Part shown: piece after piece, positions 1 to 49,013 of the stretch
Layout of the letters: every line of letters starts with the position of its first letter
Position numbering within the stretch: the first letter of the stretch is position 1
Source: Pseudomonadota bacterium
Lineage (GTDB): Bacteria; Pseudomonadota; Gammaproteobacteria; CALCKW01
Length of the DNA: 49,013 nucleotides
Assembly (NCBI GenBank): GCA_039196715.1
Contig: JBCCUP010000031.1
Location: 1-49,013 of the forward strand
Direction of reading: 5' to 3'
Notes under the pieces: generated by a model
Databases searched by the model: none
Told to the model about the DNA's origin: nothing
Seen by the model: the letters and a program-made list of their open reading frames with translations, nothing else
Program-made: the position numbers and the translations under genes

Positions 1-57
1 AGTCAGTTCAACCGCTTCGCGCTTGAACTCGGCACTGTATTGTCGTCTTGTCTTCAT
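1..57 (-). CDS. IS3-family transposase OrfA, N-terminal fragment (runs off window)
   Basis: Read on the minus strand from an ATG at 57, the 19 visible codons give MKTRRQYSAEFKREAVELT, the typical opening of OrfA proteins of IS3-family transposons (helix-turn-helix DNA-binding half of an OrfAB transposase). A fair ribosome-binding site (TAGGAG) lies just upstream at about 64-69. The rest of the element is outside the window, so it cannot be said whether it is intact or which IS3 subgroup it belongs to. The assignment rests on the characteristic QYSAEFKREAV stretch; the family call is fairly secure, the activity unknown. Confidence 0.85.
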   Translation of the reverse strand, partial: MKTRRQYSAEFKREAVELT

Positions 58-120
58 AAACACTCCTAGCGGCCACTATGGCTCTTTTCTGAAGTGTCCG
101 AGATGGCGGGGTAGAACCCA
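1..120 (-). mobile_element. End of an IS3-family insertion sequence
   Basis: The visible element runs from its probable outer end near 120 leftward out of the window. On the minus strand the end begins TGGGTTCTACCCCGCC and continues with CTCGGACACTT before the orfA leader. The TG start and the run of C followed by a GGACA-type sequence fit terminal inverted repeats of IS3-family elements. The other end is not in the window, so the inverted repeat partner and the target duplication could not be checked. The exact boundary is uncertain by a few bases. Confidence 0.6.
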
Positions 121-559
121 TACGTCGCTCTGTCTTCTCTATCCTTTCTCCAAGTGATTTTTGATGAGCCTTCTGCTTAAACCTTGTTGTCAATACAGAT
201 ATTTCGCCAAGTACAATTCTTTTAAATAGTCTTACCGTTAAAGTGCTTGCGCTCAGCAAGTGCGGAAATTCCTCGAACACGCGAATTGCATGCGCTTTGA
301 AGATCGGGTCCTCTATAGAATTCGCCCAGTGAATGCACTTTCCGTAGTGATCAATCAGCTCCTCAAATTTGGAATGGGAGTCTCTGAGCGCGGTGTAGTA
401 TTCCCACTCATCCATACCACCCTTGTTAAAACGGATAAAGGCTTGGGTGCTACCGATGATCTGTGGCGGAATGATGTAGGGCTCTTGTTCTCCAACCCCG
501 GCCCACTTATCTCCCAGCCTACCTGGAAAACCAGGCTCATCTGACCAAACTGTACTCAC
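8..559 (-). CDS. Hypothetical protein, C-terminus replaced by IS sequence
   Basis: A 183-codon frame starts at a GTG at 559 with only a weak ribosome-binding site. I do not recognise the family. The first about 146 residues look like a soluble alpha/beta protein without signal peptide or membrane segment. From codon 147 (about position 121) the frame continues into the IS3-type terminal repeat and across the orfA start in a different frame, so the last about 37 residues are IS-derived. The gene was therefore probably longer and was cut by the insertion. The stretch is visibly more AT-rich than the rest of the window, which suggests foreign origin. It is divergent from the recombinase gene at 669. 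Confidence 0.5.
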   Translation of the reverse strand: MSTVWSDEPGFPGRLGDKWAGVGEQEPYIIPPQIIGSTQAFIRFNKGGMDEWEYYTALRDSHSKFEELIDHYGKCIHWANSIEDPIFKAHAIRVFEEFPHLLSASTLTVRLFKRIVLGEISVLTTRFKQKAHQKSLGERIEKTERRMGSTPPSRTLQKRAIVAARSVYEDKTTIQCRVQARSG

Positions 560-595
560 CTTACTGACCTCGTGTCGCTGAACTCGCGCCGAACC

Positions 596-613
596 TACGT
601 TTTGTACGTTTTG
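596..613. repeat. Tandem 9-bp direct repeat between divergent genes
   Basis: TACGTTTTG occurs twice back to back (596-604 and 605-613), followed by a partial third copy (CGTTTTG) near 621-627. It lies in the 109-bp gap between the minus-strand hypothetical gene and the plus-strand recombinase. Short iterated sites near a recombinase gene could be arm-type or regulator binding sites. That is inference; the repeat itself is seen. Confidence 0.4.
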
Positions 614-668
614 CTGTTGTCGTTTTGATATTCTGTCAACAGCACGATGTGCGCTAACAGCATTATAT

Positions 669-1421
669 ATGCGGTTTGCGGGTTCACGCGAACAGAATAA
701 ATTTGATGTTTACAGTTCCGTTTTCGGTTTGTCGAAGGGAGTAAAAAGGGCCTTGGAATACGTCGACCCACTGCGATCAGAGGCTGAGGTGATCACGTTC
801 GAGAATGCGGTGCTGGCGCGGTGCGGGCTCACCCACTGGCAGATCTGGTGCTTGGCGTACGGATTCGCACAACGAATCAGCGACACTCTCAAGCTGAAGT
901 TCACCGACTTCAACCAGCAGGGCTTCTACACCGGCGCCATGCGCGTGAAGATCAAGCATAAGAAGACTGGCGCGATCGTCCGGCCGCTGAGTCACAAGCG
1001 AACTGCGGACATCGTCAAGTAGTTGTTCGATGATCGACAACCGGGACAGGTGCTGCTGTTCCCCTCACCCTATCGTGGCCGGTCAGAGCGAGTGGAGACG
1101 ATGTACTCCAGGCAGGCCATCTACAACGCCTGGCGAAAGAGCGCGACTGACGCCGGCATCGAGACCACCATCGGGACACACACGCCCCGAAAGACGGCCG
1201 CGTACCTCGCCTACAAAGCTGGCATTGATATCGAGGTTATTGCAGCATGGCTCGGACACCGCAGCACAGCCACAACGCGCGCGTACCTTGGAATCACTCA
1301 GGCGGAAATCGACGAGTGTGCCGCGCAGTTTGGTCAGTTCGGAAACTCACTGTTCGACGCTCAGCGAAAGGCAGCCCAAGGGCGCAATGGCCGCCGGGGG
1401 CAGGCTCGCCGGGCAGCCTAG
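669..1421 (+). pseudogene. Tyrosine recombinase/integrase split by one in-frame amber codon
   Basis: Codons 1-117 and 119-250 lie in one frame, separated only by a TAG at 1020-1022. Together they give a compact phage/ICE-type tyrosine recombinase catalytic domain. Visible catalytic residues are Arg69 in FAQRISD, His171 and Arg174 in HTPR, His197 in WLGH, and the nucleophile Tyr206 in TRAYLGIT. The GITQAEID tail is common in this small integrase group. Apart from the stop, the frame is open and conserved, so the lesion is recent, suppressed, or a sequencing error. Without readthrough the first half lacks the nucleophile and the second half the first Arg. A low-scoring TTG restart at 1023 is possible but would make only the C-terminal part. 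Confidence 0.75.
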
Positions 1422-1425
1422 ATCG

Positions 1426-1869
1426 CTACGCCCTTTTCAGGGCTCGACGTGCACACGCCATCCACGACCGGAGCACAGTCCGCATCGAGATCAACATCGG
1501 TTTGGCTTGTTGATCGAAGTGCCGAGTGTCCATCGACGGGCGCTGCAACGCGCGCGCAACGGTTGGTCGGCCGTATTGCCGGTTGTCCAGAAACTCGCGT
1601 ACCACTACGGTCGCGCATGCGGTTGGCAGCGCGGGGTATTTGTTTGGGTTCCAGGTGGCTGTATGCCGTCGATGGTGTTTGAACATCTCGACAACCAGTG
1701 CGGCCTCGAGCTTTACCCGTGACACTTGGTCTCGACATACCGCCACACGCAGTAGCAGCACCGGGCTGTCTGGCAATCGCTCCAGCGCCTGCATGACTGA
1801 CACTCGGTCTGAAACCGAGCTGATTCGAGCGACAAGCTCTAACGCTCTGTCGAGTGCGCCAGTCTCCAT
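1426..1869 (-). CDS. Hypothetical protein in degraded island region
   Basis: A 147-codon frame opens with ATG at 1869 inside the last codons of the neighbouring frame (31-bp overlap with 1839-2315), as in tightly packed phage genes. The N-terminal 60 residues read like a helical soluble domain (ETGALDRALELVARI...). No family is recognised and there is no signal peptide or membrane segment. It stops only a few bases past the end of the recombinase pseudogene on the other strand (1421). Competing frames of similar length cover the same stretch, so the gene call is tentative. Confidence 0.35.
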   Translation of the reverse strand: METGALDRALELVARISSVSDRVSVMQALERLPDSPVLLLRVAVCRDQVSRVKLEAALVVEMFKHHRRHTATWNPNKYPALPTACATVVVREFLDNRQYGRPTVARALQRPSMDTRHFDQQAKPMLISMRTVLRSWMACARRALKRA

Positions 1870-2315
1870 GGCTGCATGTCCTGCGCTGTGTCGATGTCTG
1901 GCGGCTGCTGGTTGTACACGCCTGTGGGGCGGCCATGACTAACAGCCGCGTACTTCACTGACTCATCGTCGGTGGTGCTGGTCTTGAAAGCGCAATCAGG
2001 TTCGACACACTCCCAGTACCGCCGAATGCGCCCACCTGGCCTGCGGTGAGTGGAATGCAAGTTACAGCGACCATGGTGAGGACATTCGGGTCGAGGCAAT
2101 ACGTCAGCATCAGCGTTCGACGCTGGTGCGTGAACAATTACGTGGACACGATCACCCTCAATGGCCGCAACCTCGAACAGCGCGCCGTTCACCTCCACGT
2201 CCTCACCAACGCCAAGCGTGCAGTCCCTTGAATCCCGCTTGCGTGATTCCTTCGCCTCGCGAGCATCGCCGTTGATCCTGTCGACTGCGGCCTGGGTCAG
2301 CGGGCCGCTGCTCAC
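1839..2315 (-). CDS. Small zinc-ribbon-like phage-type protein
   Basis: The 158-residue product has a charged N-terminal helix (DAREAKESRKRD) and, in its second half, four cysteines arranged as CPHHGRC ... ECVEPDC, spaced like a zinc ribbon. The second pair, preceded by an arginine-rich strand, recalls Ogr/Delta-type phage activators, but the match is too loose for a name. Its GTG start at 2315 overlaps the stop of the preceding minus-strand frame (GTGA), and its 3' end overlaps the next frame, so it looks like the middle gene of a translationally coupled trio. Role unknown; a DNA-binding or regulatory function is inference only. Confidence 0.5.
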   Translation of the reverse strand: MSSGPLTQAAVDRINGDAREAKESRKRDSRDCTLGVGEDVEVNGALFEVAAIEGDRVHVIVHAPASNADADVLPRPECPHHGRCNLHSTHRRPGGRIRRYWECVEPDCAFKTSTTDDESVKYAAVSHGRPTGVYNQQPPDIDTAQDMQPWRLAHSTER

Positions 2316-2539
2316 GCGACGTGCTCACGCTTGGGCGCACCTGTGGCAAACCGCGACATCGAATCACTCGAATCGGAGTCTGCACTGCTCTGGCTTCCGG
2401 AGGGATGAAGCACAGACCCTTCGATCCATCGGCCTATCCACACCGGCTGTGCCAGCCGTTCGCTTGCATCGAACAACGCAAGGGACCCGATGAGGATCGC
2501 GGCTGGTGTTACTCCGTTGGCCTCTGCCTGTGACGTCAC
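2312..2539 (-). CDS. Hypothetical small protein upstream of the zinc-ribbon gene
   Basis: A minus-strand frame that could start at a GTG at 2539 and ends at 2312, overlapping the next start by four bases. Its C-terminus is SRFATGAPKREHVA. A longer version from ATG 2617 exists but would run antisense through recognisable integrase sequence, so I prefer the shorter start. About 75 residues, no family recognised, no membrane segment. The only support is the stop-start overlap with the downstream gene, so it may not be real. Confidence 0.3.
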   Translation of the reverse strand: MTSQAEANGVTPAAILIGSLALFDASERLAQPVWIGRWIEGSVLHPSGSQSSADSDSSDSMSRFATGAPKREHVA

Positions 2540-2972
2540 AACGTGCTGGTGTGTGACAACCTGTGACCCGAGCTCGCGTTTCGACACCCAACTCAGCCAA
2601 AGCTTGAGCGACGGCATCGCCTGTCCCTACTGGGTCCGCCGTCGCCCCGATATCCAGCGCCCGCAGCACTTGAACAACAAATCGCATCCATTCTCTGTGG
2701 TCCCCGGCTACCTCGCCAAAGGGTTTTCCAAGGTCCGAGACACCTGCGGCCTCGCCGTCGGCGGCAAGCCGCCAACCTTTCACGAGATCCGTGGATTCGG
2801 GTCACGACCGTACCGCCAAGCCGGCTTCTCGAAGGACTACGTGCGCGAGCTGATGGCGCACAGCGATGGGCGGATGACAGATATCTACCTGAACACGCCT
2901 GGTGCCCTACAGGATGAACACTATCAGAGTGTCAGGGACGATCTTCAGCTTCAAGACCTCAAGAGGCCGTGA
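2490..2972 (+). pseudogene. Lambda-type phage integrase, C-terminal remnant
   Basis: From about 2,575 on, this frame reads as the C-terminal catalytic part of a lambda-Int-like prophage integrase: CPYWVRRRPD, then PTFHEIRGFGSR (His-x-x-Arg), ELMAHSDGRMTD (second His) and the nucleophile Tyr in TDIYL. The N-terminal arm-binding and core-binding domains and the first catalytic Arg are missing, and the first 25-30 residues do not look like integrase. It is therefore a truncated relic. It points toward and ends about 110 bp from the 3' end of tRNA-Gly, the usual place for an integrase gene of an element inserted in a tRNA. It is a different recombinase type from the one at 669. Confidence 0.75.
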
Positions 2973-3028
2973 TCTGCGTAGACACAGACCGGCGAGATGT
3001 TTGTCTACTCAGTGTCTTCGCTACAACG

Positions 3029-3063
3029 AAAAACAGCGACCCGGTCACCCGTAAGTCGCTGTT
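3029..3063 (-). terminator. Rho-independent terminator after tRNA-Gly
   Basis: On the minus strand AACAGCGAC (3063-3055) pairs perfectly with GTCGCTGTT (3040-3032) around a 14-nt loop that holds a further small GGTGACC palindrome, followed by TTTTT (3033-3029). It sits 17-50 bases past the end of tRNA-Gly and would end the uvrC-pgsA-tRNA transcript. Confidence 0.7.
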
Positions 3064-3079
3064 ATTCAGTAAGAAATCT

Positions 3080-3155
<76 letters not shown>

Positions 3156-3195
3156 CGCACCAAGCCGAGGATAATGGCAGCAAACCCCCGGTCCG

Positions 3196-3741
3196 TCAAC
3201 TCCGGATCGCCGCCTGAATGTACTGGATCATGCTCCAGATGGTGAGGATCGCGGCCACGTAGAGCAGCACGACGCCGAGCGGCCAGAGGTCGACGCCGAA
3301 CAGCGGCGACTCGTAGAGCAGCACCACCAGCGCGACAATCTGGCAGGTGGTCTTGAGCTTGCCCCAGATAGACACCGCAACACTGGCACGTTGGCCAATC
3401 TCGGCCATCCACTCGCGCAACGCGGAGATGGTGATCTCCCGACCGACGATGACGATCGCGGGCACCGTGATCACCCAGCTCGCGGCGGCCTCGACCACCA
3501 GCACCAGTGCGGTCATGACCATGAGCTTGTCCGCCACCGGGTCGAGAAAGGCACCGAAGCGCGACTCCTGTTGCCACTTGCGCGCAAGGTAACCGTCGAG
3601 CCAGTCCGTGATGCCGCCGATGATGAAGAGCGCCGCGGCCGCGGGCCGGGCCCACTCGACCGGTGTGTAGAAGACCGCAACCAGCACCGGCAAGAGCACG
3701 ATGCGCATCAAGGTCAGCAGCGTTGGCAGGTTCTGAGGCAT
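3196..3741 (-). CDS. pgsA: CDP-diacylglycerol--glycerol-3-phosphate 3-phosphatidyltransferase
   Basis: Makes phosphatidylglycerophosphate from CDP-diacylglycerol and sn-glycerol-3-phosphate in the inner membrane, the committed step to phosphatidylglycerol and cardiolipin. The 181-residue product has the full CDP-alcohol phosphatidyltransferase signature, DG-x2-AR-x8-G-x3-D-x3-D, seen as DWLDGYLAR followed by GAFLDPVAD, and several hydrophobic helices. The start MPQNLPTLLTLMRI at 3741 matches known PgsA N-termini; the frame is open further upstream into uvrC but that part is only read-through. It lies 22 bp after uvrC in the same direction and 40 bp before tRNA-Gly, the conserved gammaproteobacterial order. 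Confidence 0.95.
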   Translation of the reverse strand: MPQNLPTLLTLMRIVLLPVLVAVFYTPVEWARPAAAALFIIGGITDWLDGYLARKWQQESRFGAFLDPVADKLMVMTALVLVVEAAASWVITVPAIVIVGREITISALREWMAEIGQRASVAVSIWGKLKTTCQIVALVVLLYESPLFGVDLWPLGVVLLYVAAILTIWSMIQYIQAAIRS

Positions 3742-3763
3742 AACAGCGGCGCTTCTCCGAGCG

Positions 3764-5641
3764 CTATTTGTCGTGAAAATAATCGTACACACCCTGGCCC
3801 AGGGTGCGACTGATGCCGGGCACCCGCGCGATTTCCTCGACGCTCGCGCGCTGCAAGGCCTGAATGCCACCGAAATACGTCAACAGGGCCTGTCGGCGTT
3901 TTGCACCCAGGCCCTTGATGTCCTCGAGCACCGACCGGCGACGCGCCCGCCCACGCTTGCCACGGTGGCCGGCGATGGCGTGCCGGTGCGATTCATCGCG
4001 CACGTGCTGGATCAGGTGCAGCGCAGCCGAGTCCGAGGCGAGCTGCATCGTCTCGCCGTTGCGGTAACTCAGGATCAGCACTTCGTCACCGGGGCGGCGT
4101 GCTGCGCCCTTGCTGACCGCGACCAGGGCAACGCTCTGCAATCCGAGTGAGTCAAAAACGGCCTCCGCGACCCCGAGTTGCCCTTTGCCGCCGTCGATCA
4201 ACACCAGGTCCGGCAGCGACTTGTTTTCGTCGAGCAGGCGAGTATACCGCCGTGTCAGTACCTGGTGCATGGCAGCGTAGTCATCTCCGGCGGTGACGCC
4301 CTTGACGTCAAAGCGGCGGTAGGCACGCCGTGCCGGCCCCTCGCGGTCGAAGACCACACAGGAGCCCACTGTGGCCTCGCCCTGCGTGTGGCTGATGTCG
4401 AAACACTCGATGCGCTCGGGCACGCTGTCGAGACCGAGTGTCCGTGTCAGCGCCTCGAAACGCTCGAGCTGCCCCGCGCGCGAGGAGAGGTGCTGGGCGA
4501 GCGCGAGCTCGGCGTTGTTGCGCGCCATGTCGAGCCACCGCGCCCGCTCACCGCGCACGGCATCACTGATGCCGACCTTGTGTCCGGCCTGTTCGCTCAG
4601 CACCGTCGCCAACACGTCCACCTCGGCCACGCGGTGGCTGAGGATAAGTTGCGGCGGCGCCCCGTGGTCAAGGTAGTTCTGCACCACGAAACGGTAGAGC
4701 GCCTCCTCGGCCGTCGCGTCGGCCGGCATCCGTGGGAAGAACGCGGTGTTGCCGAGGTTGAGCCCGTTGCGGATCGAGAAGAGCTGTATGCAGGCCTGCC
4801 CCCGGTCTGTCGCACACGCAATCACGTCGACGTTGCCCGCCTTGCCCTCGACGAACTGCTGGTCGGTGATGTGTTTGAGGTCGGTGATCCGGTCACGCAA
4901 CACCGCGGCGCGCTCGTAGTCCTGGGCCTCGGCCGCGCGGTTCATGTCGACCACCAACTCGTCGAGCACCGCCTGGTTCTGGCCGTTGAGCACGCGCACG
5001 GTCAGCTCGACGTCAGCGCGGTAGTCGGCCTCGGACACCAGCCCAACACACGGCGCGCGACAGCGCTTGATCTGGTGCTGCAGGCACGGCCGGCTGCGGT
5101 TCTTGAAATAACTGTCTTCGCACTGGCGCACCTGGAAGAGCTTCTGCACGAAGCTCAGGGTCTTGCGCACCGCACGGCTGTGCGGGTACGGACCGAAGAA
5201 CTCGCCCGGTTTCTTGCGCGCACCGCGGTGGTAGCTCACGCGCGGGTAGGTGTCCTCGGTGCTGATGTACACGTACGGGTAGCTCTTGTCGTCCCGCATG
5301 AGCACGTTGTAGCGCGGCCGGTGCTGCTTGATGAGCTGGTTTTCCAGCACCAGGGCCTCGGCGGCTGTGCGGGTCACCGTGACGTCCACACCGGCGATCT
5401 TGGCCACCAGGCGCGCGGTCTTGATGCTGTCGACCACCTTGTTGAAATAACTCGACAGGCGCGCACGCAGGTTGCCGGCCTTGCCGACGTAGATGATGTC
5501 ACCGTCGGCGTCGAGCATGCGGTAGACGCCCGGCCGCGTGGTCACGGTGCGCAGGAAGGCGCGGCTGTCGAAGGCCTCCGGCGGCGATGTGCCGGACTCC
5601 GGTTCGGGCTCGGTGGCGTCGGTGTCGTGCTCGGTGTTCAC
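3764..5641 (-). CDS. uvrC: Excinuclease ABC subunit C
   Basis: The nuclease that cuts on both sides of a lesion in nucleotide excision repair, acting with UvrA and UvrB. The 625-residue protein has the N-terminal GIY-YIG domain (GVYRMLDADG ... IIYVGKAGNLRAR, about residues 35-115), a UvrB-interacting UVR motif around 215-245, an RNase H-like C-terminal nuclease domain with the conserved Asp in ECFDISHTQG, and tandem helix-hairpin-helix motifs at the end (DIKGLGAKRR, VPGISRTLG). Length is close to the family norm (about 600-610), with a slightly long acidic N-terminus. It begins only 8 bp after the fabH stop, so it is probably in the same transcript. Confidence 0.96.
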   Translation of the reverse strand: MNTEHDTDATEPEPESGTSPPEAFDSRAFLRTVTTRPGVYRMLDADGDIIYVGKAGNLRARLSSYFNKVVDSIKTARLVAKIAGVDVTVTRTAAEALVLENQLIKQHRPRYNVLMRDDKSYPYVYISTEDTYPRVSYHRGARKKPGEFFGPYPHSRAVRKTLSFVQKLFQVRQCEDSYFKNRSRPCLQHQIKRCRAPCVGLVSEADYRADVELTVRVLNGQNQAVLDELVVDMNRAAEAQDYERAAVLRDRITDLKHITDQQFVEGKAGNVDVIACATDRGQACIQLFSIRNGLNLGNTAFFPRMPADATAEEALYRFVVQNYLDHGAPPQLILSHRVAEVDVLATVLSEQAGHKVGISDAVRGERARWLDMARNNAELALAQHLSSRAGQLERFEALTRTLGLDSVPERIECFDISHTQGEATVGSCVVFDREGPARRAYRRFDVKGVTAGDDYAAMHQVLTRRYTRLLDENKSLPDLVLIDGGKGQLGVAEAVFDSLGLQSVALVAVSKGAARRPGDEVLILSYRNGETMQLASDSAALHLIQHVRDESHRHAIAGHRGKRGRARRRSVLEDIKGLGAKRRQALLTYFGGIQALQRASVEEIARVPGISRTLGQGVYDYFHDK

Positions 5642-5649
5642 ACGGCCAC

Positions 5650-6618
5650 TCAGTAGCGAATCAGCGCGGCGCCCCAGGTGAACCCGCCGCCAAAGGCTTC
5701 GATCAGGAAGAGCTGGCCGCGCGTGAGCTTGCCGGTGCGTACGGCCTCGTCGAGCGCGAGCGGGATCGAGGCGGCCGAGGTGTTGCCGTGGCGATCGACG
5801 GTGACCACCACCTTGTCCATGCCCATCTGCAGCTTGCGCGCGGTTGCCTTGATGATCCGGATGTTGGCCTGGTGCGGGATCAGCCAGTCGAGCTCGGTGC
5901 GGTCGAGGTTGTTGGCGGCGAGCGCCTCTTCGACCACGTCCCCCATTTTGGTGACCGCCATGCGGAAGACTTCGTTGCCGCGCATCTCGACAAAGGCACG
6001 GCCCTGCTGGACCGCCTCGTAGCCCTGCGACACCCCGGCCGGCACGTGCAGTGCGGTGGCGTGTGCGCCGTCGGCGTGCAGGTGCGTGGACATCACGCCC
6101 TGCTCGTCCGAGGCTTCGAGCACCACCGCACCCGCCCCGTCGCCGAACAGCACGCAGGTGCTGCGGTCTTCCCAGTTCAGGATGCGCGAGAAGGTCTCGG
6201 CGCCGATCACCAGCGCGCAGCGCGCCGCCCCCGCCTTGATGAAGTTGTCAGCGACCGCCAGCGCGTACACGAAGCCGCTGCACACGGCTTGCACATCGAA
6301 AGCGGCCGCGCCGACGTTGCCGAGCCGGTGTTGCAACAGGCACGCGGTGCTCGGGAAAATCTGGTCGGGCGTGGTCGTGGCGAGGACGATGAGGTCGATG
6401 TCTTCGGCCCGTCGCCCCGCCGCCTCGAGTGCCGCACGGCTCGCGTGTTCGGCGAGGTCGAGGGTGGTCTCGTCGTCGGCCGCAATGTGCCGCTGCGCAA
6501 TGCCGGAGCGCTCGCGGATCCACTCGTCGGAAGTGTCGACACGCGTCGCGAGCTCGTCGTTGCTGAGCACCCGCTCCGGCAAATAGCTGCCCGTACCGCA
6601 GATCCGCGCGTTGATCAT
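5650..6618 (-). CDS. fabH: Beta-ketoacyl-ACP synthase III
   Basis: Condenses acetyl-CoA with malonyl-ACP to start type II fatty acid synthesis in the cytoplasm. The 322-residue protein has the complete catalytic triad: Cys in AVCSGF, His in IPHQAN, and Asn in HGNTSAAS. The N-terminus [15 protein letters not shown] is typical. The start ATG at 6618 overlaps the plsX stop (ATGA), so the two are translationally coupled. In most relatives fabD, fabG and acpP follow; here uvrC follows after 8 bp. Confidence 0.96.
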
Positions 6619-7640
6619 GCTGTGCCTGTTCTCGCCTGCTGACGCACGGCCAGTCGCTGGTGAATTTTGTCCGGCACCTTGTTCGCCGCCTCGAGCACGG
6701 CGAGGTCAATCGCGCGACCAAACGCGCGTGCGTTGGCACCGCCGTGGCTCTTGATCACGATACCATTAATCCCGAGCAGGCTAGCGCCGTTGTGCCGGTC
6801 CGGGTCGATCTCACGCGACACGGCACGCAGCAGCGGCAGCGCCACCGCGCCCGCCAACCGGCCGTACCAGCTGCTGCCGAACACCCGCTTGACGGTCGAG
6901 ACGACAAACCGCGCCGCGCCCTCGGCGGTCTTCAGCGCGACGTTGCCGGTGAACCCGTCACAGACGATGACGTCCACGCGCTCGCTGAAGATGTCGTTGC
7001 CCTCTACGAATCCAATGTAGTTGAGGTCGCTTGCCGCGAGCATGCGGCCCGCTTCGCGCACGGCCTCCAGGCCCTTGAGCTCCTCGGAACCGACGTTGAG
7101 CAGGCCGACACGTGGCGCATCGATGGCGTCGACGGCCGACACCAGCTCGGCGCCCATGACCGCGAGCTGAAACAGGTTGTCGGCGTCGAAGCCGAGGTTG
7201 GCGCCGAGGTCGAGCATGTGAGTGTGGCCGCCAGCCGCCGGCAGGCTCGTGCAGAGCGCCGGTCGATCGATGCCGGGCAGGGTCTTGAGCACGAACCGCG
7301 CGGTGGCCATCAGTGCGCCGGTGTTGCCGGCGCTGACGCAAGCGTCCGCCTCACCGTCCTTGACCTGGTTCAAGGCGACGCGCATGGAGGAGTCTTTCTT
7401 GCCGCGCAGCGCCAGCGCAGGCGCTTCATCCATGGCCACGGTCTGGGTGGTGTGGACGATGCGCACGCGGCCGTGCGACGCCTGCGCGCCGAGCGCCCGG
7501 GTCACCGCGTCGCGGTCACCGGTGAGGCAGAGCTGGAGTCGCGGGTGGCGATCGAGCGCGGCCACGGCGGCCTCGGCGACGACGTTGACACCGCCGTCAC
7601 CGCCCATGGCATCTATGACCAGCCGGGAATCTGTATCCAC
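6615..7640 (-). CDS. plsX: Phosphate acyltransferase PlsX
   Basis: Converts acyl-ACP to acyl-phosphate, the acyl donor for PlsY in phospholipid synthesis; a peripheral membrane enzyme. The N-terminal IDAMGGDGG stretch is the family signature, and the internal [11 protein letters not shown] and [10 protein letters not shown] blocks are also typical. I place the start at the GTG at 7640 ([15 protein letters not shown]), giving 341 residues against about 345-356 in relatives. The longer frame from 7694 would translate through a perfect hairpin (7657-7681) and adds no conserved sequence. It overlaps fabH by 4 bp and follows rpmF after about 150 bp. Confidence 0.94.
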
Positions 7641-7656
7641 GCCTCTCTCACACGGG

Positions 7657-7681
7657 AACGGCGCCCACGTGGGGCGCCGTT
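7657..7681 (-). promoter_or_regulatory. Perfect 10-bp hairpin in the rpmF-plsX leader
   Basis: AACGGCGCCC and GGGCGCCGTT form a perfect 10-bp stem with a 5-nt loop 16 bases before the plsX GTG. No U-run follows on the minus strand, so it is not a normal terminator. It could be an RNase processing or stability element that sets different rpmF and plsX levels, or a pause site. The structure is seen; the role is inference. Confidence 0.5.
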
Positions 7682-7792
7682 GAATCGGTCGCACTGGCTG
7701 ACAAGCATAGCAGTGGCCGTGTCGCGCGCTGGGGTCGCGTGTTGATCACGCCCCGCGCGCCAATTCGTCGATCGCTGTACGGTGAGCGGGGC

Positions 7793-7993
7793 TCACTCGT
7801 CGTCGTCGTCCTCGACGTCTTCAGCGCTGTCGATGACCTGCTTGCCGCGGTAGTAGCCTTCCGCCGTCACGTGGTGACGCAGGTGGGTTTCGCCGGTGGT
7901 GGCGTCGACCGACAGCGTCGGTCCACCGAGGCTGTCGTGCGCCCGGCGCATGCCGCGGCGAGAGCGGGACTTGCGATTCTGTTGAACTGCCAT
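7793..7993 (-). CDS. rpmF: 50S ribosomal protein L32
   Basis: A 66-residue basic protein of the large ribosomal subunit. The start [20 protein letters not shown] is the hallmark of bacterial L32, and the [15 protein letters not shown] block is conserved. The C-terminal tail is unusually acidic (EDVEDDDDE) and makes it a few residues longer than E. coli L32. An AGGAG box lies upstream of the ATG. It follows yceD by 35 bp, the conserved yceD-rpmF-plsX-fabH order. Confidence 0.97.
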
Positions 7994-8028
7994 GAGACAT
8001 CAAGCTCCTGTTTAGGTGTGCCGTCGGG

Positions 8029-8571
8029 TCACTCACCCGGCGGCGTGTTTGCCTTGAGCAACGCGTCGAGGCCGCTGAACGGTCGGCGCGTCTGCTCGTC
8101 CTTGCCGTCACCCGCCAAACCGTCCAGCACGGCGGCGATGTCACCCTCGCACGCGCCTTCCGGGTGCGCCGGGTACTGCGGCAAGCTCAGTATCAATTCG
8201 TCTTCGATCAGTTGCGGGAGATCGACACGCCCGTTTTCGTCCATCCGCAACCAGTCGGCGTCGTCCGGCAATTTGTTCGCCTCGGCCTCGCTCTCGAGCA
8301 ACGCAAAGCGGAACCCCTGCTGCACCTCGACCGACGTCGGCTGCAGGCAACGCTGACAGCTTTGCGGCACGGTCGCGCTCAAGTGCCCCGTCACCTGGGC
8401 GGGGCCGAGCGGCGAGAACGCAAACCGCAAGGCGACCTGCACGTCCGCAGGCCCGTCGTCCAGCAGCGCCTCAAAGCGCGGTACCCTGTCGGTCGACACC
8501 ACGCCCTCGAAGGACGCCCGCGCGCGCGCGAGGGCCGCGACGTTGAAGCTGTCTGGGATAGACTGAGTCAT
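8029..8571 (-). CDS. yceD: 23S rRNA accumulation protein YceD (DUF177)
   Basis: A member of the DUF177/YceD family, usually encoded just upstream of rpmF and linked to 23S rRNA accumulation or large-subunit biogenesis. The family's cysteine pair is present (QSCQRCLQP), as is the conserved acidic block around PQLIEDELILSLP. I choose ATG 8571 (MTQSIPDSF, 180 residues) because E. coli YceD aligns near there; an ATG at 8595 adds eight residues and neither start has a strong ribosome-binding site. It is divergent from maf, with the promoter of the whole minus-strand run expected in the roughly 100 bp between them. Function beyond the family link is not shown by the sequence. Confidence 0.85.
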   Translation of the reverse strand: MTQSIPDSFNVAALARARASFEGVVSTDRVPRFEALLDDGPADVQVALRFAFSPLGPAQVTGHLSATVPQSCQRCLQPTSVEVQQGFRFALLESEAEANKLPDDADWLRMDENGRVDLPQLIEDELILSLPQYPAHPEGACEGDIAAVLDGLAGDGKDEQTRRPFSGLDALLKANTPPGE

Positions 8572-8676
8572 ATAACCGGTCAAGTTTACTGTCATGGCCG
8601 AAGCAAGTCAAAACCCGGCTCTGCGCGTCGCTGGCGTCGACCGCCCGCTCCGAAATCCGCCCTGGAACCGCTCCGT

Positions 8677-9264
8677 GTGAACACCGCCGCCCCGCTCTAC
8701 CTCGCCTCCACCTCGCGCTACCGCGCAGACCTGCTCGGCCGGCTCGCGCTGCCCTTTCGCACTGCGGCACCGCACTGTGACGAGCGCCCGCTGCCCGACG
8801 AAAGCGCGGCGGAACTCGTCCACCGGCTCGCCAGCACCAAGGCCGCCAGCGTCGCCGCCGAGCACGCTGACGCGCTGATCATCGGCTCCGACCAGATCGC
8901 CGAGTGCGACGGCAACCTCCTCGGCAAGCCCGGCAATTTCGAACGCGCGACGCAGCAGCTGCAGAGCCTGTCAGGCCGGCGCGTGACCTTCCACACCGGG
9001 CTCTGCCTGCTTGACGCGCGCAGCGGTGACCACCAGACGGTGGTGGAGCCGTTCGCGGTGGTCTTTCGCCCGCTCGATGCCCGCCAGATCGAGCGCTACC
9101 TTTGGAAAGAGAAGCCCTTCGACTGCGCCGGCAGTTTCAAATCCGAGGGCCTCGGCATTGCGCTGTTCGAACGCTTCGAGGGCCGGGACCCGACGGCGCT
9201 GATTGGCCTACCTTTAATGCGGTTGGTGGCACTGCTCGCCCAAGCGGGCGTCGAGGTGCCCTGA
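8677..9264 (+). CDS. Maf-family nucleotide pyrophosphatase
   Basis: A 195-residue Maf/HAM1-fold protein that hydrolyses non-canonical or modified nucleoside triphosphates in the cytoplasm. The N-terminus LYLASTSRYRADLLGRL matches the Maf SxSxxR motif, and IIGSDQIAECDG and GSFKSEGLG are the other family blocks. In gammaproteobacteria the YceF-type paralog (m7GTP-specific) is encoded beside yceD, which fits this location, so yceF is the likely ortholog, but substrate type is inference. The start is a GTG at 8677; the frame is open far upstream but that part is antisense to yceD. It ends 60 bp before pgi. Confidence 0.9.
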   Translation: MNTAAPLYLASTSRYRADLLGRLALPFRTAAPHCDERPLPDESAAELVHRLASTKAASVAAEHADALIIGSDQIAECDGNLLGKPGNFERATQQLQSLSGRRVTFHTGLCLLDARSGDHQTVVEPFAVVFRPLDARQIERYLWKEKPFDCAGSFKSEGLGIALFERFEGRDPTALIGLPLMRLVALLAQAGVEVP

Positions 9265-9324
9265 GCTTCCGGCAGACCCCACTGCGACCACAGCGACATT
9301 GCCCATCACACCGGACACACCCCT

Positions 9325-10965
9325 ATGACGCAGAACGCCTGGCACCCCCTCGCCGCCCACGGTGAGCGCCTCCGACGCACCACCCTGAGTGCACTGTTCG
9401 AGGCCGATGCCACCCGATTCGACCGCTTCTCGCAGCGCCTCGACGGCCTGCTGCTGGACATCTCGAAGAACCGGATCGACACCGACGCCTGGTCCGCGCT
9501 GCTCGCTCTGGCGGTCGAGCGCGGCGTCACCGAACGGCGCGATGCGCTGTTTCGCGGGGACCCGATCAACAGCACTGAAAACCGCGCGGTGCTGCACGTC
9601 GCGCTGCGCGAACCGGTGGGCGGGTCGGACTCCGCCGTACCGCGCGATGCCGTGGCGTCGGTGCACGCCGTGCTGGACGCGATGGCCGCGTTCAGCGCCG
9701 CCGTGCGCGACGGCACAGCGCGCGGCGCAACGGGGGCCGCCATCACCGACGTGGTCAACATCGGCATCGGTGGCTCGGACCTCGGGCCCGCGATGGTGAC
9801 CGCGGCGCTCGCGCCCTGGCACGACGGTCCACGCACGCACTACGTGTCGAACGTCGACGGCGCCCACCTGCACGACACGCTCGCCGGACTCGACCCGGCG
9901 ACCACCCTGGTGATCGTCGCCTCGAAGACCTTCACGACGATCGAGACCATGACCAACGCGGCGTCGGCCCGCCGCTGGATTGCCGACGCGCTCGGCGAGG
10001 ACGCGGTAGGCGCCCACTTCGCCGCCGTGTCGACCGCGCTCGACAAGGTCGCCGCATTCGGTATCCAGTCCGAGCGGGTGTTCGGCTTCTGGGACTGGGT
10101 TGGCGGCCGCTACTCGGTCTGGTCGGCGATCGGCCTGCCGGTCATGCTCGCGATCGGCGAGGCGGCCTTTCGCGACTTTCTGCAGGGTGCCCACACGCTC
10201 GACACGCACTTTCGCACCGCGCCACTGGCCGAGAACCTGCCGGTCTGGCTCGCCCTGGTCGGCGTCTGGAACCGCAATGTCGAGGGCCACGCGAGCCGGG
10301 CGGTGCTGCCCTACGACCAGCGCCTCGCGCGCTTCACGGCCTACCTGCAACAGCTCGACATGGAGTCCAACGGCAAGTCCGTTTCGCTCGCGGGCGAGGC
10401 GCTGAGCCGCGACACCGGGCCGATTGTCTGGGGAGAACCCGGCACCAACGGCCAGCACGCCTTCTACCAGCTGATCCACCAGGGCACGACAGTGATCCCG
10501 GCGGAGTTCCTGGTCGCGGCGCGCGGCCACGAGGCCGACCTGCAGCACCACCACGCCCTGCTGGTGGCCAACTGTTTCGCCCAGTCCGAGGCCTTGATGC
10601 GCGGCCGTGGCCTGGACGAGGTCACTGCGGAATTGCAGCGCGCCGGGCTCGATGCCGAGGCCATCGCCACGCTCGCCCCCCACCGCGTGTTTGCCGGCAA
10701 CCGGCCGTCAACCACGCTGATGTACCCGCAGCTCGATCCACACCACCTCGGCATGCTGATCGCGCTGTACGAGCACCGCGTGTTCGTCGAGGGGTGCATC
10801 TGGGGTATCAACTCCTACGACCAGTGGGGCGTGGAGCTGGGCAAGGCCTTGGCCAACGCCCGCCTGCCCATGGTCACGGGTGAGTCCGCGCCGGACGGGG
10901 TCGACGGCTCGACTGCCGGCCTGATTCGCCTGCGCACCCTGCTCGCCGCGCAGTCGCAGGCCTGA
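9325..10965 (+). CDS. pgi: Glucose-6-phosphate isomerase
   Basis: Interconverts glucose-6-phosphate and fructose-6-phosphate in glycolysis and gluconeogenesis. The 546-residue protein has the length of the E. coli enzyme (549). Signatures seen include [15 protein letters not shown] (phosphate binding), [29 protein letters not shown] (PGI signature 1), and [18 protein letters not shown] with the active-site His. It follows maf on the same strand and converges on the ubiH-like gene with 22 bp between stops. Confidence 0.97.
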
Positions 10966-10987
10966 GCGCGGCGACCCGAACGGGCCG

Positions 10988-12262
10988 CTAGGCGCTTGCG
11001 GGCGTGCGGTCGTCGGCGCGGGCACGCGTTGGCAGGTCGCCGGCCAGCCCCATCGCGTAGCGGCACGCGAGGTGGCGCGCCGGGTGCACCCGGGCGCCCG
11101 AGCTCAGCAACAGCCGACGGGCCAGCACCACACCGGGTGCACGGCTCTCGAAGCCACGCTGAAAGCCGTGCAACACCTCCGACATCAACGTGTTCTCACC
11201 GCGCCGCCAGCGCTGGTAGCGCCGCAACACCCGCTCGGCGCCGATGTCGCGGTGCTGCGCCCGCGCGTCGACGAGCACGTCGACCAGCGCCGCGGCGTCC
11301 ATGAAACCGAGGTTCACGCCCTGACCAGCGAGCGGGTGCACGCTGTGCGCCGCGTCGCCGATGAGCGCGAACCCGGCCTGCACGTAGCGCTCGGCGTGCG
11401 CCCGAGTGAGCGGGAAACTGCTGCGCTCGATGACCGCCTCGACACCGCCCAGCCGCGCCGGAAAGGTGTCGAGCAACACGTCAATGAAGTCCGCCTCGTC
11501 CAGCGCCCGCAACTCGGCCACGCGCGCCGGGCTGTGGTACCACACCAGGGATGCGCGGTTGCCGGTCAGCGGCAGCATGGCCTCGGGACCGCTCGGCTGA
11601 AAGCGCTGCCAGGTGATGTCCTGTTGGCCCAGCGTGGTCGCCACGGTGGCGACCAGCGCGTGCTGATCGTAGGTCGCGCCGGGCGCGTCGATGCCCGCGA
11701 GCCCGCGCAGCGTCGATCGGGCCCCGTCCGCCGCCACCAGCACCCGGGTGCGCACGCGCGTGCCGTCGTCGAGCGTGACGTGCGTGTAAGACCCGTCGCG
11801 GTCGAAGCGCGCGACCGCTGCCGGGCACAGCAAGACCCCGCCCGCGCGGTCGTAGGCCGCCAGTGCCGCCTCTTGAATCAGGTTGTTTTCAACGATGTGG
11901 CCGAGGTGGGGCTCGGCGACTTCGGCCGCGTCGAACACGGTCTCTGCGCCGTCGTCGTCTTCCCAGACCGCCATGCGCCGAAACGGCGCCGCGCGGTGGG
12001 TTGCGATGTGGTCCCAGGCGCCGATATGCCGCAGCACCCGCTCGCTCGCGCGGTTCAGCGCACTGACGCGGATACCGGGCGGCACGGTGAGGTCCATGGG
12101 CACGGGCGGTGTGCGCTCGACCAGCACGCAGGAGAACCCCGCCTGCAACAGCGCGGTGGCGCAGGTCGCGCCGACCATGCCGGCGCCGACGACCACCACG
12201 TCGGTGTCGTGCTCGAACGGAGACGGCTGCGAGGTCACGGGCGGTGGGCTCTGTGGCGACAC
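10988..12262 (-). CDS. UbiH/UbiF-family FAD-dependent ubiquinone-biosynthesis hydroxylase
   Basis: A class A flavoprotein monooxygenase of the UbiH/UbiF/UbiI/Coq6 family, which hydroxylates the aromatic ring during ubiquinone synthesis. Seen: the GxGxxG dinucleotide motif (VVVVGAGMVGATCA) near the N-terminus, the DG motif (LVAADGARSTLRGLAG), and the family C-terminal signature GDAAHSVHPLAGQGVNLG. About 424 residues from a GTG at 12262. The C-terminal extension after the FAD domain is Arg/Ala-rich. It starts 13 bp after the two-domain protease stop and is probably cotranscribed with it. Which ring position it hydroxylates cannot be told; ubiF or ubiH are both possible. The upstream frame to 12370 is read-through of the protease end. 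Confidence 0.85.
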   Translation of the reverse strand: MSPQSPPPVTSQPSPFEHDTDVVVVGAGMVGATCATALLQAGFSCVLVERTPPVPMDLTVPPGIRVSALNRASERVLRHIGAWDHIATHRAAPFRRMAVWEDDDGAETVFDAAEVAEPHLGHIVENNLIQEAALAAYDRAGGVLLCPAAVARFDRDGSYTHVTLDDGTRVRTRVLVAADGARSTLRGLAGIDAPGATYDQHALVATVATTLGQQDITWQRFQPSGPEAMLPLTGNRASLVWYHSPARVAELRALDEADFIDVLLDTFPARLGGVEAVIERSSFPLTRAHAERYVQAGFALIGDAAHSVHPLAGQGVNLGFMDAAALVDVLVDARAQHRDIGAERVLRRYQRWRRGENTLMSEVLHGFQRGFESRAPGVVLARRLLLSSGARVHPARHLACRYAMGLAGDLPTRARADDRTPASA

Positions 12263-12275
12263 GGAAACGATCAGT

Positions 12276-15074
12276 CTACCAGCTGTGCCGACGCCACCGA
12301 CCGGTGTCGTCACGCTGCAGTTCGTAGCGCGGCCAGAACCCCGGGTCGCTGACCATGGCGACCAGGCCACGCCGGCCGTTCAGGCCACGGAAGGAGAAAC
12401 GCACCGTGTCGCCCGCCTCGACGTCCGCCAGAATCGCCTTGAAGTCGGCCAATGTGTGGATCGGCTGGTTGTTGATCGCGGTGATGAAGCGGTTGCGGTA
12501 CAGGCCCTCCGCGAGCGGCGGCGATCCGCTCTCGACGTGACTGACATAGACGCCATCGGCGCGACCGACCGTGCGCGCACGCACTTCGCGCGAAGGGTTC
12601 TGCACCGAGAGTCCGTTCCAGCTCACCCGGTGCGTGGCCCCGGTGCCGTCGAGCGGTGTGGGCGTGTACGTCAGCGTCATTTCGACACCGGCCCGCACCA
12701 CGCGCAGATCCACGCGCTCGCGCTGGCTGGCGCGCTCGAGCGCGCGCAAGGTGTTAACCGCCCGCCCGTCAACCGACAACAGCACATCGCCCACCTGCAG
12801 CGGTGAGGGTGTGTCGCCGTTGTAGACCTGGCGCACGTACAGGGCGCGCGGGAAGCGCGGATTCAGCCGTGCGAGGTCGCCGAGCTGGGCGTCGCTCAGG
12901 CCGAGTTCGCGGGCGTCACTGAGCGGCAGGTAGCGCCAGTCGACGTCAATCGCGTAGTAGGGGTCACCGTTGCGGTAGTTCTCGAGGGTCTCCAGCACCA
13001 GGTCCGCGGGAAAGCCCCACTCGCCCTCGGCCACCTCACGGCCCTCCTGAAAGGCAAAGCTGGTCCAGAAGGCGTGCACCACGGCGTCCGGCGTGACCAG
13101 CACGCCACCGAGGCTCGGCGGCGGGTTTTGCAAGTCGTAGCCGTCGAACACGGTCTGGGTGAAACGCGGCAGGCTCGAGCGGTTGAAGACCAGCGTGCGC
13201 TCGGTCGGCGTGCCGACACCGCGCGAGATGACCTCGCCGCCGAGGCCGAAACCGATGAACTGCGACGCCGCCCCGTTGATTGCAGGCTCGGCACTGAGCT
13301 GCGGTGCGGCCAGGCGGTCCATCGGCAGGCGCGCCGGGTCGACCCGCAGCAAGGCCACATTGTGCACCGGGTGCAGGTAGACGACCTCGGCCGGCACGCG
13401 GATGCTGCCGAAGACCGTGACCCAGGCCTCGCCGAGCGAGACCGTGACGGTGTTACGGTCAATCAGCACCAGGCCTTCCTCTGGCGACACGATCAGCCCG
13501 GTGCCGCGGAAGTTGCTGGCGTAGGCATTGGAGATCAGGTGCGGTGAATCGAAGTCCACCCGCACGAGCAGGTTGCCGAACTGCGCCAGCAACGGGTCGT
13601 CGAAGGGCACCGGGTCTGCGTTCCCCACCACGTCGACCGCGTCGCCCTTGGACGCCGGGATCGGCTGGCAGGCCCAGTCGCGCTCGCCGTCCCGACGCTC
13701 GCACACCGACTCACGGTGCCACTCGCGGTCGACGGTGACCGTGGTCAGCTCGCTGGTGTACTCGCGCCGCGGCACGACAAACCGCACGATCCAGCGTTCG
13801 CCGTCGCGCGCTGCGCCGAGCATCGGGATGAGGTCGTCGACGGTGGCGATCGGCTTCTCGTTGACGTGGGTGATCACCGCGCCCACCGGCATGTTCGAGC
13901 GCTGGAACATGAAGCGCGTGGCCACCAGCGCCACGCCGCGGCGCGGCAGGTTCATCGTCCGCGCCTGGTGCAGGGTCATGTCATGCAGCACCGCACCGCC
14001 GAATTCCACGAGCCGGTCCGGGATTGCGGCGTGCAGATCTGCGACGGCGATGCGCGATTCGATGCGTTCACCCTGGCGGTAGACCGTCACCGACACCTGT
14101 TCGCCGACGGTGTCGTCAAGGGCCTGGTCGAGGCTCGCAAACCGGTAGATCGGTTGCCCGGCGATCTCGACCAGCACGTCTCCGGCGACCAGCGCCCCGT
14201 CGGCGACGCCGTCGGGGAAGACCTGCTCGACCACCAACATGCCGGTGTTGTCATCGCTGGCCTCGCGCGCGCGCGCTGCCTCGGCGGTGGGCACGCCGAG
14301 GCGCGCCACGGTGCGGAAGGCCTCGTGCCGAAACACCGTCTGCAGCCCGCCGCGGGGCACGTCGAGGTCGGCCTGAAGTCGGTTGAGCGCCTCGCGGATC
14401 CGCCACAGCGGCAGAAAGAAACTGCTCGCGGTGTTCGAATTGGCGCCCGCGTTCAAGGCCACCACGTTGCCGTCGATGTCGACCACCGGCGAGCCGCTCG
14501 AGCCACCCGAGGTGCCGGACGCCGCCTGGTAGTAGAAGGTGTTGAAGTCGCTGAAACCGTACCGGCCGTAGCGCGGCGCCGCCCGATCGAGCCGTGCGAT
14601 GGTGCCGGCGAGGATCGAGAGCTGCTCACCGCCGTCGGAACCGATCACGCGGATGTCCAGGCCCCGGCGGGCCCCCTCGGGCCGCAACGCAAGGCTGCGG
14701 GGCGTGTTGTACTGCAAGGCCGCCGGATCGTAACGAAAGAAGCCGTAGTCGTGCACCGGGTCGCGGTAGAGCGGCACCAGTTCGACTTCCTCCATGTTCT
14801 GGAAGGTCGCAAAGGCGCGCACCGGACCCGCGCCGATCACGTGGCGGTTGGTCAACAGGATGCCGCGCTCGGCGTCGACGACGAACCCGGTCGCCGAGGT
14901 GCCGCCCTGGGCGTCATCGTCGAAGGCGCGTTGCCGAGAGAGCGAGATCGAGACGACAGAATCCGCAACCTGGCTCACGGTGTCGGACCAACGCGCGGCG
15001 CTGTCGGCACGCGTTGCGTGCGGAAACGCGAGTACACACAGACACAACAGGGGGACAAAGCTCAAACGGCGCAC
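12276..15074 (-). CDS. Two-domain trypsin-like (Deg7/Nma111-type) periplasmic protease
   Basis: A 932-residue secreted protein built like eukaryotic Nma111/Deg7: one active HtrA-type protease domain, PDZ domains, a second degenerate protease-like domain and more PDZ. The start is a GTG at 15074 after an AGGAG box; residues 1-23 are a signal peptide ending ATRA. The first domain has the triad His78 (TNRHVIG), Asp109 (PVHDYGFF) and Ser193 (GGSSGSP). PDZ-like stretches follow at about 270-360 and 370-470 (GMLVVEQVFPDGVADGA). The second protease-like domain (about 510-700) keeps the fold, but its His, Asp and Ser positions read IDRNTV, HPVHNVALL and PSLGGVL, so it is inactive. Two further PDZ-like repeats close the protein (LQVGDVLLSVDGRAV; RFITAINNQPIHTL). 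Likely role: protein quality control or a regulatory cleavage in the periplasm; substrate unknown. Confidence 0.85.
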   Translation of the reverse strand: MRRLSFVPLLCLCVLAFPHATRADSAARWSDTVSQVADSVVSISLSRQRAFDDDAQGGTSATGFVVDAERGILLTNRHVIGAGPVRAFATFQNMEEVELVPLYRDPVHDYGFFRYDPAALQYNTPRSLALRPEGARRGLDIRVIGSDGGEQLSILAGTIARLDRAAPRYGRYGFSDFNTFYYQAASGTSGGSSGSPVVDIDGNVVALNAGANSNTASSFFLPLWRIREALNRLQADLDVPRGGLQTVFRHEAFRTVARLGVPTAEAARAREASDDNTGMLVVEQVFPDGVADGALVAGDVLVEIAGQPIYRFASLDQALDDTVGEQVSVTVYRQGERIESRIAVADLHAAIPDRLVEFGGAVLHDMTLHQARTMNLPRRGVALVATRFMFQRSNMPVGAVITHVNEKPIATVDDLIPMLGAARDGERWIVRFVVPRREYTSELTTVTVDREWHRESVCERRDGERDWACQPIPASKGDAVDVVGNADPVPFDDPLLAQFGNLLVRVDFDSPHLISNAYASNFRGTGLIVSPEEGLVLIDRNTVTVSLGEAWVTVFGSIRVPAEVVYLHPVHNVALLRVDPARLPMDRLAAPQLSAEPAINGAASQFIGFGLGGEVISRGVGTPTERTLVFNRSSLPRFTQTVFDGYDLQNPPPSLGGVLVTPDAVVHAFWTSFAFQEGREVAEGEWGFPADLVLETLENYRNGDPYYAIDVDWRYLPLSDARELGLSDAQLGDLARLNPRFPRALYVRQVYNGDTPSPLQVGDVLLSVDGRAVNTLRALERASQRERVDLRVVRAGVEMTLTYTPTPLDGTGATHRVSWNGLSVQNPSREVRARTVGRADGVYVSHVESGSPPLAEGLYRNRFITAINNQPIHTLADFKAILADVEAGDTVRFSFRGLNGRRGLVAMVSDPGFWPRYELQRDDTGRWRRHSW

Positions 15075-15206
15075 GCGGCGGCTCCTGGTTGGTGGCCACA
15101 CCACGGCAATCGCCGTCAGCTGCAGCCCGGTTATACTGTTCGATCGGCAGGGTGCTGGTACAGCGCATGCAATTCCCGTACTGCCACTGAAACTGGACGC
15201 CACACC

Positions 15207-16517
15207 GTGCCGCCTGACGCCACAGACGCCGCCAACCTCAACTGGTTCCGTGAAGCCGCCCCCTACCTTCAGGCGCTGCGCGGGGCGACGTTCGTGCTGG
15301 CCTGGACGCCGGGCGACAGCGACGAGGCCAACCGCGCACTGCTCGGCGACTGTACCCGACTCGCTTCGCTCGGCGCACGCATCGTGCTCGTGCACGGTAT
15401 CCGTGACCCACTCGACCGCGCACTGGCGGCCACCAACAGTCCATCGCACTTCCACAAGGGCATCCGCATCACGCCCGCGCACGACATGCCCTGTGTCCAG
15501 TCGGTGGCCGGCAGCGAGCGCTTGAGCATTGAGGCCCGCTTGTCAGCCAGCGCCCTGGCGTCGCCGTTCGACGGCAAACGCGTGCAGGTCGCAACCTGCA
15601 ACGCCGTCACCGCACGACCCTACGGCATCCACGACGGCGTCGACCACGGATGCACCGGCGTCGTGCGACGTGTCGACACCACGCACCTGCGCGCGCAGCT
15701 CGACGGTGGCGCACTGGTGCTGCAATCACCGGTCGGCTGGGCGCCGAGCGGCGAGCTCTACAACCTGCGCCATGAGGAGCTTGCCACCGAGATTGCGATC
15801 GCGCTGCGCGCCGACAAATTGATCTTCCTCGCGCGCCACAGCGTGGTGCAACCGGTGCTCGATGCCGGCCAGCGCGACCTGACACCGGCCACTGCCGACC
15901 GCTGGTGCGAGGGCCACGGCGACGCGGCCAGCGCGCTCGCGTTGCGCAGCGCCGCCACCGCGTGCCGGCGCGGGGTCACGCGTGCCTACCTGCTGGACGC
16001 CGACCGCGACGGTGCGTTGCCGACCGAGCTGCTCACCCGCGACGGCGCCGGTGCGATGGTCTCGGCTGACAACTACGAAGGCTTGCGCGCCGCCGCGGCG
16101 GACGACGTGGCGGGCCTGGTGGCCTTGACGGCACCGCTGGTGTCGGACGGCAGCCTGGTGGCACGGGCGGTTGAACAGTTCGAGCTGGATATCGGTCACT
16201 TTGCAGTGGTCGAGCGCGACGGTTTGCTGGTGGCCTGTGCCGCGCTGCTGCCGCACGCCTGCGGACTCGGCGAGTTCTGCTGCCTGGCCACGCACCCCGA
16301 CTACCGCAACGGCGGCCGGGCCGCGAAGCTGCTGACCTATTGCGAGACCGCGGCCCGCAACCGGGGGTTGAACGCGTTGTTCGTGTTGACCACGCAGACG
16401 GCGGACTGGTTTCTGGAGCGCGGTTTCCAGCCGGGCGAAACCGACCAGCTGCCCCCGACCGTGCAGGCCCGCTACAGCCCGAGTCGCAACAGCAAGGTGC
16501 TGATCAAGACGCTCTGA
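15207..16517 (+). CDS. argA: Amino-acid N-acetyltransferase (N-acetylglutamate synthase)
   Basis: Acetylates glutamate with acetyl-CoA, the first step of arginine synthesis. The 436-residue protein has the classical ArgA layout: an amino-acid-kinase-like domain (about 1-285; FVLAWTPGDSDEANR, SHFHKGIRITPAHDM) that binds arginine as feedback inhibitor in relatives, then a GNAT domain (about 290-436; CLATHPDYRNGGRAAKLL, FVLTTQTADWFLERGF). It aligns with E. coli ArgA (443 residues) end to end, including the closing SRNSKVLIK. A GTG at 15207 is chosen; the frame extends far upstream only as antisense to the protease gene. It is divergent from the protease gene (132 bp) and converges on the LON gene with 7 bp between stops. 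Confidence 0.94.
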   Translation: MPPDATDAANLNWFREAAPYLQALRGATFVLAWTPGDSDEANRALLGDCTRLASLGARIVLVHGIRDPLDRALAATNSPSHFHKGIRITPAHDMPCVQSVAGSERLSIEARLSASALASPFDGKRVQVATCNAVTARPYGIHDGVDHGCTGVVRRVDTTHLRAQLDGGALVLQSPVGWAPSGELYNLRHEELATEIAIALRADKLIFLARHSVVQPVLDAGQRDLTPATADRWCEGHGDAASALALRSAATACRRGVTRAYLLDADRDGALPTELLTRDGAGAMVSADNYEGLRAAAADDVAGLVALTAPLVSDGSLVARAVEQFELDIGHFAVVERDGLLVACAALLPHACGLGEFCCLATHPDYRNGGRAAKLLTYCETAARNRGLNALFVLTTQTADWFLERGFQPGETDQLPPTVQARYSPSRNSKVLIKTL

Positions 16518-16524
16518 ACCCGCG

Positions 16525-17118
16525 TCAGGCTTGCATCAACGCGGTGACCTCGGCGAGCACACCGAGGCGCGCCAGCGGGTCGCTCATCTCGAGCAGCTGC
16601 TGTTTGCCGGCGAGGTCGATCGGCAAGCGCTCGACCAGGCGCCCACCGATCCAGGCCGCGTCATCACGCCAGGCGTGTGGGCCGGTCGGCCACTCCTGGG
16701 TTTTCTCGAGCACCGCGCGCAGCAGCGCCACGGTGTCGGCGTGGGCCGCCGGTACGCCGACTTCGGGCTCGGCCGGCAACGCACTGACGGTGCCGAGCAC
16801 GAGCTTGTCCGCCTGCACCCGGCTGTGCTCGACACGCAACTTGCGCAAGCCACGCACCACGATGCGCAGTGAACCGGCATCGCCCGGCTCGAAATCGACG
16901 ATATCGACCTCGGTGACCACACTGCTCGGCACCGCCGCCTCGCCGACTTCCTGCCCCTCGGCAATGGCGGCGATGGCGAAGCGGTTTCCGCTGCGCATCG
17001 CGTTGGCGACCATGTCGGTGTAGCGCGGTTCGAACACCCGCAGCGGCAGGTCGCCGTCCGGGAAGAGCACGGTGCCGAGCATGAAAAGCGGCACCTCGTG
17101 GTGGATCTCAGTCTCCAT
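16525..17118 (-). CDS. LON-substrate-binding-domain protein
   Basis: A 197-residue protein consisting of a LON N-terminal (substrate-binding) domain without ATPase or protease domains. The opening EVPLFMLGTVLFPDGDLPLRVFEPRYTDM is the typical LON/PUA-like start. Such stand-alone proteins are widespread in proteobacteria; their role is not established. The start ATG at 17118 overlaps the ubiX end by 11 bp, so it is the last gene of a four-gene overlapping operon. The frame open to 17184 is ubiX read-through. Confidence 0.85.
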   Translation of the reverse strand: METEIHHEVPLFMLGTVLFPDGDLPLRVFEPRYTDMVANAMRSGNRFAIAAIAEGQEVGEAAVPSSVVTEVDIVDFEPGDAGSLRIVVRGLRKLRVEHSRVQADKLVLGTVSALPAEPEVGVPAAHADTVALLRAVLEKTQEWPTGPHAWRDDAAWIGGRLVERLPIDLAGKQQLLEMSDPLARLGVLAEVTALMQA

Positions 17119-17731
17119 CGTCCAGTCCCCAGCGCGGCGCCAGCGTTTGCGGCACGTCGAGTTGGTCGAGCACCCGCGCGACAACGAAGTCGATCATCTC
17201 GTCGAGGGTGGTCGGGCGGTTATAAAAGGCCGGGTTCGGCGGCATGATGACCGCGCCGGCCCGGTTCAGGCGCAGCATGTTCTCGAGGTGGATGGCGTTG
17301 AAAGGCATCTCACGGGGCATGACAATCAGTTTTCGCCCTTCCTTCAACACAACATCGACCGCGCGCTCGATCAGGTTGTTGCAGGTGCCGGCCGCGAAGG
17401 CGGCCAGGCTGCCGGTGGTGCACGGACACACGACCATCGCGTGGGGCGCGCCCGAGCCGCTCGCGACCGGCGCAGTCCACTGGTCCTGCCCGTAGACATC
17501 GAGTTCCCCGGCGTCGCCCCCGTAGAGCTCGAGCAACACCGCGCGCATCTCGGCGGCACGCGAGGGCAGACGGATATCGGTGTCCATGCCGATCACGATC
17601 TGGGCAGGCTTGGACACCATCAGGTGCACCCGGATGTCGGCCGCCAGCAGGCACTGCAACAGCCGGAAGCTGTACTGCACGCCCGAGGCCCCGGTGACCG
17701 CCAGTGCGATGCGACGGCGTTCGCCGTTCAT
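17108..17731 (-). CDS. ubiX: Flavin prenyltransferase UbiX
   Basis: Attaches a dimethylallyl group to FMN to make the prenylated flavin cofactor of UbiD-type decarboxylases. The 207-residue protein has the family's flavin-binding start (IALAVTGASGVQYSFRLL), the VVCPCTTGSLAAFAAG stretch, LIERAVDVVLKEGRKLIVMPRE, and the closing PNPAFYNRPTTLDEMIDF, all diagnostic. No ubiD gene is in this window. It overlaps the CoA-transferase gene upstream by 4 bp (ATGA) and the LON gene downstream by 11 bp. Confidence 0.95.
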   Translation of the reverse strand: MNGERRRIALAVTGASGVQYSFRLLQCLLAADIRVHLMVSKPAQIVIGMDTDIRLPSRAAEMRAVLLELYGGDAGELDVYGQDQWTAPVASGSGAPHAMVVCPCTTGSLAAFAAGTCNNLIERAVDVVLKEGRKLIVMPREMPFNAIHLENMLRLNRAGAVIMPPNPAFYNRPTTLDEMIDFVVARVLDQLDVPQTLAPRWGLDDGD

Positions 17732-18981
17732 GCGATCACCCCGTCGTCGCGCAAGTCCGCGAGGCGGTCAGCGGTCATGCCGGGCACGGCGGACAGCACA
17801 GCCTCGGTGTCGGCGCCGAGCGCCGGCCCCGGGGTGTGCGTTTGCCCTGGCGTGTCCGCGAGTCGCGGGTGCAGCGCCGGCACCTCGAAGCCGGGGTGAT
17901 TCGGCAAGGGCAGCGCCTCGAACAACCCGCGCGCGCGAAAGTGCGCGTCGCCGGCCATGTCGGATACCGCGTAGATCGGCGCACTCGGCACCTCGGCCGT
18001 GCGCAGTGCGTCGAGCGCGTCGCCGCTGTCGAGAGTCGATGTCCAGGCCTGTATCGCCGCGTCGATTGCGCGCTGGTGTTGCACGCGGCCAGCGTTGTCC
18101 TGCATCTCGGGGTGTTCGGCGAGGTCATCTCGCTCGGCGGTGTGCATGAGGCGTTTGTAGATGCTGTTGTTGTTCCCGCCGATGACGATGAACGCACCGT
18201 CGGCGCAGCGGTAGGTGTTGGTGGGCACGATCCCGGTCACGGTGGTGCCGCTCGGCTCGCGCACCACCCCGGCACCGCTGAACTCCGGTACCACCCCTTC
18301 GAGCATGTTCCAGGCCGACTCGAGGATGGAGGCGTCGACAACCTGCCCGCGCCCGCCCGGGCGGGCGCGCTGCAGCAAGGCCAGCAGGGTGCCGATCACG
18401 GCGTGCAGGCCCGCGAGCGTGTCGCCCATGCTGAGGTTGGCGCGCACCGGGGCCGCACCGGGGTGCCCGTTGACGTACCGCATGCCCCCCATCGCCTCGC
18501 AGGCCGACGCAAAGCCAGGCCGCGACGCGTAGGGCCCGTCCTGACCGTACCCGGACACACGGGTGAAGACGATGTGGGGGTGGGTGTCGCGGTAGCGATC
18601 GGGGCCGATACCCCATTTCTCGAGGGTGCCGGGCCGAAAATTCTCGACCACGACGTCCACGGTTTCGATCAGTTCACCGACCAGCGAGCGGCCCGCGTCG
18701 GTGCGCAGATCGATCGCGACCGAGCGTTTGTTGCGCGCCAGGCTGTACCACCACCAGGAGGTTCCGGTCTCGTCCAGCTCCCGCCAGTTGCGCAGCGGGT
18801 CGCCCGACCCGGGCGGTTCGACCTTGATGACCTCGGCGCCGAACCACCCGAGCACACTCGCACAGAACGGGCCGGCAATGAGCTGGCCGAGTTCGAGCAC
18901 GCGCACGCCGTCGAGTGGTCTCGCCGTTGCGCCGACGGGGTGCCGGGTGTCGGTGTCCTGGGCTACAGGGGTCTCGGTCAT
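17728..18981 (-). CDS. CaiB/BaiF-family (class III) CoA-transferase
   Basis: A 417-residue class III CoA-transferase, which moves CoA between carboxylic acids through an aspartyl-CoA thioester. The N-terminus PLDGVRVLELGQLIAGPF, the NFRPGTLEKWGIG block, SGYGQDGPYASRPGF, and the catalytic Asp in SMGDTLAG are all seen. Formyl-CoA, succinyl-, carnitine- and other substrates occur in the family, and the sequence does not decide between them. It lies between yaeQ and ubiX with 4-bp overlaps on both sides, which argues for co-expression but does not reveal a substrate. Confidence 0.9.
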   Translation of the reverse strand: MTETPVAQDTDTRHPVGATARPLDGVRVLELGQLIAGPFCASVLGWFGAEVIKVEPPGSGDPLRNWRELDETGTSWWWYSLARNKRSVAIDLRTDAGRSLVGELIETVDVVVENFRPGTLEKWGIGPDRYRDTHPHIVFTRVSGYGQDGPYASRPGFASACEAMGGMRYVNGHPGAAPVRANLSMGDTLAGLHAVIGTLLALLQRARPGGRGQVVDASILESAWNMLEGVVPEFSGAGVVREPSGTTVTGIVPTNTYRCADGAFIVIGGNNNSIYKRLMHTAERDDLAEHPEMQDNAGRVQHQRAIDAAIQAWTSTLDSGDALDALRTAEVPSAPIYAVSDMAGDAHFRARGLFEALPLPNHPGFEVPALHPRLADTPGQTHTPGPALGADTEAVLSAVPGMTADRLADLRDDGVIA

Positions 18982-19508
18982 GCCAGCTGAACGACGTCCA
19001 AAGCGGTGTCACCTTGCGCGGTCGAGACGAAAATCGACTGCTCGCTGACTGTGACAGACCAATCGTTGGTCCGTTCAACGCAGGCTGCGAGCGACGCCAC
19101 CGCGTCCCACGCAAAACCGAACACGCTGCAGTTCAGCCGCTCGAACGCACGCTGTTCGGCTTGCCACCAGGTGGCTGCCTTGGCATTGAAGCTGTAGACG
19201 TGCACGGCGCCGGCGAGCCGGCTCGCCCGCTTGACACGGTCTGCCGAGGGCTCGCCCGCCTCGATCCAGAGCGTCACGGAGTCGTCGAGCGCCCGCACCC
19301 AGAGGTCCGGTTCGTCGACGTCGGAGAGGCCCTTGCAGAACGCAAGGCCAGGTTGGGCGTTGAGGCACCACGCCAGCACGCGCACCACCATGCGCTCGAC
19401 GGTCTCCGACGGGTGCAGGGCAACGGTCAACTCAGGCGACTCGTAGAGTCCGCGGTTGAGGTCGTTCAGCGACACACGAAACTTGTGCACGGTCGATTTG
19501 AGGGCCAC
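18978..19508 (-). CDS. yaeQ: YaeQ family protein
   Basis: A 176-residue protein of the YaeQ family, with a PD-(D/E)xK nuclease-like fold but unsettled function (E. coli YaeQ is 181 residues). Matches to the family are seen in VALKSTVHKFRVSLNDL, HPSETVERMVVRVLAW, CKGLSDVDEPDLWV and LWIEAGEPSADRVKRAS. I use the GTG at 19508, preceded by GGTGGA; the frame is open further upstream without conserved sequence. It is the first gene of the yaeQ-caiB-ubiX-LON run and is divergent from asnS. Confidence 0.92.
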   Translation of the reverse strand: MALKSTVHKFRVSLNDLNRGLYESPELTVALHPSETVERMVVRVLAWCLNAQPGLAFCKGLSDVDEPDLWVRALDDSVTLWIEAGEPSADRVKRASRLAGAVHVYSFNAKAATWWQAEQRAFERLNCSVFGFAWDAVASLAACVERTNDWSVTVSEQSIFVSTAQGDTALDVVQLA

Positions 19509-19669
19509 GGTCAGTCCACCTGCTGAGTCGCTCGGCAGTATACCGAGACCCAGTGGGTGCGGCGGGCAAGACCGGCGCGTGACCCACATTTGCACCGATG
19601 CCGCCGGTGTCGTTCCGGGTTGATCGCACGGTCGCCTACAATGACGCGATCCACGAGGAAATCGACACC

Positions 19670-21070
<1,401 letters not shown>

Positions 21071-21082
21071 CTGCGCGCGCGC

Positions 21083-22120
21083 TCAGGCCCAGATGTCGCC
21101 GACGGTGAAGCCGGACGGAAAGGGGTCGGTCGGGTCGAGCAGGTACTGCGACACACCCGATATCCACGCCGTGCCAGACAGCCGCGGCACGATCGCCGGG
21201 TGCGGACCGACCCGGGTAAGCGATTCGATGCGCCCGGTGAAACGGGTACCCAGCGGCCCGGCGTTGACGTAGTCGACGCCGACGTCGATCAGCCCCTTGG
21301 CGTGCAACACCGCCAGTTTCGCGCAGGTGCCGGTGCCGCAGGGCGAGCGGTCAAGCGCGCCGGTCAAACCGCCCTGCCGACCGCGCGCCCCGCCTGTGGA
21401 CAGCACGACGGCCCCGCGACCGTCGGTGTCGCCGGCCAGCGGTGGCGCTGTCAATTGCGAGATTGTCGGGACCTGGATCGCCGGGTTCTCCGGGTGGACA
21501 ACGGGGTACTGGTCGGCCGCCGCACGTCGCAAGGCCTCGCCGAGGCGCACGGTGTCGCTGCCGTTCTCGGCCACCGGGTCGAGGTCGAATTGGGCCGCAG
21601 AGGCGATTACGAAGAACATGCCGCCCCAGGCGATGTCGACGGTCACCGTGCCAAGGTCCGGCACCTCGAGCGGCACATCCAGGTGCACCGCGAAGGCCGG
21701 CACATTGAGAAAACTCACTCGTGTGACCTTCCCGCGTTCACAGTGGGCGCGGACCTCGATCAGCCCGGCCGGTGCTTCGAGCACCAGGTCGGTCGTCGGT
21801 TCGGCCATGGGCAGGATGCCGGTCTCGAGCAGCGTCGTCACCACGCACATGGTGTTACTGCCGGACATCGGCGGGTACTCGGTCTGCTCCATGATGATGA
21901 AACCCGCGTCGGCCCGAGGGTGGCACGGCGGCACCAGCGCATTGCAACACAGCGCCGGGTTGCCCCGCGGCTCCTGCAGCATCAACGTTCGGAGGGTGTC
22001 GTGGTGTGCCTCGAAGAACTGCCTCTTCTCGAACACGGTGGCGCCGGGGAGGTGCGGTACACCGCCGGTGATCACCCGACCGCCTTCCCCTTCCGCGTGG
22101 GCCTCCACCGCCGTGATCAT
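21083..22120 (-). CDS. Proline racemase family enzyme (hydroxyproline epimerase/dehydratase type, Ser/Cys pair)
   Basis: A 345-residue member of the proline racemase superfamily, which acts on proline or hydroxyproline with two catalytic residues facing the alpha carbon. The second residue is the usual Cys261 in DRSPCGTGT. The first position, Cys in M-C-G-H of true racemases, is Ser86 in MSGSNT. Family members are known with Cys/Cys, Cys/Thr and Ser/Cys pairs, the last connected with hydroxyproline epimerase or trans-3-hydroxyproline dehydratase activity rather than proline racemase. Start ATG 22120 (MITAVEAHAEGEGGRVI) is typical; the longer frame is unconserved. No hydroxyproline pathway gene is adjacent, so the substrate is open. 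Confidence 0.85.
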   Translation of the reverse strand: MITAVEAHAEGEGGRVITGGVPHLPGATVFEKRQFFEAHHDTLRTLMLQEPRGNPALCCNALVPPCHPRADAGFIIMEQTEYPPMSGSNTMCVVTTLLETGILPMAEPTTDLVLEAPAGLIEVRAHCERGKVTRVSFLNVPAFAVHLDVPLEVPDLGTVTVDIAWGGMFFVIASAAQFDLDPVAENGSDTVRLGEALRRAAADQYPVVHPENPAIQVPTISQLTAPPLAGDTDGRGAVVLSTGGARGRQGGLTGALDRSPCGTGTCAKLAVLHAKGLIDVGVDYVNAGPLGTRFTGRIESLTRVGPHPAIVPRLSGTAWISGVSQYLLDPTDPFPSGFTVGDIWA

Positions 22121-22273
22121 TCTGCTCGACTGCACCTTCCAGCCTCCGACACTCTGGGCGTGTGATGGTAACGCAGGCGAACTACGCCAGCCGCCCCCTG
22201 GGGCACACCATCCAGGCGGACGCCAGCCAACATGCCAACCGCGACACTGTGGCGTAGTGCGAAATTTATGTGT

Positions 22274-22316
22274 AATACGTGATGCGTTATTTATGTTAAT
22301 TACTTTTGCACGTATT
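22274..22316. promoter_or_regulatory. 8-bp inverted repeat in AT-rich region upstream of the racemase gene
   Basis: AATACGTG (22274-22281) and CACGTATT (22309-22316) are perfect inverted repeats around a 27-bp AT-rich spacer. They lie 154-196 bp upstream of the racemase-family start, in a stretch much richer in A and T than its surroundings, where its promoter is expected. The gap 22121-22422 otherwise holds only the gap terminator. The palindrome may be a two-site operator; the regulator is not known. Confidence 0.5.
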
Positions 22317-22362
22317 GGCTGCCATTCCCGGGCCCTGCCCGGGCCCACCGGTCACCAAACGC

Positions 22363-22388
22363 AAACGGACGCCCGCAGGCGTCCGTTT
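22363..22388 (-). terminator. Rho-independent terminator of gap
   Basis: AAACGGACGCC and GGCGTCCGTTT form a perfect 11-bp stem with a 4-nt loop, 35 bp past the gap stop. The A-run on one side and T-run on the other make it usable in both directions, although gap is the only gene reading into it closely. Confidence 0.75.
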
Positions 22389-22422
22389 GCAGTCCTGAGC
22401 CGGCGGCCAGCCGAGTCAGGCT

Positions 22423-23439
22423 TCAGGCCACAGCTTCGGCGTCGGCTGACACCAGACTCCAGTGCACGCTGGTGTCCAGCAGCCGGTTGGCGAAACCCCA
22501 CTCGTTGTCGTACCAGGCGCTGACACTGACCAACCGTTTGTCCACCACCCGCGTCAACGCGGTGTCCACGATCGACGACTCGCTCCGGTGGTTGAAGTCC
22601 AACGACACCAGCGGGGCTTTGCTGATGCCCATCACGTGCCCGTCGGCTGCCCGCTCCAGCACCGCATTGACCTCCTCGACCGTGGTGTCGGTGCCGACGG
22701 ACACAGTCAGCTCGACCAGTGACACGTTCAGGGTCGGCACACGCAACGCCTGGCCGTCGAGCTTGCCCGCAAGCGCCGGCAGCACGTCGCCGACGGCGCG
22801 GGCCGCACCGGTGGCCGTCGGGACGATCGCAACCCCCGCTGCACGCGCTCGCCGCAGGTCCTTGTGCGGTGCGTCCACCAGCGATTGGTCGCCGGTGTAG
22901 GCGTGTACCGTGGTCACCGACCCACGCTCGATACCCAACGCACCGTGCAAGGCCGCCGCCACGGGCGAGACGCAGTTGGTCGTGCAGGAGGCGTTCGACA
23001 CCACCCTGTCGTCAGCCGACATGGCGTTGTGGTTGACCCCGAACACCACCGTCTTTTCGGCGCCCTTAGCCGGCGCCGACACCAACACGCGCTCGGCGCC
23101 GGCATCGAGGTGGCGCGCCGCCGCCTCGCGCGTGGCAAACCGCCCCGTGCACTCGAGCACGGTGTCGACCCCAAGGTCACCCCACGGCAGTTTTTCCGGC
23201 GCCGGCTGCTGGTAGACGGCGATGCGGCGGCCCGCCACGGTCAGGCTGTCCGAACCCGCGACCACCTCGCCGTCAAAGCGTCCGTGACTGGAGTCGTAGG
23301 CGAACAAGTGCGCCATGGTGTCAACCGGCATCAGGTCGTTGACGGCAACCACGTCGAGGTCGTCGCGGCCTGATTCGATCCAGGCTCTGAGCGTGAGCCG
23401 GCCGATACGCCCGAATCCGTTGATAGCAACTCGTGTCAT
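22423..23439 (-). CDS. gap: Glyceraldehyde-3-phosphate dehydrogenase, type I
   Basis: Oxidises glyceraldehyde-3-phosphate to 1,3-bisphosphoglycerate in glycolysis and runs in reverse in gluconeogenesis. The 338-residue protein has the N-terminal Rossmann motif (INGFGRIGRLTLRAW), the catalytic Cys in SNASCTTNC, and the C-terminal WYDNEWGFANRLLD. Position 33-35 of the cofactor domain is VNDL, with the Asp usual in NAD-dependent forms. An SD GGAAGGA precedes the ATG. It is a single-gene unit with its own terminator and, upstream, a HexR-like operator and a good sigma-70-like promoter. Confidence 0.97.
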   Translation of the reverse strand: MTRVAINGFGRIGRLTLRAWIESGRDDLDVVAVNDLMPVDTMAHLFAYDSSHGRFDGEVVAGSDSLTVAGRRIAVYQQPAPEKLPWGDLGVDTVLECTGRFATREAAARHLDAGAERVLVSAPAKGAEKTVVFGVNHNAMSADDRVVSNASCTTNCVSPVAAALHGALGIERGSVTTVHAYTGDQSLVDAPHKDLRRARAAGVAIVPTATGAARAVGDVLPALAGKLDGQALRVPTLNVSLVELTVSVGTDTTVEEVNAVLERAADGHVMGISKAPLVSLDFNHRSESSIVDTALTRVVDKRLVSVSAWYDNEWGFANRLLDTSVHWSLVSADAEAVA

Positions 23440-23456
23440 GGCAGTCCTTCCAATGA

Positions 23457-23471
23457 TGTAGTACAGCTACA
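23457..23471 (-). promoter_or_regulatory. HexR-like operator upstream of gap
   Basis: On the minus strand TGTAGCTGTACTACA matches the gammaproteobacterial HexR consensus TGTARTWWWAYTACA in both five-base arms and in length (15 bp); the centre is CTGTA instead of TWWWA. It lies 18 bp before the gap start codon and downstream of the proposed -10, where binding would block transcription. HexR (an RpiR-family regulator that responds to KDPG) controls central carbon genes including gap in many gammaproteobacteria. The regulator gene itself is not in this window. Confidence 0.65.
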
Positions 23472-23486
23472 GTATTTCCCCGGAAG

Positions 23487-23516
23487 ATACTAGTAAGACC
23501 AAAAATGTGTAGTCAA
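23487..23516 (-). promoter_or_regulatory. Probable sigma-70 promoter of gap
   Basis: On the minus strand TTGACT (23516-23511) and TAGTAT (23492-23487) lie 18 bp apart, close to the -35/-10 consensus, about 48 bp upstream of the gap start. The surrounding region is AT-rich compared with the rest of the window. The HexR-like site follows directly downstream. Confidence 0.55.
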
Positions 23517-23606
23517 GTTTCATAAACGGCTACAGACGCCGGCGGAGCGTTGGCCCGACACGGTCACTGTTACACTGTCGGTCCACCACACCGACACGGC
23601 TGCGGC

Positions 23607-24104
23607 ATGGCCCTGCTGTTACACGACGTTCCCGCACCGCAGGCCTCCGAAGCCATTCGCCCCAGCGCCGTCCGCTCGCGGGCGATCACGGCCGCCGACC
23701 GCTTTTTCACAGCACAGCTCATCGAGCTCACGCTGCGCCGTTGGATCGAGTGCGACGTCGGGCGCTGGAACGCGGCCGCGATGACGCGGCACATCGGCGC
23801 ACGGTGCGCCGAGGGCCGCTGGCGGGTGCTCATGGTCGACGGCACGCGAATCGGCTTCTTCGCGCTGGAGGAATCAAGCCGCGAACTTCGCCTGGAGCAG
23901 CTGTTCATCCACCCCGACTGGCAAGGCCAGGGCATCGGCTTGCGCTTGGTCGAACAGTGCCAGGCGCGGGGCCGCCGACGCTGTAAACCGATCCGCCTGT
24001 CGGTGTTGCACTCCAACCCGGCCCGGCGTTTCTACCAACGCTGCGGCTTTGTGGAAGAATCGCGGACCCGCACGGCGCGGAAACTGGTCTGGTTTCCGAG
24101 CTGA
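23607..24104 (+). CDS. GNAT-family N-acetyltransferase
   Basis: About 165 residues with the GNAT acetyl-CoA-binding signature: LEQLFIHPDWQGQGIGLRLV (motif A, Q-x-x-G-x-G) near residue 115 and SVLHSNPARRFYQRCGFVEE (motif B, with the conserved NPARRFY). The substrate cannot be told. ATG 23607 (MALLLHDVP) is chosen; the frame opens at 23550 with no better ribosome-binding site. It is divergent from gap and lies 17 bp before the tRNA methylthiotransferase gene, probably in one transcript. Confidence 0.8.
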   Translation: MALLLHDVPAPQASEAIRPSAVRSRAITAADRFFTAQLIELTLRRWIECDVGRWNAAAMTRHIGARCAEGRWRVLMVDGTRIGFFALEESSRELRLEQLFIHPDWQGQGIGLRLVEQCQARGRRRCKPIRLSVLHSNPARRFYQRCGFVEESRTRTARKLVWFPS

Positions 24105-24121
24105 CACCACCACTGTCCAGC

Positions 24122-25414
24122 ATGAACGTACACCTCAACACCCTTGGATGCCGGCTGAACGAAGCCGAACTGGAAACCTGGGCGGAGCAGTTTCGCGCAC
24201 GCGGTGCGACCCTCGTGCCGACACCGGACACGGCTGACCTGACCGTGCTCAACACCTGCGCGGTGACCCGCGAGGCTGTGCGCAAATCCCGCCAGACGCT
24301 GCGGCGTCTCCACCGCGCCAACCCGAACGGCAAGCTCGTTGTCACCGGTTGCCACGCCACGCTGTCCGAGGCAAGCGTGGCGGCCGAACTCGGCGTCGAC
24401 CTGGTGCTGGACAACGCCGCCAAAGACAGTCTGGTCGACACGGCACTGGCAAAGCTCGAACTGCCGGTGATGCCGGAGATCGCCACCGCACCGGCCGAAC
24501 CCTCATTGTTCATGCGCAACCGGCACCGGGCGTTCATCAAGGTCCAGGACGGCTGCCGCTACCGCTGCACCTACTGCATTGTCACCACGGCCCGAGGTGC
24601 AGAACGGTCCCGCCCGATCGCCGAGGTGGTCGATGAGATCAACCGCCTTGCGACGCTCGGCGTTCAGGAGGCGGTGCTCACGGGCGTGCACGTCGGCGGC
24701 TATGGCTCGGATCTCGACTGCCATCTCAGCAACCTGGTCGAGGCCATTCTGGCTGATACCGATCTGCCGCGCCTGCGTTTCGCGTCGGTCGAGCCCTGGG
24801 ACCTGCCGCAGGGTTTCTGGCGACTGTTCGACAACCCGCGCCTGATGCCGCACATGCACCTGCCGCTGCAAAGTGGGTCAGACAGCGTGCTCAGGCGCAT
24901 GGCACGGCGTTGCAAGACCGCGGAATTCGAAGCCATGGTCGCCGACGCCCGTGCACAGGTGCCGGGCTTCAACGTGACCACCGACATCATTGTCGGTTTT
25001 CCCGGCGAGACCGACGCCGAGTGGCAGGAGACGCTCGCCACCGTCGAGCGGATCGGCTTCGGCCACATGCACATCTTCAGCTTTTCCGAACGCGAGGGCA
25101 CCAAGGCAGCACGCCTCCCGGACCCGGTCGACAGCGCGGTCAAGGCCGCGCGCTCGCAGGCGTTGCACGCCCTCGCCGATCAACTCAAGCATGGCACGCT
25201 GATGTCGATGGTGGGCACGCGCCAACGCGTGCTGTGGGAGGGCCAGGGTCTGCTCACGGACGACGGCATCACGGTGCAAACCGGCTACACCGAAAATTTC
25301 GTGCGCGTCGAGCGCCGCAGCCCCGCGCCAACCGACCCGGCCACGGTCACAGACGTGGATATCACGTCAGTTCACCGTGGCCCGAAGGGGTGGGTGCTGG
25401 CCGCCCCGGCCTGA
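24122..25414 (+). CDS. mtaB: tRNA (N6-threonylcarbamoyladenosine-37-C2) methylthiotransferase
   Basis: A radical-SAM enzyme of the MiaB/MtaB family, here the MtaB (e-MtaB-like) type that converts t6A37 to ms2t6A37 in tRNAs reading ANN codons. The N-terminal UPF0004 domain has the three [4Fe-4S]-ligating Cys (TLGCRLN, NTCAVT, TGCHA), and the radical-SAM motif is CxxxCxxC in GCRYRCTYCIV. A C-terminal TRAM-like region ends the 430-residue protein. MtaB rather than MiaB or RimO is inferred from the NTLGCRLNEAE start and the absence of a MiaB-type N-terminal extension. Confidence 0.88.
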   Translation: MNVHLNTLGCRLNEAELETWAEQFRARGATLVPTPDTADLTVLNTCAVTREAVRKSRQTLRRLHRANPNGKLVVTGCHATLSEASVAAELGVDLVLDNAAKDSLVDTALAKLELPVMPEIATAPAEPSLFMRNRHRAFIKVQDGCRYRCTYCIVTTARGAERSRPIAEVVDEINRLATLGVQEAVLTGVHVGGYGSDLDCHLSNLVEAILADTDLPRLRFASVEPWDLPQGFWRLFDNPRLMPHMHLPLQSGSDSVLRRMARRCKTAEFEAMVADARAQVPGFNVTTDIIVGFPGETDAEWQETLATVERIGFGHMHIFSFSEREGTKAARLPDPVDSAVKAARSQALHALADQLKHGTLMSMVGTRQRVLWEGQGLLTDDGITVQTGYTENFVRVERRSPAPTDPATVTDVDITSVHRGPKGWVLAAPA

Positions 25415-25551
25415 GCCTACGCCCGCCCGTAGCCATCCGCGGCAGCGCACCAGACGACCACCCTCGCGTGTGTCCAAGCGGTTTCATTGGCAACAAACTG
25501 TTCGGTGATGTCGTCGCCCCTGTGTGACTGCAGCGCGGGTGCGCATCAATC

Positions 25552-25557
25552 TATACT
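25552..25557 (+). promoter_or_regulatory. Possible -10 of the aceE operon
   Basis: TATACT matches the -10 consensus well and lies 103 bp upstream of the aceE start, preceded by an AT-rich TCAATC. No good -35 hexamer lies 16-18 bp upstream, so an activator-dependent or different start is possible. The 246-bp gap between mtaB and aceE shows no other gene, and I see no clear PdhR-type operator. Confidence 0.35.
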
Positions 25558-25660
25558 TGCGCGATACTGGTCCCGACGTGCACCAGCGAGACACAGGGAC
25601 AGTGCAACGGCAACGCGCCTGGGCGCGGGCCGTCACTCGACACCGGAATGAGAGGTTGGC

Positions 25661-28312
<2,652 letters not shown>

Positions 28313-28327
28313 TCGCGGGACGGAACC

Positions 28328-30025
28328 ATGAGCCAACAGATTGAAGTGCGCGTCCCGGACATTGGCGATTCTGGCGAGGTCGAGGTCATCGAGGTGCTGG
28401 TTGCGGTCGGCGACACCGTCGCGGAGGAGCAATCGCTGGTCACGCTCGAGAGCGACAAGGCCAGCATGGACGTGCCGAGTTCGCACGCCGGCACGGTGGT
28501 CGCTGTGAACGTCAGCACCGGCGATGCCGTGTCGCAGGGCACCGTCATCGTCACCCTCGAGGGCGCCGCTGCGTCGGGCGCCGTCGCGTCGGGCGCCGCT
28601 GCGTCGGGCGACGCCGCGCCGGCTGCCGACGCCGATGCGACCGACAGTGCACCGGAACCGGCCACGCCCAGCGCGAGCCAGGCCGTGCCGGTGACCGTGC
28701 CGGACATCGGCACGGACACGGTCACGGTGATCGAGGTGATGGTCAAGCCCGGCGACACGGTCGACGCGGAGCAGGCCCTGCTGACGCTGGAGAGCGACAA
28801 GGCCAGCATGGACCTGCCGAGCCCGCAGGCCGGAGAGATCGTGCAGGTCGATGTGGAGGTCGGCAGCACGGTCTCCGAGGGCGACCAGGTCGCCGTGCTC
28901 CGCGCGAGTGGTGCGGCAGCCGTCGCTGCGGCAGCCGTCGCTGCGGCAGCCGATGCTGCGAAAGACCAACCGGCCGCGCCCGCCGCCGTGCCCGACGCAC
29001 CGCCGCCACCCCCCGCTGCCCCTGCAAGCACGGCACCGGCGCCTCGCGCGCCCGCCGCGTCGCGCTCGCCGACAGCGGCGTTGTCCGGCAACACCGGCAA
29101 AAAAGCCCACGCCAGCCCGTCGGTGCGCAAGTTCGCGCGCGAGCTGGGTGCCGACATCACGCAAGTCTCGGGTACCGGACCGAAGGGCCGGATTCTCAAG
29201 CAGGATGTCACCGACTTTGTCCGGGGCGTGGTCGAGAACGCCGGCAGTGTGGGCGTCAACGCCAGCGGCCGCGCCAGCGCTGGCGGGGCCGGCATTCCAC
29301 CGATACCCGAGGTCGACTTCTCCCGCTTCGGTCCGATCGAACGCGTCCCGCTGAGCCGGATCAACAAGCTCTCGGCGGCCAACCTGCACCGGTCGTGGTT
29401 GAACGTGCCACTGGTGACCCACAACGACGAGGCCGACATCACCGAGCTCGAGGCCTTTCGTAAATCGATCAAGGAAGACGCGGCCGAGCGCGGCGTGCGC
29501 GTCAGCAGCCTCAGCTTCCAGATGATCGCCCTGGCGCGCGCGCTGAAGGCGTTCCCGAAATTCAACGCCTCGCTCTCGCCCGACGGCGAAGCGCTGATCT
29601 ACAAGCAGTACTACCACATCGGCATCGCGGTGGACACGCCGAACGGCCTGGTGGTGCCCGTGTTCCGTGACGTTGACACCAAGTCGGTGTTCGACCTCGC
29701 CGAAGAGATGATGGACGTCTCCAAACGCGCGCGGGAAAAGAAACTCAAACCCGACGAAATGCAGGGCGCCTGCATGACAATCTCCAGCCTGGGCGGCATC
29801 GGCGGCACGCATTTCACCCCGCTGGTCAACGCGCCGGAAGTCGCGATCCTCGGCGTCTCGCGCGCCAAGATGCAACCGGTGTGGAACGGCGACAGTTTCG
29901 AGCCCCGGTTGATGTTGCCGCTGTCGCTCTCCTACGACCACCGTGCAATCGACGGCGCCGACGCCGCCCGCTTTTGCGCCTACCTCTCCACGCTGCTCGG
30001 CGACATTCGCCGGCTGATGCTCTAG
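28328..30025 (+). CDS. aceF: Pyruvate dehydrogenase E2, dihydrolipoyllysine acetyltransferase
   Basis: Core of the pyruvate dehydrogenase complex, transferring acetyl groups from the lipoyl arm to CoA. The 565-residue protein has two lipoyl domains with the target Lys in ESDKASMD (Lys44 and about Lys158), long Ala/Pro-rich linkers, an E1/E3-binding peripheral domain (SPSVRKFARELGADITQV), and a C-terminal acetyltransferase domain with the His in YDHRAIDGADAA. E. coli has three lipoyl domains and many relatives have two. The linker after each lipoyl domain is built from short tandem repeats. Confidence 0.97.
   Translation: MSQQIEVRVPDIGDSGEVEVIEVLVAVGDTVAEEQSLVTLESDKASMDVPSSHAGTVVAVNVSTGDAVSQGTVIVTLEGAAASGAVASGAAASGDAAPAADADATDSAPEPATPSASQAVPVTVPDIGTDTVTVIEVMVKPGDTVDAEQALLTLESDKASMDLPSPQAGEIVQVDVEVGSTVSEGDQVAVLRASGAAAVAAAAVAAAADAAKDQPAAPAAVPDAPPPPPAAPASTAPAPRAPAASRSPTAALSGNTGKKAHASPSVRKFARELGADITQVSGTGPKGRILKQDVTDFVRGVVENAGSVGVNASGRASAGGAGIPPIPEVDFSRFGPIERVPLSRINKLSAANLHRSWLNVPLVTHNDEADITELEAFRKSIKEDAAERGVRVSSLSFQMIALARALKAFPKFNASLSPDGEALIYKQYYHIGIAVDTPNGLVVPVFRDVDTKSVFDLAEEMMDVSKRAREKKLKPDEMQGACMTISSLGGIGGTHFTPLVNAPEVAILGVSRAKMQPVWNGDSFEPRLMLPLSLSYDHRAIDGADAARFCAYLSTLLGDIRRLML
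28561..28620 (+). repeat. 15-bp tandem repeats in the first aceF linker
   Basis: GGGCGCCGCTGCGTC is repeated three times, with the middle copy changed at two bases, followed by a diverged fourth copy. They encode GAAAS-GAVAS-GAAAS-GDAAP. A second set of three 15-bp repeats (unit GCGGCAGCCGTCGCT, coding AAAVA) lies at 28913-28957 in the second linker. Copy-number change would alter linker length without breaking the frame. Confidence 0.8.
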
Positions 30026-30035
30026 GGCCGCGGGC

Positions 30036-31808
30036 ATGGCTGAACTGCACACCATCGAAGTGCCCGACATCGGCGACTTCAACGACGTCGAGATCATCGA
30101 AGTCCACGTGTCGGTCAACGACGTGTTGGCAGTCGAGCAGTCCCTGCTGACAGTCGAGAGCGACAAGGCCAGCATGGACATTCCGGCCCCACACGCTGGC
30201 ACGCTCACAAGCCTGCAGGTCAAGGTGGGCGACACGATATCCGCGGGCAGCGTGATCGGCGTGATGGAGCTCGCCGAGTCCGGTTCGGCCGCACCCGCCG
30301 CTCACGCGCCTCTCGACGCCCCCGCCGCTGCACCCGAGACACCGGCTGCTGCGTCGATTGCACAGGACACCGACCGACACTGCCAGCTGCTGGTGCTCGG
30401 TGCCGGACCTGGCGGCTACTCGGCCGCGTTCCGGGCGGCCGACCTCGGCGTCGACACCGTGCTCATCGAACGCAACCCGACACTCGGCGGTGTGTGCCTG
30501 AACGTCGGCTGTATCCCCTCGAAGGCGTTGCTGCACATCGCCGCGGTGATCGACGAAACCGCCCACCTTGCGCACGCCGGCGTGCGATTTGCCGCCCCCG
30601 AAGTCGACCTCGACGGCTTGCGCACGCACAAGGACAACGTGGTCGCCAAGCTGACCGGTGGCCTCACCGGCATGGCAAAACAACGCAAGGTGGACGTGGT
30701 GCGCGGTGTCGGGACCTTCGCCGGGCCCAATCGCCTCCGGGTGGCCCTCGCCGACGGCGGCGAAACCCACATCGGCTTCGATCGCTGCATCATCGCGGCG
30801 GGCAGCGAATCGGTGAACTTGCCGTTTCTGCCGGACGACCCGCGTGTCGTCGACTCGACCGGGGCACTCGAGTTGCCGGCCATCCCCAAGCGCATGCTGG
30901 TGATCGGCGGCGGCATCATCGGCCTCGAGCTCGGCTCCGTGTACGCGACCCTCGGCGCGTCGGTGGACATTGTCGAAATGACCGGATCGCTGATGCCGGG
31001 TGCCGACCCGGACCTGGTCAAGGCCTGGCAGAAACACAACGCGTCGCGCTTTGACCGCGTGATGCTGAACACACGCACCACGGCGGCCGAAGCGATCGAG
31101 GCCGGCATCCGGGTGAGCTTCGAGGGCGAGGCGGCACCGGACGCCGACGTGGTGTACGACTTCGTGTTGCAGGCCGTCGGGCGCAGACCCAACGGCACGC
31201 TGCTGCACGTCGAGCAGGCGGCCCTGACGCCGACCGAGCGCGGTTTTCTCGACGTCGACGCGCAGATGCGCACGGCACAGCCCCACATCTTCGCGATCGG
31301 TGACATCGTCGGCCAGCCGATGCTGGCACACAAGGCAGTGCACGAAGGGCACGTCGCGGCCGAGGTCATCGCAGGCGAGTTGCTGAACGACGACAAACTC
31401 AAAGCGGCGGCCTTCGACCCGATGCAGATCCCGAGCGTGGCCTACACCGACCCCGAGGTCGCCTGGGCCGGCAAGACGGAAAGCGAGCTCAAGGCGGCCG
31501 GTATCGACTACCGCAAGGGCCAGTTTCCGTTTGCGGCGTCCGGGCGCGCGATCGCGAACAACCGCACCGAAGGCTTCACCAAGTTGCTGTTCGAGGCCGA
31601 GAGCGGCCGGATCATCGGCGGCGGCATCGTCGGCACGGGCGCGGGTGACTACATTGGCGAAGTGTGTCTCGCGATCGAAATGGGTGCCGACGACGTCGAC
31701 ATCGGCAAGACCATTCACCCGCACCCCACACTGGGCGAATCGATCGGCCTGGCCGCTGAAGTGGCGCACGGAAGTTGTACTGATTTACCACCTCAACGCC
31801 GCCGCTGA
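30036..31808 (+). CDS. lpdA: Dihydrolipoyl dehydrogenase with N-terminal lipoyl domain (E3)
   Basis: Reoxidises dihydrolipoyl groups with NAD in the pyruvate dehydrogenase complex. The 590-residue protein is longer than ordinary E3 (about 475) because it carries its own lipoyl domain at residues 1-80 (target Lys44 in ESDKASMD), a linker, then the full flavoprotein: LLVLGAGPGGYSAAF, the redox disulfide in CLNVGCIPSK, and the C-terminal HPHPTLGES with the His/Glu pair. Such lipoyl-E3 fusions occur in several proteobacteria. It starts 10 bp after aceF with a weak ribosome-binding site. Confidence 0.96.
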   Translation: MAELHTIEVPDIGDFNDVEIIEVHVSVNDVLAVEQSLLTVESDKASMDIPAPHAGTLTSLQVKVGDTISAGSVIGVMELAESGSAAPAAHAPLDAPAAAPETPAAASIAQDTDRHCQLLVLGAGPGGYSAAFRAADLGVDTVLIERNPTLGGVCLNVGCIPSKALLHIAAVIDETAHLAHAGVRFAAPEVDLDGLRTHKDNVVAKLTGGLTGMAKQRKVDVVRGVGTFAGPNRLRVALADGGETHIGFDRCIIAAGSESVNLPFLPDDPRVVDSTGALELPAIPKRMLVIGGGIIGLELGSVYATLGASVDIVEMTGSLMPGADPDLVKAWQKHNASRFDRVMLNTRTTAAEAIEAGIRVSFEGEAAPDADVVYDFVLQAVGRRPNGTLLHVEQAALTPTERGFLDVDAQMRTAQPHIFAIGDIVGQPMLAHKAVHEGHVAAEVIAGELLNDDKLKAAAFDPMQIPSVAYTDPEVAWAGKTESELKAAGIDYRKGQFPFAASGRAIANNRTEGFTKLLFEAESGRIIGGGIVGTGAGDYIGEVCLAIEMGADDVDIGKTIHPHPTLGESIGLAAEVAHGSCTDLPPQRRR

Positions 31809-31943
31809 CACTGCAGCAGCGTCACCGCTCTGACACTTGTCTGACGCGCCGTGTGAATGTGCAACGCCGGCGCCGGCCTGTGCTATAGCTATGCCCATTC
31901 GCGTGCTACCGTGCGCGCAACACAGATAAAACGGAGCCAATCC

Positions 31944-32357
31944 ATGCTTGATCACATCAACGAAACCAACACGGCTGGCAACAATTTCGGCAAGCTCGTC
32001 CTGCGCTTGACGCTCGGCGTGTTGATGCTGTTCCACGGCTACGCCAAGCTCAGCGGTGACCTGGTGTGGCTCGAGAACATGCTCGCAGGCTACAACCTGC
32101 CGCCACAGTTGGCATACGGTGTCTACGTCGGCGAGATCCTCGCGCCGATCATGATCATCCTCGGCGCCTTCTGCCGTTTCGGTGGGTTGATCATCGTGGT
32201 CAACATGGGCTTTGCGCTGTTCCTCGCACACCAGAGCGAACTGATGCTGCTGAATGAAACCGGCGGCTATGCGCTAGAGGTGCAGGCCTTCTTCCTCTTC
32301 ACCGCGCTTGCCATGGTGTTTCTCGGCAGCGGCCGCTACGCGGTGCGTCCCGACTGA
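31944..32357 (+). CDS. DoxX family membrane protein
   Basis: A 137-residue inner-membrane protein with four hydrophobic helices and the DoxX-type opening LVLRLTLGVLMLFHGYAKL. DoxX-family proteins occur with thiosulfate:quinone oxidoreductase in archaea, and many bacterial members have no known role; nothing nearby points to one. The ATG at 31944 follows ACGGAG at good spacing; the frame open from 31857 has no conserved sequence. It converges on the patatin-like gene with 22 bp between stops. Confidence 0.85.
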   Translation: MLDHINETNTAGNNFGKLVLRLTLGVLMLFHGYAKLSGDLVWLENMLAGYNLPPQLAYGVYVGEILAPIMIILGAFCRFGGLIIVVNMGFALFLAHQSELMLLNETGGYALEVQAFFLFTALAMVFLGSGRYAVRPD

Positions 32358-32379
32358 CGGGCGAACTTCGCACGGCGCG

Positions 32380-33471
32380 TTACGCTGGGATCGGTAACAC
32401 CTGTGCCACCAGGCGCTCCGGCTTGTCGACCAACGCGAGAAACGCCTCACCCAAGGCCTGGCTCTCGGCCAGTGCCGCGCGCCAGCGCGCCTGACGGTCG
32501 GCATCGGCACACCGGCTGAAATCCCGTCGGTCCGGTAGCCGACCGCCGGGCAGGCGCTCGACGTGCGCAGCCGACGGTGAAATCAGCAGAACGTTGCGCA
32601 AGTCCTGCGCTCGGGCACGTCGCCAGCGCAGCGCCTTGTCGAACCAGCCGGGACTCACGTGCGCAAAGAAGTGCGGGTAGAGCACCACGCCCTCGCGCGC
32701 ATTCGCAGCGAACAGCCAGTCCGGCACCGGGTGGTAGTCGAGCAGCCCACCGTCACGGTACACCCCCGTGGGCGCGCCACGGATGTCGTGCACACCCTGC
32801 ATGTAGACAGGCAGTGCCCCCGAGGCTACCACCGCGTCACCGAGGTTCTCGTTGCACAGCGCCACCTGTTGGCTCGGCACGCCGTCGACCGGTGCCAATG
32901 GCCACGCGCTGCGCGGGTCACTGAACACCACCCGCTCGGCCCAGTGATGCAGTCGCGCACGGCCCCTCAGGTTGGCGAAGAAGCCCGCGACGATAGCGCG
33001 TTTCTGCCCGCCGGGCCGCGGGTCGGCCAGCCCGCCGTGGCAGCGCGCGGTGCCAACATGAAAGCGGTAGCGCGGGTGCGAGAGGATGCTCGATCCCCCG
33101 TCCGGCAGCGCGACCGAGACGATGCGAGCAGTCTCCCGTGAGATCGACTCGGGCGTGGGCACACCGTGGTAACGCTGCGCGATGTAGGCCTCGGCCAGGG
33201 TCGCCAGACTCTGCCGCGGATCGTCCTGACAGGCAGCGGCCAACTTGAAAGTGCCAATCGAGGTACCGAGCAGATCAATCGGCTGTGCGCCGTCACGCGG
33301 CAACCAGTCGCCAAACACGGCCTGATCGAGCCCGCAGATGCCGAGCCACTTCGCGGCACCCGAGGCGCCGACCACGGCGCGGACGTGCGCTGGCTGCAAG
33401 CCGTGCTGCCGAATGTACTCACGCGCAGCCGTCCCGGCATGCAGCACCAGTCTGTCCGCCATCTTCCGCAT
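32380..33471 (-). CDS. Patatin-like phospholipase
   Basis: A 363-residue patatin-fold hydrolase with a Ser-Asp dyad. Seen: a glycine-rich oxyanion stretch ([12 protein letters not shown]), the nucleophile elbow G-x-S-x-G as GTSIG, and the catalytic Asp in [11 protein letters not shown]. No signal peptide is seen, so it probably acts in the cytoplasm or at the membrane surface. The substrate is unknown; patatin proteins act on phospholipids or other acyl esters. ATG 33471 is used; an ATG nine bases downstream is equally possible. Divergent from the FKBP gene. Confidence 0.8.
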
Positions 33472-33759
33472 TTCCGTCGAATTCGGACCCGCAGTGTAGG
33501 GTGTCGTGGCATCGGGTGCGCGGTGCGCACAACCGCATGCAGTGCCTGTCATCCACCCGGTCGGGCTGCCGCCCACGCGCGGAACCCTGACCCCGGACAG
33601 CCATCCCAACGGTGTGGTGCCCAGCGGCGAAAGCGTGGAACGGTCCTGTTCACCACACTACAATGCCCCACGCACCACCAACCGGCGGTGCCTGGCTCGG
33701 CGCGCTACGCGCGCTACCACCCTCCCGCAGCCTGGCTGCGGCACCAAGGACTCACTCCA

Positions 33760-34419
33760 TTGAAAACGATTACCTCGGCCCTGCTGCTCGCCGCAGGCTT
33801 GACCACTGCTGGCAGCGTTGGAGCCAATCAAGACATGCAGGACCTCAGCTACAGCCTCGGCGCCCTGATCGGTGACCGCATACTCACCCCGTACCAGGAG
33901 CTCGACTACGATCGGCTGCTCGAGGGGCTGAAAGCGGCGCACCAGAAGGCGGCGCTTGAAATCGACCTCGACACCGCCAACCAGATCGTCCAGGCCGAGT
34001 CACAGAAGGCGCAGGAAGCGGCCACCGCAGAAGCACGCGCGGCCGGCGAGGCCTTTCTCGCCGAGCAGGCTGCGCGCGAAGGCGTGATGTCCACCGACTC
34101 CGGCCTGCTGTACGAGGTCAAGGTTGCCGGCGACGGCGCGAAGCCGGCGGCCACGGATCAGGTCACGGTGCACTACGAAGGCCGACTCATCGACGGCACG
34201 GTGTTCGACAGCTCGATCGCCCGTGGCGAACCGACGAGCTTCGCGCTCAACCAGGTGATCCCCGGCTGGACCGAGGGCTTGCAGCTCATGCCCGTGGGCA
34301 GCAAATACACCTTCTACATTCCCTCGGACCTCGCCTACGGCGCGCGCGGCGCCGGCGGGTCGATCGGCCCGCACCAGGCGTTGATCTTCGACGTCGAGCT
34401 GATCGCCATCGGCGGCTGA
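33760..34419 (+). CDS. FKBP-type peptidyl-prolyl isomerase, Mip/FkpA type
   Basis: A periplasmic or surface PPIase of 219 residues: signal peptide ([22 protein letters not shown]), an N-terminal helical dimerisation region about residues 28-110, and a C-terminal FKBP domain ([48 protein letters not shown]). It resembles FkpA/Mip/FklB. The frame has no ATG near the signal peptide; the TTG at 33760 preceded by AAGGA is the only start that gives a complete signal peptide. A strong terminator follows at 34442. Function as a folding catalyst in the envelope is inferred from the family. Confidence 0.88.
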
Positions 34420-34441
34420 TGCGACACCGCGTCTGAGTACA

Positions 34442-34466
34442 CCGGCGGGTGACTTCCACCCGCCGG
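34442..34466 (+). terminator. Terminator-like hairpin after the FKBP gene
   Basis: CCGGCGGGTG pairs with CACCCGCCGG around a 5-nt loop, then CTGTTTA. It begins 22 bases after the FKBP stop and ends 45 bp before upp, so upp is likely transcribed from its own promoter or by read-through. Confidence 0.6.
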
Positions 34467-34511
34467 CTGTTTACCCTGTCGTCACCAGACCACCTCAGAC
34501 CGGACCCCACC

Positions 34512-35138
34512 ATGACGCTGCATGTGATCGACCACCCCCTGATCAAGCACAAGATCGGGCTCATGCGCCGTGCCGACATCAGCATCAAGAGCTTTCGCGA
34601 CCTCGCTGGCGAGGTGGGTATGCTGCTCACCTACGAGGCCACCCGCAGCCTGCCCACCGAGACCACAACGATCGAATGCTGGTCCGGTGCGGTGGACGTC
34701 GAACAACTGCAAGGTAAAAAGCTGACGGTGGTGCCGATCCTGCGCGCCGGCCTCGGCATGCTGACCGGCTGCCTCGAGGCGATCCCGAGCGCGCGCGTGT
34801 CAGTCGTCGGGCTGTACCGCGACGAGACCACACTGCAACCCGTGCCCTACTTCGAAAAACTCTGCCAGGACGTCGACCAACGCCGCGCCGTGGTGCTGGA
34901 CCCGATGCTCGCGACTGGCGGCACCGCGATCGCGACCATTGACATGCTCAAGGCCAAGGGTTGCTCTGACATTCGCGCGCTCTTTCTGGTCGCGGCCCCC
35001 GAGGGCGTCGACGCCATGCAGGCGGCCCATCCGGATGTGGACATCTACACCGCTGCACTCGACGAGCGGCTGAACGAGCACGGCTATATCCTGCCCGGGC
35101 TCGGCGATGCCGGGGACAAGATCTTCGGCACACGCTGA
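34512..35138 (+). CDS. upp: Uracil phosphoribosyltransferase
   Basis: Salvages uracil to UMP with PRPP. The 208-residue length equals that of E. coli Upp. Seen: [12 protein letters not shown] at the start, LRAGLGM, the PRPP-binding loop [15 protein letters not shown], and the C-terminal uracil-binding region [27 protein letters not shown] 34512 ([10 protein letters not shown]) is the conserved start; the 21 codons upstream are in the FKBP terminator region. No pyrimidine permease gene follows. Confidence 0.97.
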
Positions 35139-35435
35139 GAATCTGCGACACGGCGCACGCCCACGGTGCGCCACCCCCTCGCCCATCCCGTGGGCTGTGT
35201 CTCAAAACCGGCACACACCGCGGTGTGCAGAGCCCGGCTGGCCGGGAACCCTCGACACGGTCACAGCCAGCGTCAGGCGCTTGACGCAGAATGCATCCCA
35301 CTCGCAGCGCAGTAAGGGGTTGCTGCAACGCGATAGGGGTCGCCAGCCTGCGACCGGTTGCTCACGCCATCGGCACCCGACTCGGGTGGTCGTATTGCAG
35401 GGTTCGAGACAATCCGGTCGCAGGCGCCCCCGCCC
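35139..35435. other. Intergenic region between convergent upp and DUF599 genes
   Basis: No gene is supported here. A 7-bp hairpin (GGCGCAC at 35152-35158 with GTGCGCC at 35166-35172) could end the upp transcript but has no U-run. A 14-bp perfect palindrome CACACCGCGGTGTG lies at 35214-35227. Nothing else is recognised. Confidence 0.5.
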
Positions 35436-36116
35436 TCACCGCCGCACGTCCCCACCAACGATCGCCCGCGATCGAGACGAGAAGTCCCGGCGCCACAGCA
35501 CGTAGAGCACCCAGATCGTTCCGACGGCGAGACCGGCCGCGTGCAACAGCCACAGAAAGCAGGCGATGGCGAAGAAGTACGCGCGCAGCCCGTTGTTGAA
35601 GTGTTCCGCGGACAACATGTGGAGTTGCGCCAACTGCTCGATGCGCAGTTCGACGTCCGACGCCGGTGCCGATTGCTCTGGCATCGCCCCCATCAACACG
35701 GCGCAATAGTTGAACAGACGATAGCTCCACATCAGCTTGAAAAACGCGAAAGCAAACACGCCGGCAACCAGCACCACCTTGATGCGCCAGTTGACGCCGA
35801 CGGAATTCGGGTCGAAGCCGGTCTCGGAGAGCGAAAACGTCGCGTCGCCGTAACCGAGCATCGCCGTCATCGCACCGATCATCAGCACCGCAGTCGAGGC
35901 GAGGAAACCGACCCCCTGCATCAGGGCGGACTGGATTTGCGAGTCGACGATGCGGATCTCGCGCGCAGCCATCCCGGCGATCCAGTCGCGCCGGATCGCG
36001 TCCATGCGCGCCGTGATGCTGCGGTCGCGGTACACGCCGTCGGCGAGGCTGACGTAGCCGAACCAGCCAAGTGAAAAAACCAGCAGACCGATCAGGTCCA
36101 GCGCGTTGAAATTCAT
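35436..36116 (-). CDS. DUF599 family membrane protein
   Basis: A 226-residue inner-membrane protein of the DUF599 family. The N-terminus (DLIGLLVFSLGWFGYVSLAD) has a first helix, with further helices at about 70-95, 115-140 and 180-215. The conserved HFNNGLRAYFFAIACFLWL block is characteristic. Function unknown in the family. ATG 36116 is chosen over an ATG ten codons upstream since the latter adds nothing conserved. Divergent from the HAD gene with 86 bp between starts. Confidence 0.85.
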   Translation of the reverse strand: MNFNALDLIGLLVFSLGWFGYVSLADGVYRDRSITARMDAIRRDWIAGMAAREIRIVDSQIQSALMQGVGFLASTAVLMIGAMTAMLGYGDATFSLSETGFDPNSVGVNWRIKVVLVAGVFAFAFFKLMWSYRLFNYCAVLMGAMPEQSAPASDVELRIEQLAQLHMLSAEHFNNGLRAYFFAIACFLWLLHAAGLAVGTIWVLYVLWRRDFSSRSRAIVGGDVRR

Positions 36117-36202
36117 GTGGGGTCCCGAACTGTGATCGCGTGTCATCCGCGCGGCAGAGGCTTATAGTGTAGGGCTGACTCCGACGCTGCGACCTGCCGA
36201 CT

Positions 36203-36913
36203 GTGCGCATTCACCACCCCGATTTCACCCGTGTGCGGGCCATCTCCTTCGATCTGGACGACACGCTATGGCCCGTGCAGCCGGTGTTGATCGCAGCCGA
36301 GACCGCGATCTACGCGCGCATCCAGGCGCGCTACAGCGCGGTGTCTGACGCGCTCGATTTCGACGCGCTGCGCGCGCGTCGGATGGCGTTCTTTCAGGCG
36401 CACCCGGCCTTGCACCACGACCTGACGCGGTTGCGTCGGGTGTTTTTCGACGAGCTGTTGGCGTCCTTCGGCTACCGCGACGGCGGCGACGCGCTGCTCG
36501 AGGAATTTCTGGCACTGCGCAACGCGGTCACACCCTACCCGGGTTGCGAGGCCTTTCTCGAGGCCTTGGCCGCCCGCTACCCGCTGGTGGCCTGCACCAA
36601 CGGCAACGCCGACGTGTTCAAGACGCCCCTGGCGACCTACTTCAGCGCGTCTGTGCGCTCCGAGGACGCCGGCGCGGCCAAACCGGACGCGCGGATCTTC
36701 AAACAGACCTGCGAGGCCGTGTCGGTGCCGGCAGCGGAACTCGCGCACGTTGGCGACAACCCGGTCACGGACGTGATCGGTTGCCAGCAGTTCGGTTGCC
36801 ACGGCGTCTGGTACAACCCCGACCAACTGGCGTGGGCCCACCCCACGGCGCCGCCGCCGCACGCCGACGTGGACGGGTACGACAGCCTGGCGGCGCTCTT
36901 AACCGGATGCTGA
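36203..36913 (+). CDS. HAD-family phosphatase, YigB-like
   Basis: A 236-residue haloacid-dehalogenase-type phosphatase. Seen: motif I FDLDDTLWPV with both Asp, motif II CTNGNA, a Lys in KPDARIFK (motif III), and motif IV HVGDNPVTDVIGC. It aligns along its length with E. coli YigB, which dephosphorylates 5-amino-6-(5-phosphoribitylamino)uracil in riboflavin synthesis as well as other sugar phosphates. Whether this protein has that role is inference; no riboflavin gene is nearby. The start is a GTG at 36203. Confidence 0.85.
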   Translation: MRIHHPDFTRVRAISFDLDDTLWPVQPVLIAAETAIYARIQARYSAVSDALDFDALRARRMAFFQAHPALHHDLTRLRRVFFDELLASFGYRDGGDALLEEFLALRNAVTPYPGCEAFLEALAARYPLVACTNGNADVFKTPLATYFSASVRSEDAGAAKPDARIFKQTCEAVSVPAAELAHVGDNPVTDVIGCQQFGCHGVWYNPDQLAWAHPTAPPPHADVDGYDSLAALLTGC

Positions 36914-36936
36914 AAAACGTCGCGAGAAGACCACAT

Positions 36937-37030
36937 GCGAGGCGCGAGCAGCCGGCCCGGCGCTCCGGCAGAGGCCGAGACATATCACTGGTCCGGCACA
37001 CGGGCAGATAGGCGAGGTTCGAGCAGCCGG
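36937..37030. repeat. Pair of GC-rich repeats with hairpin potential before the homocysteine methyltransferase gene
   Basis: GCGAGGCGCGAGCAGCCGG (36937-36955) recurs as GCGAGGTTCGAGCAGCCGG (37012-37030), 17 of 19 bases equal. After the first copy the sequence can fold back (GAGCAGCCGG with CCGGCGCTC, one bulged A). They lie in the 295-bp gap before the methyltransferase gene. This may be a REP-type element or part of a structured leader; it does not match an SAM, SAH or cobalamin riboswitch that I can recognise. The rest of the gap shows no gene. Confidence 0.5.
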
Positions 37031-37208
37031 TGCGCCGGAGCGACAGCAACGAAGCAATTGGGTGGGGACGCCCGGTCTTCACAATGGTTTTTCAGCGCCC
37101 TGTCAACGTCGAGTTGAATTGTCTGCAATCGGGCGTGGAAATTTCTTCAGCGCCAGCCGCCGCGCCGCGCCCTACACTCGAGGCAGGATCCCCATCCGGC
37201 AGTCTGCG

Positions 37209-38246
37209 ATGACCAACACATTCGAGGATTTGCTCGCCAGCGGCCGCGTGCTGCTCGCGGACGGCGCGACGGGTACCAACCTGTTCACCATGGGTTTGCA
37301 AAGCGGTGACGCACCGGAGCTCTGGAACACCGATCACCCCGATCGGATCAGCGCGCACTACCGGGCCTTCATCGACGCCGGGTCCGACATCGTGCTCACC
37401 AACACCTTCGGCGGCAACCGCAGTCGCCTGGCACTGCACCGGGCGTCGGACCGCGTGCGCGAGCTCAACGTGGCTGCGACCCGCCTGTTGCGCGAGGCCG
37501 TCGACGCCAGCGGCCGGCGCGTGGCCATCGCGGGATCCATGGGCCCGACCGGCGATATCCTGGAGCCGAGTGGACCGCGCACGGTGGCCGAGGCCACCGA
37601 CATCTTCCGCGAGCAGGCGCTGGCACTCGCCGACGGCGGCGCCGACGTGCTGTGGCTCGAGACCCTGTCGTCACGCGAGGAATCAGAGGCTGCGGTAACG
37701 GCCGCGGCCGAAACGGGCCTGCCGTTCGTGATGACGGTTAGCTTCGACACCAATGGCCGTACCATGATGGGCCTCACCCCAACCGATGTCCGGCAATTTC
37801 AAGCGGCACAAGCCACACGCCCTGCGGCTTGGGGAGGCAATTGTGGCCTCGGCGCGTCAGAAGTCGTCGCAGCTCTTGTCACGTCGCAACGCGAGACGCC
37901 ACTCGGCGTCGACGCCCTCGTGGCGAAAGCCAATTGCGGTATTCCACAATACCTTGACGGCAAGATCGTCTACTCCGGTACACCCGAGGTCATGCAACGG
38001 TACGCCGCTCTGGCTATTGATGCGGGCGCACGCATCATCGGCGGTTGCTGTGGCACCACACCGGCCCATCTGGCCGCCATGCGCACCGTGATCGACACGC
38101 ACGAGCGCGGCGCTCTGCCCACACTCGACGCCATTGAAGCCTCCCTCGGGTCGGTATCCGAGGGGACACGCAGGCTGTTCCGAGGTGAAACGACACCGAA
38201 ACCGGCCCGTGCAGGTCGCCGTCGCCCGGTGCGCAAGGCGAGCTGA
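37209..38246 (+). CDS. Homocysteine S-methyltransferase family protein (betaine-type)
   Basis: A 345-residue zinc-dependent methyltransferase domain like the N-terminal domain of MetH and betaine-homocysteine methyltransferase. Seen: LLADGATGTNLF at the start, TNTFGGNR, and the three zinc-binding Cys in GGNCGLG and GGCCGTTP. It has no cobalamin domain. In proteobacteria such proteins are often betaine:homocysteine (Bmt) enzymes, which fits the neighbouring sarcosine oxidase, since betaine demethylation leads to sarcosine; dimethylsulfoniopropionate, S-methylmethionine or other donors remain possible. ATG 37209 is chosen as the conserved start. A Lys/Arg-rich tail closes the protein. Confidence 0.85.
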   Translation: MTNTFEDLLASGRVLLADGATGTNLFTMGLQSGDAPELWNTDHPDRISAHYRAFIDAGSDIVLTNTFGGNRSRLALHRASDRVRELNVAATRLLREAVDASGRRVAIAGSMGPTGDILEPSGPRTVAEATDIFREQALALADGGADVLWLETLSSREESEAAVTAAAETGLPFVMTVSFDTNGRTMMGLTPTDVRQFQAAQATRPAAWGGNCGLGASEVVAALVTSQRETPLGVDALVAKANCGIPQYLDGKIVYSGTPEVMQRYAALAIDAGARIIGGCCGTTPAHLAAMRTVIDTHERGALPTLDAIEASLGSVSEGTRRLFRGETTPKPARAGRRRPVRKAS

Positions 38247-38273
38247 TGGCGTCGGATCGCGTGGCGCTCTCGG

Positions 38274-39491
38274 TCAACGCAACCGGTAGCGCAGCGCGGT
38301 GTTCAAGCGCCCTTTGACCCCCGAGACGGCATCCTCATCCGAGCGGGACACGCTGACCGAGAGGTCGAGCTCGAAGGTGTTGCTGATGTCGTAGATGAAC
38401 CCGCTGGTCAGCGTGTCGCTGGTGTCGCTCTGTTGGCGCACGTGACTCCAGTTGTTGACCCAGTCCACCACGTCGGAAATCTCGTAGGTGTAGCTCAGCT
38501 GGTTGCGGAAACTGCCCTGGCCACTGCGTTCAAGCGAGCGGCTGAAACTCGCATCCTCGATCAGTTGTCCGCGGTTGCCGAAGGGTTTGGCGTAGCGGAA
38601 GTTGAGGTTGACTGCGGCGTCGCCGTCGTCGCCACCGGGGTCGGACACCAGGTAGCCCACACCCAGGCGGGTGACAAAGCCGTGCTCGCGCGTGTTGATG
38701 TTCTCGCGGCTGAGCACTTCGTCGATCTTGATGACACCCAGCGCACCGAGACCCTGCCCGTCGATCAGGCCCGCGCCGAGCAGCGTCTCCTCGATGTCGT
38801 CGTACCAGGCCTCGCGGTAGCCGTCCTCGCCGAGACGCGCACGGTATTCCGCCTCGCGGTTGATCGTCTGCGCGAGGTGCAACAGCACCACGTCGGACGG
38901 GTAGATGGTCAGCAGGCGGTACTCTTGCAGCACGGAGACCATGCGGATTGCCCGTGCCAGTGCGGTGGCGTTGATCACCCGTCCGTAGCCGACACCGGCC
39001 TGCACAAAGGCGAACGCATCGGCACCCGGCGTTTCATCTCGAAACTCGCCACCGGCAAACCAGAATTGATTGGGGTTGCGGTCGCGGTAGCTGTCGTAGC
39101 GACCGACCGCCGAACTCGTGATGTTGTCCGCGCTCCCGGCCCCGTCGGCGGTGCCACGCGAGAGCGTGCCGGTCGCGTTGCCCTCGATGCTCCAGACCAG
39201 CGGCAAGGTGCTGTAGACCCGCCGGTAATCGGCGTTGATGGTCAGGCTGTAGCTCGATTGAAAATCGGCGCGCGGCAGCACCGTGCCGCTGTCGATCGCG
39301 GCCTGAGATTGGCTCTGGTTGGCCAGCTCGGCGTTGAAGTTGCGGTTGTTGGCCGAGAACTGCCCGACGACAAACGCCTCTTCCCACTCGCTGTTGGGGT
39401 CGACGTAGTCCTCGAGCGTGATGCCCACGCCGACCAGGGGCACGGCCAGCAGGCTCAGGGACAGAAGGCTCGCTCGCAAATCGAAGGGCAC
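38274..39491 (-). CDS. Putative outer-membrane beta-barrel protein (unrecognised family)
   Basis: A 405-residue protein with a hydrophobic N-terminus (LLSLSLLAVPLVGVGITL), no clear lipobox, and then many strands of alternating polar and aromatic/hydrophobic residues, including VNLNFRYAKPF, RNQLSYTYEISDVVDWV and FELDLSVSVSRSD. It ends in ALRYRLR. This looks like an outer-membrane barrel, but I do not recognise the family. The middle (about 170-260) is more helical (VLLHLAQTINREAEYRARLG). Start GTG 39491 follows AGAGGA. It converges on the homocysteine methyltransferase gene (27 bp). Role unknown. Confidence 0.65.
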   Translation of the reverse strand: MPFDLRASLLSLSLLAVPLVGVGITLEDYVDPNSEWEEAFVVGQFSANNRNFNAELANQSQSQAAIDSGTVLPRADFQSSYSLTINADYRRVYSTLPLVWSIEGNATGTLSRGTADGAGSADNITSSAVGRYDSYRDRNPNQFWFAGGEFRDETPGADAFAFVQAGVGYGRVINATALARAIRMVSVLQEYRLLTIYPSDVVLLHLAQTINREAEYRARLGEDGYREAWYDDIEETLLGAGLIDGQGLGALGVIKIDEVLSRENINTREHGFVTRLGVGYLVSDPGGDDGDAAVNLNFRYAKPFGNRGQLIEDASFSRSLERSGQGSFRNQLSYTYEISDVVDWVNNWSHVRQQSDTSDTLTSGFIYDISNTFELDLSVSVSRSDEDAVSGVKGRLNTALRYRLR

Positions 39492-39598
39492 AACCGGAGT
39501 TCCTCTGGATGCCAGTTCACCGCACAGCGCGGATTCGGTCCGTCATTGTACCCGTGACCGGGGCGCCCCGCTCGCGCGCGAAACGCCACCCGCTGCCG

Positions 39599-40174
39599 TC
39601 AGAGGTTGAACTCGCGGGCCGCTTCGACGAGGTAGTCGTGCAGGTATTCCGCGTGGCTCCAACGCACTTGCAGGCGCGCGCAGTGATCCGACTGGATGGT
39701 CAGCAGCACGGTGCACTTTGCCATCCGCGTCTGTCGAGTCGAGCCCGCGGGCAAGGCCTGGGCGGAGACGTCGAGCGGCGTGAGTTTGGCCAACACCTCG
39801 CGCGTGGCCACACCGCCGAGTTCGAGCACGGTGAAGTAGTCGCTGACGTCGACCACCGCGCTGTGCGCCGTGCCGAAGCCGTCCCGCAGGCGCGTCACTT
39901 CGGCGTCGACCCGATCCAGCGGCACGTGCACCTGCCACTCGTCCGGTCCCAGGCAGACCACGCGCACGCCGTCGGCCTCGGCACGCTCGCCCACCGCCGT
40001 CGGCAGGGGGTTGTCCCCGGGTGCGAGGGTGGCGGCAAACGCTGCGTCGTCGGCGGCACCCCGCACGGCAATCTTTCCCGACAACGGCAGCTCGCGCACG
40101 CTGACGGCGCCGTTGAGGGCGTTGGTGTCCTGCAGCGCGGTGCGCGCCGCCGGTGTTCCGTTCTGTGTCGTCAT
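39599..40174 (-). CDS. soxG: Sarcosine oxidase gamma subunit
   Basis: The 191-residue gamma subunit of heterotetrameric sarcosine oxidase. It is a small GcvT-like-fold protein; the SDYFTVLELGG stretch and the basic C-terminal WSHAEYLHDYLVEAA are typical. It overlaps the soxA stop by one base (TGATG), the expected coupling, and closes the soxBDAG operon. Annotation rests on sequence resemblance and on position. Confidence 0.9.
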   Translation of the reverse strand: MTTQNGTPAARTALQDTNALNGAVSVRELPLSGKIAVRGAADDAAFAATLAPGDNPLPTAVGERAEADGVRVVCLGPDEWQVHVPLDRVDAEVTRLRDGFGTAHSAVVDVSDYFTVLELGGVATREVLAKLTPLDVSAQALPAGSTRQTRMAKCTVLLTIQSDHCARLQVRWSHAEYLHDYLVEAAREFNL

Positions 40175-43167
40175 CAGCTTTTCACCCGTTCACCGGCAGG
40201 GTCGACGAAGACCGGATCGACCACCTTGGCGCGCACGGCGCGGCCGTCGATCAGCGCGAGGTCGACCGTGCTCCCCTTGCGGTTGAACCCGTCTGCGATC
40301 ACGGCCATCGCGATCGAGCGCCCGCCGTCGACGTTCGGGCTGTAGTAGCTCGACGTCACGTGGCCCAGCATCGGCATGGGCGGCGCGGCGCGCACCTCGG
40401 AGACGATGTGAGCGCCCTCTGGCAACACCAGTTCCGGGTCTTCGGTCAGCAGGCCGACCAACTGTTTGCGCCCTTGGCGTGCGGTGTCGCTGCGGCTGAG
40501 TGAGCGCTTGCCGAGAAAGTCCGCCTTCTTCTTGCTGACGATCCAGTCCATGCCGAGGTCCGCCGGCGTCATGGTGCCGTCCGAATCCTGGCCGACAATG
40601 ATGAAACCCTTCTCCGCGCGCAACACGTGCATGGTCTCGGTGCCGTACATTACGAGTTCCATGTCCGCCCCGGCTGCCACCAGGGCTTCCCAGACATGCC
40701 GACCGTAGCGCGCCGGTACGTTGACCTCGAAGGACTGTTCGCCGGTGAAGCTGATGCGGAACACCCGAGCCGGCACACCGGCCAGGGTGACGGCCTTGTA
40801 GGACATGAACGGCAGCGCCTCATTGCTGACGTCGTCGTCCGTGAGTTTCTGCAGCAGTTCGCGGGACCGCGGGCCGTTCAGGGCCATCACCGCCCACTGC
40901 TCTGTAACGCTGGTGGCGTAGACACGCTTGTCGGGCCACTCGGTCTGCAGCCATTCCTCAATCCAACCCATGACCCGCGCAGCGCCGCCGGTTGTGGTGG
41001 TCATGTGGTAGTGGTGTTCACCGAGTCGCGTGGTGACACCGTCGTCGAACACCATACCGTGCTCGTTGAGCATGAGTCCGTACCGGCACTTGCCCACTGC
41101 GAGACCCTGCCACGCGTTGGTGTACAGCATCTCGAGCAGCCAGGCGGTGTCCGGCCCCTGCAGGTCGATCTTGCCGAGCGTGGAGGCGTCGAAGAGTCCC
41201 ACGCCGTCGCGCACGGCTTTGCACTCGCGCCGCACAGCCGCGTCCATGTCCTCGCCGCCGCGCGGGTAGTAGCGCGCCCGCTTCCAGTCGCCGACGTCCT
41301 CGAACACCGCGCCATGCGCCTCGGACCAGGCGTGCATGGGCGTCTTGCGCACCATGTGGAAGAGGTGACGTCGGTTCTGCCCGACCACGGCGCCGAAGGT
41401 CAGCGGCGTGTAGGGTGGCCTGAAGGTGGTCACGCCGATCGAGGGAACGGGCACACCGCGCGACTCGGCCACGATACCGATCGCATTGACGTTCGAGGTC
41501 TTGCCCTGGTCGGTGGCCATCCCCGTGGTGGTGTAGCGCTTGGTGTGTTCGATGGACTCGAAGCCCTCGCGCTGGGCGAGCAGCAGGTCGGCGGCCGTGG
41601 CGTCGTTCTGAAACTCGTGGAAGTGCTTTTTCGGCCCCTCGCCAAGCGGGTGGTCGGTTGGCACCACCCAGAGCGGGCGCAGTGCCGCACCGACCGGCGC
41701 CGCCTCGGCCCGCGGGCCGTCGCCCTCGCCACCACCGGCCGCCCAGCCCTCCTCAAGGCAGTGCGACAAGGTCAGGCTGCCGTTGCACGCGCCCACCGAC
41801 GCGTGCGCCATGGTGGGGGCGGTTGCGGCGGGTGCGAAGGTCTGGGTGTCCTCGCACCACCGCAGTTTTCCCTTAGCCTGACTGTGCAGGTGCACCGCCG
41901 GGTTCCAGCCGCCACTCGAACAGACCAGGTCGCAGTCGATGCGCCGCACGGACCCCGACACGGTGCGCCCGTCGGCACTCAGGCTCATCACGTCGACGCC
42001 CTGGATGCCGCCGCTGTAGCGCACGGCCGTCACGGCGCTGCCGAACACCAACTCGACACCGGCGCTGCGGGCGCGCTCCGTGACCGCGTCACCGGCGCTT
42101 GTACGGCAATCCACCAGCGTCACCGGGCGGCCGGCACCCACCGCGTCTATCGCAGTCGCATAGGCGCTGTCGTTGTTGGTGAACACGACCACGGCGTGGC
42201 CGGGCAACACCCCGTAGCGGTGCTGGTAGGTCCGCACGGCCGACGCTAGCATGACCCCAGGACGGTCGTTGTCGGCAAACACCAGCGGGCGCTCGATGGC
42301 GCCGGTGGCGAGCACCACCTGTTTTGCCCGCAGTTTCCACAGGCGCTGACGTGGCACGGCGTCGCTGCGTTGCGGACCGAGATGCGCTGTCACGTGCTCG
42401 GTGGCAATCAGGTAGTTGTAATCGAAGTAGCCCGTCAGCGTGGTGCGCGTCAACACACGCACGGTGTCCGCCGCCGCGAGCTCGGCCGCCACGTCGGCCA
42501 CCCAGTCCACGGCCGCCTTGCCGTCGATCTCGGCCGTGTCGCCGAGCAGGGCACCGCCGAGTTCGGCCGACTCGTCGACCAGCACCACCCGTTTGCCCGC
42601 GCGAGACGCGGCCAGCGCACAGGCGAGGCCCGCCGGCCCGCCGCCGACGATCAGCAGATCGGGCTGGTCGTAGCGGTGCTCGTAGCGGTCCGGATCCGGC
42701 TCTTTCGGCGCAACACCAAGGCCCGCGGCCCGCCGGATGACGTGCTCGTAGGTCGTCCACATGCGCTCGGGCCACATGAAGGTCTTGTAGTAGAAGCCCG
42801 CCGGAAAGAACCGCGACAACCAGCTGTTGACCACGCCGATGTCGTACTTGAGGCTGGGCCACCGGTTCTGGCTGTCGGCCTGCAGGCCGTCGTAGAGCTC
42901 GACACTGGTGGCACGTGTGTTCGGCTCGGTGTAGGCACCACGTTCAAGCTGCACCAGGGCGTTTGGCTCCTCGACGCCGGCGGCGAGGATGCCGCGTGGC
43001 CGGTGGTACTTGAAGCTCCGGCCGACCAGCGTCACGCCGTTGGCCAACAGCGCCGAGGCGAGTGTGTCGCCGGCGTACCCCGAGTAGCTCTGGCCGTCGA
43101 ACTCGAATCGCACCGGCTGGCCGCGGTCGATGCGGCCACCCGTTGGCAGTCGGTAGTTCGCGCTCAT
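40174..43167 (-). CDS. soxA: Sarcosine oxidase alpha subunit
   Basis: The 997-residue alpha subunit binds NAD and tetrahydrofolate in the heterotetramer that oxidises sarcosine to glycine with formation of 5,10-methylene-THF and H2O2. Seen in order: an N-terminal domain (YSGYAGDTLASALLANGV), a pyridine-nucleotide dinucleotide fold (LLIVGGGPAGLACALAASRAG), and a C-terminal half of the aminomethyltransferase (GcvT) type with WAVMALNGPRSRELLQ and LRAEKGFIIVGQDSDGT. Length matches the family (about 960-1000). It overlaps soxD by 4 bp at its start and soxG by one base at its end. Confidence 0.96.
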   Translation of the reverse strand: MSANYRLPTGGRIDRGQPVRFEFDGQSYSGYAGDTLASALLANGVTLVGRSFKYHRPRGILAAGVEEPNALVQLERGAYTEPNTRATSVELYDGLQADSQNRWPSLKYDIGVVNSWLSRFFPAGFYYKTFMWPERMWTTYEHVIRRAAGLGVAPKEPDPDRYEHRYDQPDLLIVGGGPAGLACALAASRAGKRVVLVDESAELGGALLGDTAEIDGKAAVDWVADVAAELAAADTVRVLTRTTLTGYFDYNYLIATEHVTAHLGPQRSDAVPRQRLWKLRAKQVVLATGAIERPLVFADNDRPGVMLASAVRTYQHRYGVLPGHAVVVFTNNDSAYATAIDAVGAGRPVTLVDCRTSAGDAVTERARSAGVELVFGSAVTAVRYSGGIQGVDVMSLSADGRTVSGSVRRIDCDLVCSSGGWNPAVHLHSQAKGKLRWCEDTQTFAPAATAPTMAHASVGACNGSLTLSHCLEEGWAAGGGEGDGPRAEAAPVGAALRPLWVVPTDHPLGEGPKKHFHEFQNDATAADLLLAQREGFESIEHTKRYTTTGMATDQGKTSNVNAIGIVAESRGVPVPSIGVTTFRPPYTPLTFGAVVGQNRRHLFHMVRKTPMHAWSEAHGAVFEDVGDWKRARYYPRGGEDMDAAVRRECKAVRDGVGLFDASTLGKIDLQGPDTAWLLEMLYTNAWQGLAVGKCRYGLMLNEHGMVFDDGVTTRLGEHHYHMTTTTGGAARVMGWIEEWLQTEWPDKRVYATSVTEQWAVMALNGPRSRELLQKLTDDDVSNEALPFMSYKAVTLAGVPARVFRISFTGEQSFEVNVPARYGRHVWEALVAAGADMELVMYGTETMHVLRAEKGFIIVGQDSDGTMTPADLGMDWIVSKKKADFLGKRSLSRSDTARQGRKQLVGLLTEDPELVLPEGAHIVSEVRAAPPMPMLGHVTSSYYSPNVDGGRSIAMAVIADGFNRKGSTVDLALIDGRAVRAKVVDPVFVDPAGERVKS

Positions 43168-43454
43168 GCGCCCTCCAACTCAAAAGCCGGAATCTCTTCA
43201 CCCGGCTTGTAGAAACCCAAAAACTCGTCAGTGGCCGTGTTTCGAACTGCAATGAACCAGCGACCACAACCGTGGTCGTGGGACCAACGCTCGTAGTGGA
43301 TACCCTTCACGTTCTTGCGAAAAAACACGTAGTCGCCCCATTCCTCGTCGGTCATGTCGAGTGCATTCGCAGGCCGGGCTATGAACGCTTCGCCGTGGCA
43401 ATGGAATTCCGTTTGGTCGCGCTCGCCGCACCAAGGGCAAGTGATCAACAGCAT
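43164..43454 (-). CDS. soxD: Sarcosine oxidase delta subunit
   Basis: A 96-residue zinc-binding subunit of heterotetrameric sarcosine oxidase. The four zinc ligands known from the family are in place: Cys6 and Cys9 (CPWC) and His59 and Cys63 (SHDHGCGRWF). It overlaps soxA by 4 bp and lies 12 bp after soxB. Confidence 0.95.
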   Translation of the reverse strand: MLLITCPWCGERDQTEFHCHGEAFIARPANALDMTDEEWGDYVFFRKNVKGIHYERWSHDHGCGRWFIAVRNTATDEFLGFYKPGEEIPAFELEGA

Positions 43455-43466
43455 GCTCGTTTCCCC

Positions 43467-44711
43467 TTAGTGTGCCACCGCAGCCGCGGCGCCTTCGTCA
43501 ATCAAGGCACCACTGTGGAAGCGATCCATCGAGAACGGCGCCGCTATCGGGTGCATCTCACCGTTGGCCAACGAATGCGCGAACACGTGGCCGGAGCCCG
43601 GTGTGCACTTGAAACCGCCAGTGCCCCAACCGCAGTTGAAGTACATGTTGCGCACGGGCGTCTTGGTCAGGATCGGCGAGCGGTCCACCGTCACGTCGAC
43701 GATGCCACCCCACTGGCGCAGCATGCGCATGCGCGTGAACAGGGGGTACAACTCGCAGATGGCCTGCAGCGTGTCCTCAATGACGTCGAAACTGCCGCGC
43801 TGTGTGTAGGAGTTGTAGGCGTCGGAGCTGGCCCCGATCACGAGCTCGCCCTTGTCCGATTGGCTGATGTAGGCGTGCACGCCGTTCGACATGATCACGC
43901 AGTCTACGGCCGGTTTGACCGGTTCGGACACCAGCGCCTGCAACGGGAAGGACTCGAGCGGCATGCGAAAGCCCGCCATCTCCGCGACGACCGAGGAGTG
44001 GCCCGCGGCAACCACCCCGACCTTCTTCGCACCGATGCGGCCGCGCGTGGTTTCAACGCCGACAACGGCGCCGTCCTGGATGTCGAAGCCGGTCACTTCG
44101 CAGTTCTGGATGATGTCAACGCCAGCGGCGTCGGCGCCGCGCGCATACCCCCAGGCCACCGCATCGTGTCGGGCAGTGCCGCCGCGCCTCTGCAGCAGCG
44201 CCCCGAGCACCGGGTAGCGGCCGTCCATCTGCATGTAGGGCACCATCGCCTTGACCTGCTCGGGCGAGAGGAATTCGCTGTCGATCCCGTTCAGGTAAAT
44301 CGCGTTGCCGCGGCGCTGGATCTCCTGCATGTCGTGCACGCTGTGCGCAAGGTGCAACAGGCCTCGCGGGGAGTACATCACGTTGTAGTTGAGCTCGCGA
44401 GACAGGCCCTGCCAGAGCGTCATCGCGTGGTCGTAAATCGCGGCAGACTCATCCCAGAGGTAATTCGAGCGCACGATCGTGGTGTTGCGGCCGGTGTTGC
44501 CGCCACCGAGCCAGCCCTTCTCGACCACCGCGACGTTGGTGATGCCGCACTCGGTGGCCAGATAGTACGCCGTGGCCAAGCCGTGCCCGCCGCCGCCAAC
44601 GATCACGATGTCGTACTCGCGTTTCGGGTCCGGGCTGCGCCAGGCGCGTTGCCAGTTCTGGTGGTAGCTCAGTGCGTTCCGCACCAAGGAGAAAACGGAG
44701 TAGCGCGACAT
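43467..44711 (-). CDS. soxB: Sarcosine oxidase beta subunit
   Basis: The 414-residue catalytic flavoprotein subunit, with noncovalent FAD at the N-terminal [14 protein letters not shown] motif and covalently bound FMN on a His in the conserved [12 protein letters not shown] (His182 here). It also shows the [15 protein letters not shown] and [17 protein letters not shown]-type C-terminal blocks. The ATG at 44711 ([20 protein letters not shown]) is the family start; the frame is open further upstream in non-conserved sequence. It is the first gene of soxBDAG, transcribed away from ald behind a terminator. Confidence 0.96.
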
Positions 44712-44812
44712 CAGGCCTGCACCCTGTGGATTTCGACATGCCCACGGCGAGACCCTCCCGCGCGCTGGCTGCGGCGGCATGATAGGGGGCCGTCGGGGCG
44801 GCAGTTTGCTCA

Positions 44813-44840
44813 AAAGCGACGCTCGCCGATGACGGCGAGC
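44813..44840 (-). terminator. Terminator of ald
   Basis: On the minus strand GCTCGCCG and CGGCGAGC form a perfect 8-bp stem with a 4-nt loop (44840-44821), followed by GTCGCTTTTG, a short U-run at 44816-44813. A second hairpin (GCGGTCCG/CGGACCGC, 44889-44912) lies between it and the ald stop. Together they separate ald from soxB. Confidence 0.55.
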
Positions 44841-44942
44841 GCAGTCGGACCGCACGCTGACGGATTCTGCCGCGGTGGTCAACTCAGAGCGGTCCGCCCT
44901 GTGACGGACCGCACCCGAGGATTGACCGGGTCAGGCGGCCGC

Positions 44943-46064
44943 TCAGGCCGCCTCGAGGGCGAAGACGGGGTCCGTGACACTCAAACCGAGGCTTTCACCG
45001 ACTTCGGCGTGCGTGACCTTGCCGGCGATCACGTTGAGGCCGTTGCGCAGGTGCACGTCGTCGAGCAGCGCCTGCTTGACACCCTTGTTCGCCAGTGCCA
45101 TCGCGTACGGCAAGGTCGCGTTGTTCAGCGCGTAGGTGCTTGTGCGGGGCACGGCACCCGGCATGTTGGCGACGCAGTAGTGCACGACGCCACTGACCTC
45201 ATACGTGGGGTCGGCGTGGGTGGTGGCGCGCGAGGTCTCGAAACACCCGCCCTGGTCGATTGCGACATCCACCAACACGGCGCCCGGGTTCATGCCGGCG
45301 ATCATTTCACGGGTGACGAGCTTCGGTGCAGACGCCCCCGGAATCAGCACCGCACCGATGACGAGATCGGCCTCGCGCACGTGGCGCTCCAGGGCATCGT
45401 GGGTCGAGTACACAGTGCGTGCACGACCCTCGAACTGGGCGTCGAGCGCCCGCAACGTGTCGACATTGCGGTCGAGCACGGTCACGTCGGCGCGCAGGCC
45501 CACTGCCATTTCGGCGGCATTGCGCCCAACCACACCGCCGCCGATCACCACGACCTTCGCGGGTTCGACGCCCGGAACACCGGCGAGCAACAGCCCGCGG
45601 CCACCGTGGGGCTTCTCGAGTGCGGTCATGCCGGCTTGAATCGACAGCCGACCCGCCACCTCGGACATCGGCGCCAACAGCGGCAAACCGCCACGCGCGG
45701 AGGTCACGGTCTCGTAGGCGACACAGGTCGCGCCGGAGGCCAACAGGTCCCGCGTTTGCTCGGGGTCGGGGGCGAGGTGGAGGTAGGTGTACAGCAGCTG
45801 GCCTTCACGCAACTGTTTGCGCTCGGCGGCCTGGGGTTCCTTGACCTTCACGACCATGTCCGATTCGGCGAAGATCTCCTCGGCGGTGTCGACCACACCG
45901 GCGCCAACGGCGGTGTACGCGGCATCGTCCGCGCCGATCCCGGCACCGGCACCGGACTCCATCGTCACACTGTGACCCGCGCGCACCAGTTCGCGCGCGG
46001 CAGTCGGTGTCAGACCCACGCGGTACTCGTGGTTCTTGATCTCTTTGGGGCATCCGATTTTCAT
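44943..46064 (-). CDS. ald: Alanine dehydrogenase
   Basis: Reversibly deaminates L-alanine to pyruvate with NAD. The 373-residue protein has the typical N-terminus [20 protein letters not shown], the alanine dehydrogenase/PNT signature around [19 protein letters not shown], the active-site Lys and His of this family in VKVKEP and YTYLHLAPD, and the ending [12 protein letters not shown]. It is divergent from an Lrp-type gene with 167 bp between, the usual ald/aldR-like arrangement. Confidence 0.95.
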
Positions 46065-46179
46065 GGGGCGTACTCCAGTTGGCGGACTGACCGGGACGTT
46101 CCGGCCTTGTCAAATCCCGCGCACAGTTTGTACCGCCCCATACCGTATAGTGTTGCTATTTGGCGACAATTCCACCCTG

Positions 46180-46226
46180 GAAAACAATTTTCTTCTAACA
46201 TTCCCGAATAACACAGAACATTATTC
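46180..46226. promoter_or_regulatory. Two palindromes in the ald-lrp intergenic region
   Basis: GAAAACAATTTTC (46180-46192) is a perfect 5-bp inverted repeat with a 3-bp centre, and GAATAA (46206-46211) pairs with TTATTC (46221-46226) around 9 bp, ending five bases before the lrp-like ATG. The region is AT-rich. Lrp/AsnC regulators bind such degenerate palindromes, and these positions fit activation of ald with autoregulation of the regulator. This is inference from position. Confidence 0.5.
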
Positions 46227-46231
46227 AGATC

Positions 46232-46723
46232 ATGCAACGTGGTACCACAGACGCGGTGGAACTGGACGACCGCGACCGACGGATTCTCGAACTGCTGCAG
46301 CACGATGGGCGCATGTCGAATGCCGACCTGTCCGAACGCGTCAATCTCTCCCCGTCCGCGTGCCTGCGCCGCGTGAAACGCCTTGAGGACCTCGGTGTCA
46401 TCGACCGCTACGTCGCCCTGCTGGGGCGAACGCGACTGGGCCGTGCCGGCACCGCGTTCCTGTTGATCCGCATGGAGCGCCAATCACGCGACCTGTTCAA
46501 GCAGTTCGAGCGCGCTATTGTGGCCATACCGGAGGTGCTGGAAGTGCACCTGATCGCCGGCGACGCCGACTACATCGTCAAGATGGCCTACCGCGACGCA
46601 CAGGACTTCGAACGCTTGTATTTCGACGATCTGATGAATCTCCCGGGGGTCATTGGCACCCAGACCAAACTGTCGCTACGATCGGTCTACAGTGATACGG
46701 CGCTGCGTCTCAACCGACCCTAG
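46232..46723 (+). CDS. Lrp/AsnC-family transcriptional regulator
   Basis: A 163-residue regulator with an N-terminal winged helix-turn-helix (LDDRDRRILELLQHDGRMSNADLSERVNLSPSACLRRVKRLE) and a C-terminal RAM/AsnC effector domain (VLEVHLIAGDADYIVKM). It most resembles the BkdR/AldR branch, which controls amino-acid genes. Being divergent from ald it probably senses alanine or another amino acid and controls ald. It is followed 35 bp later by the TerC-family gene on the same strand, which may be read through. Confidence 0.88.
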   Translation: MQRGTTDAVELDDRDRRILELLQHDGRMSNADLSERVNLSPSACLRRVKRLEDLGVIDRYVALLGRTRLGRAGTAFLLIRMERQSRDLFKQFERAIVAIPEVLEVHLIAGDADYIVKMAYRDAQDFERLYFDDLMNLPGVIGTQTKLSLRSVYSDTALRLNRP

Positions 46724-46758
46724 CGTCACCCGCCGCCAGACCGCCGAGAGCCCAACCG

Positions 46759-47559
46759 ATGGACCTGTTCAGCTTCGAAAATCTCTTCACCTTGATGATG
46801 CTGGTGATGTTGCAAGCCGTGCTCGGCTTCGACAACCTGCTGTATATCTCGCTCGAATCACAGAGTGTGCCCAAGGCACAGCAGTCGCAAGTGCGCAAGC
46901 TTGGTATTGCGCTCGCCGTGATCCTGCGCATCGTGCTGCTCTGGGCCCTGGTGTCGGTGCTCGACAAGTTTCAGACCGAGCTCTTCCACATCGAGTGGGT
47001 CGGCGTGATCGTCGGGACATTCAATCTGCAAGCCGTGGTTGTGTTGATTGGCGGGGTGTTCCTGCTCTACACCGCCACCAAGGAGATCAGCCACATGCTC
47101 GTCATTGAGGTGCACGAGGCAGGCGATCGACCACGCAAATCCTTTTTCGCCGCGCTGACCTGGATCGTGCTGATGAACGCCGTGTTCTCGTTTGACTCGA
47201 TCCTGTCGGCGATGGCATTGACCGACAATTTCACGGTCATGGCAACGGCCATCATCATCGGCGGGGTTCTGATGATCTGGCTGGCAGACCGCGTCACCGA
47301 CTTCCTGAAGAAGAACCGGATGTACGAGGTGGTGGGCCTGTTCATCCTGTTCCTGGTCGCTGTCATGCTCATCTCGGAGGGCGCCCACCTCGCGCACCTC
47401 AGCCTGTTCGGCTACGCCATCGAGCCGCTGAGCAAAGCCACGTTCTACCTGGTCATCTTCGTGATGGTACTGGTGGACATCGTGCAAACGCGCTACCAGC
47501 GCAAGCTCCAGGCCTTGTTGCAACGGGCCACCGCGAAGACCGGTCAGTCCGCGTCCTGA
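46759..47559 (+). CDS. TerC family integral membrane protein
   Basis: A 266-residue inner-membrane protein with about seven hydrophobic helices. The TerC-family acidic motifs are seen: VLGFDNLLYISL near residue 20 and VFSFDSILSAMAL near 140, a repeated FDN/FDS pair thought to bind metal. Members take part in tellurite resistance or manganese homeostasis, or supply metal to exported enzymes; nothing nearby chooses among these. It begins 35 bp after the Lrp-type gene and converges on the DUF4344-like gene with 51 bp between. Confidence 0.9.
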   Translation: MDLFSFENLFTLMMLVMLQAVLGFDNLLYISLESQSVPKAQQSQVRKLGIALAVILRIVLLWALVSVLDKFQTELFHIEWVGVIVGTFNLQAVVVLIGGVFLLYTATKEISHMLVIEVHEAGDRPRKSFFAALTWIVLMNAVFSFDSILSAMALTDNFTVMATAIIIGGVLMIWLADRVTDFLKKNRMYEVVGLFILFLVAVMLISEGAHLAHLSLFGYAIEPLSKATFYLVIFVMVLVDIVQTRYQRKLQALLQRATAKTGQSAS

Positions 47560-47610
47560 GTTCCCGGCCCTCCGGAGCCCGTCCGGTTGCCGGGCGCTGC
47601 GCTCAACGGG

Positions 47611-48348
47611 TCAACGGGACGCCGTTTTGAGCATGCGTTCAGCCTGCTCGGGTTCGAACACCGAGGCCCAACTCGCCACCATCTGGTTGTAGTTGCTCTG
47701 ACACACGGCGCGGTCATCACGTCCGGTGTCGGCGTCGCGGTGGCAGGTACCCGACCAGACACGTTCGATGCTGTGGCCGTGGTCCAGCCAGTAGCTGTCT
47801 TCACCGGCCACGGCGATGGTGTCGTCGTACAGGTACATGGCGTTTTGCGCGATGCGCGCGCCGTCAGGCACGAACTCCAGCAGGATCACGGTCGCGAGAT
47901 CAGAGACGGCATCGTCGCCCAGCCGCTGCGTCGCCGGGTCCTGTTGCGCCATGACGGCATGCGCCAGCAAGTGGATCGCCGAGTACATCATCGCGTCATC
48001 CGCGAGCGTACCAAGCGATTGCCCCTCGGCGAGGTGTCCAACCGCCGTGGCCCGACGCACCACACTTTGCCAGTGTCGATAGCTGAGCACGATGGTGTTG
48101 GTGGTCGGATCGAACCCACTCTTGGACGCGTGCCCCACCGTGACGCCGAGCTCACCGCGCATCAGCGTGTACCGGTCCGCAACCTCAACGAGTTTTTCCA
48201 GGGTGCCGGCGCGCAGCAGCGCATCCCGTGTCTCGCGCGCAGCCGCAGTCTGCGGCCACTCGACACTGACAAAGGTCTGGCCGGCGAGCAGCGACGAGGA
48301 GAGCAGACACGCCGCCACTGCTGCGGCCCTGATCGTGGTCGTGAACAT
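47611..48348 (-). CDS. DUF4344-like secreted protein with degenerate HExxH motif
   Basis: A 245-residue protein with a signal peptide (about 1-23, ending LLAGQ) and a region like DUF4344 putative metallopeptidases: a motif where the zinc-binding helix is expected (HLLAH, residues 126-130), the following LGDDAVSDLATVILLEF, and the C-terminal pair of Cys with SNYNQMVASWASV that is typical of the family end. In the family the helix is usually HExxH; here Glu is replaced by Leu, so a zinc protease activity is doubtful. The start ATG 48348 gives the signal peptide; the frame upstream is unconserved. The nearest neighbours give no clue to its role. Confidence 0.65.
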   Translation of the reverse strand: MFTTTIRAAAVAACLLSSSLLAGQTFVSVEWPQTAAARETRDALLRAGTLEKLVEVADRYTLMRGELGVTVGHASKSGFDPTTNTIVLSYRHWQSVVRRATAVGHLAEGQSLGTLADDAMMYSAIHLLAHAVMAQQDPATQRLGDDAVSDLATVILLEFVPDGARIAQNAMYLYDDTIAVAGEDSYWLDHGHSIERVWSGTCHRDADTGRDDRAVCQSNYNQMVASWASVFEPEQAERMLKTASR

Positions 48349-48595
48349 GACGCTGTACCTGTGGTTTAACCGGTAATTGTAGGCACCCGAACGCGCGCTG
48401 TCCTCTACGGCGTCAGTGTCCCAACGCTGCAACAGCGCCAGCACAGCTATCTCATTTATCGATCACACATTCGCACACAGATTGCCGACAACTGGCGAAG
48501 CCATCCGCCCCCGAGCAGAATGCGAACTGGGCCACAGTCACACCCCGAACGGCTCAACACACTTCGCGCTCACGCAACCCGATCAGGCGATAGCC

Positions 48596-49013
48596 ATGGT
48601 TTCTCCGACGCGTTTCTGTTTTTCCCTGCTCGCTCTGGCCGTCTTGGCTGCCTGCGACGGCGACATCGACCCACGCACGGTCCAGTTGGGACAGGCGCCT
48701 CCATCGGACGACTACGAACACGCGGTGCCTGACACCTCCGCCGGTGGCGGTGGTGGTGGCGACACGGGCGGTGGCGACACTGGGGGAGGCGGAGACGGCA
48801 GCGGCGGTGGCGCAGGTGCCGGCACGGGAACCGGCGGCGTCGAACCCGGTCCTGGCGGCGATGGCGGCGGCGGCGGCGGCGATGGCGGCGGCGGCGATGG
48901 CGATGGCGGCGTTGGCGGCGATGGCGATGGCGGCGATGGCGGCGGCGGCGATGGCGGCGGCGGCGATGGCGGCGATGGCGGCGGCGGCGATGGCGGCGAC
49001 GGCGGCGATGGCG
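48596..49013 (+). CDS. Lipoprotein with Gly/Asp-rich repeats (incomplete at the window edge)
   Basis: From ATG 48596 the frame opens with MVSPTRFCFSLLALAVLAAC, a signal peptide with a good lipobox (LAAC) and Cys20 followed by Asp. After about 50 residues the sequence becomes almost only Gly and Asp with a few Thr, Ala and Val, in GGDGGG-type units, and is still open at the window end (139 codons seen). The Asp after Cys20 is, in E. coli, an inner-membrane retention signal, though that rule is not universal. The Asp/Gly pattern could bind calcium or be a flexible linker. The function and the length of the rest cannot be seen. Confidence 0.7.
   Translation, partial: MVSPTRFCFSLLALAVLAACDGDIDPRTVQLGQAPPSDDYEHAVPDTSAGGGGGGDTGGGDTGGGGDGSGGGAGAGTGTGGVEPGPGGDGGGGGGDGGGGDGDGGVGGDGDGGDGGGGDGGGGDGGDGGGGDGGDGGDG
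48733..49013 (+). repeat. GGCGAT/GGCGGC hexanucleotide-type tandem repeat in the lipoprotein gene
   Basis: From about 48,733 the DNA is built of GGC, GGT and GAT/GAC triplets; after 48,855 it is nearly regular GGCGAT-GGCGGC arrays up to the edge. Being multiples of three, gains and losses would keep the frame, so length polymorphism is expected. Such repeats also cause assembly breaks, and the window ends inside it. Confidence 0.85.

Follow-up and report, generated by a model that had tools for sequence, protein, structure and literature searches.

The gene at positions 12276 to 15074 on the minus strand of the window, the 49,013-nucleotide stretch of gammaproteobacterial DNA analyzed here, almost certainly encodes a bacterial Deg/HtrA serine protease of the Nma111/Deg7 clade. 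The reading that we favor, with a probability of roughly 0.75, is that its product is a periplasmic quality-control protease of this clade built from a duplicated unit, the catalytically dead half of which would serve as a scaffold. In the open-licence literature, the descriptions of such double proteases that we found concern plants and fungi (earlier bacterial accounts may exist), and a 2019 survey (PMC6411480) assigned PDZ_1 domains to a small number of fungi and archaea. The bacterial double protease represents a little-described branch of an established kind rather than a new one. Being widespread, this branch would offer tractable systems in which to study the function of a conserved dead domain, as well as bacterial sequences for comparison when tracing where eukaryotic Nma111/Deg7 came from.

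Domain architecture and the intact triad of the first domain

The open reading frame is a real gene, with a GTG start, an AGGAG motif 7 nt upstream, and 932 codons. It is the single copy of a full-length double protease in its own genome, and close relatives of its product, 57–76% identical to it, are encoded in three other genomes of that genus. A scan for promoters and terminators around the gene returned no informative site. The gene and the parts of its product are as follows.

12276–15074 (−): double HtrA-type protease gene; 932 aa, GTG start, stop codon at 12278–12276
15082–15086 (−): AGGAG, ribosome-binding-like site judged from the sequence, 7 nt 5' of the GTG at 15074
15006–15074 (−): Sec-type signal peptide, residues 1–23 (ATRA/DS), predicted from the sequence and a hydropathy survey of relatives
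14370–14990 (−): protease domain 1, residues 29–235, triad H78/D109/S193
14040–14339 (−): PDZ domain, residues 246–345
13731–14027 (−): PDZ_1 (PF12812) domain, residues 350–448
13662–13730 (−): tail element 1, residues 449–471, with invariant W452, C458, W467, and C469
12966–13607 (−): protease domain 2, residues 490–703, trypsin fold without the triad
12663–12959 (−): PDZ domain, residues 706–804
12351–12647 (−): second PDZ_1 (PF12812) domain, residues 810–908
12282–12350 (−): tail element 2, residues 909–931, a repeat of tail element 1 without the cysteines

Pfam searches matched Trypsin_2 (90 bits), PDZ_1 (PF12812; 78 bits, in two stretches), and PDZ_2/PDZ_6 (in four stretches) to the window protein, which carries four PDZ domains in two tandems, with PDZ_1 domains among them. 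These matches and an AlphaFold2 model of the full-length protein (pLDDT 87, pTM 0.82) agree with the layout proposed in a preliminary description of this DNA, namely an active HtrA-type domain, PDZ repeats, a second protease-like domain, and further PDZ domains. The same description had assigned an active-type triad to domain 1, and H78, D109, and S193 (the serine of a GSSG motif) were indeed invariant in 83 of 83 aligned sequences; domain 1 resembles DegP/HtrA in both sequence and fold. Its claim of secretion also found support, as domain 1 is preceded, in the window protein and in 77 of 80 relatives, by a hydrophobic stretch and then a small-x-small site, according to a simple hydropathy heuristic that is not a trained predictor. 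Judged from these signals, the double protease is probably exported to the periplasm. C458 and C469 of tail element 1 occur in all bacterial full-length members examined and could possibly form a disulfide, which would fit an oxidizing compartment.

The conserved dead domain

A profile alignment of the two halves of the protein placed N541 opposite H78 and N572 opposite D109 and left a gap opposite the S193 loop, which is deleted in domain 2, so that the loss of all three catalytic residues reported earlier is borne out. Taken alone, domain 2 of the window protein matched Trypsin_2 weakly (20 bits, E = 0.001), and domain 2 of one relative scored 29.8 bits, which is over the Pfam cut-off. Because the fold comparison of the whole model reached residues 18–446 only, domain 2 was folded and searched by itself. 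The resulting AlphaFold2 model (pLDDT 88.6, pTM 0.88) contains a confident trypsin fold at about residues 494–702, where the preliminary description had advised looking for one by structure prediction (residues ~510–700). Its best solved matches were chains of DegP, DegQ, HtrA, and plant Deg proteins (Z 17.8–19.9; 177–207 residues aligned; rmsd 2.8–5.1), and Foldseek concurred, with E-values down to 1e-8. The preliminary description had staked its claim on the presence of this second fold, and the claim withstood that check.

In domain 2, five residues (D539, R540, T542, P569, and H571) are invariant, and the dN/dS of the domain was about 0.13–0.16 against the two closest relatives, a rough figure with dS near saturation; the comparison with the L042 relative gave no value, as synonymous sites were saturated. 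Because of this low ratio and these invariant residues, we conclude that domain 2 is a conserved dead domain and is not decaying. Two divergent double proteases, encoded at L128:1423-4101 (892 aa) and in L129, keep the triad of domain 1 and have a domain 2 nearly without the DRNTVP and HPxHN motifs.

Duplication, kinship, and distribution

The halves of the window protein (residues about 30–470 and 490–931) aligned over 428 columns in a profile comparison (E = 5e-42), end tails included, and these two ~450-residue halves are the product of an ancient tandem duplication. A tree of the halves was built by maximum likelihood (LG+G4, 441 columns; support given as SH-aLRT/UFBoot); in it, the C-halves formed one clade (99.9/100), the N-halves formed another (91.2/75), and the N-halves, C-halves, and a set of half-length relatives together excluded DegP (94.1/100). 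The half-length relatives (L130:1441-2913, with others in L131, L132, and L133) are frames of 480–563 aa from genomes of 1.3–1.7 Mb and branched with the N-halves (99.9/100). Those of L130–L132, from small alphaproteobacteria-like genomes, have one trypsin domain, a PDZ domain, and the region that follows, as does one unit of the window protein, but unlike that protein have no second half. These relatives are candidates for a form with a single unit or for one that has shed its second half. They may descend from the double form, reduced in this way, or the fast C-halves may, through long-branch effects, mask a branching point older than the duplication.

Plant Deg7, a clade III Deg/HtrA protease, has the domain order PD-PDZ-PDZ-PDia-PDZ-PDZ (PMC3473262), which the window protein shares; together with PF12812 in both halves and the second trypsin fold, this order upholds the resemblance to Nma111/Deg7 that had been noticed from the sequence. 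PDZ_1 is present in fungal HtrA/Omi proteins and missing from the mammalian branch, and Klim et al. 2018 pointed to bacterial proteins that resemble the yeast protein more than its human counterpart (PMC5982838). The window protein carries this domain, as do fungal members of the HtrA-like group of yeast Nma111/Ynm3 (PMC5982838). The eukaryotic relatives work in the nucleus (yeast Nma111/Ynm3) or the chloroplast (its stroma, for plant Deg7) and not in a periplasm, which counts against the favored reading. The bacterial protein differs from plant Deg7 in its export signal and in the conserved cysteine pair of tail element 1.

An unverified yeast Nma111 sequence (999 aa), written out once the bacterial family was known and therefore a lead and not proof, aligned end to end with the window protein (32%) and over its full length with the nearest bacterial members (38–39%), and scored 192 bits against PF12812. 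The yeast protein itself is 997 residues long. No papers giving residue numbers against which to check the 999-residue sequence were found, and its positions, which differed between the N-half and C-half trees, were given no weight. The C458/C469 pair, framed by invariant tryptophans within residues 449–471 (window positions 13662–13730), is missing from this sequence. Among the matches listed by single-sequence or profile search, there was no solved structure of Nma111 or Deg7.

Two other families were considered and set aside. DegP and DegQ have in common with the window protein an HtrA triad in the active domain, PDZ domains, and export, but they have one protease domain where the window protein has two trypsin-fold domains; against the model of this Do family, TIGR02037 (NCBIfam), the window protein scored 126.6 bits, below the cut-off of 416.2. 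The magnetosome proteins MamO and MamE likewise pair an HtrA-type pseudoprotease with an active HtrA protease, but do so on separate chains (PMC4794232), and the NCBIfam MamE model gave the window protein 42.8 bits, far below its cut-off of 800.

A pattern-based scan of genome contigs yielded 142 encoding stretches, and the best 80 of the 142, which were kept, came mainly from Woeseiaceae, Steroidobacteraceae, and other Gammaproteobacteria. PF12812 matches above 40 bits were found in 17 of 274 evenly sampled gammaproteobacterial genomes, every one in an open frame of at least 930 aa. In the phylum of genome G915, 52 of 188 genomes had a match with an E-value no higher than 1e-28, and in about 50 the match covered the full length. 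This phylum was reached through a contig (L080) labelled Myxococcota; bins may be mislabelled, but many independent genomes agree on the occurrence in the group so labelled. Matches at 1e-40 were present in 6 of 398 Pseudomonadota genomes, one of the six being half-length. None of 14 control genomes exceeded the PF12812 cut-off (0/14), and the viral contigs and plasmids searched held no relative of the double protease. The protein is common in two large bacterial groups and is no oddity of one genome. The preliminary remark that such proteins are little described in bacteria stands as regards descriptions but not as a statement of rarity, given the many full-length bacterial copies.

Proposed function, alternatives, and gene neighborhood

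The computed evidence shows that an ancestral unit, made up of a trypsin domain, a PDZ domain, a PDZ_1 domain, and a tail, underwent tandem duplication, and that the first copy kept an intact active site while the second lost it and stayed under purifying selection. In the periplasm, to which the protein would be exported, domain 1 may cleave or hold misfolded proteins, the PDZ domains may bind clients, and the dead domain could be a permanent platform for oligomerization and client binding, after the model of plant Deg7, for which a passage in PMC3473262, citing Schuhmann 2011, reports trimerization via the inactive domain. A protease/chaperone role in the periplasm appears most likely, with support from the fold, the triad, the duplication, the export signal, and the constraint on the dead domain, and by analogy with Deg7 we give the scaffold role of the dead domain an even chance. 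More tentatively, and at somewhat under even odds, the duplication behind the eukaryotic Nma111/Deg7 proteases (death-related in yeast, of the chloroplast in plants) may have arisen in a bacterial periplasmic quality-control protease that persists widely among Gammaproteobacteria and the Myxococcota-labelled group, with eukaryotes receiving the finished double gene.

Instead of acting as a scaffold, the dead half may have gained another activity, such as the binding of a metal or ligand as in MamO; this is the chief alternative. That bacterial HtrA fold is a precedent for repurposing (PMC4794232), and the five invariant residues of domain 2 form a motif of its own under purifying selection; residues near ancestral active-site positions may be merely structural, however, and the motif is mostly lost in the divergent L128 and L129 proteins, and we regard a new activity as unlikely, though well ahead of the other rivals. 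Far less probable is that two DegP-type proteases fused independently in bacteria and gave a protein with only an outward likeness to Nma111/Deg7. The DegP/HtrA-like character of domain 1 and the abundance of DegP-like genes in the same genome speak for such an event, but the halves group with each other and leave DegP outside, both of them contain PDZ_1 and the tail element, DegP-type frames score weakly against PF12812, and the unverified yeast sequence aligns from end to end, through the second domain and the tail.

Only marginally more credible than a fusion is a dedicated processing protease for the pathway of a neighboring gene (ubiquinone or FAD-enzyme biogenesis). The genes that flank the protease gene are as follows.

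10988–12262 (−): UbiH-like FAD-binding monooxygenase, downstream; possible start 13 nt past the protease stop
15150–16514 (+): ArgA-like gene (AA_kinase + GNAT), upstream and divergent; start approximate

The UbiH-like gene is tightly spaced here and closely linked in the same genus, which speaks for a pathway protease and agrees with the preliminary description, which had placed the gene in an apparent operon with a ubiquinone hydroxylase. A survey of neighbors in other genomes, which that description had recommended, found this linkage, with the divergent ArgA-like gene on the other side, in 4 of 100 loci, all within the one genus, and the operon thus holds locally but not in general. In other lineages, 39 of 86 loci have gcvPB within 1 kb upstream of the protease gene, and at others a gene for a PfkB kinase or an M23 peptidase adjoins it; none of the tested neighbors occurs at the loci sampled from the Myxococcota-labelled group. 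Because the neighbors vary by lineage and the UbiH link is confined to one genus, the operon is no guide to function, and we rejected a conserved neighborhood as a functional clue. Among loci L041–L120, many gammaproteobacterial ones have glycine-cleavage genes (gcvT ... gcvPB) just upstream, some with a DgkA-like gene. In the window itself, a large open reading frame at 40177–43179 (−) resembles a sarcosine-oxidase alpha subunit and is similar to the GcvT of other loci.
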